Of a DNA stretch of 64,000 nucleotides, positions 1-64,000 are shown in pieces. The translations under genes were made by a program, and so were the position numbers. The stretch's first letter is position 1. Every line of letters starts with the position of its first letter. The notes beneath the pieces were generated by a model. The model had not been told where the DNA came from and did no database searches. It saw only the letters and a program-made list of their open reading frames with translations. This stretch comes from a virus. The DNA is taken from IMG/VR virus record IMGVR_UViG_3300036770_005754, positions 112,559 to 176,558 of that record; one strand, written 5' to 3'.

Positions 1-1989
1 ATTCTGGAAAGCATAAATACCACCAGAAGTCGCTGGATTACCAATTACCGCCGCATCAAGTTCACTCGAAAAAGCAGGATCTAACGGAATACCATTAGCC
101 ATCCCGCGAAAATGTTTCGTGTTGACCTGAGAGGGCAATCTAACAGCGAAAGTAGAAGGATCATTGATGTTGTTGTTCAAGAACGCAGGGCGTTCTTCCC
201 AATTCACATAGGCATTTCCATTCATCCCACCAAGAGAGGTCCCGGGATTGATGAGATTCGCAATGTATCGAGCCTGCCTCTTATCGAAACTGACATCGTC
301 AATAGCTTCGACAGGTTGATTATTCTTATCCAAAACAGTCAAACGATAGCGACCAGCGGAATCGCCAACACCGTCGGTAAACAGTTCGAGAGTAACACTG
401 AAACCAGAAAGCCAAGTCCCAGCAGAGGGCGCGACAAGCCACCCAACCACGTTCTGGAAGTAAGCGGCATCAGCAGCACAATCCGGGCCAAACGGATCGG
501 TCTCGCAAGACAGAGGAGTGGAAGCAGTGATCTCACCAGAATCTGGTAAAACCAGCCTATTGTCGTCGAACCCGCGATACGCTCTCTTATACGGGTAAAC
601 AATATTCAATTCTTCGGCAAACCGCAAGGTCTTCAGATTCGAATAGTTAGCCATTATCTGTAGAGTATCTAATTGACGCCCAACAGATGTTTCAATAACA
701 ACGTGAGTATCCCCACTAGGAACAGTAATAGCATAAGAATTCCATAGCACGCCACCAGCGACCACACCAGCTGCATCTATTACCGCAGCAATAGACTCAG
801 TAGACTGGTTCAAGCCAATGGGAACGTTGAACGAAGCTTCCGTCGTGTTAGACTCGCCAATCAAGTTGATTTTAACACGATTGTTCTGAGTCGTGATATT
901 GTAAGGGCCAGGATCAAGACCGAGCAAGTAAGATCTTGGAATATCCCAAGCGTATTGCTCAGTACCACACTCAAGAGCCCAGCCTTGAGTAGACATCAAC
1001 TGAATACGCTCGCCTGCGACAGTACTTCTGATCTGCGGGATCGTTGAACCATCTTCCATGGTATATTCGATGAAGATATAATCTTCACTACCAAGAAGCG
1101 CATTGGCCGCAGTGATGAAAGAATCGACCGTCGTATATGTCGCGAGCGGCATCGTATAAGTCGTCGGAGACAGATTACCATCAACAGCGATCGAGAACGA
1201 ACGATTATTCGGAGCAGCACTCCAAATGAACGTATCATTCTCATCGATCTCACCTGAAGAAACAGAGATCTCCAGAGTTAGACCATCACCAATGGAAATC
1301 GCATCAGAGGTCCCGTCTCCGTTACTATCTGCAAAATAGCCCTCGGCGACTATTGAACCGTCACTATTTCTAACGACCTGATAACCAGCGCCCACAAATT
1401 GAGCATCTTCTGACAAATTGGGTGCCGATGTGATAACCATCACCCACGACTCGTCGGCGGAACCAGTGTAAACGCCAGTCAAAGTCCCAGAGGCGGATGT
1501 TGGACCATCTGTAGATGAAAGGTCAGCATCGCTATATTCCACAACACTTGTTGATGCATTATGGAAAGTGAGTGGTGTTGGGTTATTGTCGACACCGTCC
1601 CCAACAGCACGCAAATTGATTCTACCATAATCAATGCCCGTAAAGAGAGGAACTCGGCCCCACCCTTTACCACGACCACCAGATGTGTCAATACAGATAT
1701 CAGACAATTCCTGAGGCTGACCATCTTCGCATTCGACGCCCACTCTCATAACATATGCCGCGTTGCCTTCTTCAAGGTATGACAACACAGCATACATCAG
1801 ATAGCTCTCAGGGAATGGCTCCCCAAAAGTCTCTATGGCTTGCGTGGAGTTCGTGATTAAAATCGGAGTGTTCAGAGGGCCTTTCTTAGCGGTCCCAATA
1901 AACCCGGGCCGAAGCGGGCCAACGGCTGTTGGCAGTACGCTGATGTCAATTTCTCTTGGGAAAACGCCGGGGCTTAAGAACACTGTCAT
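1..1989 (-). CDS. Contractile tail sheath protein (partial, C-terminus beyond left edge)
   Basis: An open frame of 663 codons runs from an ATG at 1989 off the left end without a stop. The N-terminus reads MTVFLSPGVFPREIDIS, followed by a GFIGTAKKGP stretch, a threonine/asparagine strand and an ETFGEP...SYLMYAVLSYLEEGN segment ending in AYVMRV. This pattern is typical of T4 gp18-type sheath proteins, where it forms the N-terminal domain of the contractile sheath. It is the first gene of a minus-strand structural run and implies a myovirus. The sheath polymerises around the tail tube and contracts on infection. The C-terminal sheath domain lies mostly at the left edge and is incomplete, so full length is unknown. 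Frame was read by hand from the complement; family call is from recall of sheath sequences. Confidence 0.88.
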   Translation of the reverse strand, partial: MTVFLSPGVFPREIDISVLPTAVGPLRPGFIGTAKKGPLNTPILITNSTQAIETFGEPFPESYLMYAVLSYLEEGNAAYVMRVGVECEDGQPQELSDICIDTSGGRGKGWGRVPLFTGIDYGRINLRAVGDGVDNNPTPLTFHNASTSVVEYSDADLSSTDGPTSASGTLTGVYTGSADESWVMVITSAPNLSEDAQFVGAGYQVVRNSDGSIVAEGYFADSNGDGTSDAISIGDGLTLEISVSSGEIDENDTFIWSAAPNNRSFSIAVDGNLSPTTYTMPLATYTTVDSFITAANALLGSEDYIFIEYTMEDGSTIPQIRSTVAGERIQLMSTQGWALECGTEQYAWDIPRSYLLGLDPGPYNITTQNNRVKINLIGESNTTEASFNVPIGLNQSTESIAAVIDAAGVVAGGVLWNSYAITVPSGDTHVVIETSVGRQLDTLQIMANYSNLKTLRFAEELNIVYPYKRAYRGFDDNRLVLPDSGEITASTPLSCETDPFGPDCAADAAYFQNVVGWLVAPSAGTWLSGFSVTLELFTDGVGDSAGRYRLTVLDKNNQPVEAIDDVSFDKRQARYIANLINPGTSLGGMNGNAYVNWEERPAFLNNNINDPSTFAVRLPSQVNTKHFRGMANGIPLDPAFSSELDAAVIGNPATSGGIYAFQN

Positions 1990-2046
1990 CGCTTCTACTC
2001 CATCGCCAATACTGGTGTGTTAAAATTATCTTTGACGGTTAAACTA

Positions 2047-2301
2047 CTAACTCATCATCGCTTCTTGTCTCTCTGCGACTAGTTCACTATCGTGCAGAAT
2101 TTTAATGAAGCCTTTCTTCTTAAGATTCTCCAACTGATCTTGCCGTAAATGCGCCTTAGGTAAAAGGACATCATGGCCGGGCTGTATTCTGATCTGTGAT
2201 TCATTCATATAGAAATTACCACCAGGCGGCCTAGCTTGAAGCTGAATGAGCTGGCGGCTGTTGTTGTAGACTCTTATCACATGTGATCTGTTCTTCTTCA
2301 T
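2047..2301 (-). CDS. Small protein with IQPG...G-F-I module
   Basis: An 84-residue protein whose ATG overlaps the stop of the upstream gene (ATGA), so it is probably translationally coupled. It contains NNSRQLIQL near residue 13, IQPG near 40 and a QLENLKKKGFIKI helix-strand segment near 58-70. The same sequence plan recurs in the 76-residue protein at 22588 and in the N-terminus of the glycosyltransferase at 25132, so it looks like a small mobile domain of this phage. No signal peptide or membrane segment is seen. It lies between the gp15-like completion protein and the sheath gene, which suggests a virion or assembly role, but the function is unknown. Confidence 0.8.
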   Translation of the reverse strand: MKKNRSHVIRVYNNSRQLIQLQARPPGGNFYMNESQIRIQPGHDVLLPKAHLRQDQLENLKKKGFIKILHDSELVAERQEAMMS

Positions 2302-3185
2302 CTGTTAACCTTTTCTGCAGCTTTTTTAGGATCATTGATCGGCTCAAACCAGAGCTGACCACCAGGAGCACCAGTAGCCTGAGATTTTGAGGCCACCAAA
2401 ATCTCTCCAAGTTTCTCTTTCAGATTCGCGACAGTACCAAGGACAGTTTTAACAATTTTCTCGGGAAGAGGCAACCATGCTTCTGCCGCACAAGATACTT
2501 CATACCGTACATTTGCGTGTTGATCAAATCCAGTTTCTTTATCACTAGCGTCATTGTAACCGCCAAACCTCAGCTGAACAGCACCGGCTATCTTACCATC
2601 AAACATTCTAAATTCAGCTAATGGGTTAAAACGATTTAAAACCTGGAATAAAATGTATTCAGCATCTCTCTTCCGCTCAGCCCATATCACGAGTTTGTAA
2701 TCCACTAACCACGGGGTCGGTCTGAATACCTTAGCGGCCTGATCAGCCCTCCTGCTGAGGTATCTGACAGTCATCGCGTGATATGGCGGGCTGAATTTTT
2801 CAGGATTAAATTCAGCAGACTCCCGGCTAATTGCCGCGAGTGGTAATCTAGCACGACCCTCTTTTAAATCATCATTCCAAATCAGCAGGCTCTTATCACC
2901 ACCAGAGATCTTGACTCTCATAAAACGATAAGAATCTTTAGTCGGGACTCTTATGCCGGACCAATATTGTTTCATCGCCTCATCAAGAGAACGGAAACCA
3001 GGTTGTAAAAACTCTTCCAAATGGTGTGGATAAGCTAGAAAATCAGTGCCGTCGAAAGGGTTTCTACCGCCCTCGGCATGACTCAATTGCCTAATGGATG
3101 GAATATCTTTTAGCCCATCAGGTATATTTGGACTGTTTACATAACCATTCGCAGAAAAATCAGAATTCCAATTATAAGTCGGCAT
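2298..3185 (-). CDS. gp15-like tail sheath stabilizer / tail completion protein
   Basis: About 295 residues. The chosen ATG (3185) has GGAGG five bases upstream; an ATG 24 bases further upstream lacks this. The middle of the protein has a run LPLAAISRES, then FRPTPWLVDYKLVIWAERKRD and QVLNRFNP. This order (Leu-Pro block, R-P-T-P-x-x-x-x-Y-x-L-x-I-W, then N-P after an amphipathic helix) is how I remember T4 gp15 and its cyanophage relatives, which cap the tail tube and sheath at the head-proximal end. Position next to the sheath gene fits. The call rests on motif order and context, not alignment; another tail terminator family is possible. Confidence 0.6.
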   Translation of the reverse strand: MPTYNWNSDFSANGYVNSPNIPDGLKDIPSIRQLSHAEGGRNPFDGTDFLAYPHHLEEFLQPGFRSLDEAMKQYWSGIRVPTKDSYRFMRVKISGGDKSLLIWNDDLKEGRARLPLAAISRESAEFNPEKFSPPYHAMTVRYLSRRADQAAKVFRPTPWLVDYKLVIWAERKRDAEYILFQVLNRFNPLAEFRMFDGKIAGAVQLRFGGYNDASDKETGFDQHANVRYEVSCAAEAWLPLPEKIVKTVLGTVANLKEKLGEILVASKSQATGAPGGQLWFEPINDPKKAAEKVNR

Positions 3186-3205
3186 ATTGTCCTCCCGATG
3201 GAGGT

Positions 3206-3496
3206 TCAACTATCTATTAACGGTATAAAATTTGCCGGATTGCGAATAGAATCCATAAACTGTCTGACCTTAGTATCAATATCATGTAACTCATCGGTAT
3301 TATTAACAATTATTTGACCGGACAGTGTTAAGTTTATCTTTGGACCACTTACACTTTTACCAGATGGTACAAGTTCCAACTCAGGAGATATATCAGCGAT
3401 CTTACCTATTAAGCCATTACTAATGGTATTTAAAAAAGAATGGTTCGAAGTATCGAAGCCGTCTTTATAATTAACTAGATTCTCTATATTGCCCAC
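3206..3496 (-). CDS. Hypothetical small virion-region protein
   Basis: A 96-residue protein starting at a GTG (3496) inside the 3' end of the upstream gene (26-base overlap). It is rich in Ile, Asn and Ser, with a predicted beta stretch (PKINLTLSGQIIVNN) followed by a helix (VRQFMDSIRN). No recognised domain, cysteine motif or membrane segment. It sits between the neck-like protein at 3471 and the gp15-like protein at 2298, so a head-tail connector or tail-assembly role is a reasonable inference from place alone. Confidence 0.65.
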   Translation of the reverse strand: MGNIENLVNYKDGFDTSNHSFLNTISNGLIGKIADISPELELVPSGKSVSGPKINLTLSGQIIVNNTDELHDIDTKVRQFMDSIRNPANFIPLIDS

Positions 3497-4103
3497 CTGT
3501 CACCACCTGTTCGTCGTCTTGAAGATCTTCTTCCGGCCTCACAGTAATATCAGCAGTCAGAGTCTCCATCTGGCATGTCAAGTACAGCCATGTGTATCTA
3601 AAATTCCCGCTCGGAGTAGTATTCAATATTCTATAGTTTCTGGGACTTATCGCGACGGTCGCTGCATTATATGGCAACTGCACAACATCGCCTGCCCTGA
3701 GCATTCTTTCACCAACAAGATTGTTTATTTCGTGGTGGTCAAATATTACTTCTGTCTTATTAATTATCTCCGCCCCCCAGACCTTTAATTCAGCTTCCAA
3801 AGGTTGTGGCTTAAAGTAACCTTTGATTTTAATTGGGTTCCAGTATGTCGGGTCTGCATCCTCATCCCATACGCTATCGAAATCTGCATTGTCAGTTCTC
3901 AAATAGATCGTCACTTCAGCACCAGATACTTGTATCATCTCCCTAACTTGGGACCTAGCCATGCGTATGTCGGCTGACTGGTTGTCATGTATGGCTACTG
4001 GCGTATGTCGTTGTTCGACATCTGACCTATTAGTCGCCAGAATCGTATTAAAGGTATCTGGGTCAACTTGCCCAGTATTGATTGCGAATCTGTGTATTGT
4101 CAT
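3471..4103 (-). CDS. Putative neck / head-closure protein
   Basis: A 210-residue protein. The central part has WGAEIINKTEVIFDHHEIN followed by RMLRAGDVVQLPYN and a tyrosine-rich strand YRILNTTPSG with FRYTWLYLTCQ. A G-D-x-V-x-x-P element followed by a beta-rich half is reminiscent of neck proteins such as T4 gp14, but the match is weak and mostly positional: it sits between gp15-like and gp13-like genes. The C-terminus is acidic (RPEEDLQDDEQ). It overlaps the next gene by 26 bases. Confidence 0.5.
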   Translation of the reverse strand: MTIHRFAINTGQVDPDTFNTILATNRSDVEQRHTPVAIHDNQSADIRMARSQVREMIQVSGAEVTIYLRTDNADFDSVWDEDADPTYWNPIKIKGYFKPQPLEAELKVWGAEIINKTEVIFDHHEINNLVGERMLRAGDVVQLPYNAATVAISPRNYRILNTTPSGNFRYTWLYLTCQMETLTADITVRPEEDLQDDEQVVTGGQYRESS

Positions 4104-4106
4104 ACA

Positions 4107-4739
4107 TTATTTTTGAGCATCAACGCCCCAAGGCGGAACCCTAGGTAGTACACCGACCCCCGGCGGAAATCCGCCCTCTTCTCTATATGGATCATTCACT
4201 GGGGCAGGTATATCCTTAAAATCGGGCGATGGGCAGTACCCCATGCCTATAATATCACATGCGTCATAATTTTCTTCGAGTGGTAGTTCGTCATTAGCTA
4301 ACTTACGCAATTCCTCATACCAGTCGACATATCTATCACATGGGCAATTTATATTAACTGGTGGTAATACTAGCCATTTTTGCCTTCTGTTGCCTCTATT
4401 GAAGTTATTTCCGAACTTAACGTACGATCCAGGTATATGTTGTAGAGCGTCATCAAGATCTACCAATGAATTCCCGCATCTGTTTTTGGACAGATATATT
4501 GATAATGTGGCTGATGATAATGAAGAAGTTGGTTCGCAACCGGGGACTAAGATCTTGTTATTAGCCAGGACTTCTAATTGTAGGCTGTATTGTATCTTAT
4601 CTTGCTGTGGCGATGTTAGATAATAGCAATGTAAAAGATTAAATCTATCGACTGAGCTACTTAAATTGTCTGGCGGTGTTACCATTACTGTGAATGGTCT
4701 TCCCCACTGGAGCATACTGCTCCGTTGTGCCGCTGTCAT
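4107..4739 (-). CDS. Hypothetical protein, Cys/Pro-rich, virion region
   Basis: A 210-residue protein whose ATG overlaps the upstream stop (ATGA). The first 100 residues look beta-rich; the second half has NCPCDRYVDWYEELRKL, a CDIIGMGYCPSPDF segment and a proline-rich tail (GGFPPGVGVLPRVPPWG). The paired cysteines could bind a metal or form a disulfide in the virion. No family recognised. Its place in the co-directional structural run argues for a virion component. Confidence 0.6.
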   Translation of the reverse strand: MTAAQRSSMLQWGRPFTVMVTPPDNLSSSVDRFNLLHCYYLTSPQQDKIQYSLQLEVLANNKILVPGCEPTSSLSSATLSIYLSKNRCGNSLVDLDDALQHIPGSYVKFGNNFNRGNRRQKWLVLPPVNINCPCDRYVDWYEELRKLANDELPLEENYDACDIIGMGYCPSPDFKDIPAPVNDPYREEGGFPPGVGVLPRVPPWGVDAQK

Positions 4740-5914
4740 TGGAATTTGCCTCTGGTTGCTGTTGTGCCATCATCACTTACATTAGCTGTCGCCACTGATG
4801 TTACCGCATCATCTCTAAAGACAGTTTGTGTGTTCGAGGTCTGTGTTAGCCGATTCTTAGCGAGCATGAATAACCAGCTAATTTTATCTTTCAAGCTACT
4901 ATTTGATGCTGGGACAGATGTTGGTTCGGCACAATCATCAATTGCTATGGCACTAACAATTTGGTCTTTGACCTGTTCTGGAGTGATGGTTGCCAGTCCG
5001 AATCGAATTGCGCTTATAATGTCTGTATTGATCTCTTGAACATTGCTATCCATTCGTCCATCTATTAGAGAATCTGGTAGACGCGATTGTATATTCTGTG
5101 TGTCTTCCTCAATATCGTTCACTTGTAGTGTCGTTGCTAGACCGGCCTGAATGTCTGTGATTGTATGGACATGGCTCTGTGGCAAGATCAAAACAACATC
5201 GCCAGCCTGCGGAGCGGATGTCAGAGGATCTTCAAGTACAACGGTGACTGTCATGTCTCCGTTGTTGGTCCACGTGAGGATTGGGCTGTTCTGAAGCGCT
5301 ATGTTCGCTGTACCTTCCTCGAAGTACAAAACAGAATGCTTCATCGCACCTGTCGGGTAGTCCACTCCTGTGAGATTGAAAGTAGTTACGGTCGGTGCCG
5401 GTGAAGCAGCAACCGTACCGTCGATAGTGGCACTGGCCTTCCTAATATGATTTATCGTCCATCCGAGACTACCCGGTATCAGGTGCTGACTGATCATTTC
5501 GTCTGAAACAGCGTCGGCTATTTCGGCTGCGGTTGGTGCCCCAAATCGTGCGGTCTGATAATCGACTGCATCGAGAGCAATCAGCAAATTCACGACGGCC
5601 ATATTTGTCGCACCGCGGAATTGAAGTGCCACTTCGTTGCCACCGTCAAGTGCTGCATCCGGAATGCCGATCTCATACCAACCTGGCATGTTGGTATTAT
5701 CGACCGCGACGAACCCGCCGCTGGTCCATGTGCCGAGCGTTGCGGTTGCCAGTGTGATCTGCACCTCGTTGTTGAGGTCTCCGGCGTAGTAATAGGCCAC
5801 AAGTCCGCTGGAGTTGTACACCAGATTTGCCAGCCCGCTGCCGTCTGTTTTGCTCGTGTCGGCAATGAATATCAGCCGCCGCACTGATGTTGATCCGCGT
5901 TTGATTGGCCTCAC
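4736..5914 (-). CDS. Putative virion fibre / receptor-binding protein
   Basis: A 392-residue protein from a GTG start that overlaps the preceding stop (GTGA), with GGAGGAG a few bases upstream. The N-terminal 110 residues (TSVRRLIFIADTSKTDG, then a segment around VYNSSGLVAYYY and PGWYEIGIPDAAL) form a beta-sandwich-like module that I recall as common in fibre or collar proteins of diverse phages, usually annotated as hypothetical. Residues around 125-140 carry the AEIADAV signature typical of such proteins. The C-terminal part is Ser/Thr/Asp rich with short helices. It starts a GC-richer three-gene cassette with the two genes upstream, suggesting acquisition as a unit. Confidence 0.6.
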   Translation of the reverse strand: MRPIKRGSTSVRRLIFIADTSKTDGSGLANLVYNSSGLVAYYYAGDLNNEVQITLATATLGTWTSGGFVAVDNTNMPGWYEIGIPDAALDGGNEVALQFRGATNMAVVNLLIALDAVDYQTARFGAPTAAEIADAVSDEMISQHLIPGSLGWTINHIRKASATIDGTVAASPAPTVTTFNLTGVDYPTGAMKHSVLYFEEGTANIALQNSPILTWTNNGDMTVTVVLEDPLTSAPQAGDVVLILPQSHVHTITDIQAGLATTLQVNDIEEDTQNIQSRLPDSLIDGRMDSNVQEINTDIISAIRFGLATITPEQVKDQIVSAIAIDDCAEPTSVPASNSSLKDKISWLFMLAKNRLTQTSNTQTVFRDDAVTSVATANVSDDGTTATRGKFQ

Positions 5915-6585
5915 TGATCTACTCCTCCGCGGATGTTCACGGGGCGGAATCCGCCGCCGGATGATTTTGCGATGCCTGTGTCTTGGATTGAGCCGATAGC
6001 CCCTAGATTGCTGCTGCCGGTCGTGTAGGTTTGGCTCACGGCAGAAACAGACGCGACAGCCGCGTTTGTGTCGTGCAAGACGATTTTTGTGGCCGATGTG
6101 CCCGCTTGCACTGCCCGATTCGTGTAGCCGCTTGGGGCTGAATCAATTGTACTTGCAGGCTGATTTGTCATTGCAGCCGCCACAACCCACTGATCTGGCG
6201 TCAAAATCCCGGCAGTATCTCCCGTTGCCGGCATTGCTGGCCAACTCAGCGTCGTCCCTCCTGTTGAAGACACGCCAGTGAATCTTGCTGGTCCCATGAG
6301 GATATAATTTGCATCATCCCGATACACACCGCAAATTATAGTAACGGCGTTTGTCCACGTGCCGCTTGTTTCGGATGCCGATGCTGCAATCTTATAGGCA
6401 ACCGTCAACGATCGTCCGTTGCCGTCGAATGCATATCGGACATGCAATCTAAGCCAGCCTGTAGGTGGCGTGATTTGTGCCGTCGTGCTGGCGCAAACCA
6501 TCACCAGCAAATCGCCGGCCTGATGCGTGGGCAGCGTCAAACTGTTCGCCTCTGCAGATGCTGCACCAACGAAAGAGATCGTCAT
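5911..6585 (-). CDS. Putative virion fibre-associated beta-sandwich protein
   Basis: A 224-residue Ala/Thr/Ser/Gly-rich protein beginning MTISFVGAASAEANS, with alternating hydrophobic strands (DLLVMVCAS, TPPTGWLRL, LTVAYKIA, QWVVAAAMTNQ). The TPPxGW turn and the W-x-x-x-T-x-x-x-G strand pairs are usual in phage tail-fibre or surface-decoration domains. Both ends overlap neighbours by ATGA. Codon use is GC-rich compared with the AT-rich genes at 20-27 kb. Function inferred only from composition and place. Confidence 0.55.
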   Translation of the reverse strand: MTISFVGAASAEANSLTLPTHQAGDLLVMVCASTTAQITPPTGWLRLHVRYAFDGNGRSLTVAYKIAASASETSGTWTNAVTIICGVYRDDANYILMGPARFTGVSSTGGTTLSWPAMPATGDTAGILTPDQWVVAAAMTNQPASTIDSAPSGYTNRAVQAGTSATKIVLHDTNAAVASVSAVSQTYTTGSSNLGAIGSIQDTGIAKSSGGGFRPVNIRGGVDQ

Positions 6586-7157
6586 TGCGTCACCGTAGCC
6601 GCTGCCAGAAACGCGGCTTTAACCGTGTCTATGGTGCGATCCGGATTAGAGAGAGCAGGCTGAATCGTCTCGTTGAGAGCGTTTGCTGCCCATGCGTCGG
6701 CCGCTGATGTGCGGGCTGCGTCCGATTTCTGCTGTGCAAACTGCTCCGCTGTCAGGTCTTTGAACGGCCGTCCGCCGTCAAGCCGGTAAAACGAATCAAT
6801 CGTCTCCGACTGATCGCCACCGAGGATCTGGGCGATGCCAGTGATCACAGCATGCACTCTACCTGCAGGTCCTGGCTGTGTGGTGCGAAGGTCGCCGCCT
6901 TCCAGCATAAGGGCTTTAAGGTCTCTCAATCCCGCCTGCATAGCACTAGACAACTGCCCAGCCTGCAGCATCTCCTGCAATGTGCCGAACCAAGCCGATC
7001 CGTCGTAGGCAAGTAGAGCGGGGTCACGATCTTGCCGCAGCCACCGCCGGACAGAGGGCGCCGCGATGTTCGAGCGGCTGAGCGTCTGCAATGTTGCGAC
7101 GATCTCAGCGTCTGTTCCTGTCAGCCCAAAGGATTGTGCGGCTTCAATGGCGTTCAT
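6582..7157 (-). CDS. Hypothetical helical protein of fibre cassette
   Basis: A 191-residue, mainly alpha-helical protein beginning MNAIEAAQSFGLTGTD, rich in Ala, Gln and Leu, with no membrane span. It contains RRWLRQDRDPALLAYDG and a DSFYRLDGGRP turn. Genes of this kind next to fibre genes are often fibre-assembly or adaptor proteins, but nothing specific can be read here. It overlaps the following fibre-like gene by four bases and shares its GC-rich base use. A 36-codon ORF ends in its start codon. Confidence 0.55.
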   Translation of the reverse strand: MNAIEAAQSFGLTGTDAEIVATLQTLSRSNIAAPSVRRWLRQDRDPALLAYDGSAWFGTLQEMLQAGQLSSAMQAGLRDLKALMLEGGDLRTTQPGPAGRVHAVITGIAQILGGDQSETIDSFYRLDGGRPFKDLTAEQFAQQKSDAARTSAADAWAANALNETIQPALSNPDRTIDTVKAAFLAAATVTQ

Positions 7158-7264
7158 GCGGCGGATTCCTCACTGCGGTCACTACAGACTTGTTTCACGA
7201 TGCTCGTGTTGATGACGATTGACAACAGAGTTTTGTCAAGAGTCTTGCCCATTTCAACGATCAT
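7154..7264 (-). CDS. Possible 36-residue leader peptide
   Basis: A short frame (MIVEMGKTLDKTLLSI...) fills most of the gap between two structural genes and ends in an ATGA overlap with the next start, the same coupling used by real gene pairs here. AGGA lies directly before the ATG, too close for an ideal ribosome site; the second Met (M5) could be used instead. It may be a coupling leader or chance. Confidence 0.38.
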   Translation of the reverse strand: MIVEMGKTLDKTLLSIVINTSIVKQVCSDRSEESAA

Positions 7265-7290
7265 TCCTGAATTATTGGTTCAAACACAAT

Positions 7291-8073
7291 TCACCATAAC
7301 CATAGTCCCATTGGTTCACCTAGTTTCAGTGCGTTCTCAACAAGCTCCGCTTTCATTTTCTCGCCCTCCTGGACTAGATCGGAACCATCATAACTAATCG
7401 AACCACCATCTGGAGTTGGCATTCCTTGTATTTTTCTGCGAGAATGCCCAAGGACACATTTTGCTTCAGCCAACATCATGTCATAACAGATTTTTCTTGC
7501 CTGAGGACTTCGAAAATGATCGATAACAGGCACATACATTACCACCACCGGGAACGCGCCCTTTGGAGTCGGATACAATCTAATCATCTGATCCTTAGCA
7601 CTGAGAGAATCACCTTGAGCATTACTGACACCCTCATTGATGACTTCCCAATGTCCTTCTGTGCCAAGGATTTTCTGGGAGAATTTTCTATAAGCCTGCA
7701 ATAAATGGTAATCAGTCAGTATATTCTGTATACCAGATATATTGCCGATATTGAACAGAAATGATTCAGCACCGAAAACATCATCAATCCTGGTGGTGAC
7801 TGGGTCCCAGCTGACTTGTTGAATCCAGTAAGCATCGTGTGGTAGTGGGTATGTCGATTGTAATGGGCTGGTATAGAACAAGCCCAGTTTCTGTTCTCTC
7901 GGGAAGTATCCAGCTATGAAATCCCCAGACACTTTCCAGATAGTTTCCCACTGGTCTTCTGTTATTTCTACTTCGACTACTGGATGTCCTAGTTGTGTCA
8001 GGACATATTTTTTCATCGGCTCGCTACGCAGCTTTAGGACTGATGGTAGGTCTGCTGGTGCTATTATTGCCAT
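7291..8073 (-). CDS. gp13-like neck protein
   Basis: A 260-residue protein. The N-terminal segment VLTQLGHPVVEVEITEDQWETIW matches the way gp13-type neck proteins of T4-like and marine phages begin: a helix, L-G-x-P-V-V-x-V-E-[VI]-T-x-x-Q, then a helix. It is followed by a Tyr/Pro-rich beta section (STYPLPHDAYWIQQVSWD) that also fits, as does FRSPQARKICYDMMLAEAKCVLGHSRRK in a long C-terminal helix. gp13 forms the neck ring joining portal to tail. The protein is shorter than T4 gp13 (about 309). It ends in an unusual GLWLW. Confidence rests on the N-terminal motif. Confidence 0.55.
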   Translation of the reverse strand: MAIIAPADLPSVLKLRSEPMKKYVLTQLGHPVVEVEITEDQWETIWKVSGDFIAGYFPREQKLGLFYTSPLQSTYPLPHDAYWIQQVSWDPVTTRIDDVFGAESFLFNIGNISGIQNILTDYHLLQAYRKFSQKILGTEGHWEVINEGVSNAQGDSLSAKDQMIRLYPTPKGAFPVVVMYVPVIDHFRSPQARKICYDMMLAEAKCVLGHSRRKIQGMPTPDGGSISYDGSDLVQEGEKMKAELVENALKLGEPMGLWLW

Positions 8074-8085
8074 TTTCGATCGTTT

Positions 8086-8622
8086 TCACAGAGGAAAGTG
8101 GTATCCCTTGTCCCCATATGTAACACCAGAATATTCTATTCTAAATATTGAATAGATTATGTCTGGTGGTAATGTGCTGAGTTCTGTCTCTATGGTTGTC
8201 TTCAGGTTCTTGACTCCGCTGTCTATCGTTGACACTGGGCCTGTTAAACATGGTGAAGAACCTGGACCGTCGAGTGTTTCTCCGGCGTGTATTAGTTGTT
8301 TGTCCGGATGTGGCTGTGTATTATTGGCTCCGGCATTGTAGAAACCGGTTATCATTGTTTGGGCAGGTACTTCACCGATTTGTGGTTTTACTGCTAGTCC
8401 TGCTGACATTCCTCCAAAGCCGCTGCTTGTACTTTGTGATAATTGTTGACCACCGCCTGGCGTCGCTAGATTCAGTGATGTGTTTTGACTAAGTGCTTCG
8501 TACATGTAACTGGCTATTTTTTGCATGTCTCGCCAGTTTTCGAATTTTTTACTCTTTCTTAAGCCAGATCCATGGTTTGGTACTATGCGGATATGTGCTG
8601 TAAACGGTACCCATCTTGCCAT
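8086..8622 (-). CDS. Hypothetical virion-region protein
   Basis: A 178-residue protein with a strong ribosome site (GAGGTGATAAA before the ATG). The N-terminus is basic (SGLRKSKKFENWRDMQKIASYM), the middle is Gly/Ser-rich (TPGGGQQLSQSTSSGFGGMSAG) and the C-terminus is beta-like with Tyr/Gly. The architecture of an anchoring helix, flexible linker and small globular end would suit a structural accessory protein; no family recognised. Confidence 0.6.
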   Translation of the reverse strand: MARWVPFTAHIRIVPNHGSGLRKSKKFENWRDMQKIASYMYEALSQNTSLNLATPGGGQQLSQSTSSGFGGMSAGLAVKPQIGEVPAQTMITGFYNAGANNTQPHPDKQLIHAGETLDGPGSSPCLTGPVSTIDSGVKNLKTTIETELSTLPPDIIYSIFRIEYSGVTYGDKGYHFPL

Positions 8623-8665
8623 TTTATCACCTCATTTTGGAATATACGGTATTTTTGATTTATTT

Positions 8666-9337
8666 TCATTGGCGATATAATGGGTGTACGTTGCTTTCGC
8701 ATGGTCCTAGGATTATTCTGTCTCTGGAGCTTATTAGGGTGTTGATTAAGTTGACTATCTCGGATTGATCTGCTGGGTCGTTTGGTATGTTGTCGGTTTT
8801 TTCTTTTATTAGTAGCAATGTTTCTTGTAGTGCTTTGTCGTTTGTGGCCGTATCGACTATCGTTGATATTAGCTCTTTCAGGTCGGTGCTTATTACGCGT
8901 TCTGATACTGCACCGGTTTGGAATGCTTCTTCTGATATGCTGTCTTTTTGGGTTGTGTACAGTGTTGATGCGACGTAGTTCTCGTTTGTGACTTTTACTG
9001 TTCTGTTTTCATCTTCTGCTATTAGAACTTGGTCTAATATTTGTGCTCTTTCTTCTGTCCATGATTGTGCGTCTGGTATTTCATATGCTTGGTATACTGC
9101 TTCTTCTGATTTTATCCTGACATACCATTGTGCTAGGCAGGTTTCTTCTGAGTCTGTAGCTATTATTTGGTATATTCCTGGTGCGTGATCTATGAATTGA
9201 CATGTCCACATTGCTGCTGCGTTTGTGGCTTTGGTTATGTTGATCCCAGTCCCAACCACTGTGTCAGTTCCTATTTGGAATGTTTTCACAGTGGTTGGTG
9301 TTCCTTGGGCTCCGAACCGCACTGTTTGCGTTGTCAT
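8666..9337 (-). CDS. Putative short tail-fibre-like protein
   Basis: A 223-residue protein with an N-terminal beta domain (VRFGAQGTPTTVKTFQIG, then APGIYQIIATDSEE and CLAQWYVRI). The element P-G-x-Y-x-[IL] followed by A-T-D and then W-Y-V-R-I is typical of Ig-like folds in phage fibre proteins. The C-terminal half is a long predicted helix or coiled coil (LKELISTIVDTATNDKALQ onwards) that could drive trimerisation. Its ATG overlaps the upstream stop. Confidence 0.5.
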   Translation of the reverse strand: MTTQTVRFGAQGTPTTVKTFQIGTDTVVGTGINITKATNAAAMWTCQFIDHAPGIYQIIATDSEETCLAQWYVRIKSEEAVYQAYEIPDAQSWTEERAQILDQVLIAEDENRTVKVTNENYVASTLYTTQKDSISEEAFQTGAVSERVISTDLKELISTIVDTATNDKALQETLLLIKEKTDNIPNDPADQSEIVNLINTLISSRDRIILGPCESNVHPLYRQ

Positions 9338-9558
9338 TTTTCTACTTGTTGTTTTAGACGGTTAAGCAGATCTGTGCATGTTGATAGGACGTTTGATGCT
9401 TTGACCATGGATTCTTGGCCAGCTGTTGCTAGTTGTGCGTTTGCTATTTGTTTTGCTCCTGTTTCCATTAGCACCATTATGTTCATGTAGTCGTTTTTGG
9501 TGATTCCTACTTGGATGATTTCGGGTTGTTCTGTTGAATCTGCTTGCGAGTTTTGCAT
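9334..9558 (-). CDS. Small helical protein
   Basis: A 74-residue acidic/amphipathic protein (ITKNDYMNIMVLMETGAKQ, then a Gln/Leu-rich C-terminal helix NRLKQQVEK). Coupled by ATGA to the following fibre-like gene. Size and helical character suit a chaperone or assembly factor for that protein; this is inference only. Confidence 0.6.
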   Translation of the reverse strand: MQNSQADSTEQPEIIQVGITKNDYMNIMVLMETGAKQIANAQLATAGQESMVKASNVLSTCTDLLNRLKQQVEK

Positions 9559-9615
9559 TGTGGCTTCTCTTAATGTTTATGAATTTTGACCGTTGTTTGA
9601 TTATTTACTGATTGA

Positions 9616-10335
9616 TTATACCGGTTCTGTCGGCTGTTCAACTGGTACTATTGGTTCTACTGGCGGTTCTGGCGGTTCTGGCGGCTGTTCAACTGGTGCT
9701 ATTGGTTCTACTGGCGGTCCTGTCGGCTCTGTCGGCTCTGTCGGCTCTGTCGGCTGTTCAACTGGTGCTATTGGTTCTACTGGCGGTCCTGTCGGCTCTG
9801 TCGGCGGTTCAACTGGTGCTATTGATTCGACTGGCTGCTCTGTCGGCGATTCAACTGGTACCACTGGCTCTGCTGGCAGCTCTGTCGGTTCTGTCGGCGG
9901 TTCACCTGGCTCTCCTGACTCTCCTGGCTCCATTGGCTCTATTGGCGGTTCAATTGGTTCTGTTGGATATCTATCTCCAGTTAAAACAATTGACCCACCA
10001 ACTAACTCATATGGTACTGGGGATGAGACTTCTTCAGCTTTTATGATTCCAACAGAAGCTAAAAAGGTTCCCAAAGACCCATGATATTTAAATAATTCAA
10101 CGTCTCCGCCAAGATGGACAATGCCGTCATAAATGCCTGGTGGTGCTAAGAGCCTTAGTTCATTCAATATTTTTTGGGCGTCTTCGACTTTATATCCGGG
10201 AACGTTCCACATCATTTCCCGGCCCATGTCATATAGTCGTTTGATTTCTTCTGAAACTTGATTTGCGAACAATAGCATTGCTCTTGCTCGTTCGCGATGT
10301 TCATTCTTTTGTTCTTCTACTTGAAATAGTGACAT
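9616..10335 (-). CDS. Protein with long Pro/Glu repeat tail
   Basis: A 239-residue protein; the start at 10335 has GGAG six bases upstream. Residues 1-110 are globular and helical (EEQKNEHRERARAMLLFANQ; LGGDVELFKYHGSLGTFLAS). Residues about 125-239 are a tandem repeat of short P-V-E-P / P-T-E-P units arranged in larger blocks around EPIAPVEQPTEP. Such PE-rich tails are extended and rigid and are used as spacers in surface proteins. At the DNA level the tail is a degenerate direct repeat, so copy number may vary. Neighbours are fibre and lectin-like genes, which suggests a virion spacer or linker. Confidence 0.7.
   Translation of the reverse strand: MSLFQVEEQKNEHRERARAMLLFANQVSEEIKRLYDMGREMMWNVPGYKVEDAQKILNELRLLAPPGIYDGIVHLGGDVELFKYHGSLGTFLASVGIIKAEEVSSPVPYELVGGSIVLTGDRYPTEPIEPPIEPMEPGESGEPGEPPTEPTELPAEPVVPVESPTEQPVESIAPVEPPTEPTGPPVEPIAPVEQPTEPTEPTEPTGPPVEPIAPVEQPPEPPEPPVEPIVPVEQPTEPV
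9620..9960. repeat. Degenerate tandem repeat encoding Pro/Glu tail
   Basis: On the plus strand, blocks starting GTTCAACTGGT recur at about 9637, 9686, 9755 and 9806, each followed by a run of CTGTCGG or CTGGCGG hexamer-like units. The repeat lies in frame within the minus-strand gene at 9616-10335 and creates long open frames on the opposite strand that are not genes. Confidence 0.8.
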
Positions 10336-10337
10336 AT

Positions 10338-11984
10338 TTATCTCCAATTGTTAGATTTTATAAATGGATTGGTTGGCACCCAGACACCGTTTTGTTTTAT
10401 GTAATGACCTTCAGTTTGTTTCCATTCTCCGTTATTTTTGACCCATGTCTGGGAAAGCTCCGATGTTGTTTTCGGTGACTGTTGACGCATCGCGAACATT
10501 CCGCCGCGACCCAGTTGGTACAGGCTTCGCACCTCATTTGCCGACAGGGCGCGATTCCAAACTCCATAATCCGCGCCTAGTCCATTCAACTGCTGAAATG
10601 TGTTTTGCCCACCTGAAAACCACAGCGCGTTAGTCGAATTACCAAATACGCCAGTTGCTGACACCGTACTGCCGATCTGTAATCCATTTAAATAAACACG
10701 CATGGACGATCCATCCCAAGTAGCCACCAAATGCTGCCATCCCGCTGAAATCAAAACCCCTGTACTGAGCGTTCTTAAAGTGCCGCCGGTTGTTAGATAA
10801 AATGTGATTGCTGATGCTTCGTGCATTAAAATGAACCCGGAACCGCTCCATTTTGACATGTATCGCCGTTGCCCTGATACAGCGCGATCCGATATCCAGC
10901 AGGCGAGCGACAGCGATGAAAGTCCGGCGTATAGCGCAGGATTCCCACAGTTAACAATGTCATTTGAACCATCAAAATCCAATGCGTATTTCCCACCACT
11001 CACCACCCAATCCGTCGCCGCGTCCATGTTTGTGAGCGTGCCGTGGTTTTTATATGGTCCGTGATCTATTAATCTAGTTCCTGTTGGGCCCAAACTAGGA
11101 CTCCATGCTCCGACTACACCTTTCCATAAATTTGGATATAATGGCTCCCCATCTCTTGGGGCGAAGCCATTGTGATAGCTAGGTTCGATTGGTGGTCTAT
11201 TAATTAAAGACGCTCTATCTCGGCGTATTATTGTTGTTGGTTGTGTGAATGAATATATTCGTCTTCGCGGTTTACGTTGCAACATTCCACCGCGACCAAG
11301 TTGATAAATATTCGTTATCTCATTAGCGGTTAAACCTCGATCCCATAAGATAGCATCAGATACTAAGCCATCAAACGAATATGTTATATTAAGCACAGGT
11401 AATCTAGCACTATTTCTACCTATGAAAAAATTATTTGTTCCAATCGCTGTAGACTCTGAGTCATGAATTCGAATATTGTTTTGGTAAAGTTGATATCGAG
11501 AGCCATTATTCACAATAGTAAAAAGATGCCATGAAGCACGATTAACAAGCGGCGAAGGAGTGGCTGTAGCTCGACCTGTTCGCAACACCTCCATATAAAT
11601 CATACCATCAGTCCAAACATAATGAGACCCAAAATTCGAGCTATCTTGAGCAAATGGAGGAGATGTCCTAGATTGACTTGTTGGTGTTGCCAGCCTTAAT
11701 TTACACCAGCACGACATTGTAGCTGCATTAAGAGGTTGTACCGACCCAAGACTGCAAAAATCATCAACTCCATCAAATTCTAGTGCATATTGCCCATCGC
11801 TAATAATCCAGTCATTGGCCACGTCCATATTAGTAAGTGAACCCCAATTATTGCTGCGACTGACATCATATAATCTCGACCCAGTCGGACCAAGAGATGG
11901 CGACCAATATCCAACTACACCATCCCATAATTCTGGATTGTTAGATTCATCGTAAGTGCCATAATTACTCCAATCTGGTCTCAT
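10338..11984 (-). CDS. Double LamG/ConA-like lectin virion protein
   Basis: A 548-residue protein with two homologous halves. Each begins with an L-W-x-G-V-V-G-x-W-S-P-S-L-G-P-T-G block (near residues 19 and 286), continues with a NMD...DW segment and an F-D-G strand, and ends in the same YQLGRGGM block (near 227 and 500). This is the Concanavalin A-like/LamG jelly-roll architecture with the usual WDR/WNR-x-L-[TS]-x-N-E-[IV] terminal motif. Such domains bind glycans or act as structural jelly rolls. A C-terminal tail with W-V-K-N-N-G-E-W-K repeats follows. Start overlaps the upstream stop (ATGA). Likely receptor binding or virion surface; the duplication is internal to the gene. Confidence 0.75.
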   Translation of the reverse strand: MRPDWSNYGTYDESNNPELWDGVVGYWSPSLGPTGSRLYDVSRSNNWGSLTNMDVANDWIISDGQYALEFDGVDDFCSLGSVQPLNAATMSCWCKLRLATPTSQSRTSPPFAQDSSNFGSHYVWTDGMIYMEVLRTGRATATPSPLVNRASWHLFTIVNNGSRYQLYQNNIRIHDSESTAIGTNNFFIGRNSARLPVLNITYSFDGLVSDAILWDRGLTANEITNIYQLGRGGMLQRKPRRRIYSFTQPTTIIRRDRASLINRPPIEPSYHNGFAPRDGEPLYPNLWKGVVGAWSPSLGPTGTRLIDHGPYKNHGTLTNMDAATDWVVSGGKYALDFDGSNDIVNCGNPALYAGLSSLSLACWISDRAVSGQRRYMSKWSGSGFILMHEASAITFYLTTGGTLRTLSTGVLISAGWQHLVATWDGSSMRVYLNGLQIGSTVSATGVFGNSTNALWFSGGQNTFQQLNGLGADYGVWNRALSANEVRSLYQLGRGGMFAMRQQSPKTTSELSQTWVKNNGEWKQTEGHYIKQNGVWVPTNPFIKSNNWR

Positions 11985-12538
11985 GATAAAGTGTCCACTA
12001 TTGCAGGGTATATCGGCACAACAATTAATCGAGAATCATTATCAATTGGTGTCGTTTCATTCCGAATAGCCTGCCCGAGATTATTATCGACGATCGGAGC
12101 AACATACCTCCCGCGAGGATACCATACAGACGGGTCTTGTGTTAGAACAGTATTGCCATCTGGTGTTGCGATAAGAGTAACCACTGGTCGTGGGGCTTGT
12201 CGCAGGTTCGCATCTAGCGTACCTAGTGTATACGCCCCATCTGAACCAGTTACTTTTGCTGGCCATAAGGTGTTATTATATGATGATACCAAATATGCTT
12301 CCACAGTCAAGCCAGCAGTAGGTGCCGTACCAGTTTCAATCGAGAGATAAACTAGACAGAATTCGGGAAGTAGGAAGATATTACCAACGCTCAACGCTAG
12401 GTCCGCAGATTGCCCTTGTTGTGCCGACCCATTAGCGAGGTTGTTGAATGACAACTCCCTAGTGACCCCAGTTGCTCCGGGTTGCCCCCAAACAATTGCT
12501 GTGCCTTGTACGGTGCCAGAGAAATCAGGTAATGCCAT
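11981..12538 (-). CDS. Virion-region paralogue A (MALPD family)
   Basis: A 185-residue beta-rich protein starting MALPDFSGTVQGTA. It is a paralogue of the next gene upstream (12571-13107): same start, same SLANG/NLANG element after about 30 residues, the same TAPTAG / ATPTAG loop, the D-x-x-Y-T turn, and a late block that aligns as YPRGRYVAPIVDNNLG with FPKGPYVNLVIDNRSG. No known family recognised. Tandem copies in a fibre region suggest a small multi-copy virion decoration or fibre-foot protein. Confidence 0.65.
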   Translation of the reverse strand: MALPDFSGTVQGTAIVWGQPGATGVTRELSFNNLANGSAQQGQSADLALSVGNIFLLPEFCLVYLSIETGTAPTAGLTVEAYLVSSYNNTLWPAKVTGSDGAYTLGTLDANLRQAPRPVVTLIATPDGNTVLTQDPSVWYPRGRYVAPIVDNNLGQAIRNETTPIDNDSRLIVVPIYPAIVDTLS

Positions 12539-12570
12539 TTGTTATACCCTCTCTATTTTGTATATTAAAC

Positions 12571-13107
12571 TCATAAACTATCCTCAACAGATTCTTCTAA
12601 TGGAGTTAATCGAATTACCATATTTTCCGCACTAGAATGAAAAGCCGCCCCACTGCGATTATCGATTACCAAATTAACATATGGGCCTTTTGGAAACATT
12701 AATCCGACAAGAGATTTTTGAATCGTTGGGGTTGCTATAGCTGAACATATGTGAGCCCCAAGAAATTCCAATTGGCGAATAGCCACATCAATGTCATTAT
12801 TATATCCAGTATATGGGGCGTCATTTCCGCTGGTATTGCCTTGCCCAGCACCGTTTTCATTAGTATATGATGCGTAAAAGTTTACAGAATTCCCTGCCGT
12901 AGGGGTTGCCGCCATTTCTAGTTCTACGTCAACTTTCCATCTTTGGGCCCATTTTGGACCAAGGAATAGGGTTTGAGTCTGTCTAGCACCCGCACTAGTG
13001 CCGTTGCCATTAGCAAGGCTGGTGAGTGTTACTACGGCATCACCGCCTGATGTTTTAATTGTTTTCGGGGTGCCCGATTGTGTTTTTGAATAGTCTGGTA
13101 AAGCCAT
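12571..13107 (-). CDS. Virion-region paralogue B (MALPD family)
   Basis: A 178-residue beta-rich protein starting MALPDYSKTQSGTP, paralogous to 11981-12538. Conserved features are the SLANG element, the TPTAG loop, the PYTGYNNDIDVAIRQL block and the late FPKGPYVNLVIDNRSG strand pair. It follows the fibre genes and a possible 50-codon gene. Gene duplication with divergence is visible; the function is unknown. Confidence 0.65.
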   Translation of the reverse strand: MALPDYSKTQSGTPKTIKTSGGDAVVTLTSLANGNGTSAGARQTQTLFLGPKWAQRWKVDVELEMAATPTAGNSVNFYASYTNENGAGQGNTSGNDAPYTGYNNDIDVAIRQLEFLGAHICSAIATPTIQKSLVGLMFPKGPYVNLVIDNRSGAAFHSSAENMVIRLTPLEESVEDSL

Positions 13108-13112
13108 AATAA

Positions 13113-13265
13113 TTATCCTACTAAGTTAAATTTGTATAAATTTGAGTGGTGACAGTTTGCCCTGTGGTCGATCTCCGAACGCACTTTGCAGAGCAGTTCA
13201 TCGGCTGCCATTTGAGCCTGAGTTGCCTGCGGGATTGGATTGGTTGCAAAAATGCCGTCTGTCAT
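13113..13265 (-). CDS. Possible 50-residue protein downstream of fibre gene
   Basis: A 50-codon frame (MTDGIFATNPIPQATQ...) occupies the whole gap between a fibre gene and the MALPD paralogue, leaving five bases on either side. Its base use resembles the adjoining coding sequence and the middle (AQMAADELLCKVRSEI) is a plausible amphipathic helix. No clear ribosome site is seen. Position suggests a fibre-assembly helper, unproven. Confidence 0.5.
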   Translation of the reverse strand: MTDGIFATNPIPQATQAQMAADELLCKVRSEIDHRANCHHSNLYKFNLVG

Positions 13266-13270
13266 GTTGA

Positions 13271-15013
13271 TTATGTTCCGTATGCGAGATCTGCTATCTC
13301 AATAATTACAACCCATCGCCATATTTCCGATGCAATTCCAGTCACAGAAAACTGTACTGCTTCATTTGTATCGTCCGCAGTAACGGCGAGATCAGTGCTC
13401 GCATTGTCTTCGTGGTCTGTGCCAATCGTTTCCACATACACCAATGTGGTGGTACTGCCAACTCGTTTGATTGCGCCCTTCCGGACATAATGGGCAATGG
13501 CTGATCCGTCAGATTTACTACCGATAACATTCGCGATAAAACCCCAAACCTTACCAGCAGGAAGTACCGGGCGAACGCTTTGATCGCTACGCAAAAACAA
13601 AACAGCGGGCGTTGCATCTGTTGTTTTGTTTGATGCGATTAGCCGCAAATATTGAGCGTCACCATTTGCCGAAAAACGCCATCCTGCGTGTGCTCGCGAC
13701 GCATACAGGCCCGCGACTGCATGCCGACCAGTCGCAAATGAAACATCTCCGCTTGCCGCATCCGAATCGCCAATAGCTGCCGACGCAAATCCTGTTGCAC
13801 TGGAAGCGATACCCATTGCAAATGTATACGCAGACCCTGTACTGCACCACGCGCCAGCAGCAAGCGACGACGATCCCAATGCCACCTGAGAGGCAGCACT
13901 TCGCACTGTCTGTAGGTCAACCGCGTTAGCCCCGCGTGCATTTCCGCCTGCAGTTGTGCCGTCTGGGACTTGCAGCGAAAACGCCCCTGAACCCTTCGGC
14001 ACGATACTCACGGAAACATTCGTGCTGCTGCCAGTCGCCTGCAATGAAACGTGATTAACAGTATTATTGGGTGAGGTCGTGTAATTGACTGGGATCTCAA
14101 AACCTTGAACCCGCAAGACGCGGTCGCTGCCGCCCGCCGAGCCTTTTTCAGTCGCGATTGTACAAACGTTACCGGACCAGCCTATTGACAACCGCTCGTA
14201 GGAGGTGCTGCTCGTGAATGTATTGTAAATGCGGTAGGTTTGTGGATTTGTCGCACTTCGCTGCTCTAAAACCTGCGGCGAGCCAAACCCTAATAATGTA
14301 ACGCTGCCGCTTATTTGAATTCCGCCCGAAGAATTTAATTGCAAATTATTTACTGCGCTAGCATTCGTCCTGAACTGTATAAAACCACCAACGTTATTGT
14401 CGATGTATAGGTTGGCGCCGAATACGGAAACCCTGTGGTCATTGGTCCCAGTACCGAGTCGAATGTCTGCAGAATTAAAATACTTGATCCCGAGAAACCG
14501 TTGTGTGTCTGTCGTCACCACACCCCGAGCGGTTGCACTTGCGTCTGGTATGTTGAGTGTGTGAACAGTCCCCTCACTAACAATGTTAAAGTCAGTGCCA
14601 GCGGCCCCAGTGACAATAGTCTGAGGGCTCACTGTAAGACCATTCAAGGAGGCAATACCGGTAGCATTAATGTTCCAACTTCTATTAGCCGATAAATCGT
14701 AGCTAACATTATTAATAGTGATAGTTCTAGCCTCTGGGACATAGTTCGTTAGCCCAACCGCTTCTTGGTACTGGAAATAGATATCCCCATCTGAACCACC
14801 GCTTGGTTCAATCGTCCCTGACGTAATTTTGGGAACGACGACACCGTCGGCGGTAATAACGCCGTTCTTGTTGACAGAGAACTTACTGGCATTGTTGACC
14901 AGCAGGTCTATGAGTGTACTTCCACCACCAGAAGCTATATCATTGATATTAGCTTTGATGCATGTTAAGTCAACTCCGGAATTATTCCATGTTGGGGCGA
15001 ATTGTATTGTCAT
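13271..15013 (-). CDS. Long tail fibre protein, paralogue 1
   Basis: A 580-residue fibre. Residues 1-65 form the foot shared with the next fibre (FAPTWNNSGVDLTCIKAN, then GGGSTLIDLLVNN). The centre contains YELSANRSW-like and VVTTDTQRFLG fibre-shaft elements, an ARGANAVDLQT segment, then a YadA-like left-handed beta-roll region with SSATGFASAAIGDSDAASG-type spacing. The last 90 residues (around VNYV..VETIG, EISVTGI-type strand and W-R-W-V-V) are a C-terminal domain shared by all three fibres and probably end in a trimerisation or receptor tip. Start follows the stop of the previous fibre by one base. Confidence 0.75.
   Translation of the reverse strand: MTIQFAPTWNNSGVDLTCIKANINDIASGGGSTLIDLLVNNASKFSVNKNGVITADGVVVPKITSGTIEPSGGSDGDIYFQYQEAVGLTNYVPEARTITINNVSYDLSANRSWNINATGIASLNGLTVSPQTIVTGAAGTDFNIVSEGTVHTLNIPDASATARGVVTTDTQRFLGIKYFNSADIRLGTGTNDHRVSVFGANLYIDNNVGGFIQFRTNASAVNNLQLNSSGGIQISGSVTLLGFGSPQVLEQRSATNPQTYRIYNTFTSSTSYERLSIGWSGNVCTIATEKGSAGGSDRVLRVQGFEIPVNYTTSPNNTVNHVSLQATGSSTNVSVSIVPKGSGAFSLQVPDGTTAGGNARGANAVDLQTVRSAASQVALGSSSLAAGAWCSTGSAYTFAMGIASSATGFASAAIGDSDAASGDVSFATGRHAVAGLYASRAHAGWRFSANGDAQYLRLIASNKTTDATPAVLFLRSDQSVRPVLPAGKVWGFIANVIGSKSDGSAIAHYVRKGAIKRVGSTTTLVYVETIGTDHEDNASTDLAVTADDTNEAVQFSVTGIASEIWRWVVIIEIADLAYGT
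14032..14200. repeat. 169-bp direct repeat, copy A (fibre paralogue 1)
   Basis: Nearly identical, with only scattered substitutions and no length change, to 15905-16073 in the next fibre gene. It encodes the segment after the ARGANAVDLQT block (around GWSGNVCTIATEKGS). The high nucleotide identity, far above the rest of the two genes, points to recent duplication or gene conversion. Confidence 0.8.
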
Positions 15014-15014
15014 A

Positions 15015-17414
15015 TCAAACTCCGTAAGCTAATTCTGCGCCACTAACTACTGCTATCCACCGCCAGGTCTCATTCAACACACCGGTTACAGAGATTTCAA
15101 GAGCGTCGTTTGTGTTGTCAGCTGTTATTGACAAATTGCACAATGATGGATTATAGTCAGTACCTATTGTTTCTGGTGTTGCTTCTAACGATGTTGTACC
15201 ACCGACATTTTTAATATCGACTGTGCGCCTAAATCTAGCTCCTACCGATCCGTCGGACTTGAACCCCTTGATCATTACATCTGCAGACAAACCTTTACCC
15301 GATGGAATCGTCAAGCGAGCAGATGAACCATTTAGAAACAAGGTCACTGCGGAATCGGTTGTGGTTTTGTTACGGAGAACAAATTCCACTGCTTGACAAT
15401 CGCCGGCGGCAGCAAAGCGGCCGGAAGCGCGGGCATCCATACCGTAACGATCTGCGACTGCCCGATAGCCACCAAACACGGATGAATATGCTGCCGATGC
15501 AGTATTTTCGCCGCCGCCAATTGCTGCGGCATCTTCGCTTTGAGCGCGATTGAATCCACCACCAGCCATCGCCCGCAGACCCGTAGCCTCGGAATATCTG
15601 CCCCCAAGATTTGCGGAATAACCTGCACTTGCGATTCCTTCTGCCCCGGCAGAAAACGAAAAATCACCCGTGGCTTGTCCGAAAATACAGGCCGAATTAT
15701 TACCACTCGCCCGCACTGCCGACGGACCAAGAAACGACGCACTCCCGCTCGCCACGTCTGCGGCTGCACTACGCGATGTTGTGCGCAGGTCAACAGCGTT
15801 TGCGCCCCTCGCATTGCCGCCCGCAGTCGTGCCATCAGGCACCACCAGCGAAAACGCACCCGATCCCTTCGGCACGATCGACACCGAAACATTCGTGCTA
15901 GCACCAGTCGCCTGAAATGAAACGTGATTAACAGTATTATTGGGTGAGGCCGTGTAGTTGACTGGGATCTCAAAACCCTGAACCCTAAGAACGCGGTCGC
16001 TGCCGCCCGCCGAGCCTTTTTCAGTTGCGATTGTGCAAACGTTACCGGACCAGCCTATTGACAACCGCTCGTATGATGTGCCGCTGGTATCTATATTGTA
16101 TATATGTAGCGATTGCCCAGTCGTGGCGTTCGCTAAAGAAATTATATCACTCGAATTTCCTAATTTTGAATTTAAAAGAATCCTTCCAGCGGCTGCAGAA
16201 GTACCGGCACCTACACCACCGCTACCGCCAGCAAGCACTACATTCCCACCAGCCCCATTTGTAGTCGCGCCGTCACCACCATTACCTGCGGTAATTGTGA
16301 TCGTACCGCCCAAACCGCCTATTCGAGTGCCTGATGCCGATACCGCAGCGCCACCATTACCAGCAGTTAGTCCTATTGATCCACCGACGCCGCCAGTAAT
16401 AACTCCAGACGTTCCGGTGACCGCACCACCAGCACCACTAGTTATTGACAACGGACCACCGGATCCTCCTGTTCCACCAGCAGCGCTAGCGATATTACCA
16501 CGCGCTGTGATAATATTGATAGCCGCTCCAGTGCGTGCAGTACTCGACGAAGTATGTGTTGAACCACTACCAGTAGATATTGTAATAGGACCACCGACAT
16601 AATTACCAGCACCACCACTATTAGACGGTGTGAATATGTTCACAGCACCACTATCAAATAAAAACACACCGCCAGGAGCACCATTTGATCCTGCGCCAAC
16701 GACATTTACACTCCCAGCCGTTGCAGACGCACCGCCGGGATTTCCGGCGTATATGGTGACACTGCCGCCAGAACTAGCCGTACTGCCAGTATTCGCCCCA
16801 TTCCCTGCCCCAATCACCACCGATCCACCAATGCCTATGGGGAATGGAGATCCCGACCCTGATGACGCAGCGTTTCCAGCTAGAACTGTGACGTTTCCAC
16901 CCGCAGCTGCAGTTACACCAGTACTGCCAGCCACAGCACCTGCAGCTGTTATAATAATAGACTGCCCAGCTAAAGATGAATCAACTTGTGTCGGAGCACC
17001 ACCAGCTATTCGTAATGCCTGATCGACCGGCCCATATAAGTGTGTTATTTCACCTAACCCAGACCCCCAATTCAACACAGCCGTGAGAGTTTTGGCTCCT
17101 GCAATCGTCTGTGATCCAGTAGTAATCAGCCCTCTCGCAGTCGTACTCGCGTCCGGTAAATTAAAGGTTATACCAGAACCAGACTGACTTATATTGAAAT
17201 CAGCACCAGAAGAACCTACTGAAAAATTTACAGGAACAGTGGAGCCGTTAGACAAAATAAGCCCACTTTTATTCACAGAGAATTTGCTAACGTCATTAAC
17301 TAACAGATCTATTAGCGTGCTTCCGCCACCAGATGCTACATCGATAGCGTTAGCCTTAATGCACGTCAAATCGACGCCAGACTCGTTCCATGTTGGGGCG
17401 AATTGTATTGTCAT
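15015..17414 (-). CDS. Long tail fibre protein, paralogue 2, glycine-rich shaft
   Basis: A 799-residue fibre with the same foot (FAPTWNESGVDLTCIKAN) and C-terminal domain (ETIGTDY..., W-R-W-I-A-V-V) as its neighbours. Residues about 130-430 are distinctive: a Gly/Ala/Thr/Ser array of short strand-turn units such as GGNVTVLAGN, GGSVTIYAGN and GGTITITAGNGG. These look like a beta-solenoid or polyglycine sandwich shaft comparable in style to glycine-rich phage tip adhesins. A YadA-like stretch (ASGNNSACIFGQATGDFS) follows. The block is unlike the other two paralogues, so it appears to have been inserted or exchanged. Confidence 0.75.
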   Translation of the reverse strand: MTIQFAPTWNESGVDLTCIKANAIDVASGGGSTLIDLLVNDVSKFSVNKSGLILSNGSTVPVNFSVGSSGADFNISQSGSGITFNLPDASTTARGLITTGSQTIAGAKTLTAVLNWGSGLGEITHLYGPVDQALRIAGGAPTQVDSSLAGQSIIITAAGAVAGSTGVTAAAGGNVTVLAGNAASSGSGSPFPIGIGGSVVIGAGNGANTGSTASSGGSVTIYAGNPGGASATAGSVNVVGAGSNGAPGGVFLFDSGAVNIFTPSNSGGAGNYVGGPITISTGSGSTHTSSSTARTGAAINIITARGNIASAAGGTGGSGGPLSITSGAGGAVTGTSGVITGGVGGSIGLTAGNGGAAVSASGTRIGGLGGTITITAGNGGDGATTNGAGGNVVLAGGSGGVGAGTSAAAGRILLNSKLGNSSDIISLANATTGQSLHIYNIDTSGTSYERLSIGWSGNVCTIATEKGSAGGSDRVLRVQGFEIPVNYTASPNNTVNHVSFQATGASTNVSVSIVPKGSGAFSLVVPDGTTAGGNARGANAVDLRTTSRSAAADVASGSASFLGPSAVRASGNNSACIFGQATGDFSFSAGAEGIASAGYSANLGGRYSEATGLRAMAGGGFNRAQSEDAAAIGGGENTASAAYSSVFGGYRAVADRYGMDARASGRFAAAGDCQAVEFVLRNKTTTDSAVTLFLNGSSARLTIPSGKGLSADVMIKGFKSDGSVGARFRRTVDIKNVGGTTSLEATPETIGTDYNPSLCNLSITADNTNDALEISVTGVLNETWRWIAVVSGAELAYGV
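15905..16073. repeat. 169-bp direct repeat, copy B (fibre paralogue 2)
   Basis: Second copy of the repeat at 14032-14200, in the same frame and position relative to the C-terminal domain of its own fibre gene. Confidence 0.8.
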
Positions 17415-17415
17415 A

Positions 17416-19455
17416 TCAAACTCCGTAAGCTATTTCTGCGCCGCTAACTATTGCTATCCACCGCCAGGTTTCATTCAATACACCAGTCACCGATATTTCA
17501 AGTGTATCGTTTGTGTCATCCGCTATTATTGATAGGGCACATCGCAATGGATTATAGTCAGTGCCTATCGTTTCTGGTGTTGTTTCTAACGATGTTGTGC
17601 CACCGACATTTTTAATATCGACTGTGCGTCTAAATCTAGCTCCTATTGAGCCATCTGATTTAATACCTTTTATCAAAACATCTGCCGATAGCACTTTGCC
17701 GCTCGGTATCGTCAGTAGCTTTGCATTTCCGCTGCTAAAATCTCCAGATCCATCAACAGATGAACTAGACGACATCCTCAAGCTTACCGCCGAATTCGTT
17801 GTTGTTTTCCCGCCGAGAACAAACAAAGAAAACTGGCATGAACCAGTCGCTCCACTAAACGCACCAGATGAATGTGCGAATTGTGAAGGTCTGTTTGAAA
17901 GAGACCGAAATCCGGTGGATAATGCACAGTTTCCTGAGGCTTGGCTTGAATTCAAGCTTACAGACGCTCTTCCACTAGGTTGGTTGCCTTCCCCAATGCA
18001 TCCAGCGCTTTGTCCAGTAACAGAGTTGTTTACACCATTTAAACAACCGCCGTTTAAACCTGTAACTTGATTATTTTGTCCGCCGCCAATAAATGACTGA
18101 GTACCGCTGGCGACAGAACTACCGCTACTACGAACCGTTTGCAAATCAACTGCATTCGCACCTCTAGCGTTTCCACCAACCGCAGTCCCATCTGGTGGTG
18201 GACCTAGTATAAACGCCCCAGTTCCTTTAGGGGTGAGCACTAGATTCATATTAGCCGCACCAGTTCCAGCACTTTCCGCTGCTATCTGAGCGTATCTAGT
18301 TGAGGAATAAGTGCCGAACTGGAGAGCTAATCGTTCGTAGTTTGAAGTGTCAGTGAAGGAGTTGTAAACTCGAAAGGTTTGAGTGTTAATTGAATTGATC
18401 TGCTCAACAACGTTAGTAGGATTAAAAATCGGTCCACGTAAATCTAACCCGGCGCTATGTGTCCTGACTAACACGTAAAACGCAGCGACACCGGGTGTAA
18501 GCGCTAATGTCTCAGCACCATTACTAGAAAATCTGATATGCCCGTCGAACCCTTGACTATTTAATCCTGTGTTCGTATCTGTGCCGAAGCACAGTCCAGG
18601 TGTCACAATAGACCCATTAGGTACAGATACCTGACTACTGAATGTCTTTGTCCCCGCAATCGTCTGCGATCCAGTAGTAATCAACCCCCTCGCAGTAGCA
18701 CTCGCATCTGGTATATTAAAAGTATGAGTAGTACCATTACTAACAATATTAAAATCAGTCCCAGTAGTACCAGTCGCAAACGTTTGAGCAGAACCCGTCA
18801 AACCATTAAGAGAACCAAGAGCCCCAATACTAGAAGGAGTAATGGTGGCATTCGCGGCAGCAGTCAAACGCCCCTGAGCATCAACAGTAAACGTAGCAAC
18901 CTGGCTAGAAGACCCATAAGAATTAGCGACAACAGTCGTATCAGCAAGATTAAACGTTCGATTAGAACCCAAGTCACCGCCGCCACTCAAACCTGTCCCA
19001 GCAGACACAGTCCTGGTTTGAGGAGTGTACGTGGTCGATAAAAAAGTAGTCAAATCAGTCTGATTACTGATAGACCCAGAAATCGACCCCCAAGCAGCAG
19101 TAGTATCGGTGATCTCGACGTATACAGAACCACTCCAACGATAAGTCCTCCCAGAATCTATAGCAACATAAATCTTACCAGGTTCACCAATAGGCGGAAA
19201 AGCAGCAAGATTAGAATATTCCAAAACATCATCAACATACGACGGCAACTGATCCGCCGGAATGAGACCACCAACCAAATCGGCCTTCAAAGACAAAGCA
19301 CCATCAATATACGTGGAATCATATACACTAAGTAAAGACCTCACCTCCGAAGGAGTGAGAATCTTAGCATTAGACTTAACCTCTGTATTATTGCCAAGGA
19401 GTGTATTGGCAGCTAAATCTAAAACAGCAGAATATGGGAAAGCAGTTAAACCCAT
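17416..19455 (-). CDS. Long tail fibre protein, paralogue 3
   Basis: A 679-residue fibre, first of the three in transcription order, starting ATG at 19455 with GGAG upstream. Its N-terminus differs from the other two: MGLTAFPYSAVLDLAAN, then a helical stretch and a GKIYVAIDSGRTYRWSGSVYVEI block, a beta unit I recall from many fibre proteins. Central shaft elements (GTGLSGGGDLGSNRTFNLAD and GLITTGSQTIAGTKTFSS) are typical of long tail fibres. The C-terminal domain (TETIGTDYNP, W-R-W-I-A-I-V) matches paralogues 1 and 2. It may carry the proximal attachment part while the others are distal or alternative fibres. Confidence 0.75.
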   Translation of the reverse strand: MGLTAFPYSAVLDLAANTLLGNNTEVKSNAKILTPSEVRSLLSVYDSTYIDGALSLKADLVGGLIPADQLPSYVDDVLEYSNLAAFPPIGEPGKIYVAIDSGRTYRWSGSVYVEITDTTAAWGSISGSISNQTDLTTFLSTTYTPQTRTVSAGTGLSGGGDLGSNRTFNLADTTVVANSYGSSSQVATFTVDAQGRLTAAANATITPSSIGALGSLNGLTGSAQTFATGTTGTDFNIVSNGTTHTFNIPDASATARGLITTGSQTIAGTKTFSSQVSVPNGSIVTPGLCFGTDTNTGLNSQGFDGHIRFSSNGAETLALTPGVAAFYVLVRTHSAGLDLRGPIFNPTNVVEQINSINTQTFRVYNSFTDTSNYERLALQFGTYSSTRYAQIAAESAGTGAANMNLVLTPKGTGAFILGPPPDGTAVGGNARGANAVDLQTVRSSGSSVASGTQSFIGGGQNNQVTGLNGGCLNGVNNSVTGQSAGCIGEGNQPSGRASVSLNSSQASGNCALSTGFRSLSNRPSQFAHSSGAFSGATGSCQFSLFVLGGKTTTNSAVSLRMSSSSSVDGSGDFSSGNAKLLTIPSGKVLSADVLIKGIKSDGSIGARFRRTVDIKNVGGTTSLETTPETIGTDYNPLRCALSIIADDTNDTLEISVTGVLNETWRWIAIVSGAEIAYGV

Positions 19456-19510
19456 TTATATCTCCAGCCACGAGTTAACATATATTTGAACGGCTGGCGA
19501 AATATATACA

Positions 19511-19537
19511 AAAATGGCCCAGCTTACACTGGGCCAT
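19511..19537 (-). terminator. Rho-independent terminator
   Basis: A perfect 9-bp stem (19514-19522 with 19529-19537, GC-rich core GGCCCAG) and 6-base loop. Read on the minus strand it is followed by a T-rich run. It lies just after the stop of the gene at 19557-19961 and before the fibre operon, so it separates these transcripts. Confidence 0.8.
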
Positions 19538-19556
19538 AAAACATCAGCAACCAAAA

Positions 19557-19961
19557 CTAGACCATCACATCAGCAGTCAAATCACGGGCATCCTGATGCA
19601 AGTCTCTCGACAGGCCAGCAACAGTGTTCTCCAGAAACTTGTCATGACCAATCTGGAACGCAAAATCAACATCAGTCAGATTAGTCTGAGCATTAGAGAA
19701 GGATACCTGATCCTTCAAGCCAACTACAATCGGGAAGCCACGGCCAGCATTATGGCGAGCTTCACCCATGTAAGTGCTGAAATCAGAGACAGATGTGTCT
19801 CTGGACTTAACCTCAACAAGAATCTCATGAGCAGGAACGCTCATTACAAGCGGACGGAGGCGCTTAATCAAAGCAGCCACGGATTCGTGACGGTGCATAT
19901 CACGATAAGAACGAATAGTACGATGCACTCGAATGTCGGTATTCGCAGGTTGTGCTGACAT
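19557..19961 (-). CDS. Putative tail tube or small abundant virion protein
   Basis: A 134-residue protein when started at the ATG at 19961, which has AGGAG seven bases upstream; an in-frame ATG 27 codons earlier has no such site. The sequence begins MSAQPANTDIRVHRTIRSYRDMH and contains VPAHEILVEVKSRDTSV and SFSNAQTNLTDVDFAFQIGHDKF. It is a single-gene unit with a strong ribosome site and its own terminator, as expected for an abundant structural protein. No family recognised for certain. Confidence 0.6.
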   Translation of the reverse strand: MSAQPANTDIRVHRTIRSYRDMHRHESVAALIKRLRPLVMSVPAHEILVEVKSRDTSVSDFSTYMGEARHNAGRGFPIVVGLKDQVSFSNAQTNLTDVDFAFQIGHDKFLENTVAGLSRDLHQDARDLTADVMV

Positions 19962-20053
19962 TTTGAAACTCCTGAACATTGTTACTAACTGCCAAACTAT
20001 ATTATTTTTGACAGAAGCTTCAAAATGTGTTAAGTACACCAACCCAAAAATGG

Positions 20054-20166
20054 TGGCCGGTTGCTAGGATTTGCACCCGCGACCTACGATCCGTTAGATC
20101 GTCGCTCTAGACTACCCTCTAGGACTAATAGTCCTAGATTGGCTCCATTCGGCTGAGCTAAACCGG
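20054..20166 (-). tRNA. tRNA-like element, over-long, anticodon uncertain
   Basis: Read on the minus strand: CCGGTT (20166-20161) can pair with AACCGG (20062-20057), directly followed by CCA and a second CCA. After CCGGTT come TA and a D-stem GCTC/GAGC; near the 3' end a T-loop-like TGCAAAT and a five-base AGGTC variable loop are seen. The element is about 110 nt, longer than normal class I or II tRNAs. Two 7-base-loop hairpins compete as anticodon arm: 20118-20138 (7-bp stem) and 20086-20102 (5-bp stem, loop CTAACGG, which would give anticodon AAC). The T-stem pairs poorly. It may be a tRNA with an insertion, or a degenerate tRNA. Confidence 0.55.
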
Positions 20167-20201
20167 ATGAGAACTCATTGAAGGATTCTCATTCTTCCAC
20201 C

Positions 20202-20558
20202 TTACACATTTGGAATGATCTTAACACTGGCTACAGAAGGAGACACCACCTTCTTTTCCTCAGAAATCACTCCCTTCTCCATCAACTTTTTCTTCAGCTC
20301 ACCAGACTTTGATAAAACATCCTCATTAATCTTCAACACCAGCTTAGAGCTACCTTTAGAAGGTGAGCTAATAGTAATCTCACCGACACCCTTCACCACA
20401 ATCGACTTCTTAGCACCAGCAGCATATTCTCGAAGCTTACCCTTCAAAACATTCAATCTTTCCTCGGCCTTGTTGTAATCGCTAAATACTTCAAACGCCT
20501 CTTTAGCGACTTCCATCACTTCAGATTCCACCTCAGATTCAATCATCGCAATACCCAT
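20202..20558 (-). CDS. Hypothetical small Lys/Glu-rich protein
   Basis: A 118-residue, Val/Lys/Glu-rich protein. The N-terminal half is a predicted amphipathic helix (EVAKEAFEVFSDYNKAEER); the second half has a short beta part (SIVVKGVGEITISSPSKGS) and a charged helix. The ATG abuts the ATG of a divergent plus-strand gene; M5 (20546) is an alternative start. No recognised family. It lies after the tRNA-like element and may share its transcript. Confidence 0.6.
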   Translation of the reverse strand: MGIAMIESEVESEVMEVAKEAFEVFSDYNKAEERLNVLKGKLREYAAGAKKSIVVKGVGEITISSPSKGSSKLVLKINEDVLSKSGELKKKLMEKGVISEEKKVVSPSVASVKIIPNV

Positions 20559-20870
20559 ATGAAAGAAATAAAAATCACAAAAAGAGTTACAACACCATTT
20601 CTAGAAGCAATACCGCCACAAATAGAACACTTCGATGCATATATTTACGCAGTGGTGAAAAGAAAAGAAGGGCTAAACATACCAGAAGACAAATACGGAA
20701 TAGACGTGAGAATAGATCCAGCAACACTAAACTGGAAACAAAAAACAATCACAATCACAATACCACTAAACATCAACACAGGGATAAAAACAATAAACGA
20801 CCTAGAAGAAACATGGTTCGAATCGCTAGAAGCAGCATTCATTATGATGATGCACAACGCATTACCATAA
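20559..20870 (+). CDS. Hypothetical protein, divergent from 20202-20558
   Basis: A 103-residue Ile/Thr/Lys-rich protein (EIKITKRVTTPFLEA, DKYGIDVRIDPATLNW, then a strand of alternating Thr/Ile and a helical C-terminus LEAAFIMMMHNALP). The start codon touches that of the minus-strand neighbour and the stop is two bases from the end of the convergent gene, so it exactly fills the gap. AT-rich codon use matches the genes at 20-27 kb. No ribosome site seen. Function unknown. Confidence 0.6.
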   Translation: MKEIKITKRVTTPFLEAIPPQIEHFDAYIYAVVKRKEGLNIPEDKYGIDVRIDPATLNWKQKTITITIPLNINTGIKTINDLEETWFESLEAAFIMMMHNALP

Positions 20871-20871
20871 G

Positions 20872-21687
20872 CTAAATCCTATTCGCCCTAGTAATAGTAT
20901 GATAATATCTAACAGGCCTAGGACCATATAAACTATGATCACCAGGACCGTAAACACCAGACGACTGATAATGCAAAAAAGCAGTAGTCAAAATCGGCTT
21001 GCCCCTATAGGCCAAGTATAAAGCAATCAGCCTCTCAAAAACATGCGGAGTCCAAAAACCAATATCAGTCAACCGCAGCTTACTAATAATATTATATAAC
21101 CTATTACCAAGATAATCAAAAGTAGCACGAGAACACGCGAATTGATGCGAATAAATCATATTAGGCTGAGTATCCATAGCCCACTCATAAATCTCACCAT
21201 CATACTTCTTGATAATATCCCAGACAAAAATCTCATTATCAAAACAATGAATCATATACGGATCATACTTAGGTATCAAATGAGCATCAGTAGGTACAAA
21301 CCAATCTTCCCATAAACCACCATAGGCAACAGGAATAGTCAAAGCGATAGAAGAATGAGGATCGGCGTCCAAAGAATCATTCAACCTCCTCCAAGTCTCA
21401 CCGGCCTTGAAATGCAAATCAATATCGGAATGCATAATAGCCACATGATTGTCGCCAATTAGCTCATTAGCATGCTCCCAAATGGTCAAAATAACCGAGG
21501 ATTCAAATAACGCAGAATTCCAGGAAGCATAAGTCGGATAAAAATCACCAGCCTCAGACAAATCAGAACTTTTATTCTTAGTCACACCACATGAAATCCT
21601 CCTGCTATCAACGAGCTTAGAATTGAAAGCCCTCTTAGGCAACAAATCAGCAGATTGCGGATGTAGCAAAACAAAAGATTTAATCAT
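20872..21687 (-). CDS. Glycosyltransferase-like protein
   Basis: A 271-residue protein with an aromatic/Asp-rich core: DFYPTYASWNSALFESSVI, DNHVAIMHSDIDLHFKAG, GGLWEDWFVPTDAH and HCFDNEIFVWDIIKKYDG, ending HYQSSGVYGPGDHSLYG. The order aromatic loop, hydrophobic strand ending in H-S-D-I-D and a late acidic pocket resembles small GT-A-like transferases acting on polysaccharide (DUF4422-like in style). No signal peptide or membrane span, so cytoplasmic. It heads a cluster of at least five transferases and probably adds a sugar to host or virion glycans. Family assignment is tentative. Confidence 0.5.
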   Translation of the reverse strand: MIKSFVLLHPQSADLLPKRAFNSKLVDSRRISCGVTKNKSSDLSEAGDFYPTYASWNSALFESSVILTIWEHANELIGDNHVAIMHSDIDLHFKAGETWRRLNDSLDADPHSSIALTIPVAYGGLWEDWFVPTDAHLIPKYDPYMIHCFDNEIFVWDIIKKYDGEIYEWAMDTQPNMIYSHQFACSRATFDYLGNRLYNIISKLRLTDIGFWTPHVFERLIALYLAYRGKPILTTAFLHYQSSGVYGPGDHSLYGPRPVRYYHTITRANRI

Positions 21688-21705
21688 TTCAAACCAATCG
21701 AAAAG

Positions 21706-22557
21706 TCAGAAACCATGAATCAGCTGTAAGCCCTGCTCCCTATCAGTCCTCAGAGCGACCTTGCTCACACCTGTAGCCCTCAAATTCACTTCCAAACCAT
21801 CATTAGCTTCAAGACTAGTCGGAATATAACTAGTCAACTCCTTATCAGACCAATGCATATGTGTCCCGAGCATCTCAGGAAACCGCAACCGCCATTTATT
21901 ATGAAGATATCTCAAATATGGCCAGTATTTACCAGACATACTGGCAGAATACTTCCCATAATGGACAATAGGCAAATGAGCACAATAAACCTTATAAGCA
22001 GCAGCACGAGCCTGTAAACACATATCGACACCATAAAAATGGAAACCATGAAACATAGAATCAAACCTTAAACCGGTCCTTTTGTTGACAGCTATCAAGC
22101 ACTCGTCAGCACAATGAACAGTCGTTATATCCTTAATACCATCCCAATAAGGCGGCTTACCAATATTCTCATCACTATCCCAAACAGACCCAACAGCAAC
22201 AGTATCAACATCAAGAGAACCGCCCCACCGACCTATGTCTTTCCTACCATACTTCAGTGAAATACCAGCAGTACCAATGATACCCCACTCATCAGGAATA
22301 ACACTAATAATATCGCTCAATATATAGAACCAATCAAACAACAATCTAACATCCTGATGAGCAAATATTACTACATCTGATCTGGCTACATCCATACCAA
22401 TATTCAAAGCATTGCTGGCAGAATATCTGTTGCCATTGTTGATAATGGGTATAATCTCAATATCATGCCCACTGCGGCAAGCATTCATAGAACTGAGAAG
22501 ACATTTCTCAAACACGTCAGGCCTGGAAACACAGCAAACAATCGAAAAATCAGGCAT
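21706..22557 (-). CDS. Family 2-type glycosyltransferase
   Basis: A 283-residue GT-A protein. It starts FSIVCCVSRPDVFEKCLLSS, a typical first strand-helix of GT2 enzymes, with IIPIINNGNRYSASNALNIGM (nucleotide-sugar binding strand and helix) and VVIFAHQDVRLLFDW, where the acidic HQDV replaces the DxD metal motif. A second acidic cluster FYGVDMCLQARAAAY and a His (PIVHYGK) follow as in related enzymes. It transfers a sugar from a nucleotide donor, in the cytoplasm. Divergent from the plus-strand genes at 22588. Confidence 0.7.
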   Translation of the reverse strand: MPDFSIVCCVSRPDVFEKCLLSSMNACRSGHDIEIIPIINNGNRYSASNALNIGMDVARSDVVIFAHQDVRLLFDWFYILSDIISVIPDEWGIIGTAGISLKYGRKDIGRWGGSLDVDTVAVGSVWDSDENIGKPPYWDGIKDITTVHCADECLIAVNKRTGLRFDSMFHGFHFYGVDMCLQARAAAYKVYCAHLPIVHYGKYSASMSGKYWPYLRYLHNKWRLRFPEMLGTHMHWSDKELTSYIPTSLEANDGLEVNLRATGVSKVALRTDREQGLQLIHGF

Positions 22558-22587
22558 CTGGCAAAACTACCATAAAGGAGAAATCAA

Positions 22588-22818
22588 ATGGCATCGAACA
22601 TAACAACGATCACCAACGTCTCACGCCAACTTGTCCCGATACTCATCAACAGCATCGACGCGACTAGCTCACAAGTCGGGTCAGACTTGATTGCCGCTAA
22701 ATCAGAACAGACATTCATACAACCAGGTGCCGAAATCAACGTCGAATCGAACCGTGTCGACCTAGCACAATTAGAACAAATGCGAAGAAACGGTCTGATA
22801 AGATTCGTGTCCCGGTAG
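22588..22818 (+). CDS. Small protein with IQPG...G-L-I module
   Basis: A 76-residue protein with a strong ribosome site (AAGGAG six bases before the ATG). It contains NVSRQLVPILINS, IQPGAEINV and LAQLEQMRRNGLIRF. This is the same plan as the protein at 2047-2301 and the N-terminus of the glycosyltransferase at 25132. It precedes a glycosyltransferase by seven bases. Function unknown; possibly a structural module decorated by the transferases. Confidence 0.8.
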   Translation: MASNITTITNVSRQLVPILINSIDATSSQVGSDLIAAKSEQTFIQPGAEINVESNRVDLAQLEQMRRNGLIRFVSR

Positions 22819-22825
22819 TATCTAC

Positions 22826-23569
22826 ATGCTGTTTGTGGAAAATGAAATAACACCAATATTAATGGTGTCATACCATAGGCCAAACGACTTTAAAATATCC
22901 CTAAAATCAGTACTAAACAACACAGATTGCCCATTTCATCTGACAATCCTCGACAACTCATGTGGCGGTCTGGATAGCGAATTAGACTCAATACAAGCAA
23001 GCAATGTGACAATATACAAGAGCAGCACCAATATAGGGAAAGCAGCAATAATAAATAAAAAATTCGCAGAAATGGTCGGAAACAGCACACACTTCATAAC
23101 AATAGACGCCGATGTAGTAGTGCCAAAGAAATGGCTAACAGAGATGAAAAGATCATACTACTCTGTGAGGAAAAACAACAAACCAGGAATAATAGCACCA
23201 GCAATACTCAGCAGCCTACAAGACTCCTGGCCCAAACAATTAGAGAATAATAAACTAACAATGCACCAAATCGGCGATCTAAGAGAAGTGAAATATTACA
23301 ATGGACTATACCAAAACAGATATAACGCCGGACCATTGTTCCTCATAGATACCGAATTTTTCAAATCTGCTGGAATGTACTACGATAAACAATTATACGG
23401 GGCAGATGACGGAATGTTATGCAACTCAGCAACAAAAATGAATAGATTCCTAGGCATAAACAGCAACGTCTCAGTCTTACACTCGAACTTCGATAGTACA
23501 CCAGAATACATGAACTGGAAGAAAAGAAACATCACCAAGGACGAGGACCAACGTGGTCATTGGGATTGA
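22826..23569 (+). CDS. Family 2-type glycosyltransferase
   Basis: A 247-residue GT2-like protein. N-terminal strand-helix TPILMVSYHRPNDFKISLKS, DNS after LTILDNSCGG, NIGKAAIINK, and the acidic motif FITIDADVVVP, equivalent to DxD for metal and nucleotide-sugar binding. A GADDGMLCN block near residue 193 fits the catalytic acidic loop. Its 3' end overlaps the convergent sulfotransferase gene by 38 bases. It is in a plus-strand pair with the small IQPG module protein. Confidence 0.75.
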   Translation: MLFVENEITPILMVSYHRPNDFKISLKSVLNNTDCPFHLTILDNSCGGLDSELDSIQASNVTIYKSSTNIGKAAIINKKFAEMVGNSTHFITIDADVVVPKKWLTEMKRSYYSVRKNNKPGIIAPAILSSLQDSWPKQLENNKLTMHQIGDLREVKYYNGLYQNRYNAGPLFLIDTEFFKSAGMYYDKQLYGADDGMLCNSATKMNRFLGINSNVSVLHSNFDSTPEYMNWKKRNITKDEDQRGHWD

Positions 23570-24176
23570 TGCTATAATCACTATAATACCTCGAAATGAC
23601 TCTACTTTCAACAGCGACCACCCTATCAAAAAGCTCAGGTGTATACTTAGCCCAATATTTCGATGGCCTACCATCCAAATCTGAGTCATTCACCCTTTGT
23701 AAATTATCAATCATCTCTTCATCATATTTCAACCCGGACATTGATATTGCAGTTTTAATATCCCTAGCACCATTCTCTATTTTCGCGATGAAATCGATAC
23801 CGCCAGGGACATACTGTATATATTGCTCATATAACCAAGTCACCCAGCCGTCTGGTTTATATTCAAGAACGTTGCTCACAAACGTTCGAAAATCATTAGA
23901 CGCACAACTAGCGTCAAGCGGATGATTCATTTTCCACCCACTCTTCATCCTAAAGGCCCACACGGATTGGTACCACGTTATGGGATGTCTAATGATTGTA
24001 AATATAAATCGCTCTTTGTACCATTCTTCCGGATGGTGGTCGAGTAATTGTGGAAAATGACTATGCTGGTGCCCTATCATGAAGGTATTGGTGGTTCTCC
24101 TCAATATCGAGGACGCCCACATACCACCAGTCTTTGGAATATGAAGAAATACGAAATTTTTCGAAGCTAATGCCAT
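23532..24176 (-). CDS. Sulfotransferase
   Basis: A 214-residue protein with both PAPS-binding motifs of sulfotransferases: the 5'-phosphosulfate loop FVFLHIPKTGGMW (residues 8-20) and the 3'-phosphate motif TIIRHPITWYQSVWAFR (about 59-75, Arg, Pro and Ser as in R-x-P-x-x-x-x-x-S). It transfers sulfate from PAPS, probably to a carbohydrate given the surrounding glycosyltransferases. Start overlaps the previous stop (TGATG). Cytoplasmic, no membrane anchor, unlike eukaryotic Golgi enzymes. Sulfotransferases are uncommon in phages; a second unrelated one lies at 31713. Confidence 0.8.
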   Translation of the reverse strand: MALASKNFVFLHIPKTGGMWASSILRRTTNTFMIGHQHSHFPQLLDHHPEEWYKERFIFTIIRHPITWYQSVWAFRMKSGWKMNHPLDASCASNDFRTFVSNVLEYKPDGWVTWLYEQYIQYVPGGIDFIAKIENGARDIKTAISMSGLKYDEEMIDNLQRVNDSDLDGRPSKYWAKYTPELFDRVVAVESRVISRYYSDYSINPNDHVGPRPW

Positions 24177-25135
24177 CAGTTTACCATATTCTCAGCTTGT
24201 TGCGTGAAACCCACAGCAGATAATAAAGTATGCATTCGATTGTGATAAGTATGATTCTTCAATACTTCGCTTTGAATACTGCGCATATTCTCCAATCGTT
24301 CGCCCTCATTCTCAGAATAGTGGACGCATAAATCGACAAAATTCTTGGGAGTTTGTGAAACAATAGCCGATGGCAAAAGCCTCTTTAGACTCGGCACAGT
24401 ATCATGGACCGGCAGGGCACCGCACAAAGCGGCCTTGAAAACACGCTCTGGCACATCTATAGCGTGACTATGTGTGTGTATTTCGGAAATGCAAGGTGCC
24501 ACTCTGCCGCTATTCAGAAACTCGTTAGCCTGATCTTCCGGCAACGGTCCATTACAAATACCATCCGGCCAGTCACCCCACCCTCTAACAGAATAATTAA
24601 TACCACGGTTCTTGGATTCAACAAGGGCCGGTAGCAAAAATGAGTCTATCGTCTTAGCCTTATATGCCCACCTACCGCCAAGATACACAATACCGACTGT
24701 TCTGTCTGATGCTGGCCTAATGTCTTTGAATATGGTCTTATCGCCAGCACACGGCATCGGGACCCACTGGACACCATGTTTAGTGGTCCAATAGCTCCAG
24801 ATCAATCTATCATCTTCACCACCATAGCCGAACACAACATCAGGTTTTTGATTTATAGTCCACCTAATATTGTCTTTATTTTCATTAATTCCTGGAATGT
24901 CGATCGGGCCATATGGGTTAACATGTATAGCTACTTTGCAATTTTGCCTATTTGGAGGTATTGGTTGTTTATGCCCCGAACATCCAATATATAGGTCCGG
25001 GCCGAATGCCCTCCAAGTGCTTTCTATACCGTCCCATCTTCGTACTGTGTGGCCCTTGTCATGCAGAGCATTGAAAAAGCCATCTGTAATATACCCAAAA
25101 GCACCGCCGGGGCGGTTACATATAAGTACTTTCAT
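24176..25135 (-). CDS. CgeB-like glycosyltransferase (GT-B type)
   Basis: About 319 residues from the ATG at 25135, which has AAGG upstream and overlaps the preceding stop (ATGA). N-terminus MKVLICNRPGGAFGYITDGF is a Rossmann strand-loop. VFGYGGEDDRLIWSYW and GIVYLGGRWAYKAKTID open the second Rossmann half. The C-terminal part, DVPERVFKAALCGALPVHDTVPSLKRLLP, holds the E-x-x-x-A-x-x-x-G-A-x-P donor-binding signature seen in CgeB/Glyco_trans_1_2 proteins. It probably adds a sugar to the same glycan as its neighbours. Confidence 0.75.
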   Translation of the reverse strand: MKVLICNRPGGAFGYITDGFFNALHDKGHTVRRWDGIESTWRAFGPDLYIGCSGHKQPIPPNRQNCKVAIHVNPYGPIDIPGINENKDNIRWTINQKPDVVFGYGGEDDRLIWSYWTTKHGVQWVPMPCAGDKTIFKDIRPASDRTVGIVYLGGRWAYKAKTIDSFLLPALVESKNRGINYSVRGWGDWPDGICNGPLPEDQANEFLNSGRVAPCISEIHTHSHAIDVPERVFKAALCGALPVHDTVPSLKRLLPSAIVSQTPKNFVDLCVHYSENEGERLENMRSIQSEVLKNHTYHNRMHTLLSAVGFTQQAENMVN

Positions 25136-27045
25136 TTGCAATACCTTTCGAAGGATTTTGAGTAACCATTGTTATTTAACTGAATATACTGCTTCTTGAT
25201 CCTATCTTCCATCGATATTGCTTTTAATTGTGACTCTATTGTTTTATTCTTATTATGATGCTCGTTCCACCCATGTACACGTGGATGCCATAAGTGTAAT
25301 AAATCAAATGTTCGTTTTTCTGACCATCGTGAAGAAGCTGATAATCTAGCGTAAAAATCGCAATCCTCACAACCATAACCCCAAAAATCTTCGTTAAACC
25401 CGCCGCACTTCCAGTAGTCGCTGACTGTGCAGGCCAATGAGCCACCTTCAAAATATCCAATTACTCTTTCGCATTGTACATCTTCGCTCACGATACCACT
25501 ACTGTTAATCAATCTCGTCGAATCCTCATTCGCATATATCACTTTACCGCCAATATGGCATGCCCCAAAATCTTCTAAGTTATTCCAGATCTCTCTTGTG
25601 TAATGTCCTTGTACTAACATATCAGCATCATGTAAGACGACTTTTGATGTCAGAGAGTTATCAACACCGAAGTTAAAAGCTAGAGACTTGTTGAATAATG
25701 GGTTTTGTATTCGTGATACTAAATGATATCCGACTGGCTCATGTGCACTCACTTCTATTCTGGATTTAATGTCTTGTTCAATGAGCAATATGTTAATGAC
25801 TGGAAATCTTTGCGCTCTAATATTATTGACCACTGAAATTATTGATTCGTTTCTCCCGGTCTCTCTAAATGGTATTATGTACGTTATATCATCCACTGCC
25901 GATCTATTAGTTGGCACAATGACTACCGGGGATCTGTTTTCAAATACTGCTTTTGCGTTTTTCAGATGTTGGTCTTTATTGTCTACGCTGGATTTTTCTG
26001 CGTGCGTTTTATAGAACTTATCTGATCCATTGACATCAAAGAAGCCTTTATCTTGCAGTCCCATCTCCCAGGCCTTTTGGGACCAATCGACGTGTTCCAT
26101 TCCGTATGTGCCATATGACTCATCGAAGTAGCCACATTTTTGTAGCATTGAGTTGGTGAATGCTAATACAGCACCATGCGGTTTTGAGTTCGATTTTCTT
26201 ACTATTGTTCCGTTTCTAGTCTCTTGTTCACCTGGTTTCGCACCATATACGCCGACTTGTGTGTATGTGAAGTGGTGCATATTAGTCCGACACATAGCAT
26301 CAGCATAATGCTTCTCCCATCCGTTTTGTAATATCTCAACATCATCATTCAGCAATATGCCATATTTAAATCTTGATAAGCATCTTAGTAATCTATTGCT
26401 GTTGCCTGCTACTCCAATTCTCGCACTGTTTTTGATCACTGTGAAGTTATTTGTGACACTATCTAGATATTTGAGTAATTCGCTGTCTGTGCTGCAATCG
26501 TCGCTAATGAAGATTGTTGTCTTACGTAAATCGGTATATCTTATTATTGAATCTACAAGCCTTTTTAGAGAGTCACGTCTATTGTACGATAATATGCCGA
26601 CTCCTATGTTGTTGCTGATCGGATAATGGTTATTCTCTAAGTTCGACTGTAATAGCTCTGTTGCGTTCGTCTGTAGCTTTCTGCCGACTATTTTTCCGAC
26701 TTTGTTGTTTGACGTGGTTAGCCGTTGTTGTGATATTTTCTTGGCTTTAATTATTTCTTGCCTTATTTTCCTACGTTCGACGCTATTTTCTTCTGCTGGA
26801 GGTTTTTGTGGTACTTGTTCTTGTCTTTTTTGTATTATACGATGCTGCTTGAGTGGGATATTTCGCGGTAATGGTTGCTGTACCTGTTGAGATGATTGGT
26901 TGGCTAACTTGATAAAACCTCTCGACTTATAACGATCAAAATATTCTGGTAATACGACTTTTGAGTGAGGTTTTACTCTAATTACTATTCCATCCGGGCC
27001 TGTTAGATGGACTATGAAGCTGTTTGGGTTGATATATTCTGGCAT
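25132..27045 (-). CDS. Bifunctional glycosyltransferase with N-terminal phage module
   Basis: A 637-residue protein of three parts. Residues 1-45 carry the small module also found in the proteins at 2047 and 22588 (KPHSKVVLPEYFDRYKSRGFIKL). Residues about 145-370 are a GT2 domain: VGILSYNRRDSLKRLVDSI, SDDCSTDSE and GILLNDDVEIL. Residues about 385-620 are a second GT-A domain: TYIIPFRETGRNESIISVV, KVVLHDADMLVQ and FEGGSLACTVSDYWKCGGFN then GYGCEDCDFYARL, the galactosyltransferase-type (GT7-like) acceptor and metal region. Residues 45-130 are a basic low-complexity linker. Start overlaps the upstream stop (TAATG). Confidence 0.75.
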   Translation of the reverse strand: MPEYINPNSFIVHLTGPDGIVIRVKPHSKVVLPEYFDRYKSRGFIKLANQSSQQVQQPLPRNIPLKQHRIIQKRQEQVPQKPPAEENSVERRKIRQEIIKAKKISQQRLTTSNNKVGKIVGRKLQTNATELLQSNLENNHYPISNNIGVGILSYNRRDSLKRLVDSIIRYTDLRKTTIFISDDCSTDSELLKYLDSVTNNFTVIKNSARIGVAGNSNRLLRCLSRFKYGILLNDDVEILQNGWEKHYADAMCRTNMHHFTYTQVGVYGAKPGEQETRNGTIVRKSNSKPHGAVLAFTNSMLQKCGYFDESYGTYGMEHVDWSQKAWEMGLQDKGFFDVNGSDKFYKTHAEKSSVDNKDQHLKNAKAVFENRSPVVIVPTNRSAVDDITYIIPFRETGRNESIISVVNNIRAQRFPVINILLIEQDIKSRIEVSAHEPVGYHLVSRIQNPLFNKSLAFNFGVDNSLTSKVVLHDADMLVQGHYTREIWNNLEDFGACHIGGKVIYANEDSTRLINSSGIVSEDVQCERVIGYFEGGSLACTVSDYWKCGGFNEDFWGYGCEDCDFYARLSASSRWSEKRTFDLLHLWHPRVHGWNEHHNKNKTIESQLKAISMEDRIKKQYIQLNNNGYSKSFERYCK

Positions 27046-27581
27046 TATCGCTTCGCTTCAATATACATCGGCTGAAACAAATTGGCAACTGGGTCGTGGT
27101 ACAGGCGGAATCTTGTCGGTTTGAGGATTATATCACCCGAGTATGATCCAGCACCTCTAGCTATCGCGTCTATGATGCGGTCGTCGATTATTTCAGTTTT
27201 GATTACTTCCTGAACGTCGAACATTTTGCTGAAAATGTCCCTGACCATACCTGGGCTTGCCATTTTGTTATATGCAGTCTGAACGTCTACTAATGTCAAT
27301 CTGTCTGATATTGTAAAGAAGAGTTGGGCTTGCTCGATTCTTATTAACTTCATCAGATATAAGACATTTTGCAATTTACTGTCACAGAATTCTAGGGCTG
27401 TCTTTGATAATTGATTGTCAGTTGTCAGATCAATGTTGTTGCCGTTCCAATCACCGTAGAGAACTACAATTTGGTCTTTTTCTGGTTGTCTATAAACAAG
27501 GACTGATAGGCCATCATTGCCGTAGTGTCTTATAACATAGCAGAAAACATTGTTAACGTGCTGGATTAGACTATCGGGCAT
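27045..27581 (-). CDS. Hypothetical protein
   Basis: About 178 residues from the ATG at 27581. The frame is open further upstream, but that part overlaps the well-supported gene at 27613-27981, so the later start is preferred; a TTG eleven codons earlier is possible. Contents include FCYVIRHYGNDGLSVLVYRQ, QIVVLYGDWNGNNIDL and a helical region ending SPGMVRDIFSKMFDVQEVIK. No known family. It is coupled to the bifunctional glycosyltransferase downstream. Confidence 0.6.
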   Translation of the reverse strand: MPDSLIQHVNNVFCYVIRHYGNDGLSVLVYRQPEKDQIVVLYGDWNGNNIDLTTDNQLSKTALEFCDSKLQNVLYLMKLIRIEQAQLFFTISDRLTLVDVQTAYNKMASPGMVRDIFSKMFDVQEVIKTEIIDDRIIDAIARGAGSYSGDIILKPTRFRLYHDPVANLFQPMYIEAKR

Positions 27582-27612
27582 GAATTTCGGATACGGCAGA
27601 ACCTGCGGCAAT

Positions 27613-27981
27613 TTAGATATACCAGATTCCGGTGTTTGCTTGCTTGTCGTGATGTTGTATGGCGTACTTCCCGTTCTTCGCACTGCGGATTTCCGATAGT
27701 TTGATTTTGTAGGTCTCTTTTTCTTGCTCTTGGCCCGACATAACGAAAAGCAAGTATGGGACACCGGCGAAAATTATGTGCAGATCGTCAGTGTCCTTAT
27801 CATACTGTTTAATTACTCCGTGCCACGTCGATAACCAACGTGACCATATCACGTAATCACCATATTGAGGAACATACAATGCCCTAGGCCTGTAGTGAGC
27901 CAATGGCGGCAGATCAGCCTTCAGGCCTCTTAATCCTAGTGAGGCTGTGGGTGTAGATCTCATATCTGTACTCGTAACCAT
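27613..27981 (-). CDS. Hypothetical protein with beta-rich core
   Basis: A 122-residue protein. The core GDYVIWSRWLSTWHGVIKQ followed by DDLHIIFAGVPYLLF and TYKIKLSEIRSAKNG looks like a small beta-barrel (SH3-like) domain. The start at 27981 overlaps the upstream gene by 68 bases; ATG at 27963 is an alternative. Function unknown. Confidence 0.65.
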   Translation of the reverse strand: MVTSTDMRSTPTASLGLRGLKADLPPLAHYRPRALYVPQYGDYVIWSRWLSTWHGVIKQYDKDTDDLHIIFAGVPYLLFVMSGQEQEKETYKIKLSEIRSAKNGKYAIQHHDKQANTGIWYI

Positions 27982-28420
27982 CTTTGATATCCCAGGTTAT
28001 TAATGTGTTCTTTCTTGTACCACCAGTCCATTGCTTTATTAACGGATCAACCCACGTTAATCCATCTGCACTCTTTTTCATGGTAGCTGGTTTCATCAAC
28101 TTACCATTAATTTCTAAGCTCTCGACCTCATCATCTGGTGATTCTAACCGTTTCTTAATTAGATCGAGTCCCTCGATAAGAATAGACCTTCTGCTCTTAG
28201 ATTTAGTCTCTGAAGAAACCCGATATAGCACTCTATTACCATCTTCTGACTCTTCCAATAACGTCTGTATCGGAATAGATTGAGGTTTTAAATCACTATT
28301 AGGACCAAACTGAGCAACAACCGCCTGTATGTCGCTCAATGTATTAACCTGCACTGGTTTCAAAATCTCCTGACTCAACTTCTGACCTTCTCTCAGACGT
28401 GCTCGCTCCAGCGCCTCCAT
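27914..28420 (-). CDS. Hypothetical protein
   Basis: A 168-residue protein from ATG 28420 with AGGAG eight bases upstream. N-terminus is a charged helix (EALERARLREGQKLSQEIL); later parts include a helix with paired basic and acidic residues (LDLIKKRLESPDDEVESLE) and a WTGGTRKNTLITWDIKDGY strand. It overlaps genes on both sides (77 bases upstream, 68 bases downstream). No family recognised. Confidence 0.6.
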   Translation of the reverse strand: MEALERARLREGQKLSQEILKPVQVNTLSDIQAVVAQFGPNSDLKPQSIPIQTLLEESEDGNRVLYRVSSETKSKSRRSILIEGLDLIKKRLESPDDEVESLEINGKLMKPATMKKSADGLTWVDPLIKQWTGGTRKNTLITWDIKDGYEYRYEIYTHSLTRIKRPEG

Positions 28421-28835
28421 CAATCACTCTCCTATGCAAAATATCTAAATCATAGGTCTTCACACGACCTTTCCTAATCAGTTCATATACAACATGAAAA
28501 CACGTTGCTAATCTATGCGAAACAAAAGTAATTATTAACCAATTTACAATGCTGTAATTAGTAGTGCTTGCGATTACAGGGAAAGCTGAAGGAAGTATGA
28601 ACAAAGACAAGAAACCAGCCACCCAGACACTTGTACAATAACCGCAAGATATAAGCTTATCAAACCAAACCAATAGTGCTTGTAACCAGTTATCTTTTGG
28701 TGGCCCGTCTATTGGGTATATTGATTTCTTGATAAAATCTCGAAATGGTCTCATTATCTCAGACGAGGTGATAATTTCCGAAATTGCTTCAACTGCGACT
28801 GACATCAACAATATTGCGATGATTTCAGCAATCAT
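28344..28835 (-). CDS. Membrane protein with CGYC motif (DUF1360-like)
   Basis: A 163-residue protein with hydrophobic segments near residues 1-22 and 64-105, the second preceded by ISCGYCTSVWVAGF. A C-x-Y-C-[TS]-x-x-W-V-[AG] element inside a two- to three-span membrane protein is how I remember the DUF1360 family found in phages and bacteria; function unknown. The C-terminal 45 residues are polar and Ser/Glu-rich, presumably cytoplasmic. Start overlaps the upstream stop (ATGA). Confidence 0.65.
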   Translation of the reverse strand: MIAEIIAILLMSVAVEAISEIITSSEIMRPFRDFIKKSIYPIDGPPKDNWLQALLVWFDKLISCGYCTSVWVAGFLSLFILPSAFPVIASTTNYSIVNWLIITFVSHRLATCFHVVYELIRKGRVKTYDLDILHRRVIDGGAGASTSERRSEVESGDFETSAG

Positions 28836-29083
28836 TTAACTATCAGCCTGCAGTTCGGGTTGGAGCATTGGAATCTTTCTCTACCAGCAATATTTACAGT
28901 CATGATCACGTACCCACATTTAGTGCACTTCTTGCCAGAAGAGATATGCTGTCTAGAAGCAATTACTTGACGATTCTGATTACCAGTAGGTGCGGACTGT
29001 TTCCGAGCAGCACGAGATTGCCGCGGCTCTTTACGTTCTATCGTTTGTTTTCTAATCTGCCGTCTACCGCCACCGCAACACAT
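28832..29083 (-). CDS. Small zinc-ribbon protein
   Basis: An 83-residue basic protein starting at ATG 29083 (AGAGG seven bases upstream). After CCGGGRRQIRKQ come Arg/Gln-rich residues, and the C-terminal third has a zinc ribbon: C-T-K-C-G-Y, then Q-C-S-N-P-N-C. Such small basic zinc-ribbon proteins can bind nucleic acid; role here unknown. Confidence 0.7.
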   Translation of the reverse strand: MCCGGGRRQIRKQTIERKEPRQSRAARKQSAPTGNQNRQVIASRQHISSGKKCTKCGYVIMTVNIAGRERFQCSNPNCRLIVK

Positions 29084-29101
29084 ATTATTACCTCTTATCA
29101 A

Positions 29102-29262
29102 GGTGATTTGCAGGGCGAATCTTGCGGTTAGTAACCGCCCGGGGTCTCAACGGTATGACCTGTCTGAGAACTATCGCAGAGGGCCTAGGGCCCTGACTCG
29201 ATCGTTCGACTCTGATAGATGCAGAATTACCACACGAATTACAAGCCATAAACGCCTCCAAT
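29102..29262. other. Structured intergenic region
   Basis: A 160-base gap with several good stems: GCGGTT/AACCGC (29124-29129 with 29133-29138), GGTC/GACC (29143-29146 with 29157-29160), AGGGCC/GGCCCT (29180-29185 with 29189-29194) nested within CTATC...CAGAG/CTCTG...ATAG (29171-29181 with 29210-29218). It is GC-richer than its surroundings and has no convincing ORF. It could be a small RNA, a regulatory leader of the zinc-ribbon gene, or a terminator after the nuclease gene. A TTCGACT resembles a tRNA T-loop but no cloverleaf closes. Confidence 0.45.
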
Positions 29263-29973
29263 TTAATTTTGGACGAATATGGTTCGATGGTCTACCTCAC
29301 TCGCGAAATCCTTCCACCTACACATTATGCAAGGCTCCAGATTTAGTGCTTTAATAACTGGCCTCTTATTAGAGGCGGATATATTGTGCTCGACAGCACC
29401 AATCCATTTATACGCATCATATTTAATGTGTTGGAACCAACAACCACCGATATTTTCAGAGCCGGATTTCGGTCTCAATATTCCAAGCTCGAAGCACGCA
29501 GAGGGAACAGCGACCCAGTCACGACTTGGGTGTGGTTTGAAAAATAACAGTGGCCATCTTTTTTCACCGATCTTGTCAGTCAATATCTGTGCGTCATAAT
29601 TGACTTGATGCCACCACTCAGTAAATTTCGCTTTGTGTGGGTTTGCAAATAGGCCATCTAAGCTGAAGTTCTCGCCCTTTTTAGATTCTATGGCGAAAAT
29701 GACTTTTCCAGTTACTGGGATTATGTCGGCGACACCCTCGACGACAGCAACGTCATCGCCTCTACCTTCAATTCTACGCCTCCTGAACTCGACGCCGGAC
29801 CATTCCGTTAGTAAGCTTTTACAACGCCTTTCGTGATTTTTCGCGGTTGCTACGTTGCGTTTGCCCACCTTTGAAAAGGTCTCTTTTCTCTGTTTAATAA
29901 TCTTTTCTACCAACTGCTCTTTAGTTAGTAACGATAACTCTTGTCTAGTCTTTTCTGCCCAATTCTCGGTCAT
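29263..29973 (-). CDS. Putative PD-(D/E)xK-type endonuclease
   Basis: A 236-residue protein with a long basic N-terminal helix (KQLVEKIIKQRKET-like region, then NHERRCKSLLTEW) followed by GVADIIPVTGKVIFAIESKKGENFSLDGLF near residues 80-110. The D-x(10-12)-E-x-K arrangement on adjoining strands is the PD-(D/E)xK nuclease core used by Holliday junction resolvases and restriction-like enzymes. A C-terminal CIMCRWKD...VDH element could bind zinc or resemble an HNH remnant. Neighbours are the 2OG oxygenase and hypotheticals. A role in recombination intermediates or genome packaging is plausible. Confidence 0.55.
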   Translation of the reverse strand: MTENWAEKTRQELSLLTKEQLVEKIIKQRKETFSKVGKRNVATAKNHERRCKSLLTEWSGVEFRRRRIEGRGDDVAVVEGVADIIPVTGKVIFAIESKKGENFSLDGLFANPHKAKFTEWWHQVNYDAQILTDKIGEKRWPLLFFKPHPSRDWVAVPSACFELGILRPKSGSENIGGCWFQHIKYDAYKWIGAVEHNISASNKRPVIKALNLEPCIMCRWKDFASEVDHRTIFVQN

Positions 29974-30737
29974 GTGTTCTTCTCATTAAATAACCATTGA
30001 ACAAATCCTGTTCTAGCTTTGCCGTTACTTGGAGTTACGCTATGGTATGCTGGGCTCTTTTTAAAATCACATAGAAATACCCTATTATAGGTTGGGACTA
30101 TTTGATCCACCAAAACCAAATCATGCCTCGCGTTGTCTGGAAAACCGCCGCCGGGCGTTCTAGTGGATATTCTCTTAGGTGTTCCATTATAGACTAAACA
30201 ATCTAGTCTTCCATTTGGGTTATCTATTTGCGGTGAAGAAGACGAAAGCTCTTCATCGACTCGCCATAATTGAAGCAAACCACCATCGCGGGCCTTCCAG
30301 CCCTTATTAAAGTACGATATTATCACCATGTCTCTTAATACTGAGTCAGTGTGGATCCAAAAACCATCGGCATTCGGCCTGTGGTATCTCAATTTTATCT
30401 CTGTTCCGGCCGGCGATCGTAAAGGAGTGCCAGTCAGATATGCGCAATACCTATGCCATTCGTGATCAAAGAACAAATCAGCACCAAAATCATCCCTTTG
30501 GGCGAATTTAACAGCTCCATCGTAGGGTAGAACTTTACCATCTCTGACCCTGTCTTGTTCAACACTGAAACTCAGATTATGGTGTGCTTTTATTAATTCA
30601 TTCAATTTGTTCTCATTAAAGAAATTATCTAGGACAGCGTATTTTATGATCGGTTTGGCCTCTATGGATTCTTTGATATCGCGAACAGTTCTGTCTGCCA
30701 AGTATATTGGATTAATCCATTCGTCTATTGCAGCCAT
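29970..30737 (-). CDS. 2-oxoglutarate/Fe(II) dioxygenase
   Basis: A 255-residue protein with the double-stranded beta-helix iron site: H-T-D at 129-131 in GFWIHTDSVLRDMVI, a distal His near 231 in SPAYHSVTPSNG, and an Arg about nine residues later in KARTGFVQW that should bind 2-oxoglutarate. DGGLLQLW is the usual Gly-rich strand. The family hydroxylates proteins, small molecules or DNA bases; here the substrate is unknown, but surrounding glycan enzymes suggest carbohydrate or cell-surface chemistry. Start lies 26 bases inside the upstream gene. Confidence 0.75.
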   Translation of the reverse strand: MAAIDEWINPIYLADRTVRDIKESIEAKPIIKYAVLDNFFNENKLNELIKAHHNLSFSVEQDRVRDGKVLPYDGAVKFAQRDDFGADLFFDHEWHRYCAYLTGTPLRSPAGTEIKLRYHRPNADGFWIHTDSVLRDMVIISYFNKGWKARDGGLLQLWRVDEELSSSSPQIDNPNGRLDCLVYNGTPKRISTRTPGGGFPDNARHDLVLVDQIVPTYNRVFLCDFKKSPAYHSVTPSNGKARTGFVQWLFNEKNT

Positions 30738-31422
30738 CGAATTTCACCGCATCTTTCCAATTTGTAATATGAGTATCGACTTTGTCGCCAGCTGGTTTTT
30801 TACCGGTCATATAATCGAAATCTTTCACATATTCTTTTCTTGATCTCTTAACTTGCCATTCGTTAAAACCATCTGGATATCCATCATACAATTCACCATG
30901 GGCATGGCCAGCTGAGCCATGATATAGAAACATGTGAGCTATTGGTTGACCCATTTGGATTGTGAATTCACCGGGCTGATTTAGCATGTATACCAGGCCA
31001 AAGTTACCGACATTCCACCATGCTTCTATCACAGCTTCCATACATGAATACTGTAAACCTCTGAGATTTGGGATGCCTTTGATGTATACGAAATCGCCTG
31101 GGTCATCAGTAACTGGTACGAACTTCGCTTGAACTGTAAAACTACCAAACGCAGCATGATTGTCTACTTCGTAGTGCGATGAGCGTTTGATATGTTCAAT
31201 TTCTGCTCTACTATTGGTGTCACCGTTCCAGGTTACTTTAAATGTGCCGGGTGATAATATATAAAAGCCTAAGCTGTTTGCCATCGACAATGGCAGACAA
31301 TGCCTAGCGTGATTGTGGGTGGCATAATTATCCTCCCACCATTCTCGATGCCGAACGGCTGGTACTGGAACTAAATCTTTATCGAAATCGTTATGTAGAA
31401 ATACTTTAATTCGATTGCCCAT
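30712..31422 (-). CDS. DUF6065-like protein
   Basis: A 236-residue protein. ARHCLPLSMANSLGFYILSP followed by GTFKVTWNG, then FGSFTVQAKF, is what I recall for DUF6065 proteins, often beside oxygenases in biosynthetic and phage clusters. The later GLVYMLNQPGEFTIQMGQPI and AHMFLYHGS pieces look like cupin-type beta strands. Start overlaps the upstream stop (TAATG). No catalytic residues can be assigned. Confidence 0.55.
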   Translation of the reverse strand: MGNRIKVFLHNDFDKDLVPVPAVRHREWWEDNYATHNHARHCLPLSMANSLGFYILSPGTFKVTWNGDTNSRAEIEHIKRSSHYEVDNHAAFGSFTVQAKFVPVTDDPGDFVYIKGIPNLRGLQYSCMEAVIEAWWNVGNFGLVYMLNQPGEFTIQMGQPIAHMFLYHGSAGHAHGELYDGYPDGFNEWQVKRSRKEYVKDFDYMTGKKPAGDKVDTHITNWKDAVKFDGCNRRMD

Positions 31423-31700
31423 TATTGAAATCCGCCGCTCGCTGTCCTGAGATATGTTATGATTGTCGTCTGGTCCATGTACTGTAGTACGTAATTGCTT
31501 GCGGCTTCCGCTTCTATATAGGCTTTAACAGGTGGATTATTGGCTGTATTCGGAATTGCTGCATCCACCAAGACTCTGTGTTCCATCGAGGTGGATAGGT
31601 GTTGTCTTAATGTAATATTCGGATCATCTTTTTTAATTATGTTCCCAAGATGATCTACGTTAAGGACTGCGACTCTTGCGATGTGAACGCCTATGGCCAT
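31422..31700 (-). CDS. Hypothetical small protein
   Basis: A 92-residue protein with a good ribosome site (AGGAG). Sequence: VHIARVAVLNVDHLGNIIK, SMEHRVLVDAAIPNTANN and DQTTIITYLRT. Beta-strand and helix mix, no cysteines or membrane span. Coupled to the DUF6065-like gene. Confidence 0.65.
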   Translation of the reverse strand: MAIGVHIARVAVLNVDHLGNIIKKDDPNITLRQHLSTSMEHRVLVDAAIPNTANNPPVKAYIEAEAASNYVLQYMDQTTIITYLRTASGGFQ

Positions 31701-31712
31701 AATATTCTCCTA

Positions 31713-32465
31713 TTAACAGATTAAGTGATCGAATTTCAAACGCCGAAGTTCAGCTACGAGCTTGTGATAATTAGTTACTCTGTCTCTCATGGAGTCTGGG
31801 TTTTGCTTTTGAAGCTTCGTTGCGACAGTATATGTTGTACCAGTCAGCCATGGTAATATTGCCTCTACTGCTGTTATATCGTTTTTGAACTTTTCATATG
31901 TTATTCTCTTCCTGTCTAAGTCTTTTGATCGTTCCATCAAGTATCTTCGTTCATCTCTGATTCTTTTGAGGTTTTCGCGTAGCGTATCGATTGGTACGTG
32001 CACTTTAGCGGTCTTCGGCACTGAGTCCCATACTGCACATTGTCTCGTCTTCTGCACTATCAGATCTGATATATACTGCATCGCGATATTGTCTCTGAAC
32101 ACTAGCAGAACTTTGACCCCGTTGTCCTTGAGATATTCCCAAAAGTTTTCTTCTTCGTTTAAACCGATTATTTGATGGGCCATTATTTTGAATCCTGCGG
32201 CAACGTTTGCGACTTTATTGGTGCTGTTCCATGCTGCTGGTAGTGGCTTTGCGTTGAATAATGCGTCTAGTACTGATATTATATTATTTTGAATCAGGTG
32301 TTCTGGTACTAACCCACGTGATCCGCTTATTGGTTGCATGTGGTGGTTGTGAGTGGACGGGTTTATCGGCTCCACCATACATCTAACGCCTTTGCCACTG
32401 GCTATGAGAGATGATATCAGTGTTGAACCAGTGCGTGGTTGTGATAATATTACGAATTTGTTCAT
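31713..32465 (-). CDS. Sulfotransferase, Stf0-like type
   Basis: A 250-residue protein opening FVILSQPRTGSTLISSLIAS, the 5'-phosphosulfate-binding loop in the form common to Stf0-like and bacterial glycan sulfotransferases. LLVFRDNIAMQYISDLIVQK carries the 3'-phosphate-binding R-x(7)-S equivalent, altered (R...Y-I-S). A late basic helix (RVTNYHKLVAELRR) matches the C-terminal part of this group, in which N-x-x-[EQ] closes the site. It is unrelated in sequence to the sulfotransferase at 23532. Start overlaps the exonuclease gene stop (ATGA). Confidence 0.7.
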   Translation of the reverse strand: MNKFVILSQPRTGSTLISSLIASGKGVRCMVEPINPSTHNHHMQPISGSRGLVPEHLIQNNIISVLDALFNAKPLPAAWNSTNKVANVAAGFKIMAHQIIGLNEEENFWEYLKDNGVKVLLVFRDNIAMQYISDLIVQKTRQCAVWDSVPKTAKVHVPIDTLRENLKRIRDERRYLMERSKDLDRKRITYEKFKNDITAVEAILPWLTGTTYTVATKLQKQNPDSMRDRVTNYHKLVAELRRLKFDHLIC

Positions 32466-33295
32466 TTTAGATGCTCGAACGGTGGTATTAGATCGTTATA
32501 TTCTTGCATTAGTCCGTTAACTTTATGTTTTAGTATAAGCTCTCTTATATCTTTTGTGGAGAATGTCGTGCTGCTAGATAATCTCTTATGAATATACATC
32601 CTGTTCTGCAACAATTTAGGACACAATGACAGATCTATGAGTAATAGATTTCTATGAAATATGTCTGAGCCATTATTATCTAGAAATTCTTTGAGAGCAA
32701 CATGACTTTCTAATAATACTTGGCTCTTTTTGGGCCCTATACCATTGTATCCGTCGATCATGTCTGATCTGTCGCCTATTATTGCTTTTTGGACTGCCGG
32801 GTTGATCTTTGGGACTTCGACGGTTATCTTCTTACCTGGGTCGTATTGTTTCGATGATGAGAAGTAGAATGGTATCTGGATCATGTCGCTGTCTGATGAA
32901 ATTATTATCGATTCTTGTGGGTGTATCGCTGATGTTGCGGCGTATATTAAGTCGTCTGCTTCCATCTCTTTTTTCAAATATTGCCTTACGTTCATATATG
33001 TGAAGAACTCTTGCGCCACGTCTGTCAATGATTTTAGTTCTTCAGATATGTCAGATTGCTGGTTTAGCGGCCTGTTTTTATAAGTTTTAAGTATTTTGCG
33101 ACGCCATACGGTATTTCGGGGGGCGTCCCAAAATATGTGTATTGAAGATGGGTTAAATAAGTTCATCCATCTTGTCAGCTGTCTTAACAATATAGTGAAG
33201 CAATGATATTTTGATTCACTCCTATCAGATTTCATTGCCCATATTGATCGGTATATTGCGTTTCTGGCATCGATGAGTAAGTGGGTGCCGGACAT
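32462..33295 (-). CDS. 5'-3' exonuclease / flap nuclease (FEN family)
   Basis: A 277-residue protein with the whole FEN/PolI-5'-nuclease motif set: LLIDARNAIYRS (Asp9), IFWDAP and WRRKILKTYKNR (Arg/Lys arch), EMEADDLIYAA (acidic cluster 111-115), IIISSDSDMIQI (133-138) and GDRSDMIDGYNGIGPKK (174-189), the last being the helix-hairpin-helix with catalytic Asp residues. It resembles T4 RNase H in size and role: removing RNA primers and flaps during lagging-strand synthesis. The polymerase at 35209 lacks this domain, so the two functions are split. A terminator precedes it. Confidence 0.9.
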   Translation of the reverse strand: MSGTHLLIDARNAIYRSIWAMKSDRSESKYHCFTILLRQLTRWMNLFNPSSIHIFWDAPRNTVWRRKILKTYKNRPLNQQSDISEELKSLTDVAQEFFTYMNVRQYLKKEMEADDLIYAATSAIHPQESIIISSDSDMIQIPFYFSSSKQYDPGKKITVEVPKINPAVQKAIIGDRSDMIDGYNGIGPKKSQVLLESHVALKEFLDNNGSDIFHRNLLLIDLSLCPKLLQNRMYIHKRLSSSTTFSTKDIRELILKHKVNGLMQEYNDLIPPFEHLK

Positions 33296-33310
33296 TTTTT
33301 GCCTTATAAA

Positions 33311-33338
33311 GAAACGGGGCCTAAATAGGCCCCGTTCG
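33311..33338 (-). terminator. Rho-independent terminator after ssDNA-binding protein
   Basis: Perfect stem ACGGGGCCT/AGGCCCCGT (33314-33322 with 33327-33335) with a 4-base loop. In minus orientation it is followed by TTTCTTT. It lies between the abundant ssDNA-binding protein gene and the exonuclease gene. Confidence 0.75.
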
Positions 33339-33361
33339 TGGTTTATAGTTCGTTATTATGT

Positions 33362-34471
33362 TCAGTCATCCAGTTGGCTGAGGAGTTCGTTGATGTTATC
33401 ATCATCGTCGTCGTCAACCACAGGCTTTGTGACTGTTTTCGATGGTTTTTCTGTGGTTCTAGCGGGCTTGGTTTCGCCATCATCGAGGGGCATTTCGTCG
33501 TCAAGTACGCTAGAACGCTTCGACGGTTTTTCCTCTCTTACGGTTTCTTGCTGACGATTCTTCAATCGCTGAGCTGCGTTTGGCTTAAGCTGCTCATCAT
33601 CGTCATCATCGTAATTCCTCGCTTGCGGTTTCTTATCTGGCTTCTTGGTCTCGTCTTTGTCGAAGCCACCGTCACTATCGTCGTCACCATCAACGACCGC
33701 ACTATAAATCTTGTCGATCTCTTTGAGGTCCGGGGTTCGCACCTTATCCCAAAGATTATGTCTAGACCATAATAACTTGGCGATCTTTGCTTCGTCTGGA
33801 TCGCCGTCTTCATTTCTAATCATCGGGACCGGGGTACCATTATTGGTGATGAACTTACTAGTCTTGTAGCTGTTTTGTTTGCCAGCTTTCAAAACTTGGA
33901 GTTCATAAACAAATGCGGCATTTTCATCGAAGAAAATTCCATGGACTTGTGGGTCCTCCGGATCTCCAGCGTCGTCTCTCATTAGAGCCGCGGTCCATTG
34001 GTCTATTAGCGTTTTCGAGGCGTTGTAGAATTTAACTGTCCCTCGGAGTGCTTCTGGATTTCCTTGCCAGTTTGTAAAGTAGATGTTAACCATATGGTAT
34101 GTGGTTGGCATCCATTCTTTTACAATCTTGCGGCGCTTCTCTTCGTCTTTATTGCCCTCTTCTTTCAACAGATCGAATCCAAAGTTGCATAGTTTGCACT
34201 TAGACCCATCCCAGACACGCGGGCAAGCGTGTGGCTGGTCTTTGATCCAGTGGTTGGCATGAGGTATGAAAAAGTTTTCCATACCTCTATTGACGACACC
34301 GGATTTTAGATTGTCACCCTTGTACAGCGGTGGTAGAATGAAGAACCTATACTTAATCGGTTCTTTGTCACTCTGCGCTTTTTCTGGTTTAAATTCGTCT
34401 GGGTCGCTATGCTTGCCAGACATCGTTTGCTTCAGTTTTTGGCGAATTGCGGCTACATCGTACTTGGACAT
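33362..34471 (-). CDS. gp32-like single-stranded DNA-binding protein
   Basis: A 369-residue protein. A basic N-terminal arm (AIRQKLKQTMSG) is followed by an OB-fold core with a zinc site: H71/H74 and C83, C92, C95 in ANHWIKDQPHACPRVWDGSKCK. The last 110 residues are highly acidic (DGDDDSDGGFDKDE, VVDDDDDDNIN), the tail used to recruit replication proteins. This is the T4 gp32 architecture; the protein is somewhat longer than T4's 301 residues because of the tail. GGGG lies six bases before the ATG and a terminator follows, as expected for an abundant protein. Confidence 0.85.
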   Translation of the reverse strand: MSKYDVAAIRQKLKQTMSGKHSDPDEFKPEKAQSDKEPIKYRFFILPPLYKGDNLKSGVVNRGMENFFIPHANHWIKDQPHACPRVWDGSKCKLCNFGFDLLKEEGNKDEEKRRKIVKEWMPTTYHMVNIYFTNWQGNPEALRGTVKFYNASKTLIDQWTAALMRDDAGDPEDPQVHGIFFDENAAFVYELQVLKAGKQNSYKTSKFITNNGTPVPMIRNEDGDPDEAKIAKLLWSRHNLWDKVRTPDLKEIDKIYSAVVDGDDDSDGGFDKDETKKPDKKPQARNYDDDDDEQLKPNAAQRLKNRQQETVREEKPSKRSSVLDDEMPLDDGETKPARTTEKPSKTVTKPVVDDDDDDNINELLSQLDD

Positions 34472-34497
34472 GTTTTCCCCAGTGTTAACATCAAAAA

Positions 34498-35034
34498 TTA
34501 GTTGGTTTTGTCAAATTCGGCTTTTTTGAGGCCCATCAAAGATCTGCATATTTCATGCTTCATTTCGACGGCCCTGAGCATGTGCCAGATCTTGCCAGCG
34601 ACCATTTGTGCTTTGGCTAGCCGAAGATCTGCGTCCGTCAGGTTTTTGTCTTGCTCTACTATCACTTTAAGTTGCTCTACGCTTATCTTGACGCCATTAT
34701 CAGATGCCTCCTTCTGGACGAATTGTGTTGCTTTACCACGACGGACTTTCAAATTTCGTTCAGCAACGGCGACAGCTAAACGCAATTCTGAATAGACCGA
34801 AGACCAAAACATATATTGTGCAGGAATGTCCTGCATCTGCTCTTCAAGAACTTCCATCTCGATTTCTAAATCATTTAGAACATCTACAGTAATCTTCTTC
34901 TTTTTAGTCGGGTCTTCAGGATCTGCGACCTGGAGTGTAACATCGAATCTGAATAAGGACGAAGAAGTCAATTCTTCTGGGACATTGTGCTCTATCCACT
35001 TTGGAAGGGATCGATAGTCTTCTTCATTATTCAT
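34498..35034 (-). CDS. Hypothetical protein next to ssDNA-binding protein
   Basis: A 178-residue protein. After a short beta section (LFRFDVTLQVADPEDPTKKKK) come long amphipathic helices (LNDLEIEMEVLEEQMQDIP, YSELRLAVAVAERNLKVRRG, LKVIVEQDKNLTDADLRLAKA). Proteins of this helical type are common beside ssb genes in T4-like phages and jumbo phages, but I cannot name the function. A recombination mediator or SSB partner role is possible from context. Confidence 0.65.
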   Translation of the reverse strand: MNNEEDYRSLPKWIEHNVPEELTSSSLFRFDVTLQVADPEDPTKKKKITVDVLNDLEIEMEVLEEQMQDIPAQYMFWSSVYSELRLAVAVAERNLKVRRGKATQFVQKEASDNGVKISVEQLKVIVEQDKNLTDADLRLAKAQMVAGKIWHMLRAVEMKHEICRSLMGLKKAEFDKTN

Positions 35035-35318
35035 TATTCGACCACTCTCTCAGGTTTCCATGCATCTCGATTGAAAATGGTAGTAGTCGACCCAACTGTT
35101 GCAACTGGCCTAGCTTTATTTAATACATCTTTTGATTTCTCCGATATAGTATCATCAACGAACCTATTGAAACCGGAGCTATCAGAATTCGCGTAGCCAG
35201 CATTATCACTAGTCTGAATGTGTTGGCGGCGCTTCTTGTGAAGCCTCTTCTTTGCTTTGACGGAAGCCTTCTTCCTGATCTTCTGTCTGATTTTTTCTTG
35301 CTGTTGTTTCTTTGACAT
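35034..35318 (-). CDS. Small basic protein overlapping the polymerase 3' end
   Basis: A 94-residue protein with an extremely basic N-terminus (QEKIRQKIRKKASVKAKKR, then HKKRR) and a neutral C-terminus (STTTIFNRDAWKPERVVE). Its first 110 bases lie in another frame inside the polymerase gene. Stop overlaps the next start. The basic arm could bind nucleic acid. The dual-coded stretch is long for a phage. Confidence 0.6.
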   Translation of the reverse strand: MSKKQQQEKIRQKIRKKASVKAKKRLHKKRRQHIQTSDNAGYANSDSSGFNRFVDDTISEKSKDVLNKARPVATVGSTTTIFNRDAWKPERVVE

Positions 35319-36522
35319 TCACAAAGCCCTTTTCTCTATATATCCTATAAAGTTTCCATTTCTTCCATCTCTTACCAATACTGACCTGCAATGGGAAAGC
35401 AGGGTTATAATCCAAAACGCCGGAAAACGGGTGAAGCATTATCGGTGCTATTATCTCAATAATAGCTTTCACATCATCAGGCGAACACGAGACAACCAAA
35501 CAGTCATGTATCTCGGTAATCAACTTGTTTGGGACTCTGTCCCAAATCCTTCTCAGTACTAATTGCATTGCGTGTGCTACAGAACCCTGCATTATACCAT
35601 TTAGAACAGCCAACTCATTTTTAGCCTGTGACAATCTGAAACTGCGATTAAGTATCGTCTTTAAAGGTTTCCCTTCGCTGGCTATCCCCTTGCACCTATG
35701 AATCCATTTACCTAATCGCTTGTATACGCCAGACAAGGCAACACTATTGAAATCCATTGAGTTTATGGACTTCAATAAATACTTTTTACATTCTTCTCGG
35801 TCGATGACCTCATCTGATTTGTTGCTGCTATTCAACTCATTCATTAACTTTGTGTATGGGTCGGAATCTTCGAATGCTTGTTGTAATTCTAAATCCTGAG
35901 ATATTATTGATGCTACACGAATATCAGCACATATCCAGTCGAAGTGGATCATTACATCATGTTCTTGCCCGCCTTGTGGCGTCACATGATAATCCTCAGA
36001 AAGACCTTGTATATTGAACCCTACCGACTTACTTCTACCGGAAAATGTTTTCTGTGACCATTTAGGTTGGACGGGATGATGATTTATCAGCAGGCCGATA
36101 TCTTCAAGATCTTGGTAAACGACAGCGGCTTGTGCGAATATTTTCTGATATTCTTGGATTTCCACTGTGCTTAATTTTTCTAAAATTCTGCGAATTTTAG
36201 AATGATCCGCTTCTGGATCGACCGACGGTTTAAGGTCGCCAAGGTGCATGTCATATACATTCCATTCTCTATGGTCTCTTGGCAAATTATATGCTAATAT
36301 GTGCGATTTGAAATCGGATGTAATAATTTTCCGTCTTTTCGAGTTCGCCTTTATTATTATGTCTCTTATTGCTTTTTTAGTAGTATCAATTTTTTTAATG
36401 GTTTTACCAGCACCTGGCCTGTATAAATCACACACTCTAATAATATCGCCATCTTTAATCCCAGTACAACGGGGCCGCCCAGTTTTATTATCGAATATTG
36501 TGTAAATGCATAGACTGCTCAT
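35209..36522 (-). CDS. Short family A DNA polymerase
   Basis: A 437-residue polymerase, about half the usual PolA length. Motif A is FDWICADIRVAS (Asp195; the usual Glu steric gate is Asp200). Motif C is ITEIHDCLVVS (His339-Asp340). Thumb/palm pieces GRSKSVGFNIQ and NGIMQGSVAHAMQ are clear. The finger (O-helix) motif, normally R-x-x-x-K-x-x-x-F-x-x-x-Y-G, reads SINSMDFNSVALSG, so Lys, Phe and Tyr seem replaced. Residues 1-130 resemble a decayed 3'-5' exonuclease domain (SDFKSHILAYNLP...VYDMHL) without its acidic set. It likely replicates the phage DNA or is a reduced partner. The last 36 codons overlap the next gene. Confidence 0.8.
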   Translation of the reverse strand: MSSLCIYTIFDNKTGRPRCTGIKDGDIIRVCDLYRPGAGKTIKKIDTTKKAIRDIIIKANSKRRKIITSDFKSHILAYNLPRDHREWNVYDMHLGDLKPSVDPEADHSKIRRILEKLSTVEIQEYQKIFAQAAVVYQDLEDIGLLINHHPVQPKWSQKTFSGRSKSVGFNIQGLSEDYHVTPQGGQEHDVMIHFDWICADIRVASIISQDLELQQAFEDSDPYTKLMNELNSSNKSDEVIDREECKKYLLKSINSMDFNSVALSGVYKRLGKWIHRCKGIASEGKPLKTILNRSFRLSQAKNELAVLNGIMQGSVAHAMQLVLRRIWDRVPNKLITEIHDCLVVSCSPDDVKAIIEIIAPIMLHPFSGVLDYNPAFPLQVSIGKRWKKWKLYRIYREKGFVNVKETTARKNQTEDQEEGFRQSKEEASQEAPPTHSD

Positions 36523-36623
36523 CGTCTAATTCAATACATGAAGATAATTTGTCTCGGAACGGACATAAAAATGTAGTAAGTATGAGAACTACAAAATTAC
36601 ATATATTCAACATGGAAAAGTTT

Positions 36624-37091
36624 CTAATGTGAAGTAGCTTTCTTTACAGCATCTTCCATAACTTTGTTAGATGTAAAATACTTGGTCTTAGGATTATGCC
36701 TACCTTCGCTCTTCAATTTTTTATCAAGATAATCGACCTCACCAGGCACTCTGTACTTCGCATATGGATCATTGTTAGCTAAAGTATGGCGGTGCATATC
36801 ACGTTTGACACCAGCACGATCCAACCAGCCGTACCCCCTGACCCAACCGTGAGTTTGAGAACCATACATTGTCTTAGTACAGTCATGGCTACCGCACCTT
36901 GGGCATTCTGTAGCACGATGCAGTTCTTCTTTGGTCGGATTAACGGAATGAGTCGTCTCAAATAATACGAGAGACTCATATAAATCCTTCGGCAAATACT
37001 GATCGCCCTGTGGGTCGACTCGCAAATCAGAAACATGTTTTTTATGTGCTTCTGATTTACAAGTGTTACATTCGTAGTTATAGTTCGCCAT
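36624..37091 (-). CDS. FmdB-like zinc-ribbon protein
   Basis: About 155 residues from the ATG at 37091, which overlaps the stop of the cochaperonin gene (TAATG). The N-terminal YNYECNTCKSEAHKKHV and the later ECPRCGSHDCTKTMYGS supply two C-x-x-C pairs, the split zinc ribbon of FmdB/putative regulatory proteins. A Trp/Gly/Arg loop (HGWVRGYGWLDRAG) follows. Similar proteins are widespread in phages; function unknown, possibly transcriptional or structural. Confidence 0.7.
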   Translation of the reverse strand: MANYNYECNTCKSEAHKKHVSDLRVDPQGDQYLPKDLYESLVLFETTHSVNPTKEELHRATECPRCGSHDCTKTMYGSQTHGWVRGYGWLDRAGVKRDMHRHTLANNDPYAKYRVPGEVDYLDKKLKSEGRHNPKTKYFTSNKVMEDAVKKATSH

Positions 37092-37540
37092 TATACACCA
37101 CATATTTCAAATTGAATTTTATTTGGCAGTTTGCACAAGATATTTCGTTCTGATAAAATGACCACCTTTTTATCAGCGTATGAGCCGCTATTCGCGTGAA
37201 TAGTCGCGACGATGTTTTTCGCACCAAACATCACATAATCGCCAACATTAACGCATGGTTTTAAGCGGCCACCAGCTCCATCTGCAACCCCTGGTCCAAC
37301 GCCTACTACTAGACCTTCATTTCGATACCTCTCTTCTGAATCACTGAGTGCTAAGAATGTTTCTAGTTCGGATTGTAGGACCGCCACGAAATCATTGGTG
37401 CACTCAACAGGTCGAATCTGTAATATCGGTTTATCAGACGCCGCTGGTGGAGCCGCCGACTTTACTGCTGCGGCTCGTGTTTGTTCTTCTCTTCCAGCAT
37501 TTTCTGATTGCAGCAGGACGCTAGTCTTCGGAATTGTCAT
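37091..37540 (-). CDS. GroES-like cochaperonin
   Basis: A 149-residue protein with a 40-residue disordered Ala/Glu-rich head and then a GroES/gp31-like fold: QIRPVECTNDFVAVLQSE, RYRNEGLVVGVGPGV, KPCVNVGDYVMFGAKN, YADKKVVILSERNILCKL. The order G-x-V-V-x-V-G-P-G, V-x-x-G-D-x-V-x-F and E-x-[ND]-I is diagnostic. A mobile loop between the first two strands should contact host GroEL. Phages use such proteins (T4 gp31) to fold their capsid protein with host GroEL. No GroEL is seen in the window. Confidence 0.8.
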   Translation of the reverse strand: MTIPKTSVLLQSENAGREEQTRAAAVKSAAPPAASDKPILQIRPVECTNDFVAVLQSELETFLALSDSEERYRNEGLVVGVGPGVADGAGGRLKPCVNVGDYVMFGAKNIVATIHANSGSYADKKVVILSERNILCKLPNKIQFEICGV

Positions 37541-37557
37541 TTCTATCTCAATCCTAA

Positions 37558-37761
37558 TTAATCGACCTTATGTGATTCTGGTTTTTCCAAGTTATCCAGA
37601 TCTATATACGAAACAGATGTCTTTCTCTTAGGTATGGCCGGCGAGTTTCCGACCTTGACTTGCATGGCAGAGCCATCTGGACACACAGAGAAGCCACTTC
37701 TACGCATCGTGTCTGCGATTGTTTGTGAGACTTCGACATCTATCATCACTCTGAATTTCAT
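37558..37761 (-). CDS. Hypothetical small protein
   Basis: A 67-residue protein (FRVMIDVEVSQTIADTMRR, then a charged coil and a DLDNLEKPES tail). Good ribosome site (GAGGG) and four-base overlap with the helicase gene. The N-terminal strand-helix could be a small ferredoxin-like fold. Unknown function. Confidence 0.6.
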   Translation of the reverse strand: MKFRVMIDVEVSQTIADTMRRSGFSVCPDGSAMQVKVGNSPAIPKRKTSVSYIDLDNLEKPESHKVD

Positions 37762-39101
37762 AATAATTCCCTCACTTGCATTTTGTTATATTCAATTTCA
37801 CATTCGATTTGTTCGTGCTTTGGACCGTTGCGATTTTTGGCTATGAAGAATCTAATTCTAGGGTGGGGTGTTGCTTTTCGATCACTGTCACTCTGGTTAA
37901 GGCTAACCACATAGTCTAACGAGAATTGTTTAGCAAAGCTCTCGGCGACCTTATTAAGATCAGCCAACTCATCGCCCATGGCACCGCTTCGGTTTGTCTG
38001 AGTAGCAGTGAACACTAACACATTTTCATTTTTGGCTAGACCCCTGATTTCATTAGCGACATGCTTTTGTCTGTCGTAATCTTTCTTGTTATACTCGGCT
38101 ACTCTACTAACCATCAGGTCCATATAATCCAATATTATAACGTCTGGTTTCCAGCCTTTTGTTCTCTTTAGAGTATCAAGCAATGCATAGATATGATTGA
38201 CACTGCATTCGTCCGGGGGCCACTCATAAATAGCGAATTTTTTCTTATAAGTCCTCTCCATAGTCCTTATCGACCTACGAATATATTCCTGTTTCTCGAC
38301 AATGTCATCTAATGGAACGCCTGTTGCAGCACCTAGGCATCGCATCGCTGTCTTAATACTATCAAGCTCAAAAGTGATCAGTAGGACGTCTTGCCCAATC
38401 TCGCCACCATTTGTTTCACCGCGTAACGAAGATATAGCATTATTGCACAACAATATGCTCTTACCCACATTCGTGCCAGCTAACCAGCAGACTACCTCTT
38501 TCTTAGAAGGCCCGCCATTATTAAGGAATCTGTCTAACTTTGGGAAGCCCGTAGTACGGTGGTCAATAACATCTGGTTGGAACAATATTTCCAGATTCTC
38601 AAAAAACCAGAAGCCACCTTCTGACACGTCAGCTATTCTATTCGCATTGTTTACTAACTCTTCGAGATATGTGTAATCACCATTTCTGTAAGCATCTATG
38701 GCCTCGTCGCTATACAATAATCCGTATTGTCTGTCTCTGGCCCATTTTAAAAGCGTGTCTTTAATTAATGGTATTTCACGAGGGTTAGATTTCCTCCTGA
38801 CTAATCTTATGACCTCCTCATGCGGGTCATCTTCTGTTAGCTTCGACGTAATCCTGTCATATAATATGTCTCTTGTAGGAATGACCTTAAATTCTTCGAA
38901 CATATTTAGAATCTCAGCTATAACCCATTGAGATTCTAATCGTCGAAACATCGTCGGTTTGATAAACCCACAGACCGCAGTGAAGAACTGTGGGTGATCT
39001 AAAGATAGCGATATTATCGCTTCTTCCTCAAAAGCCCCGAACGGATGTTTAATTGGGTCTTTGTTATCTTCTTCGCTCAACTTATCGAGAGTATTAGGCA
39101 T
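37758..39101 (-). CDS. DnaB/gp41-like replicative helicase
   Basis: A 447-residue RecA-fold helicase. The N-terminal 170 residues are helical (EEEAIISLSLDHPQFF). Walker A is LAGTNVGKSILL near 207-218, the T4 gp41-like form. A middle LLITFELDSIKTAMRCLG fits motif H1a. VIILDYMDLM is Walker B (motif H2), and VFTATQTNRSG the motif H3 sensor. It unwinds DNA ahead of the fork as a hexamer. A primase is not recognised nearby. Confidence 0.88.
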   Translation of the reverse strand: MPNTLDKLSEEDNKDPIKHPFGAFEEEAIISLSLDHPQFFTAVCGFIKPTMFRRLESQWVIAEILNMFEEFKVIPTRDILYDRITSKLTEDDPHEEVIRLVRRKSNPREIPLIKDTLLKWARDRQYGLLYSDEAIDAYRNGDYTYLEELVNNANRIADVSEGGFWFFENLEILFQPDVIDHRTTGFPKLDRFLNNGGPSKKEVVCWLAGTNVGKSILLCNNAISSLRGETNGGEIGQDVLLITFELDSIKTAMRCLGAATGVPLDDIVEKQEYIRRSIRTMERTYKKKFAIYEWPPDECSVNHIYALLDTLKRTKGWKPDVIILDYMDLMVSRVAEYNKKDYDRQKHVANEIRGLAKNENVLVFTATQTNRSGAMGDELADLNKVAESFAKQFSLDYVVSLNQSDSDRKATPHPRIRFFIAKNRNGPKHEQIECEIEYNKMQVRELL

Positions 39102-39102
39102 A

Positions 39103-39435
39103 TCAACCTGCAGTAATATCGGAGCACTGTGACGATCTTTGTGATCTAATTCTGTCTAACTGTGCCTGTAAATTGGCTTCGACAAGCAACTGAGCGTCAC
39201 AAACAGTAACAAACTCATCTTCGCTAAAATACAGAGTAACGCCGTTTACAAGAGATGCCCTATCTCCATAATGGGACAATGCAGTGGGCTGTCCAGCCCT
39301 AGATCTCGTCGTGTAGACCCATCCGTTTGGGCCATACATTAACGTGCTGATCTGCACAGCTTCTAGAAACCCAAGAGCTGCTGATTCTCTGAGGTAGACA
39401 ATATCCCCGGGTTCATATAATGGTCGACTAATCAT
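39103..39435 (-). CDS. Hypothetical small beta-barrel protein
   Basis: A 110-residue protein beginning ISRPLYEPGDIVYLRESA, a P-G-D-x-V-Y-x-R start typical of SH3-like or KOW-type domains. Middle: STLMYGPNGWVYTTRSR; C-terminal helix EANLQAQLDRIRSQ. It lies between recA and the helicase gene and overlaps recA's stop. Function unknown. Confidence 0.6.
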   Translation of the reverse strand: MISRPLYEPGDIVYLRESAALGFLEAVQISTLMYGPNGWVYTTRSRAGQPTALSHYGDRASLVNGVTLYFSEDEFVTVCDAQLLVEANLQAQLDRIRSQRSSQCSDITAG

Positions 39436-40567
39436 TATCTAGCAGTTCATTATCTAAATCAGGTAAATCAGATGAACCCATTGGCTCTTCATCGACTATG
39501 CGACAATTCTCATGGAATTTAAAAGCCACATTATATGTTTTATTAAGTATCTCATCGGCAAGATCGCGATCAGCTCTTAGAGCAGCTGAGGCAGCAGCGG
39601 CACCGTTGCCTATTTTTCTATCTCCGTATGAAATCCAAGAACTGGTTCTGCTCATGACTTTACAATCGAGAGCAACATCTATCAATGATGACATAATGTC
39701 GATACCATATATTGGTCTAGACGGGTGACCAACACAAATATCAAAAGCAGCAGTCGTAAACGGTGGGGCTACTTTATTCTTAATTATCTTCATATTCGTT
39801 TGAAAACCGACAACACTGTCATCATCTTTCAAGCTCGATCCACGTCTAACCTCAGCACGGATAGACGCATAGAATTTAAGAGCACGGCCACCAGGAGTCG
39901 TCTCTGGATTACCAAACATCACACCGACTTTCTCTCTAATCTGATTTACAAATATCACAGTAGTTTTGGTCTTGTTGATTGAACCCTTCAACTTTCGTAA
40001 CGCTTTACTCATCAACCTAGCATGAGCACCTACATTCGCATCTGACAACTCGCCATCTAATTCGACCTGTGGAGTTAAAGCGGCAACAGAGTCAACAACT
40101 ATGAGGTTGACCAATGTCGATTTAACCATCTTTTCGACGATGTCTAAAGCTTCCTCCCCGCTGTTCGGCTGTGAAAATATTAGCTCATCAATATTAACAC
40201 CAATTCTCTCAGCCCACGTCGGGTCGAACGCATGCTCGGCGTCGATAAACGCCGCTGTCCCAGGGACAGACTCGCCATCAGCGTTCGTAAACATGTGTTT
40301 CTGGCATGCCGCTATGAATTGTAGGCATGCTGTGGTCTTACCACTAGACTCGGGCCCATAGATTTCGATTATTCTACCCTGTGGCAAGCCTTTACATCCG
40401 AATGCAACATCGATCGACGGGACACCAGTGGAAAATGCTTGCACATTCACTATAGTATTCCTACCAACCATCACAGATCCGGCACCATGATCTTTCTCTA
40501 TTAAACTGATCAAATCAGCCTTGTTCTGCATTGCTGAAACTTGCTGCTTTTCTCTCTTCTTGGCCAT
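39428..40567 (-). CDS. recA: RecA recombinase, bacterial type
   Basis: A 379-residue protein of typical RecA length. Walker A GPESSGKT at 71-78 with GRIIEIY before it, Walker B LIVVDSVAAL, and DNA-binding loops VNQIREKVGVMFGNPETTPGG, followed by LKFYASIRAEVRR. This is the bacterial RecA signature rather than T4 UvsX. It pairs homologous strands in phage recombination-dependent replication and repair. Acidic C-terminus (SSDLPDLDNELLDND). The start at 40567 lies 53 bases inside the upstream gene; M13 (40531) is an alternative. Confidence 0.92.
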   Translation of the reverse strand: MAKKREKQQVSAMQNKADLISLIEKDHGAGSVMVGRNTIVNVQAFSTGVPSIDVAFGCKGLPQGRIIEIYGPESSGKTTACLQFIAACQKHMFTNADGESVPGTAAFIDAEHAFDPTWAERIGVNIDELIFSQPNSGEEALDIVEKMVKSTLVNLIVVDSVAALTPQVELDGELSDANVGAHARLMSKALRKLKGSINKTKTTVIFVNQIREKVGVMFGNPETTPGGRALKFYASIRAEVRRGSSLKDDDSVVGFQTNMKIIKNKVAPPFTTAAFDICVGHPSRPIYGIDIMSSLIDVALDCKVMSRTSSWISYGDRKIGNGAAAASAALRADRDLADEILNKTYNVAFKFHENCRIVDEEPMGSSDLPDLDNELLDND

Positions 40568-40832
40568 TGGAAAGGTTCCCTAGACTTTTGGAAATGTTCT
40601 CAAGGTTGTAACTTACGACTAACAAAACATCCGTAGCTGGTATACGTATTAATATACTGTTCTTAGCTAATAATAATTCATTACCATTAACAATCGAAAC
40701 AACCGACCAAATTCCTTTAGGACTAGTATTCGTGCCAGGTGGAGCAGATAAATAAGTCACATTCTTAGTGGTAATAATACGCACTTGGTCGAACCTACCA
40801 ATGCGGGTCTCCAGCATTCTACCAGTGCTCAT
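40515..40832 (-). CDS. Hypothetical small beta-rich protein
   Basis: A 105-residue protein (VRIITTKNVTYLSAPPGTN, GIWSVVSIVNGNELLLAK, NSILIRIPATDVLLVVS) with alternating strands like an SH3-like fold and a polar tail. Similar in style to the protein at 39103. Overlaps the recA start by 53 bases. Confidence 0.6.
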   Translation of the reverse strand: MSTGRMLETRIGRFDQVRIITTKNVTYLSAPPGTNTSPKGIWSVVSIVNGNELLLAKNSILIRIPATDVLLVVSYNLENISKSLGNLSNGQEERKAASFSNAEQG

Positions 40833-40865
40833 CCATTCAAACCTATTATAGATTAGGAGTAAAAT

Positions 40866-41396
40866 ATGCTAACAAACGCTGAAGAAACTTTGCTCGAAGC
40901 TATTAAAACCATGCTGCAACATGACGCAGAACTTGGGTTAAGTATGCACGGCAAAGAGAACGAAGAGTCTGGCGAAACAGAACGTGGTTTCGAGTATTTA
41001 CACAACCAAATCGATGATATGTTTCAGCTCAAAGCAGCTGAATTAACACACGCTAATGGTGTATGCCAAGCATTCAACAAAGTACACTCATATAAATATG
41101 TGGATGATCCACAATTTAGAACAGCAATGGAAAAAGAAATGGTCGCACAAGGAATACCAGCAAGCGACAGAACCAAAGCAATTGGATATATAGATTCAAT
41201 AATGAGAGAACTAAAATCCGACAGGGGAGAATGGGCAGAAAAAGACTTCGGATTCAACCCAAATCTCGATGAAATAATGGACACAAATAATATAGAACAA
41301 CCACTAGAATTCGAGACCCAAGAAGTTGAGGACTGGCCAACGAAATCGAATGTAAAATGGGAAGATGGCGATGCAAGCCCTGGTAGGACGCCATGA
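40866..41396 (+). CDS. Hypothetical acidic helical protein
   Basis: A 176-residue Glu/Asp-rich protein with a good ribosome site (AGGAG before TAAAAT). Long helices (ETLLEAIKTMLQHDAELGL, HNQIDDMFQLKAAELTHA) and an acidic tail. No known family. Plus-strand, opposite to most neighbours, and coupled to a small plus gene. Confidence 0.65.
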   Translation: MLTNAEETLLEAIKTMLQHDAELGLSMHGKENEESGETERGFEYLHNQIDDMFQLKAAELTHANGVCQAFNKVHSYKYVDDPQFRTAMEKEMVAQGIPASDRTKAIGYIDSIMRELKSDRGEWAEKDFGFNPNLDEIMDTNNIEQPLEFETQEVEDWPTKSNVKWEDGDASPGRTP

Positions 41397-41620
41397 AACT
41401 AAAAAACATATTAGCCAACAGATTAAACAATAAATTTAAAAGATCGAACTATTTCAGAAGACCGAAAATACAAACACAAGTAGCATATGACCAAGACAGA
41501 GGTATAGACTCAGGTTCAGCAACGTCTGGTGGATCTATGATGACTACCGGTATACCAATAAAACCAGAACATAGAAAATTCCTTGGGTACGGCGAAGAAG
41601 AGTATGACAGGAACCTCTAA
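41393..41620 (+). CDS. Hypothetical small basic protein
   Basis: A 75-residue protein (KLKNILANRLNNKFKRSNYF, then polar Gly/Ser/Met). ATGA overlap with the upstream gene; stop meets the convergent glycosyltransferase-like gene. Unknown. Confidence 0.55.
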   Translation: MKLKNILANRLNNKFKRSNYFRRPKIQTQVAYDQDRGIDSGSATSGGSMMTTGIPIKPEHRKFLGYGEEEYDRNL

Positions 41621-42321
41621 TACAAAAACCTCTCTATACGAGCGAAATCATCATCACTCAAACGATCTCTTGGTGACAATAACCTACCACAGAAAAAATG
41701 CACAAAGTCGCCATTATTGATTGTGCATATCGCTAGCCCCCGCAAAGCAGCTTTATACCAATTCTTGATACCACAATCCCATAACCTTACCCACATCATA
41801 ACACCACTATCACAGACGTTACAATCCACCAACCATCTAACCATTGCTGAAAGATCAAATATCTTAACATCTATATTGCCGGACCGCTCTGAGATACCAA
41901 AAGAACCACTTATTCTTGATATGTCCCAAATTGTCGGACAAGGATGGATAGGACCAAACGGCAACCTATATGAACCGGCCATTATTGCACCACTCATGAT
42001 AGCATTAACCAGCCCGATAGCCCAATCTCTACCTGATATCAGACAGTCTGGTTCAATATGAATAAAATATAGATCTCCTCTGTTTCTCAAAAATTCTACA
42101 GCTACATCTATACCTTCGCCATGTGATAATTTGCGGCCGCCAGCATCTAGAACGACACAATTATCATCGAAATACTCATCGGGCATTGGTTCAGATAGAT
42201 TGTTGACTAGAATAACCTCTTCCGAAAAATGCTCTCTTAAGCTACGTAGCATTACCTTTGGCCAATGATGATAAAAGATCACGGCGACGAACACAAACCT
42301 AATTGGCATGTGATGGAGCAT
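41617..42321 (-). CDS. Glycosyltransferase-like protein
   Basis: A 234-residue protein. Starts with FVFVAVIFYHHWPKVMLRSL and EEVILVNNLSEPMPDEYF, a Rossmann/GT-A-type start; YFIHIEPDCLISGRDWA has an acidic E-P-D where DxD is expected. Late aromatic/Asp region (GVMMWVRLWDCGIKNWY). It overlaps the ATP-grasp gene upstream by 23 bases. Probably another glycan-modifying enzyme. M5 (42309) is a possible start. Confidence 0.5.
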   Translation of the reverse strand: MLHHMPIRFVFVAVIFYHHWPKVMLRSLREHFSEEVILVNNLSEPMPDEYFDDNCVVLDAGGRKLSHGEGIDVAVEFLRNRGDLYFIHIEPDCLISGRDWAIGLVNAIMSGAIMAGSYRLPFGPIHPCPTIWDISRISGSFGISERSGNIDVKIFDLSAMVRWLVDCNVCDSGVMMWVRLWDCGIKNWYKAALRGLAICTINNGDFVHFFCGRLLSPRDRLSDDDFARIERFLY

Positions 42322-42940
42322 TATACCAAGACTTAGCTTTCCAAGAAGTGATTAACCATTCCATGTAGTCAGCACCATTCTCACCATACCAACCACAAGC
42401 AAATGGTAGATGAGATTCTACTAAGAGTAAAAGACCACTATCTGTTACTCCAAAATCGACGGCCCCAGAAAACCAATTCGGCCAATCTATGTTTAATTTT
42501 GGTGGGCAGGCATTTTCATCGCATCCAGAATACCATCCGGACGCTATTTCCCTTCCTTCAGCGATATAGTATCTCCATTCGTTAATAAAGTCGACAACTT
42601 CCGAGCACCAGTACATGTCATCCTCAAGTGCCGTCGAACCAGAAGTAATGAAAGGTTCGAACCTTTTGAAAGAAGTAGCCGACTTAATGAATAACCCTGG
42701 TCCTACTTCTTCCTTTGTCCTGAGTGTAATATTCCTGCCGAAGTAGCCAGCGAGAAACGCTGGATAGAAATCGATAATGTCTGGTAGTTTCGGTAATATT
42801 TGAAGACAATAATCAACTGAACCGACTGCTATTGTGTTTCGTTTCGGTTTTTTGATAAATTCAGCTTTGATTGATCTTTTCAATGACTGGAAATATATGG
42901 CACTAGCTTCTCTGCTACTAATTGGTTCTAGTGAAAACAT
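42299..42940 (-). CDS. ATP-grasp (R2K-type) domain protein
   Basis: A 213-residue protein. The C-terminal half has EVVDFINEWRYYIAEGREIA, WYSGCDENAC and FSGAVDFGVTDSGLLLLVES with GWYGENGADYMEW at the end. This [DE]-x-x-x-E-W-R-x-[YF]-[IV] ... D-x-G-V/x-x-x-L-x-x-V-E ... Y-G order matches R2K-clade ATP-grasp ligases I remember from phages, which are thought to join peptide or amino-acid-like groups with ATP. Its substrate is unknown. It overlaps a glycosyltransferase-like gene. Confidence 0.65.
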   Translation of the reverse strand: MFSLEPISSREASAIYFQSLKRSIKAEFIKKPKRNTIAVGSVDYCLQILPKLPDIIDFYPAFLAGYFGRNITLRTKEEVGPGLFIKSATSFKRFEPFITSGSTALEDDMYWCSEVVDFINEWRYYIAEGREIASGWYSGCDENACPPKLNIDWPNWFSGAVDFGVTDSGLLLLVESHLPFACGWYGENGADYMEWLITSWKAKSWYNAPSHAN

Positions 42941-42967
42941 ATTAATACTTAATTCTGAAGGTGCGGT

Positions 42968-43630
42968 TTAATTTTTAGACAGGCTATTGGTATTCCCTAC
43001 AATATTGTCTATTAATTGTTTGTCATCGCTCCTCAGATAATTGAGTACATCTACCATGCGATAGCCAAAAGCTAAACCGTGCAATAAATCTAGTTTACCG
43101 CCGGAACCACTTGCCTCAGACATCTCTTCGATAATATCCTCGTCGCCAGGCCATGCGATATAGAAGCCAGCAGGCCGTATGGAGGTGATTGGCGGAGTTG
43201 TAATATATGGCTGGACTAAAAACCCGCTTTCTCTTAATGATTCTAACGGGAGCCTGACCAAAGCAGCCAATCGCTCCCGCCTATGCATTTGGTTTATTGT
43301 AACCTCATCGCTTGGAGATGGTTGGTGTTTAGAAATCGTTTTGAAATTATCGACATGAAATCTTATTAATTTCTTAGTGATAATAGGCGAAATGTCATAA
43401 TGCTTTAATAATTTATGAATAGCTTGCGGAGCACGAATACGATGTAAAAATTTATCTTCTATACCATCCTCTCCATAGTATCCTTGCAAGTATTGAACAG
43501 CGGTTTGAGTATCGACACCAAATTCGTCGACGATACCGTAAACACCGATTCTGTCGGTCTTGCCTTGACCTAAAAGTGCTCTTTTCACTCTAGTCTCGAA
43601 GCGTTCTTCAGCGATTATATTAAGTCCCAT
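42968..43630 (-). CDS. Hypothetical protein
   Basis: About 220 residues from the ATG at 43630, which overlaps the stop region of the upstream gene. Charged, helical N-terminus (GLNIIAEERFETRVKRALLG), then DEFGVDTQTAVQYLQGYYG and a beta/Pro section (GFLVQPYITTPPITSIRPAG). No motif recognised. It is followed by the ATP-grasp gene. Confidence 0.6.
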   Translation of the reverse strand: MGLNIIAEERFETRVKRALLGQGKTDRIGVYGIVDEFGVDTQTAVQYLQGYYGEDGIEDKFLHRIRAPQAIHKLLKHYDISPIITKKLIRFHVDNFKTISKHQPSPSDEVTINQMHRRERLAALVRLPLESLRESGFLVQPYITTPPITSIRPAGFYIAWPGDEDIIEEMSEASGSGGKLDLLHGLAFGYRMVDVLNYLRSDDKQLIDNIVGNTNSLSKN

Positions 43631-44168
43631 AGCCAGATCTTGTGAAGAACTGCTGCGGCATACCCATGAGTGAACTCTTAGCTTTATATGGTTCACCAGG
43701 CTTTGTGAATTGTTTTGTAGACGGGCTCAGGTCAATGTGTCCAGACCGTTTATTTTCGAAAACTCTGGTAACGAAGTGTATGATGCGTCTTGGTGTGGTT
43801 TGGCGCGTGGCTGACGCATTCACACCTTCAGGGATTAATATCTGACCGGCTTTTATTTGTCTGGCTAGATCATGTAAATTATTATGATATGTTTCACCAA
43901 GATACATTCGATGCGTGCCAAGAACAAATAAATTCCATCCTATAATAGCTTTTCCTTGAGACATGTCTAATTCTTCGACATGTGGAACTACTTCAACTTT
44001 TGACGCAAGGGCCGGGACGACCATCGGGAGGTCTTGTATCAATGATGGATATAATTGACGATCAAAAGATTCAGTGAATCCTTTATCCATGAAATATTTA
44101 ATCAAAAGTCTGCGAACTACTTCTAGGTTCGCTCTTTGTTTCATTCTATCAATATCGTATGAATCCAT
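43620..44168 (-). CDS. Hypothetical protein
   Basis: A 182-residue protein with a GAGGA ribosome site and TAATG overlap with the upstream gene. Helical start (DIDRMKQRANLEVVRRLLIKY), then an aromatic-rich middle (IGWNLFVLGTHRMYLGETYHNN) and a basic C-terminal half with TRQTTPRRIIHFVTRVF. No family recognised. Confidence 0.6.
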   Translation of the reverse strand: MDSYDIDRMKQRANLEVVRRLLIKYFMDKGFTESFDRQLYPSLIQDLPMVVPALASKVEVVPHVEELDMSQGKAIIGWNLFVLGTHRMYLGETYHNNLHDLARQIKAGQILIPEGVNASATRQTTPRRIIHFVTRVFENKRSGHIDLSPSTKQFTKPGEPYKAKSSLMGMPQQFFTRSGYGT

Positions 44169-45355
44169 TAGTATTCCTCTTCATCTTCAATATATTCCTC
44201 AACTTCATCTATCAACTCTCTGAGTTCTTCTTTTATATTTTCTACGCTTGAATCTGAGTGTACTGCTTCGATCGTCCTGCTCAAAAGATCATGTATGAAG
44301 TTAGGGTCTCTCTTGGCTATCTTTGCGATTGTCTCCGCTAGCCTTGAATGTTCTGGAACGATTTTAAGGAAGCTCGTCCACAAGTGTGGGCCGATTTGGA
44401 TTAACCATGGCTCATCTGTTGTTTTGTCAGCGACTCTTAAGACTTTCTTCAGTTGCCCCTTCGACAAATGGGATAGACCATGGTGCGATAGTAATTCCAT
44501 AACGCCTTTAACTAGTTCTTGTATCAGAACTGGGAATATCATGGCTTGAGCTACAATTGTCGGTCGATCTTCATCGTCATATTCTACATTAGATGTGCCA
44601 ACTGCGGCACCAGCAAGGTTAGCGAGCGATGAATAATCCATTAACCAATATGTGTGTTCTGTGCCGGAGCTTAACTTATCATAAGCTTCTAATAATTGCG
44701 GGTCTAGAGCTTTCAATTCTGATTCGACGAATCTGTGCATCGTCATCATATTGTGGACGGCTGCTCCTTGCGTGAGAGCGTTCATGGTTATTCGTTTATT
44801 AATCTCACTGATATCGACGTCTTCCTCGTCTTCTTCATCATCATTATGATCTAGAGATACATTTTGTGTCAACCTTGCATCAAGAATATCTCTTGGAACG
44901 TTCCATATTTTGCTGACTACGTCTTTCGCTATTTCTTCTAGTTGTTTGGCATATCGGCTTTCTATTCGCATTATTTTGTGCATTATTTGATATGCACCGC
45001 CGCCGATGCTGTTCATGTCATATGCTTGTAAACCTGGAAATGTTTTTCTTACGCGTTCAGCACTGGTTTGGAATGCTCTCTGAGCTGATTCATGGCCGTA
45101 CATCGCCATAATAGGGTGTTTTGAGTACGGATGTGGTTGTTTTCTGATATCTTTCCAAAATCTTACTACGTTTTGGTGAGCTTCGTCGTCAAATGCTTCG
45201 GCGATTCTTTTCTTCCTTGCTTTTGGACGCGGGGCTTCTTTTGGTCTTGGTGGTGCGAAAGGATCGAAAGTCGGCTTTGGTTTTGGTTTCACCGGCGTAG
45301 GTGTTACCGGTTTTGTGGGTGCGGTAGTTGTGCCAGCTATTTCTCGTAGTTTCAT
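44168..45355 (-). CDS. Large hypothetical protein with Pro-rich head and acidic tail
   Basis: A 395-residue protein. Residues 15-50 are a Pro/Lys/Arg-rich disordered head (TPVKPKPKPTFDPFAPPRPK); the body is helical with an acidic insert (DDEEDEEDVD near 175) and segments IFPVLIQELVKGVMELLSHH and LQAYDMNSIGGGAYQIMHK; the last 20 residues are strongly acidic. No known family. It is the largest gene of this hypothetical block and might be structural or replication-associated. Confidence 0.65.
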   Translation of the reverse strand: MKLREIAGTTTAPTKPVTPTPVKPKPKPTFDPFAPPRPKEAPRPKARKKRIAEAFDDEAHQNVVRFWKDIRKQPHPYSKHPIMAMYGHESAQRAFQTSAERVRKTFPGLQAYDMNSIGGGAYQIMHKIMRIESRYAKQLEEIAKDVVSKIWNVPRDILDARLTQNVSLDHNDDEEDEEDVDISEINKRITMNALTQGAAVHNMMTMHRFVESELKALDPQLLEAYDKLSSGTEHTYWLMDYSSLANLAGAAVGTSNVEYDDEDRPTIVAQAMIFPVLIQELVKGVMELLSHHGLSHLSKGQLKKVLRVADKTTDEPWLIQIGPHLWTSFLKIVPEHSRLAETIAKIAKRDPNFIHDLLSRTIEAVHSDSSVENIKEELRELIDEVEEYIEDEEEY

Positions 45356-45401
45356 TCGGTCACCCGTAATTAATTTGCGAAGTTATAATAAATTTTCCTG
45401 A

Positions 45402-45611
45402 TCAATGACTCCCGTTTAAATATTCATCGATTTGGGTTCGCAATTTTAATATCATTTCTATACATGGCTCTGACATAACTTGATATATTTTTTCGTTCTT
45501 TGGTAGTATGTCTCTACGTAATGATCCTAGTGCTAATTCAGCCCTGATTAACTGTTCACGTACGACTTTCAATTCTTCATTGTTTCCGATCGTGTCTCGA
45601 ATTTCTTTCAT
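45402..45611 (-). CDS. Small helical protein
   Basis: A 69-residue coiled-coil-like protein (LKVVREQLIRAELALGSLR, then IYQVMSEPCIEMILKLRTQ). AAGG lies before the ATG. It is the first gene after the long structured non-coding region and may use it as leader. Unknown. Confidence 0.65.
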   Translation of the reverse strand: MKEIRDTIGNNEELKVVREQLIRAELALGSLRRDILPKNEKIYQVMSEPCIEMILKLRTQIDEYLNGSH

Positions 45612-45639
45612 TCTAGTGGCCTTACTAATGTAAGTTAGT

Positions 45640-46337
45640 AATCTTAACTATTCTAGTTTAATTTTTGGATAGGGTTTGGCTCCCCCCATACAAGGAGATA
45701 TTTGCGACAAAAGAAAATCGCGAACATCAACTCATATGATCTTGGTGACGACAGCGTGTCGCCCCATCCACGACATCAAGGCAAGCTCCAACACGAACCA
45801 ATTTCAGGGGGAAGCTGTGTGTTGGTCGAAACCTTTTGCCATTCTCCTACCCACGTCGCACTCCCGCCAAGGAGGCCGTACACTCTACCAGTTTTGGTGC
45901 CTTAGGAGATTCGAGTTACCTGAGATAACATCACTTACTGTCAGTCCATCAGCTTCGTCTAGGCTACGAATGATTTGAAATTTTTGGTTGCCAAATGGCG
46001 TTAACATCGAAGATTTTTCTTAATCCTAGACCCACTGCAGTAAAACTGAGTGATATCAGATTGGCATCCCAGGCATGTGGTACCTCAACCGTCGGGCTTG
46101 AGCTTCTTCTCTCCTTAAAACGCCCCTGTATTTCTTTTAGGCTCCAACATCATGTTGAAAACCAGCTACAGCAGGTGACCCGTACGCTTTTCGCCTTCGT
46201 GATCCGCACCCACCAAATGATGGATGGCAAGAATACTTAAGAACCAACTGTAGCCGATTGAGGGTTAACATTGCAGGAAGTAGCAAACAACGCTACTATG
46301 TCCGATCACAAGGACCGGGCGGCTCTGATCAACCGCT
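45640..46337 (-). ncRNA. Candidate large structured RNA (about 0.7 kb)
   Basis: More than 700 bases without a convincing gene in an otherwise packed genome, GC-richer than the flanking genes and full of local stems: 45741-45750 with 45771-45780; 45788-45794 with 45819-45825 (CCAACAC/GTGTTGG); 45843-45849 with 45903-45909 (TCTCCTA/TAGGAGA); 45954-45958 with 45966-45970; 45983-45987 with 45991-45995; 46084-46090 with 46094-46102; 46145-46149 with 46153-46157; 46279-46284 with 46292-46297; 46319-46322 with 46333-46336. Length and phage context recall ornate large RNAs such as GOLLD or ROOL, but I cannot match it to either. Strand is inferred from co-direction with neighbours and a promoter-like site at 46340-46370. 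Confidence 0.5.
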
Positions 46338-46339
46338 AA

Positions 46340-46370
46340 AATATAAATACTAAGAAAGAGAAACAAACAA
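46340..46370 (-). promoter_or_regulatory. Possible promoter for the structured RNA
   Basis: On the minus strand a TTGTTT (46370-46365) is followed after 17 bases by TTTATA (46347-46342), overlapping TATATT. About seven bases later the first hairpin of the non-coding region begins (46336). On the plus strand the same spot contains TATAAATA, the T4 late-promoter consensus, pointing into the SbcD gene; its use would give antisense RNA. Confidence 0.3.
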
Positions 46371-46372
46371 CA

Positions 46373-47476
46373 TCAAAACTCACTAGACTCAATAACATAC
46401 AACTCATCACCCTCATGCATTACCTCATCATTGCACCTATTCAAAATAGCAATATCAAGATCCTTAATATTCTTTGAATCACGCTCAACCCAAACCATAA
46501 ACAAATTATGATGCAAAGCAGGAGAAGGGCCCTCCAAAATCTTCTCAGCATCAGGCTCCTTCTTAGGCTTCATCTCCATTAGCCTAACATCCTTGGCACC
46601 CCTCTTAAGTAATTCCTGCTTAAGAACAGCTTTCTCATCATTGGTAAAATCTCGATCCAAAGCGATTCTAACCATCGCCCCAGAGACATCAGCCGACTTC
46701 ACAGACTCATCAGAAATAGTAGTGAATTGTGGAGGCTGAGGAACGTCAGGAAAATAACGTGACCCAGCCTTCCAAATATTCACGAATTTATGGTTTGACG
46801 CCTCAATATCATAAACATAAAAACCATGCGGAACGTCTCCCTCATCAAACTTGAAAGGGATCGGAGAACCAGGATACCAAACATTTTCGCCAACTTGTTG
46901 CTTGCTATGAAAATGGCCAGTATAAACTCTCTTGAATGTAGAGTATTCAAAAGTCACACTGGACCAGTCCTTAAGCAAGAAGCAAGTGTTGAGTGTGGCA
47001 CTCCGAACGCCTATATGAGTTAATAAAATGTCTTCATTGGGTCTATATTTTTCATGTTCCATGATGGCCCTAACGACTCTCATATATGCCTTTTCATAAG
47101 TTATGAATGGCAAGATCCAAAACTGCTGATTATCGATATCCAATAATTTGACATCTTCGATTACAGTCAGATGTTTCTTCAAAGGTGTCAGACTATTGAC
47201 TCCCCAAGAATGCCTCAAGAACATGTCATGATTACCAGGGAATACTATCCAATTTTGGCCGTATTTCTCTTTTGTTTCCTCAAAAAATCTTGCAACTTGC
47301 GAATTCACATCGATTTCAATCGCCTGCCTATTATGATAGAGATCACCTAGAACAAACATCACATCAATCTCATGTTCCGCACAATATTCACGCATTACGC
47401 GACAGGCCCAAAGTATATCATCAGTACGCCCGGGCACACCAAAATGAATATCAGCAGTAATTCCGACGCACGTCAT
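46373..47476 (-). CDS. SbcD / gp47-like nuclease (Mre11 family)
   Basis: A 367-residue metallophosphoesterase. Motifs in order: ITADIHFG (Asp9, His11), FVLGDLYHNR (Asp45, His48), FPGNHDMF (Asn, His near 81-83), LLTHIGV and YTGHFHSKQ, the full di-metal site of Mre11/SbcD/T4 gp47. C-terminal 120 residues are the DNA/Rad50-contact region with a predicted helix. With SbcC (50884) it forms the recombination nuclease that processes DNA ends. The two genes are on opposite strands and separated by 3.4 kb, unlike the usual adjacent pair. Confidence 0.88.
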   Translation of the reverse strand: MTCVGITADIHFGVPGRTDDILWACRVMREYCAEHEIDVMFVLGDLYHNRQAIEIDVNSQVARFFEETKEKYGQNWIVFPGNHDMFLRHSWGVNSLTPLKKHLTVIEDVKLLDIDNQQFWILPFITYEKAYMRVVRAIMEHEKYRPNEDILLTHIGVRSATLNTCFLLKDWSSVTFEYSTFKRVYTGHFHSKQQVGENVWYPGSPIPFKFDEGDVPHGFYVYDIEASNHKFVNIWKAGSRYFPDVPQPPQFTTISDESVKSADVSGAMVRIALDRDFTNDEKAVLKQELLKRGAKDVRLMEMKPKKEPDAEKILEGPSPALHHNLFMVWVERDSKNIKDLDIAILNRCNDEVMHEGDELYVIESSEF

Positions 47477-47549
47477 AAAACACCCTTTCTATAGGATACA
47501 AAGATATTTTTAAAATACACTCGGCAAAATTATTGTGGAGGGTCTAAAT

Positions 47550-48065
47550 ATGTTTCACGCAGAACGCATGTCACTAAGTGATGGCCAATCATATCAAAAT
47601 GTGTTAGTATATGAGGATGATGATATAGCCGAGGAAGATAAAATATTCGAAGAATGGACAAAAGTCATAATAGCAGATGGCGAAAGAATATTACTACACT
47701 TGTGGAAAATAAAAGTCATACATCTAGACAAAACCGTCCGAAGCACAAAGAATTCAATAAAGGCTGATAGGCTAATATTAGATGGAAACATCTCATATCA
47801 AGACATCTCGATAATACCACATCCGGAATTTGAAGAAGCTGGTGTGCCACATTACTTTATCGGCCATATCGGGGGTATAGCTGGGCAATTGACCTATTCA
47901 TGTCAAGGCGGAACATATATTACTCACGACACCAACGTCTCGAGCATTATCATGCGTTCTTCAAGAAGGACTGGCGTTTCAGCTGCGTCAGCACCGATGA
48001 TTAGTAAATCAACTTTACCATTAAAATTAGCGAGAACCACGAAAATTAAGAAAGATCAGAAATAA
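47550..48065 (+). CDS. Hypothetical protein
   Basis: About 171 residues from ATG 47550, which has GGAGG eight bases upstream (the frame is open from a GTG 15 bases earlier). Acidic helical start (YEDDDIAEEDKIFEEWTKV), strand LLHLWKIKVIHLD, then VPHYFIGHIGGIAG and a basic C-terminal tail (LKLARTTKIKKDQK). No family recognised. First plus-strand gene of the 47.5-53.6 kb run, divergent from SbcD. Confidence 0.65.
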   Translation: MFHAERMSLSDGQSYQNVLVYEDDDIAEEDKIFEEWTKVIIADGERILLHLWKIKVIHLDKTVRSTKNSIKADRLILDGNISYQDISIIPHPEFEEAGVPHYFIGHIGGIAGQLTYSCQGGTYITHDTNVSSIIMRSSRRTGVSAASAPMISKSTLPLKLARTTKIKKDQK

Positions 48066-48203
48066 TTCTATAGCTTATAAATTACTTGATTGTATTTTAT
48101 GATTATGTAACCATAATACTGCGCATTAACCGGCCGCGACAGAAGTCCTGAGGTGGTCATTACTTGGTCAATCTACCTGTTTGAAGGCGATTAGAGAATA
48201 CAA

Positions 48204-48401
48204 ATGCCACGATATAGAGTCAGCGGAACAGTAATAGCTTCAAAATATCTCGGAGAATTTGAGGCCGATACCGAAGAGGAGGCTATCGAAATGGCACTTA
48301 GCAGTGAAAATGCTTACGTAAGCCTGTGCCATCAATGTTCTGGCGAATGTGAAAACCCAGAAATTCACGATGCGAACGCGGAACCGATCGATGAAGAATA
48401 A
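48204..48401 (+). CDS. DpnD/PcfM-like small protein, copy 1
   Basis: A 65-residue protein: YRVSGTVIASKYLGEFEAD, EEEAIEMALSSENAY, then HQCSGEC and an acidic end. The strand, E-x-E-A, A-x-E-x-A helix plan resembles the DpnD/PcfM-like fold. It is a tandem duplicate of 48436-48672, nearly identical over the first 45 residues. Confidence 0.7.
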   Translation: MPRYRVSGTVIASKYLGEFEADTEEEAIEMALSSENAYVSLCHQCSGECENPEIHDANAEPIDEE

Positions 48402-48435
48402 TCGCTGGTTAATCCGCTGTTTGGAGAAATACGAA

Positions 48436-48672
48436 ATGCCACGATACAGAGTCAGCGGAACAGTAATCAGCGGAGCAATAATTGCTTCAAAATATCTTGG
48501 AGAATTTGAGGTTGGCACCGAGGAGGAGGCCATCGAAATGGCACTTAGCAGTGAAAATGCTTACTTAAGGCACGCTAGAATATTGATAGCACAGACGGAT
48601 TTTTGTGACTGCTGCGGAATTCATGATGCGAGTGCGGAACTGATTGAGGAATCTATCGAGCAGCCTCAGTAG
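48436..48672 (+). CDS. DpnD/PcfM-like small protein, copy 2
   Basis: A 78-residue paralogue of the preceding gene, starting at ATG 48436. It differs by an SGAI insert after the first strand and by a different C-terminus (ILIAQTDFCDCCGIHDAS) that still keeps the Cys cluster. Nucleotide similarity between the copies is high, so the duplication looks recent. Confidence 0.7.
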   Translation: MPRYRVSGTVISGAIIASKYLGEFEVGTEEEAIEMALSSENAYLRHARILIAQTDFCDCCGIHDASAELIEESIEQPQ

Positions 48673-48741
48673 CTCGAGCAATCACATTGAGTCTCAGAGC
48701 GAGTAGCTCAAACCGGTAATCCCCTTGGTACAGGCAAAGGA

Positions 48742-49041
48742 ATGACGACATTGGCTCAGCAAAAGCAGACGGTGATTGCATTTGTCAAGCATTTTGGGTG
48801 TATTCAATATGGTGTATATCACGCACAATATCTTGGCGGCTACGTTTTGCGATGTAATGGGAGATACGTGGAGCAGGAGTATGACAATGTAGGCGATGAT
48901 CTAGATGGGTGGTCAATTACCGAGATTCCATCAGAATCCAATGTGATTATGGTATGGGAGGGCGAGTGCGAAAACGAGTGGTGTGGTAAATGGCGACAGC
49001 CTACCGCTGATGAGTTGCAATCGCTAACAGAGGAGCCATAG
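48742..49041 (+). CDS. Hypothetical small protein
   Basis: A 99-residue protein (VIAFVKHFGCIQYGVYHAQY, then GDDLDGWSITEIPSESNVIM and EGECENEWCGKWRQP). Start at ATG 48742 follows AAGGA. The C-x-x-E-W-C pair might bind metal. No family recognised. Confidence 0.6.
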   Translation: MTTLAQQKQTVIAFVKHFGCIQYGVYHAQYLGGYVLRCNGRYVEQEYDNVGDDLDGWSITEIPSESNVIMVWEGECENEWCGKWRQPTADELQSLTEEP

Positions 49042-49167
49042 CAATGACCTTTCGGACACATCGCCGCTGGTCAGCCCTACGACGCACATGTGACTAAATG
49101 GAAATTAGAACCACCATGGCTCTTCAAGACTATTTCACCATCTACATCCTATTTCGGGTAATAATAA

Positions 49168-50880
49168 ATGTTTTTCAATTTAGAAGCAATCAAACATCAC
49201 TTTCCTAAAGAAGAATTTCGAGAAGGTCAACTAGAAGCCATAGAATTCGCTCTCAATGCATTCAACTCTGGGAAAAAGATCGTAATCCTAGAATGCCCGA
49301 CAGGTAGTGGTAAATCAGCAATCGGCATGACCGTTGCGAATATGGTCAAAACATCATATTATCTGACTATCACCAAAATACTACAGGACCAACTTGTCGA
49401 CGATTTCGGAGACAAAATCGTCGAACTCAAAGGCAGAAACTCATACCCATGCACATTTTACGACAGGCATGGTCAAAAATTGGTCGATAGAAAATTGTGG
49501 TCAAGAGATGAACTCGAAAGAATGCGTATAGAAAACGCAAATTGCACAAATGGATTTTGCAGAACAAAATGGAATCAACATGGTAAATTCAAATGCGATA
49601 AATGCTTCTTGAAAACGGGCGTTGATGGGAAATCGAAAGGAGATCTTGACACACTACCAATAGGTATGACATATAGCGCATGCCCATATTATGAACAAGT
49701 CTACAAAGCAGTTAAAGCCAGCAAAGTGGTTATGAACTTCTCTAGCTTTCTATTCCAAACCCAGATGACAAAGAGATTCGAAGACCCCAGAGACCTGATG
49801 ATCATAGATGAATGTCATAATATTGAACCACAATTATTAGATTTCATATCTTTCTCGATCTCTGACCAATATTTAAAAGACCATGGGGTATTGATACCTA
49901 ATTTAGGTTGTGCTAGGGAATATAAGCGATGGATGAAAGAAAATAAAGTAGTTGAAATCCTGTTCAATACTATCAAAGAAGCTAAAGAAAATGGGAATGC
50001 TAGAACCGAGGACGAACTTACCAAAACTCTGAAAAGATACCAAATGTTTTCAGAGAACGTCGATCTAGCCGATTCAGAATGGATATCAGAATACGAACTC
50101 AAAAACAACAAAGGAAACCATTATAATAGGGTGACCTTTAAACCAGTAATGGTTAAACAATTCGTTAATAATCTGTTGTTCAAGCATGCTCCAATGATCC
50201 TAATGATGAGTGCTACCGTCCTCGATGTTAATGTTATGTGTAGATCACTAGGTATCGACAGAGAACACGTCGCAGCATATAGAGTCAAAAACAGATTCCC
50301 AAAAAAGAATCGTCCGATATACATAAAGCCAGTAGCCAAGATGACAGGAGGAGCATCTAAAATGGGCGAATGGGCCCCGTTATTGATCAAAGAGGTAGAC
50401 AGATTAGTCGACAAACATAGCGGTGTTAAAGGTATCATTCATACTCATAACTTCGCCATCATGGACCAACTATTGAATAAATGTTCAAGAGGTACGAAGA
50501 AGAGATTCATCAATCAGCGTGATTTTAAAGACAAGAGCCAGATGTTAGAGCATCACGCGAACAGCACAGACACAGTTATAGTCGCACCGGCAATGCACGA
50601 AGGCATTAACCTCATAGGTGATCTTAGCAGATTCCAAATAATATGTAAGGTCCCATATCCAAATTGTTTCGATGATAAACAACTTGCAAGACGTGTTGAA
50701 ATAGACCGATCATATTATACATGGTTGACCGCTCTGAAATTAGTACAATCATACGGCAGATCAATAAGAAGCCCAACTGACCATGCTGTTACATATATTT
50801 TAGATAAATCCATTGAAAGATTCATGTCAGACTCAAGTTCAATGTTGCCAGATTGGTTCAAAGAAGCTATCCAGAGGTGA
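49168..50880 (+). CDS. DinG/XPD-like superfamily 2 helicase
   Basis: A 570-residue helicase. Walker A CPTGSGKSAIG at 43-53, a cysteine cluster between about residues 90 and 175 (SYPCTFYDRHG, NANCTNGFCRTKW, FKCDKCFLKTG, SACPYYEQV) that fits an iron-sulfur domain, the DEAD-type box LMIIDECHNIEP, and C-terminal motifs LMMSATVLD, APAMHEGINLIGD and LKLVQSYGRSIRS (Q/R helicase VI). Such enzymes unwind forked or damaged DNA 5'-3'. It is followed by SbcC after three bases, suggesting joint expression for recombination or repair. Confidence 0.82.
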   Translation: MFFNLEAIKHHFPKEEFREGQLEAIEFALNAFNSGKKIVILECPTGSGKSAIGMTVANMVKTSYYLTITKILQDQLVDDFGDKIVELKGRNSYPCTFYDRHGQKLVDRKLWSRDELERMRIENANCTNGFCRTKWNQHGKFKCDKCFLKTGVDGKSKGDLDTLPIGMTYSACPYYEQVYKAVKASKVVMNFSSFLFQTQMTKRFEDPRDLMIIDECHNIEPQLLDFISFSISDQYLKDHGVLIPNLGCAREYKRWMKENKVVEILFNTIKEAKENGNARTEDELTKTLKRYQMFSENVDLADSEWISEYELKNNKGNHYNRVTFKPVMVKQFVNNLLFKHAPMILMMSATVLDVNVMCRSLGIDREHVAAYRVKNRFPKKNRPIYIKPVAKMTGGASKMGEWAPLLIKEVDRLVDKHSGVKGIIHTHNFAIMDQLLNKCSRGTKKRFINQRDFKDKSQMLEHHANSTDTVIVAPAMHEGINLIGDLSRFQIICKVPYPNCFDDKQLARRVEIDRSYYTWLTALKLVQSYGRSIRSPTDHAVTYILDKSIERFMSDSSSMLPDWFKEAIQR

Positions 50881-50883
50881 TCA

Positions 50884-52716
50884 GTGTTAGAGCTAAAATC
50901 GATTGAGTGGAAGAATTTCATGTCGTATGGCGATTACGACAATTACTTAGAACTCGATAATCTTGGACAGTGTTTAATCACTGGGGAAGTCACAGGTGAT
51001 GAAAAGTCTGCATTTGACGAGAGTGGATCATCTGTTATTAAGAAATCCAATGGTGCTGGGAAATCGACGATACCAAACGTGATCCTATGGGCACTTTTTG
51101 GCAGGACGATGCATTCAGCAAACCCTGGCGACAAAGTAATAAATTGGTTTACTGGTAAAGACTGCGTCGCTAAATTAACATTTAAAAATGGCGATCATAT
51201 CATAAGAACCAGAAATGCCGAAGGATTAAATGAGCTATCATTCATTAAGGATGGTGAAGAATTCTCTTCTAGTGTATTGTCGACATCCAAGAACCAACAA
51301 GCAGAGCTGAATAAAGCATTTAATCTCGATTGGGAACTATTATGTGGCTCAATGTTCTTTAATCAATATAGCAAACCATGGATGGAAATGGCTGACCAAA
51401 CAAGAAAGAAAGCAATAGAGCGAGTTCTACATGTAGACAGATTTGAATATCGTTCGAAAGTCGCGAAAGCCAAATGTGATAAATTAGACTCAGAAGTTAA
51501 AAAATTACGTAATAAGATCGAAGAATATAATAGAAATAAATTACGACTGGCCAATGAGATAACAAGAATAACTGAGGCAAGAGACAGATTCGACACCAAC
51601 AGACAAGAGCGCGTTGCTACTATTATAGATTCAGCAAATGCTGCTTTAGCCAAACGCGACCTGATAGCATTACCAGACCTTGAAAAACTACAATCCAAAT
51701 GGGATGTGATATATAAAATCAAGAAGAAAATAGAAGACATGCAAACTACGGCGAACACCAGTTCAACCAAAATAGCCACTATAGAGGGAACAATATCATC
51801 GATTAGACAGAGAATAAAGGCTTGGAAAGATAAGTCGGGCAAATCATGTGGCTTGTGTGAACAATCTGTCCCAGCAACACATACAGCAGCTAAAATAGAG
51901 CCACTACAAGCCGAACTTGACAAGAAATTGGCTGAGATGGCGGAAGAGCGAGACATACTTGATTCGAGCTTAGAGAAGATAAGTTCTGCTAAGAAGTTAC
52001 TAACAGACAAAACGCCAGAATTGACAATATCAAATGCCAGAGATATCTATAAACAATGGGAAATGTACGATAATGAATATAAAAGATTATTGAAATCAGC
52101 CGACCGAGTTGCGGTAGAAACCAACCCTCATGAGGACACTTTGGCTGAAACAATTGAACTAAGCGAAAAGTGCGACGAGGACGTCAAAAAAGCCGAAGGT
52201 GAGATAGAGAGGGTCGAATATCTTAATAGACACTTCAATTATATTTATAAAGCTTGGAATGATAGGACGAAAATTAAGAGTTTCGTTTTCCACGAGCATA
52301 TACCATATATCAACCGTAGGTTAAAACATTATCTTGATGTTTTCGGCCTTGATATCCAAGTTGAACTAACACCGGCTTTGGGCATAACTAGCAATATGTG
52401 GGGATATGAATTTGAATCTGGTGGTGAGCGGAAACGGACCGATGTAGCATTCATGCTGGCTATGTTCAATTTCCATGAACAGATGTACGGTAGGCAGTCT
52501 AATGTACTAGTTTTAGACGAAGTCGACGGGCGATTAGATGACGACGGCATTGACTCCCTTATAAATGTTATAAAGAACGATTTAGCAGATAAGGTGGAGA
52601 CTGTCATGGTTATCTCTCATAGAGACATGATGCATGATACTTTCCCAAGAGAATTGTGCATTAGACGTGCTGGTGATGGCGATTTTCGCGGCTTCTCGAA
52701 GATCGAGTTAATTTGA
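50884..52716 (+). CDS. SbcC / gp46-like ATPase (Rad50 family)
   Basis: A 610-residue SMC-like protein from a GTG start three bases after the helicase stop. Walker A KKSNGAGKSTI near 54-63 (preceded by a 12-residue acidic insert), long coiled-coil arms, zinc-hook CGLC near 322, ABC signature ESGGERKRTDV near 512 and Walker B VLVLDEVDGRLDDDG near 540, then VISHRD. With SbcD it binds and trims DNA ends. Shorter than bacterial SbcC, close to T4 gp46 (560). Confidence 0.9.
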   Translation: MLELKSIEWKNFMSYGDYDNYLELDNLGQCLITGEVTGDEKSAFDESGSSVIKKSNGAGKSTIPNVILWALFGRTMHSANPGDKVINWFTGKDCVAKLTFKNGDHIIRTRNAEGLNELSFIKDGEEFSSSVLSTSKNQQAELNKAFNLDWELLCGSMFFNQYSKPWMEMADQTRKKAIERVLHVDRFEYRSKVAKAKCDKLDSEVKKLRNKIEEYNRNKLRLANEITRITEARDRFDTNRQERVATIIDSANAALAKRDLIALPDLEKLQSKWDVIYKIKKKIEDMQTTANTSSTKIATIEGTISSIRQRIKAWKDKSGKSCGLCEQSVPATHTAAKIEPLQAELDKKLAEMAEERDILDSSLEKISSAKKLLTDKTPELTISNARDIYKQWEMYDNEYKRLLKSADRVAVETNPHEDTLAETIELSEKCDEDVKKAEGEIERVEYLNRHFNYIYKAWNDRTKIKSFVFHEHIPYINRRLKHYLDVFGLDIQVELTPALGITSNMWGYEFESGGERKRTDVAFMLAMFNFHEQMYGRQSNVLVLDEVDGRLDDDGIDSLINVIKNDLADKVETVMVISHRDMMHDTFPRELCIRRAGDGDFRGFSKIELI

Positions 52717-52725
52717 GGAATACCA

Positions 52726-52926
52726 ATGGATTCAGAATCTGTCGCTACGCTTGAGTTACAACAGGATTTGTTGAAATATCGAATTTTATGCGGGAAGCTT
52801 CAAGCAACTGTTTATCGTTTGGAACGAGAGCGAGATGGGCTTCAAAAAGCCTACGACCTATTACAAATAAAATCTGGGAGGCGAGAAAGAGAATTATTAC
52901 GGCGATTGTGGAGATTACAAAAATAG
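52726..52926 (+). CDS. Small coiled-coil protein
   Basis: A 66-residue protein, one long amphipathic helix (VATLELQQDLLKYRILCGK, RLERERDGLQKAYDLLQIK, basic end RRERELLRRLWRLQK). GAGGA before the ATG. It follows SbcC by nine bases. Unknown function; could be a dimeric helix. Confidence 0.65.
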   Translation: MDSESVATLELQQDLLKYRILCGKLQATVYRLERERDGLQKAYDLLQIKSGRRERELLRRLWRLQK

Positions 52927-52930
52927 CGAA

Positions 52931-53107
52931 ATGTTATATCGAACATCACAACGAGCGATACTTTTTTGCGACGATTCGACGCATAAGTTCGCGGGCAAAA
53001 TTGCTCCGCTTGAAGAGATTAACTGGCAATATCCTTCAATTGCCTGTTGTATTCGAAAAATTCGAAGACCAAGAACCGTAGCACCAACCATTGGGTATAA
53101 TACATGA
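52931..53107 (+). CDS. Small protein, 58 residues
   Basis: A frame from ATG 52931 ending in TGA that overlaps the next ATG (ATGA at 53104), the coupling seen between real genes here. Sequence MLYRTSQRAILFCDDSTHK..., with INWQYPSIACCIRKIRRPRT at the end. The alternative larger frame at 52788-53081 overlaps the previous gene. No ribosome site is obvious. Confidence 0.5.
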   Translation: MLYRTSQRAILFCDDSTHKFAGKIAPLEEINWQYPSIACCIRKIRRPRTVAPTIGYNT

Positions 53108-53307
53108 TTACGCATCGTCATATCAAATCTGCTCGCAAGACACGCAACTGCACTCGGTGCGGTCAGCAAATAGACAAAGGACAACCCTGTGATGTGCAAG
53201 CACATACGTGGGGGCAGAAAATTCTGACAGAACATCATTACCACGCTGAATGTTGGGAAGTAGTGATGGCACTCGAGCTTAATAAACAAGATATTCGACC
53301 ACGATGA
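53104..53307 (+). CDS. Small zinc-finger protein
   Basis: A 67-residue protein: basic start (ITHRHIKSARKTRNC), CTRCGQQIDKGQPCDVQAH and then HHYHAECWEV. The C-x-x-C ... C ... H-x-x-C spacing looks like a small LIM/PARP-type zinc finger. ATGA overlap with the upstream gene. Possibly DNA-binding. Confidence 0.65.
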   Translation: MITHRHIKSARKTRNCTRCGQQIDKGQPCDVQAHTWGQKILTEHHYHAECWEVVMALELNKQDIRPR

Positions 53308-53343
53308 TTACGACCATACATCGCGTTCCTCGGAAACTATGTT

Positions 53344-53568
53344 ATGCCAGTATTCGACCGCACAGGTCAAAAATTCGATGTAAGCGACCGTGTGTGGCTA
53401 CACAACCGAAAGTATGTTGTTATAGCTGTAAACAGTGAATTAAACTTAGTCGAAATACTCGGCACTGATGGCCAGATATGTTGTCTAAACGCAAAGCATT
53501 GTGTCGTGATACGTGAAGAACGACTACAATTAGATCATGGACAGTATAATGATCACAAAATTAGGTAA
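53344..53568 (+). CDS. Hypothetical beta-rich small protein
   Basis: A 74-residue protein with KFDVSDRVWLHNRKYVVIA and SELNLVEILGTDGQICCL, likely a KOW/SH3-like barrel. Converges on the structural gene at 53561 with an 8-base overlap. Function unknown. Confidence 0.6.
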   Translation: MPVFDRTGQKFDVSDRVWLHNRKYVVIAVNSELNLVEILGTDGQICCLNAKHCVVIREERLQLDHGQYNDHKIR

Positions 53569-54781
53569 TATACTCAAACCATCCTATGTTAGCTAATATA
53601 TCAACATTATCAGAATTAGACAGCATGACAAGGCTAACTGTATCGCTAGTTCCGTTTATGAATTTACCAATCTGATATTTGAAATCTGAAACATTTGCAA
53701 TGTTGATCGAACCTTGCTTAGGGACATACCCAGATAATATATCAACCCCACCCGATATAGATGTCGCTAACGTATTGTATTGTACGACATTGTTAGAATG
53801 ATTATTCCACGAATTATTGTCTAACGTGCCATTTACAACCAATTTATACAATGCTATCTGATTTGACAGCACGTCTATGCTCAATGAACTCGGAACGACT
53901 ATTGAACTGATCTTTGTAGATGATAATCTCAGTGAGATTATTGGATATGCTACATTTTTGTCAGCTAATTTTTTCGAAGTAGTTCCTAAACCGATATTGA
54001 ACGATTTCGGTATCCCCTCGAACCCTGCTTCTGAAACAACACTGTTGCATATTTGCTTTAACGTATTTGGCATGCTCGTCTGCCCCAGATTCGTTATTTC
54101 GGCCCTAAGTGGCAGACATGCCGTTGTCATGTATGTTCCTGTGATTGGGCTGGATGACTCAGCGGTGTGCTTAAATGTATGACAATGGATATATTTCCCA
54201 CCAAGTATAAATCCAATTCTCACATCCCCGACTCCTAGCCATTCGATATCTATCCACAATATTAGTGAATAATTGAATTTACCACTCATGTCTATGCCAC
54301 TTGGGCCGCTTCCGTCAAGTTTATCGATGTTCCAGTTAGACCTTTGTACTCTTGTTTCGTTTACGCTACCAGATGTTGATGATCTTAATACAAAATTGAT
54401 GGTCAATCCATCTTGTTCTATGAAGACGCCGTTATCAGAGTCGAAGTAACCTATTCGTTGTCGTAAATTGGTTTGTGGCGGCGCTAATGTAAATGTTGAT
54501 AATATCAATAGCGACTTGCCAGGCTGATAAGCCATTATACGTTTTGTCTGTCTTATGACCTGTGATCCTGTTTCGGTCGTAACGTTCATGTTAATTAGAC
54601 TACTATTTGAGTCATGTGATATAGAACCTCCGGCGGCTACTGCTGTGTCCCATTTACCGTTGTCTTGGTATCTAAATTGACTGTCGAATATCGTATACGG
54701 TGAGCTGACTCTGAATCTACCGAATGCGTCAATAGATCCCGGCGGGAATTCTGATATTATTGAATTACGTACGTAGCTCAT
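53561..54781 (-). CDS. Putative virion structural protein
   Basis: About 406 residues from the ATG at 54781 (ATGA overlap with the upstream gene; a GTG four codons earlier is possible). N-terminus SIDAFGRFRVSSPYTIFDSQFRY is a block I recall at the start of many large-phage virion proteins, D-A-F-G-R-x-R-V-S-x-P-x-T-x-F-D. It is then beta-rich throughout (strands such as SLLILSTFTLAPPQTNLRQR and YFDSDNGVFIEQDG). It is far from the 1-20 kb structural module. Confidence 0.65.
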   Translation of the reverse strand: MSYVRNSIISEFPPGSIDAFGRFRVSSPYTIFDSQFRYQDNGKWDTAVAAGGSISHDSNSSLINMNVTTETGSQVIRQTKRIMAYQPGKSLLILSTFTLAPPQTNLRQRIGYFDSDNGVFIEQDGLTINFVLRSSTSGSVNETRVQRSNWNIDKLDGSGPSGIDMSGKFNYSLILWIDIEWLGVGDVRIGFILGGKYIHCHTFKHTAESSSPITGTYMTTACLPLRAEITNLGQTSMPNTLKQICNSVVSEAGFEGIPKSFNIGLGTTSKKLADKNVAYPIISLRLSSTKISSIVVPSSLSIDVLSNQIALYKLVVNGTLDNNSWNNHSNNVVQYNTLATSISGGVDILSGYVPKQGSINIANVSDFKYQIGKFINGTSDTVSLVMLSNSDNVDILANIGWFEYIT

Positions 54782-55233
54782 ACTATGTGCCACTCCTCTC
54801 CATCGTATATCATTGAGAAAGCTTCTCTTGCATAGATCATTTTGTTGCTTTCGCCGTCTACTACGTTTGATATTTTGACTAGTTTATTGTCAGTAGCATT
54901 TTTTACTGTACATCTGTAGCTTTTTGGTGGGTTCGGCGGTAGGTGTACGGTCACTGAATTTTTGCATATTACGGTTGTTCGACGTTTGCTTGTTATAGTA
55001 TAATCATTGTGTGTTATTACAACATCTTCCTTGATGTTAGAACCTGCCAGCCAATCTATAAATTCTTGGATCTTTGGGCCGATTTCTATTTCTAGTACCT
55101 TAGATAGTTTATTGTCAGGAATGTCTATTTCGTATGAATTATTAGACAGTATTGGCCTGAATTCTTGGATTGTGTCATCAGAGTACGACACTCTTACCAC
55201 AAGCGCATGCAATATTATGTCATTTACGTTCAT
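54778..55233 (-). CDS. Virion-associated hypothetical protein
   Basis: A 151-residue protein with a very strong ribosome site (GGAGGAGG). Content: ILHALVVRVSYSDDTIQEFR, a helix and IEIGPKIQEFIDWLAGSN, then ITHNDYTITSKRRTTVICK, a beta C-terminal half ending YDGEEWHIV. The final W-H-I-V after Y-D-G is common in fibre-type proteins. Coupled with the DAFGR structural gene. Function unknown. Confidence 0.6.
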   Translation of the reverse strand: MNVNDIILHALVVRVSYSDDTIQEFRPILSNNSYEIDIPDNKLSKVLEIEIGPKIQEFIDWLAGSNIKEDVVITHNDYTITSKRRTTVICKNSVTVHLPPNPPKSYRCTVKNATDNKLVKISNVVDGESNKMIYAREAFSMIYDGEEWHIV

Positions 55234-55290
55234 AGCCTCCTCCTCCAGTATTTTTGCGAGCTGATAGCTGGAGTTTGAGACAACTAATGT

Positions 55291-55515
55291 TTATTGTGCA
55301 TCGCCGAGCGTGGTTGAGCGCCTATCAACATGGCGTGTGGTTTCGGCTCTTTCTGTTTCGATGTTTTCGTTGAGCCTGTTTCGCAACATCACGAGCAGAG
55401 ACGTTTCTGCCTGTTCTTCCGTCAGTAGCGCACGCAACATGTCGCTACCGCGCCGATTGAGGGTATCGACGACTGATCCCTGGCGTTTTCTCTCAGCAGC
55501 AGTTTTTCTTCGCAT
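55291..55515 (-). CDS. Small charged helical protein
   Basis: A 74-residue Arg/Glu-rich protein (RRKTAAERKRQGSVVDTLN, SLLVMLRNRLNENIETE). Helical, possibly dimeric. AAGG before the ATG. Unknown. Confidence 0.55.
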   Translation of the reverse strand: MRRKTAAERKRQGSVVDTLNRRGSDMLRALLTEEQAETSLLVMLRNRLNENIETERAETTRHVDRRSTTLGDAQ

Positions 55516-55546
55516 ATATGACCTTAGAGTCGGTAGGTTAAATCAT

Positions 55547-56734
55547 TCAAGAGAAATCGTCATCTTCGTCATCTGTGTTTTCGACATTTGCGTATTTTTC
55601 GACGTGCTTTTTAGCATATCTTTCGCCTAATACTGATTGCATGAGCCATTCGATTATATATCCAGTTATTTTTCGATAGTCTCGTATTGGACAATTAACA
55701 ACAATTGTGTTTTCATATTCATCCGTTAAATATAAATCCCCATCTTCTATAGCCCCAACAATGGTGCTGTTTGCTTTTTCTTGTTTGATTAATGGTATGT
55801 TTTCACCATCGACTGAGAATTCTGGTTTTGGACCGCCCAAGTGAAACCATCGGACAAGTCCGTCACCAAATATATTGCCTTGCAATCTATGTAGATTTTG
55901 AGATTCAATAGGTCCCTTTGTCCAGCCGCCGGTCGCCCGCCTCGGTTCATAGAAAGTTCCGTGTATGCTGACCTCGATGGTCTTTTCATCCGCTATGGCT
56001 CTAAAGTTACCATACCTAATGGCCGCACGACGTAAAGATGTGGCCAGCAATTTTGTGTCTGGTACTCTTGAGCGTTCCATTCCGATGAAAGAACTGTTTC
56101 TTATAGCTTGTCTAACTTGTCCGGATGCATACTTTGCTAATTGAGCAGGATTTGCGTTATCGCGATAGTTCAGTGCTTCTGATAGCCACGCTCGTTCGTC
56201 CAGAAATTCTATAATTTCACCGTCATGATGCAGCATATTCATCAGCCGATCTACTGCGATGATCTTATCATGAAGTGTGTTCGAGTCTGCAGCTTTCACT
56301 ATTTCGGTCGCAATGCCTCTCCAAGTGTCTTCAGCAAAGTGCCCGTCGATTTTGTTCTCAGTTATGTATAGAAGAAGTTTTATTCTTTCATACAATGGTA
56401 CTCTTTTTACAATGACTGATTGTTCTTCCTCTATATCTTGACCTGGCAGTGTATCTGAATTATTTAAATAGACATCATCCAATTGTTGTAGTATCGGTAA
56501 CCATACTCTAGCAAGATTTTTATCGCTAATCGACTCTATGTTCGAAAATCTCAAAACGCAAATACTTGATAGTTGGTTTAAAAGATCTTCCCAAACATAG
56601 TTAACATAGAATCGTGTAAGTCTTTTGATATCTTGATCATTGTTGTTGCTAAGATCAGAGCTGGCATATAATAACGAATACAAATCAAAGAAATCTCGAC
56701 GACTGAACGCTTCATTAATACTTGATAATCTCAT
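55547..56734 (-). CDS. Large hypothetical protein
   Basis: A 395-residue protein, helical in the first 230 residues (DFFDLYSLLYASSDLSN, LYERIKLLLYITENK, DERAWLSEALNYRDNAN) and beta-rich later (TIEVSIHGTFYEPRRA, GLVRWFHLGGPKPEFS), ending in an acidic DDEDDDFS tail. No recognised family; the shape of a helical body, beta domain and acidic tail is compatible with a virion or assembly protein. Confidence 0.65.
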   Translation of the reverse strand: MRLSSINEAFSRRDFFDLYSLLYASSDLSNNNDQDIKRLTRFYVNYVWEDLLNQLSSICVLRFSNIESISDKNLARVWLPILQQLDDVYLNNSDTLPGQDIEEEQSVIVKRVPLYERIKLLLYITENKIDGHFAEDTWRGIATEIVKAADSNTLHDKIIAVDRLMNMLHHDGEIIEFLDERAWLSEALNYRDNANPAQLAKYASGQVRQAIRNSSFIGMERSRVPDTKLLATSLRRAAIRYGNFRAIADEKTIEVSIHGTFYEPRRATGGWTKGPIESQNLHRLQGNIFGDGLVRWFHLGGPKPEFSVDGENIPLIKQEKANSTIVGAIEDGDLYLTDEYENTIVVNCPIRDYRKITGYIIEWLMQSVLGERYAKKHVEKYANVENTDDEDDDFS

Positions 56735-56785
56735 TACATAGCCTTACTTGTAAGCTATAGGATGATATATTTTCTGGAAGATCAG

Positions 56786-57172
56786 TTATCTCTCAATTTC
56801 CACGTACTCGAATTCTATGCGATTGACAAGCGTGTCTATGCCGAACGGTAGTTCCATATGATCACTGAGCATATCGACGAATTGGTCACCAGTCCAACCT
56901 TTGAATCCTTCCTTTGTCGCCTCGGCGGCACCATACGCTTCATCTTTGAGTATACGAGACAGTGGTTCTATTCTTGTCCTAATAATTCGGATTTGAGCCA
57001 GCCGTTGAATTTTCTCACCCTTACGTAATCCCGTGCATTTTACGCAGGCATTCAAGATATCGCCTGGTCGTAAGAAACCCCATCCGATGCGGCGTGTTAC
57101 AGTCTTCGTTTTGTCGCGAATTTGATTAGCCGACATAGCGAATTGCATATTACGTGGCATTGCCGTATCCAT
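56786..57172 (-). CDS. ASCH/PUA-like domain protein
   Basis: A 128-residue protein: MQFAMSANQIRDKTKTVTRR, GWGFLRPGDILNACVKCTGL, KGEKIQRLAQIRI and a late GWTGDQFVDMLSDH helix. K-T-V-T-R-R followed by G-W-x-x-L-x-P-G-D is the ASCH/PUA-like pattern of many phage proteins thought to bind RNA or modified nucleotides. The start at 57172 is not certain (M5 and M9 are alternatives). Confidence 0.65.
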   Translation of the reverse strand: MDTAMPRNMQFAMSANQIRDKTKTVTRRIGWGFLRPGDILNACVKCTGLRKGEKIQRLAQIRIIRTRIEPLSRILKDEAYGAAEATKEGFKGWTGDQFVDMLSDHMELPFGIDTLVNRIEFEYVEIER

Positions 57173-57206
57173 CGAGATGGGGGGTGTTTGCTTTCTGTGT
57201 GTTCAA

Positions 57207-58517
57207 CTATTTGGCACTTGGTACCATCCCACAAGCAAGCATGTTTATCTTGATGGTCTCTTTGTGATTTTTGACAGCTCGCGGTGTTATCCCCATGAAT
57301 TGTGCTATGTGGTTAATGCAAGCTTTGTTGTCTCCGTATTGGTCACTAAATCCTCTATATGAATCGCCTCTACATGACCAGATATCAAAAATCTTCCGGC
57401 ATTCTTCATTCGGCAATGATCTTCTGACTGCTGTTATGGCGTCCTCTGCCTCAATCATTGCTGTGTGGTCCTCTCGCATTGTATCTCTCCTATCGTCAGT
57501 TATGTCAGAGATTTCGAATTGGTCGTTTTCATTATCAGATCCCGAATGACTCCCATTTTCAGTCATTATAACGTGTTCTGGTTTGATGACATCCGCTGTT
57601 ATGTAAGGTGCTGCGGTGTTCACTAGGACTTTGATATTGTCTTCGTCAAATTCTACTACTACGCCATTAGCTTTGGCTTTTTCCAATATTGCTATGAATT
57701 CTGACGTTACCTCAGGAGGCGTCCTATTCGTACCTATCCTGATATGATATTTTCCTAGTTCCGGTTGCGTTTTATTACAGTAGTTGTAGCTTAGCTTATA
57801 TGAGTCGCAAACGGATATTATCTCTTGTACTATTATTCTGTCTGCTCTGTCTGAGATCGTTTGTGGTTTTTTCTTGTGTTCTACTCGACCGTTTTCTTTT
57901 AAGATCTGTCTGAAGTAGTTCCACACGAACTCAGTGAAAAATTTTACTAGCTGTCTGTCGTCTGTTAGGACTGCATCTGGATTATTGTATGCTCTTTCCC
58001 CCGCTATTGGCGTTATTGGGGTCGTACATTTTGGAGATGCTTGCCTCTCTGTAAAATCCTTGTATGAATCTTGAAAAATCTGATTATCGACATATTGGCC
58101 TTTTGAGAATTTAGTATCACCTGGGTCTATGATTAGGACTTGGTTGCAGTTTGGACAGACCGGGTATTGTCTGTCCATCATGATTTGGCGACCTTTTCTT
58201 GTGTCGTATGAGCTGGCATCGCATGCTATACACTTGAATGTGTATTTTCGATGATAGAGGAGACTTACTGTGGCTCTCCAGATAGCTATGTTGAATTCTT
58301 CTTCTGCGATGCTCCTATCGTCTCTGTAGTCTGCGCTTATTGTATTTCCAAGTTCCGTAACGAATTTGTTCTTGTGTCTTTTAATTTCCGAGTTATCTGA
58401 TACTTTTACCATTACGTCGGAGACTCGTTCTCTTTCGGATTCTGTTAGGTTGGCCATTGTGACATTTGCGAGTGATCCTCTTAACAGTAATTCTGGCATC
58501 TGGCGAACGATCGGCAT
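57207..58517 (-). CDS. Sigma-like factor with zinc-finger insert
   Basis: A 436-residue protein with GGAG six bases before the ATG. Region-2-like parts are IAEEEFNIAIWRATVSLLY and VKFFTEFVWNYFRQILKE. Between them a zinc finger, CIACDASS... and YPVCPNCNQVL, is inserted. The C-terminus has a helix-turn-helix, CINHIAQFMGITPRAVKNH, resembling sigma region 4. A central region (VIVEFDEDNIKVLV-like strand) is of unknown type. It is divergent from the gp55-like gene over a shared palindrome. It could be a phage sigma factor, or another HTH regulator. Confidence 0.5.
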   Translation of the reverse strand: MPIVRQMPELLLRGSLANVTMANLTESERERVSDVMVKVSDNSEIKRHKNKFVTELGNTISADYRDDRSIAEEEFNIAIWRATVSLLYHRKYTFKCIACDASSYDTRKGRQIMMDRQYPVCPNCNQVLIIDPGDTKFSKGQYVDNQIFQDSYKDFTERQASPKCTTPITPIAGERAYNNPDAVLTDDRQLVKFFTEFVWNYFRQILKENGRVEHKKKPQTISDRADRIIVQEIISVCDSYKLSYNYCNKTQPELGKYHIRIGTNRTPPEVTSEFIAILEKAKANGVVVEFDEDNIKVLVNTAAPYITADVIKPEHVIMTENGSHSGSDNENDQFEISDITDDRRDTMREDHTAMIEAEDAITAVRRSLPNEECRKIFDIWSCRGDSYRGFSDQYGDNKACINHIAQFMGITPRAVKNHKETIKINMLACGMVPSAK

Positions 58518-58561
58518 GAACTACTCCAATATCAATACTCAGGGAATTTCATGTTCATCAT

Positions 58562-58584
58562 TGATCAATAATCCGTATTGATCA
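58562..58584. promoter_or_regulatory. Palindromic operator-like site between two sigma-like genes
   Basis: A perfect 9-bp inverted repeat TGATCAATA / TATTGATCA with a 5-base spacer (58571-58575), located about 45 bases from the minus-strand start (58517) and 39 bases from the plus-strand start (58623). AT-rich and symmetrical, it has the look of a dimeric repressor site, or would form a hairpin in either leader. Confidence 0.6.
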
Positions 58585-58622
58585 TTTTCATTGGGTTCGA
58601 TTCTTGTCGCAGGAGGAAAACG

Positions 58623-59339
58623 ATGGCTAGGTATTGTGATTCTAAAGTTCTTGAGAAAAATTGGTTTCATTGGCTGTTGTCCTCATCAACCCCTGATCTT
58701 GAAAGATTCAGAGAATCTGGCGTACTATGGACAAAAGTAATTGATGAAACTAAAGGTAAAAAGAATTTACCAAATCCCATGAGCCCATTGAAGATGCACT
58801 GTGTAGCCACTGCGACACCAATCTATTTTAAAAGTGAGTGTGGTGCCATACAACCAAGCGATATGACGGCGGATCTAATATCATTCAATAATTTAAGCCT
58901 CCTTTCTGATTTCAAAGGGAATCATTCCACTCAAACTGGTACCACGATTTCTGAATTAATCGCTGAAAATTATATCCTTGAATTGCCGACAGAAAAAACG
59001 TGGCATGCTATGCTGAATGATGTCAACAAAATGTGCGACGGCATCGCCGCAAAGTTCAATCAACCAAATGAAGATGAGCACGCTGAACTAGCCAATGAAG
59101 CCCTTGTTCAAGTCGCCAAAAAACTGGCTGCAAAGAAACTGGTCTACACACCCGGAAGAGCACCTGTTTTCAATCTTTTAACGACAACAATCATACGATG
59201 CATGTACAGCATAATGAACAAAAGAACCAACCAACGCAAGGGGTTGCAAAAATACATGAACGAAATTTATCTTGGACAGCAATGGTCGCCCGAAGGAGAT
59301 CAAGCCAATTATCACAACCTACAAACCGTCGAGTATTAA
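58623..59339 (+). CDS. gp55-like late sigma factor
   Basis: About 238 residues from ATG 58623, which has a near-ideal AGGAGG. The C-terminal part has ELANEALVQVAKKLAAKKL, YTPGRAPVFNLLTTTIIRC and MYSIMNKRTNQRKGLQKY, the order seen in sigma region 2 of T4 gp55: a helix with a conserved E-x-A, a P-x-x-x-F-x-[YL] turn and an I-x-R helix ending in basic residues. gp55 directs host RNA polymerase to late promoters. The N-terminal 130 residues are unfamiliar. Confidence 0.6.
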   Translation: MARYCDSKVLEKNWFHWLLSSSTPDLERFRESGVLWTKVIDETKGKKNLPNPMSPLKMHCVATATPIYFKSECGAIQPSDMTADLISFNNLSLLSDFKGNHSTQTGTTISELIAENYILELPTEKTWHAMLNDVNKMCDGIAAKFNQPNEDEHAELANEALVQVAKKLAAKKLVYTPGRAPVFNLLTTTIIRCMYSIMNKRTNQRKGLQKYMNEIYLGQQWSPEGDQANYHNLQTVEY

Positions 59340-59372
59340 ATCAGATGAAAAGCCTTCTGTCAATTCCATGAA

Positions 59373-59768
59373 TCATATTCGACGGACCAACATGACCATC
59401 GATATGAATAGACCCCACCATGGTGAATTCAAAAACATCGCTAGTTCCATAAGTCGTAGACCTTCATCTTTAATGCTCCGAAGATCCGTGTCTACTTCTC
59501 CTTGAAATGATGCACCAAAGAACTCTAAAACTGAATAAGAAAAAGTCCGTGTTATCATTTCGTTTAACATTCCTTCCAAGTAACGGAATGAAGACGAGGA
59601 AGCATCACAATGACCATCAATCGCAAGTGAACGAAGCGAATCACGAAGTGCAAATATTTGGTAGTGGATGCGCGTCAAAAATGTTGGTCGTATGACCATC
59701 CAGTAAAACACCCATAATAAACCACCAACAGCTAGGATCGTAAAAAACATAAGTTTCAACTCTAACAT
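59373..59768 (-). CDS. Membrane-anchored hypothetical protein
   Basis: A 131-residue protein with one clear membrane span at residues 5-26 (MFFTILAVGGLLWVFYWMV), a helical body (IFALRDSLRSLAIDGH) and a hydrophobic C-terminus that might be a second span. Alone on the minus strand between plus-strand genes. Could be inner-membrane directed; no family recognised. Confidence 0.6.
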   Translation of the reverse strand: MLELKLMFFTILAVGGLLWVFYWMVIRPTFLTRIHYQIFALRDSLRSLAIDGHCDASSSSFRYLEGMLNEMITRTFSYSVLEFFGASFQGEVDTDLRSIKDEGLRLMELAMFLNSPWWGLFISMVMLVRRI

Positions 59769-59875
59769 TTTTACTTCCTGTATTTGAGTTGATTATGCTC
59801 TGAGTAGTTGGCTATCTTCGAATAATTGTATCTTCCTTGTAAAATACGCTGTCGCAAGTGGTAACGCATGATTTT

Positions 59876-59901
59876 CCAGTAAAAATAAATTATTTTACTG
59901 G
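59876..59901 (+). promoter_or_regulatory. Hairpin next to ribosome site
   Basis: CCAGTAAAA (59876-59884) pairs perfectly with TTTTACTGG (59893-59901), loop of 8 bases, in the leader of the gene at 59909. The last two stem bases are the GG of the GGAG ribosome site, so folding would compete with initiation. It may also be a processing site. Confidence 0.55.
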
Positions 59902-59908
59902 AGATAGC

Positions 59909-60835
59909 ATGAGACCACAATTAATACGGCAAAACATTACTATATTGACACCCAAAACTGTAAAAGTAGTAGTGCAGCCATCGAGCAACAGATCAGTTAG
60001 CTTGCAACATGTAAAACAAGTAAAGCAAGTATGTGTAAAGCCGACGGTAGAAAAGCCAAAACAACTAATACAAAATGCTGCTGTAAGTAACAAAAACATA
60101 CTAAAGAAGAAAGCTACATCTAAAAAGGCAGATGTAAAGTACCTCACGCAGGATATATCATTAGAGTCCTTAAATAAAATAAAAGCAATAAGAAATATTG
60201 GTGTTGGTAAAACACTAGTTATAGTTGGAAATGGCCCGTCAATATTAGAAGCAGAGCTAAACAAATTAAAAAATCAACCAGACATCCATACATTATCAAT
60301 AAATAGACCAGATGAAAGAATCTGGCCAACAACATACTGGTCATTCTTCGATAATTCTCAGATGCGCAGACACGAAAGCATTTGGTCAAGCTACGACGGA
60401 ACGATATTCAATAGTACAGCTATTAAAAAACAGAAACCGAAATCAATGGCCTTTAAAAACATAGGCGGCAAAGGATTCAGCAAAGACGCTTCGAAAGGCA
60501 TCAATATCGGGAGATCTTCAGTATATGCCTCCATGCAGATTGCACTATGGATGAATTATGACAAAATATTCATATTTGGCTGTGATATGAACCCAGAAGG
60601 CTTGGACGGCAAATTACATTTCTACGGCACAAACCCAGACGTAGATCCCAATATCAGAAAAAGTAGATTCAAAGACGAAGCGGAGCATTACATGCATGCG
60701 GCATCGCTATTAACCAGAGAAGAAAAGGAAAAATTCATATTCTGCACAGATTATAACCCATGGGGCTTCATCAAAGAATTCGGGCAAATGAGCCACAAAG
60801 AAGCTGTGAACATAATATTGGAAAACAATCGATGA
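59909..60835 (+). CDS. DUF115/MAF-like protein
   Basis: About 308 residues from ATG 59909. After a basic, low-complexity N-terminal 100 residues comes TLVIVGNGPSILEAELNKLK, SINRPDERIWPTTYWSFFD and SKGINIGRSSVYASMQIAL then DKIFIFGCDMNPEG. This G-N-G-P-S, G-x-S-x-x and I-F-G-x-D-M set is the Rossmann-like core of DUF115/Maf-type proteins, associated with sugar transfer (sialyltransferase-like). The next gene, a PhyH oxygenase, overlaps by ATGA. Confidence 0.65.
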   Translation: MRPQLIRQNITILTPKTVKVVVQPSSNRSVSLQHVKQVKQVCVKPTVEKPKQLIQNAAVSNKNILKKKATSKKADVKYLTQDISLESLNKIKAIRNIGVGKTLVIVGNGPSILEAELNKLKNQPDIHTLSINRPDERIWPTTYWSFFDNSQMRRHESIWSSYDGTIFNSTAIKKQKPKSMAFKNIGGKGFSKDASKGINIGRSSVYASMQIALWMNYDKIFIFGCDMNPEGLDGKLHFYGTNPDVDPNIRKSRFKDEAEHYMHAASLLTREEKEKFIFCTDYNPWGFIKEFGQMSHKEAVNIILENNR

Positions 60836-61548
60836 TAACTGTAGAAGATATTACATATTACAGCGACCACGGGTATATCATAAAAGAAAATATAATAGAT
60901 AATTCTACATTGGATTCGGCACTATTGGATACAAAATCAGGCGGCAACCCACTAGACAAATGGAAATATGGTAAAGTTAATGGGATATCTAAACTAGCAT
61001 CGTATGAACCAATAATTAATATTCTAAGAGGTTTATATGGTTTAGAACCTTTTCCATTCCAGACTTTGAACTTCGACAGATCTCCTGGTATCAATATACA
61101 TTCTGATACTATACATTTCCATACCGATCCACCCGGGTTGATGTGCGGTGTATGGGTGGCTCTCGAAGACGTGACGCCAGAAAATGGCCCTCTGGTTTAT
61201 TACCCTGGTTCGCACTTAACGCAGGTTATAACTCTAGAAAGCCTGGGATTAACACCATCTATGGGTCAATGGTTATCGAATCTCGGTGCGTATTCCATGT
61301 TCTTGGCTGAACATAGTGAACATATGCGTTTTGAAACATTGATATGTAAACGAGGAACTGTATTGATTTGGGATGCCAATTTGATGCACAGATCTCTTCA
61401 CCCAAGAGAAGGCACCACCAGAGCTTCTCAAGTAACCCATTATTATTTCTACACAGAAGGTGTTAAGTATTTAGTACCTGCGTACGGCAAGGACTGTATT
61501 AAAAATGAAGTGTTTCGGTTCGCGGATTTTCTCAATTTTTGGATCTAG
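60832..61548 (+). CDS. PhyH-type 2-oxoglutarate dioxygenase
   Basis: About 238 residues from ATG 60832 (overlaps the upstream stop). H97 and D99 in IHFHTDPPGLMCGVWVALED, then NGPLVYYPGSH, and a distal His with following Arg in ANLMHRSLHPREG...R. This is the phytanoyl-CoA dioxygenase pattern. P-G-S-H is the family signature. The substrate is unknown: the family acts on small molecules and some members hydroxylate nucleic acid bases. It is the second oxygenase of the window (the other at 29970). Confidence 0.75.
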   Translation: MITVEDITYYSDHGYIIKENIIDNSTLDSALLDTKSGGNPLDKWKYGKVNGISKLASYEPIINILRGLYGLEPFPFQTLNFDRSPGINIHSDTIHFHTDPPGLMCGVWVALEDVTPENGPLVYYPGSHLTQVITLESLGLTPSMGQWLSNLGAYSMFLAEHSEHMRFETLICKRGTVLIWDANLMHRSLHPREGTTRASQVTHYYFYTEGVKYLVPAYGKDCIKNEVFRFADFLNFWI

Positions 61549-61551
61549 AAA

Positions 61552-61950
61552 ATGCATAAGGTATACGTCGCTTCCAGTTTAAACAATATCGAGCGAGCGA
61601 AAGAAGTAATCGATAATCTATTATCGACGAACAAGATAAGCGTAACATATGATTGGACAAAACATGGTAGAGTCCATAGTGTGGCAGAAATGCAAGAAAT
61701 ATCATTGTTAGAAACAGAAGGCGTAAAAAATTGTGATACTATTTTAGTAGTCCTTCCTGGTGGCGTTGGCACTCATTTCGAGTTTGGTTACGCATATGCT
61801 CTTGGAAAGAATGTAGTGCTGCTTGAAGAAGTCGATGTGAGGAGGTCGTCATTTTATCACTTGCCGGGAATACATAGTGTTAAGACTTTCGGTGAGGCAC
61901 TTGCCATAATCGAGCGTCTTTCTCTTGAGCATATGCCTCCTTCCATCTGA
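61552..61950 (+). CDS. Nucleoside 2-deoxyribosyltransferase-like protein
   Basis: A 132-residue protein: HKVYVASSLNNIERAKEVID, VTYDWTKHGRVHS, LVVLPGGVGTHFEFGYAYAL and GKNVVLLEE. The Y-V-A-x-S start and P-G-x-x-G-T-x-x-E-x-G-x-A-x-A-x-G-K element are the nucleoside deoxyribosyltransferase/YtoQ-type signature, with a Glu nucleophile. It could exchange or hydrolyse bases of deoxynucleotides. It follows PhyH by three bases and lies 1.7 kb before the PurZ-like gene, so a role in nucleotide supply is likely. Confidence 0.7.
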   Translation: MHKVYVASSLNNIERAKEVIDNLLSTNKISVTYDWTKHGRVHSVAEMQEISLLETEGVKNCDTILVVLPGGVGTHFEFGYAYALGKNVVLLEEVDVRRSSFYHLPGIHSVKTFGEALAIIERLSLEHMPPSI

Positions 61951-61989
61951 TATATGCTCTCAAATCCGTTAATTAAGAATGGGTCGACT

Positions 61990-62652
61990 ATGTTAAACAG
62001 GTTAGAAATCGATGTCCTACAAGCTAACGAACTGTATGAAGCTTCACATTTGACTACAAAGTATAAATTACCAGCAATGGTCGTTCATCAAGACTTAGCA
62101 AGCCAGGCCTACATCACCAGAAACCAACTTGGCGGGAAGTTCAAAATAATCACGCCAGTAGACTGGCCAAAAGGCAATACATTTGGAATGGCAAAATTTC
62201 GAGGCTTACCAACAGATGCATTAGAGAATGACGGATTCGAAATCCTACTCACTGGTGGAAAGAACTTAACTGACACCAGAAATGAAGCAAAAGAATTCAC
62301 TAAATTTGTGAAAGGGCATCTTTCAGAGATGCATGAAGTGAGATTTGTGCTTAATACACTATCAAGGGATGACGAAAATATTAGAGCAATGTGCGAAGCC
62401 CTAAAAGATGTGAGGATGCCATCTTTCTTGAGAAATGATATAAATCTCAAGCCACAAATAGGTAAAGCTAATGTAGAAAAGCACAATGCCTTTATCGCGG
62501 AAGTATCTGCCATATTTAAGGCACCATTTAAAATCTCCGGAAACATTAACAATCTGGAATCTATTAACAATTGCCAGAACGCATCAAGATTCGCCGTTAG
62601 CCTAACTCAAGCCAAGAGTATCATTAAAGAATTCAACGAAACAAAGAGATGA
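61990..62652 (+). CDS. Hypothetical protein, possibly aldolase-barrel-like
   Basis: About 220 residues; ATG 61990 chosen (GGG eight bases upstream), with 61954 as alternative. Segments: LKITPVDWPKGNTFG-like start, FEILLTGGKNLTDTRNEAKE, VRFVLNTLSRDDENIRAMC, FIAEVSAIFKAPFKISGN. The spacing of helices and strands is compatible with a TIM-barrel such as DeoC-like proteins, but no catalytic Lys is certain. Sits in the nucleotide-metabolism-like block. Confidence 0.5.
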   Translation: MLNRLEIDVLQANELYEASHLTTKYKLPAMVVHQDLASQAYITRNQLGGKFKIITPVDWPKGNTFGMAKFRGLPTDALENDGFEILLTGGKNLTDTRNEAKEFTKFVKGHLSEMHEVRFVLNTLSRDDENIRAMCEALKDVRMPSFLRNDINLKPQIGKANVEKHNAFIAEVSAIFKAPFKISGNINNLESINNCQNASRFAVSLTQAKSIIKEFNETKR

Positions 62653-62655
62653 CTG

Positions 62656-63039
62656 ATGACTGTCAAAATAACTGGTGCAAGCGTGAAGCGATTGTTAAAG
62701 GCAATCGAAAGCGTGCAGGATTGGGAAGGCACAGAGGTCGGTGCTGCGATCGAAGATATCGAAGCCCAATTATATCAACCAACGGACAGACAGCTTAATC
62801 TGTTAAAACACGCGTTAGCGATGCACAACGTAAACAAAGGAATTTGGGGATGCGACAACAGATTTACTTGTGGTATGTTTCAACCTGAATATGACGACTG
62901 GTCTGAAATGGTTGAGAAAGGACTAGCTACCATAGATTCAGAAGGAACTACGTGGATTACCTTTAGCGCAACAGAAGCCGGTGCTATCGCAGCCGGATTA
63001 CACAAAGCAGGAATCAAACGAGCATTCAAATCTGAATAA
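62656..63039 (+). CDS. Hypothetical protein
   Basis: A 127-residue protein with helical start (ASVKRLLKAIESVQDWEG) and a middle YQPTDRQLNLLKHALAMHN, then an acidic/aromatic part and FSATEAGAIAAGLHKAGIKR. The P-T-x-x-Q-x-x-x-L-x-x-A pattern is common in small phage proteins of unknown function. Overlaps by nothing; spacing of three bases to the upstream gene. Confidence 0.6.
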   Translation: MTVKITGASVKRLLKAIESVQDWEGTEVGAAIEDIEAQLYQPTDRQLNLLKHALAMHNVNKGIWGCDNRFTCGMFQPEYDDWSEMVEKGLATIDSEGTTWITFSATEAGAIAAGLHKAGIKRAFKSE

Positions 63040-63052
63040 CCAGGAGCAATTG

Positions 63053-63244
63053 ATGTGGAACAATCGCACGATCACCTATACCTATAACATAGGTGATCCT
63101 GTATTAATGAACATAGAGGAGCACCCATGGTACAAGCGTCCAGCGACCATATGTGACATAGGACATACCACGGTAAGAGTAGACTTTGAAGGCACAAAAA
63201 TTTGGGTACCAAACGACTGGATCACACCGCATGACTTTAACTAG
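63053..63244 (+). CDS. Small beta-barrel-like protein
   Basis: A 63-residue protein from ATG 63053, with AGGAG seven bases upstream; an earlier in-frame start would overlap the previous gene. NIGDPVLMNIEEHPWYKRPA then VRVDFEGTKIWVPND is typical of a small SH3-like domain (V-x-x-D-x-x-G-x-x-x-W-V-P). Unknown role. Confidence 0.65.
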   Translation: MWNNRTITYTYNIGDPVLMNIEEHPWYKRPATICDIGHTTVRVDFEGTKIWVPNDWITPHDFN

Positions 63245-63608
63245 ACTATTGGACAGCATAAAGAATGACGCTGACTTGTTGACGCGCGGAGACGCATGGT
63301 TAGAACACGAGAGAGAAGTAGTCTCTTCAGAATTACAATGCAGGGCAGACTATCTTAAAAAAGTCATTGCAGCACAGACGATCAAAAAGATACTGCAGAA
63401 CAAAAATTTAGTGGCAGTACAACACATTTGCAGGAACACTAACAATGAAGCCACCGACGTAGTCATTAAAGTGATGAAACTACCAGATGCCATTAGATCT
63501 ATTGAAGAATCAAATGATATTTTAGATGAGATAAACTCATTGGGACAAATCACAACTTGGAGAGCCGATGGTTACGATATAGCGACATCACGCTCTCTAC
63601 GCAACTAG
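63231..63608 (+). CDS. Hypothetical helical protein
   Basis: About 125 residues from ATG 63231, overlapping the previous gene by 14 bases. Helical (LLDSIKNDADLLTRGDAWLE, QTIKKILQNKNLVAVQHIC, PDAIRSIEESNDILDEINS). No family recognised. Ends 52 bases before the PurZ-like gene. Confidence 0.6.
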   Translation: MTLTRLLDSIKNDADLLTRGDAWLEHEREVVSSELQCRADYLKKVIAAQTIKKILQNKNLVAVQHICRNTNNEATDVVIKVMKLPDAIRSIEESNDILDEINSLGQITTWRADGYDIATSRSLRN

Positions 63609-63660
63609 ACGTATTTTAAGACCTGATCAATCACTTACGGCCAACAATCGGAAGACACAA

Positions 63661-64000
63661 ATGATAAATGGTCATTTTAACGTAGTGACAGATGGACAAT
63701 GGGGAAGCTGCGGCAAAGGCCTAATAGCTACCGCCTTAGCCGACAGATATCGCCCAGAGATGATATCAACTACAAATATGGCTAATGCTGGCCATACAGC
63801 AGTTAACGAGGACGGAAGATCTTTTGTAGCCAAAGCTTTACCGTCATGTTCTATCTTGAAGAGATGGAGAGATGACTACAACCCACACATTTTTCTGGGC
63901 GCATCAAGTGCATTCCACATCGACCAATTGCTAAAAGAGATAGCGGAATGCGGACTTGAATCATCAGGTGATTTAAACCCTGAAAACCGCTTATGGATAC
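63661..64000 (+). CDS. PurZ-like adenylosuccinate synthetase (partial, cut by right edge)
   Basis: 113 residues visible from ATG 63661 (GGAAG upstream). The P-loop is DGQWGSCGKGLIATAL (residues 11-26), where E. coli PurA has QWGDEGKG: the catalytic Asp13 is Ser16 here. NMANAGHTAV (39-48) keeps the His that aids IMP 6-phosphorylation in PurA, and KALPSC matches the L-x-P segment. From memory, Asp-to-Ser (GSxGKG) is the hallmark of phage PurZ, which joins dGMP with aspartate to give the precursor of dZMP (2-aminoadenine nucleotide) in Z-DNA phages. The C-terminal two thirds, including the aspartate-binding loop, are outside the window. Confidence 0.75.
   Translation, partial: MINGHFNVVTDGQWGSCGKGLIATALADRYRPEMISTTNMANAGHTAVNEDGRSFVAKALPSCSILKRWRDDYNPHIFLGASSAFHIDQLLKEIAECGLESSGDLNPENRLWI

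Follow-up and report, generated by a model that had tools for sequence, protein, structure and literature searches.

A Ser-type PurZ of a separate large-phage branch linked to NDT-family and aldolase-fold genes

Results

A Ser-type PurZ frame at the end of a viral record

The DNA analysed here (the window) spans positions 112559-176558 of a virus record of 176,558 bp; it forms the final 64 kb, and its end is the record end. PurZ is the enzyme with which some phages exchange the adenine of their DNA for 2-aminoadenine (Z). The window quite probably carries the gene of an active PurZ that belongs to a separate branch in large phages, with dZTP replacing dATP and a set of NDT-family (nucleoside 2-deoxyribosyltransferase/NMP N-glycosidase) and deoxyribose-phosphate-aldolase (DERA)-fold proteins standing in for the DatZ/MazZ kit. 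The purZ frame (63661..64000, + strand) was assigned by profile matches, alignment and tree, and is uninterrupted from the ATG at 63661 up to the record end, where the contig cuts it. A GGAAG at 63650..63654 (+), read directly 6 nt upstream of the ATG, is its likely ribosome-binding site. The preliminary description of this DNA had proposed a PurZ-like enzyme with an Asp-to-Ser switch, of which one third is visible. The visible part indeed amounts to the 113 N-terminal codons, and the PurZ identity was borne out by profile scores, by the tree and by the residues that contact the substrate. The fragment contains the motif string DGQWGSCGKG...NMANAGHT, and both the alignment and direct reading gave QWGSCGKG for QWGDEGKG together with the retained catalytic His of NAGHT. 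Ser stands in the PurA Asp13 column, adjoining the invariant GKG, with no register shift, so that the refuting case considered earlier, in which another register would bring an Asp to the catalytic site, is dismissed. According to a published survey, this position is Asp in 99% of the PurA group and Ser in 100% of 147 phage PurZ/PurZ0 proteins (PMC12884076).

Profile searches with the fragment gave 29.6 bits for PF00709 (cut-off 27; profile positions 1-94), E = 8e-18 for phrog_1211 ('2-aminooxy adenylosuccinate synthetase') and 5e-19 for the PurZ model NF038379, compared with 3e-10 or weaker for PurA models. The top PDB matches were the PurZ chains of phiVC8 and S-2L, and the tree placed the fragment on its own inside the large-phage PurZ branch with a support of 98/99. 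These results confirm, at the level of sequence, that the window frame is the N-terminal part of a PurZ-type enzyme. A location of the remainder elsewhere in the record was ruled out, as the PF00709 search returned a single place and tblastn with a full PurZ gave no second match in the rest of the record; an exact-match DNA search found no overlapping viral contig that extends the gene. Two thirds of this copy lie beyond the contig end, and it could be damaged.

Full-length relatives form a separate branch on the PurZ side

The missing two thirds were judged from full-length IMG/VR relatives. Twenty such loci, at 45-69% identity, were found; their contigs range from 19 to 408 kb in length, and most exceed 75 kb. 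In the tree, which was midpoint-rooted and has some long branches, the full-length relatives formed their own branch (94/99) beside the PurZ of phiVC8, S-2L and SH-Ab, and grouped with BpsS140 at 99/93, apart from PurZ0 and PurA. By sequence, large-phage PurZ is thus placed as a separate branch within the PurZ side. It shares with phiVC8 and S-2L PurZ (PDB 6fko, 7odx) the Ser switch, the dGMP-pocket residues, the N-F-x-[NQ] motif and the TTVTK loop, whereas the two proteins are about 36% and 33% identical to the window fragment, respectively, and fall on a separate branch.

We compared the contact residues, numbered on S-2L PurZ after a published list (PMC8342488), in 14 branch members of the tree. 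The relatives retained almost every residue with which S-2L PurZ contacts dGMP and ATP in its structure: S23, N49, A50, T132, R146, Q190, R240, V241, TTVT 273-276, R280 and F306 were identical in all 14, N305 was retained in 13 (Thr in locus L015), and position Q308 was Asn, like phiVC8. The full-length relatives have the ATP-type base pocket N-F-x-N/Q (T-F-x-N in L015) and the TTVT aspartate loop, and PurA sequences diverge from S-2L PurZ at S23, T273, F306 and N305. Conversion of dGMP to dSMP by the branch members is well supported by homology. On the NCBI PurZ model the full-length relatives scored 215-241 bits, so that this model would not name them; its 300-bit cut-off, which the short window piece cannot reach, sets a score for a single model and is no biochemical property.

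One branch member, L019, lies on a 43-kb contig. Genes for DUF5664, MazG and a PolA of 649 aa are found near its PurZ, and the PolA resembles the polymerases of PMBT28 (5e-39) and phiVC8 (7e-27); an HD-like match nearby was weak and was not confirmed by Pfam. With this standard Z kit, the link of the branch to Z metabolism does not depend on the large phages. In a further relative (L021:6594-10229), the PurZ frame contains two large intein-like insertions at active-site motifs, one directly after NAGH and the other before CTSRG. Ser-type PurZ relatives were also present on five contigs filed as bacterial genomes (L038-L042); L040 may belong to a prophage or another integrated element, as it lies within a 994-kb contig. 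A PurZ-like protein of the Ser type (L028:8974-10317; GSSGKG, NANASHT) is also encoded by the cultured Flavobacterium phage MaF61 (PQ858689), a myovirus of 168 kb, where it is annotated just as adenosuccinate synthetase, and a term search of the MaF61 paper found no mention of PurZ. The MaF61 protein is a distant, long-branched relative, and the phage differs from the large contigs in having no aldolase-fold gene.

A conserved gene island surrounds purZ

A conserved island with NDT-family and aldolase-fold genes was overlooked in the first reading. In the large contigs its order is cluster 5, cluster 3, cluster 2, NDT-family gene, aldolase-fold gene, two small proteins, purZ, a gene for an epimerase-fold protein, and others. 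In the window, conservation in relatives defines the flanking cluster 5 gene (57207..58517, -) and the cluster 3 gene (58578..59339, +), and the cluster 2 gene (59858..60835, +) has a weak MptE-like match under the Pfam cut-off. They are followed by the 132-aa NDT-family protein (61552..61950, +), recognised by PF05014, and by a 232-aa TIM-barrel protein of predicted deoxyribose-phosphate-aldolase fold (61954..62652, +). Two small conserved proteins complete the row, cluster 10 (62981..63244, +), with a zinc-ribbon-like N terminus in relatives, and cluster 7 (63231..63608, +), known from conservation in relatives and located just 5' of purZ. A PhyH-type dioxygenase gene also sits inside the island (60760-61545, +) and has no counterpart there in the compared relatives.

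The aldolase-fold gene was carried by 18 viral contigs, and a Ser-type PurZ adjoined it in every one. On contig L072 the same island holds a PurZ that is about 31% identical and still has Ser (GSSGKG), which indicates that a Ser-type PurZ was kept. In L003 the frame of the NDT gene shares 8 bases with that of the aldolase-fold gene, an arrangement consistent with their co-expression.

The NDT-family and aldolase-fold proteins

The NDT protein matched PF05014 with 35.5 bits (cut-off 28.8), and its best profile match was the CMP N-glycosidase MilB (5e-7). It contains Tyr5, Asp62 and Glu77 (in GTHFEFG), together with a conserved YDWTxHG. The profile match in the comparison with DmtZ was weak (5e-4); compared with the DmtZ triad Tyr6/Asn77/Glu103 and Asp12, the Tyr and Glu are kept, Asp62 probably occupies the Asn77 site, and the residue at the Asp12 position is not Asp. 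An NDT-family gene was present in 12 of the 14 PurZ records searched, and 12 of 26 loci of the family had no PurZ within the fetched flanks. We do not regard the gene as a certain DmtZ, because the family also occurs in phages with no PurZ nearby and has no Asp12. By analogy, the enzyme is probably a dNMP N-glycosidase that would destroy dAMP and release deoxyribose 5-phosphate.

The AF2 model of the aldolase-fold protein had a pLDDT of 86 and a pTM of 0.84. In a Foldseek search with this model, hits 1-49 were annotated aldolases, nearly all DERA (E 1.5e-11, TM 0.75). At the sequence level the protein had no significant similarity to PDB entries, and its link to DeoC/DERA (2-deoxyribose-5-phosphate aldolase) is the predicted fold. 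DERA residues were mapped onto it by strand order or position and by spacing. The second active-site Lys is kept as Lys193, whereas the position of the Schiff-base Lys on strand 6 is Arg160 in all 13 aldolase-fold sequences. This Lys-to-Arg change argues against ordinary aldolase chemistry, and a working aldolase was ruled out because the Schiff-base Lys is missing. The protein encoded 3' of purZ in relatives was modelled as a barrel of the sugar-phosphate epimerase type.

DatZ, MazZ, dUTPase and polymerase genes

The preliminary description had recognised neither mazZ nor datZ in the window, and this now extends to the whole 176-kb record and nearly all relatives searched. A DatZ profile had no match in the record or in 13 relatives, with phiVC8 as a positive control, and the record yielded no HD gene. 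MazG and DUF5664 were absent from the record and from 12 of 13 relatives (the exception being L019); DUF550 likewise had no match in the record or in 12 of 13 relatives, a search that says little, as no control was positive. DatZ is also missing from PurZ0 phages, which shows that it is not required for a Z genome (PMC12884076). A dUTPase gene is located at positions 21733-22122 of the record and also occurs in 9 of 13 relatives.

A short, divergent family A DNA polymerase of 436 aa (35209..36522, -; PF00476, 6e-11), conserved in relatives, is the candidate replicative polymerase that would need to use dZTP. The preliminary description had the polymerase working on Z-DNA, should the whole genome replace A with Z, which is an inference. 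The enzyme is not assigned as DpoZ, as no similarity to phiVC8 DpoZ was detectable, and tblastn against 50,697 phage records gave no match at E 1e-3. Elsewhere in the window, the protein encoded at 1-1989 (-) had a few weak matches, to proteins with tail sheath or structural annotations in Streptococcus phage GXN1 and in Yersinia phages YerA41 and GN1, which would fit a phage with a contractile tail that is remote from the known genera.

Discussion

Family knowledge and the conserved contacts suggest PurZ chemistry for the window gene: the enzyme would join aspartate to dGMP using ATP (or dATP), and host enzymes would turn the resulting N6-succino-2-amino-dAMP into dZTP, to be incorporated instead of dATP. 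In place of the DatZ/MazZ kit, the NDT-family enzyme would break down dAMP, its presumed substrate, and free deoxyribose 5-phosphate; the DERA-fold protein may bind or process this sugar phosphate, a guess from fold and linkage. PurZ0 phages convert dATP to adenine via a dUTPase homologue and the NDT-family DmtZ, which acts on dAMP (Poubanne et al. 2026; PMC12884076). Since the dUTPase and NDT families are common to the large phages and the PurZ0 phages, a similar dATP drain can be proposed, to which the dUTPase, encoded in most records, would contribute. Replacement of A by Z throughout the virion DNA is likely on this scheme.

The branch differs from the known systems in several respects. 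The genomes of phiVC8 and S-2L are 39-45 kb and carry DatZ (and MazZ in S-2L), whereas the present branch is found on large contigs without them. The PurZ0 phages (Gordonia phage Ghobes and phages of Arthrobacter, which carry DmtZ and DutZ) likewise combine a dUTPase gene with a gene of the NDT family close to purZ, and DatZ was not found in Ghobes, as in the window record. However, PurZ0 has GSEAKG and no N-F-x-N, and both the tree and the motifs set the window enzyme apart from it; DmtZ is longer than the window NDT protein; and the DERA-fold gene, which adjoins the NDT gene in the present island, was not found in Ghobes.

A drifted motif in an IMP-using phage PurA that supplies adenylate would account for the phmmer result of L007, which gave archaeal PurA (6e-35) and PurZ (4e-34 to 1e-33) as nearly equal matches, and for the slightly higher score of L002 on the archaeal PurA model. 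However, the Asp is Ser in all aligned branch members, their TTVT and N-F-x-N (T-F-x-N in L015) differ from the PurA residues, and the tree position and the Z kit of L019 point the same way, so that a PurA is very improbable. Alternatively, PurZ could be active while Z replaces part of the adenine or dZTP stays minor, dATP being poorly removed by a phage whose polymerase has no preference for Z. The missing DatZ and MazG and a polymerase unlike DpoZ would fit such an outcome, but S-2L also has no DpoZ and still replaces all A, its PurZ itself uses up dATP (PMC8342488), and the NDT and dUTPase genes could lead dATP to adenine in the way known from PurZ0 phages; we therefore consider partial replacement unlikely.

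The two sugar-phosphate-type TIM barrels that flank purZ also allow the thought that the island builds a different modified nucleotide, with the PurZ product or adenine further processed and a final base or sugar other than plain 2-aminoadenine deoxyribose. No pathway of this kind is known, though, and the DERA-fold and epimerase-fold proteins, whose predicted active sites are altered, may be catabolic or structural, which makes this reading improbable. We thus favour an active PurZ with dZTP replacing dATP.

A literature search, which covered few subscription papers and no bioRxiv preprints, found no account of the large-phage PurZ branch or its island; the branch seems so far undescribed, absence from the literature being weak evidence. 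Tentatively, we propose that very large phages (contigs to 408 kb) make Z-DNA via a third PurZ branch and remove dATP by a glycosidase and a repurposed aldolase-fold partner handling deoxyribose 5-phosphate, not by DatZ, as an independent solution. Genome sizes of the reference Z phages in the comparison are about 38-55 kb, and most of these phages carry DatZ/MazZ or DutZ/DmtZ. As the cultured MaF61 encodes a Ser-type PurZ, it already offers a way to test for Z-DNA in a large phage. A PurZ branch whose phages exceed the reference phages several-fold in size, with distinct and strictly linked genes, would mean that a Z system was put together independently once more, and the island names two new candidate enzymes.
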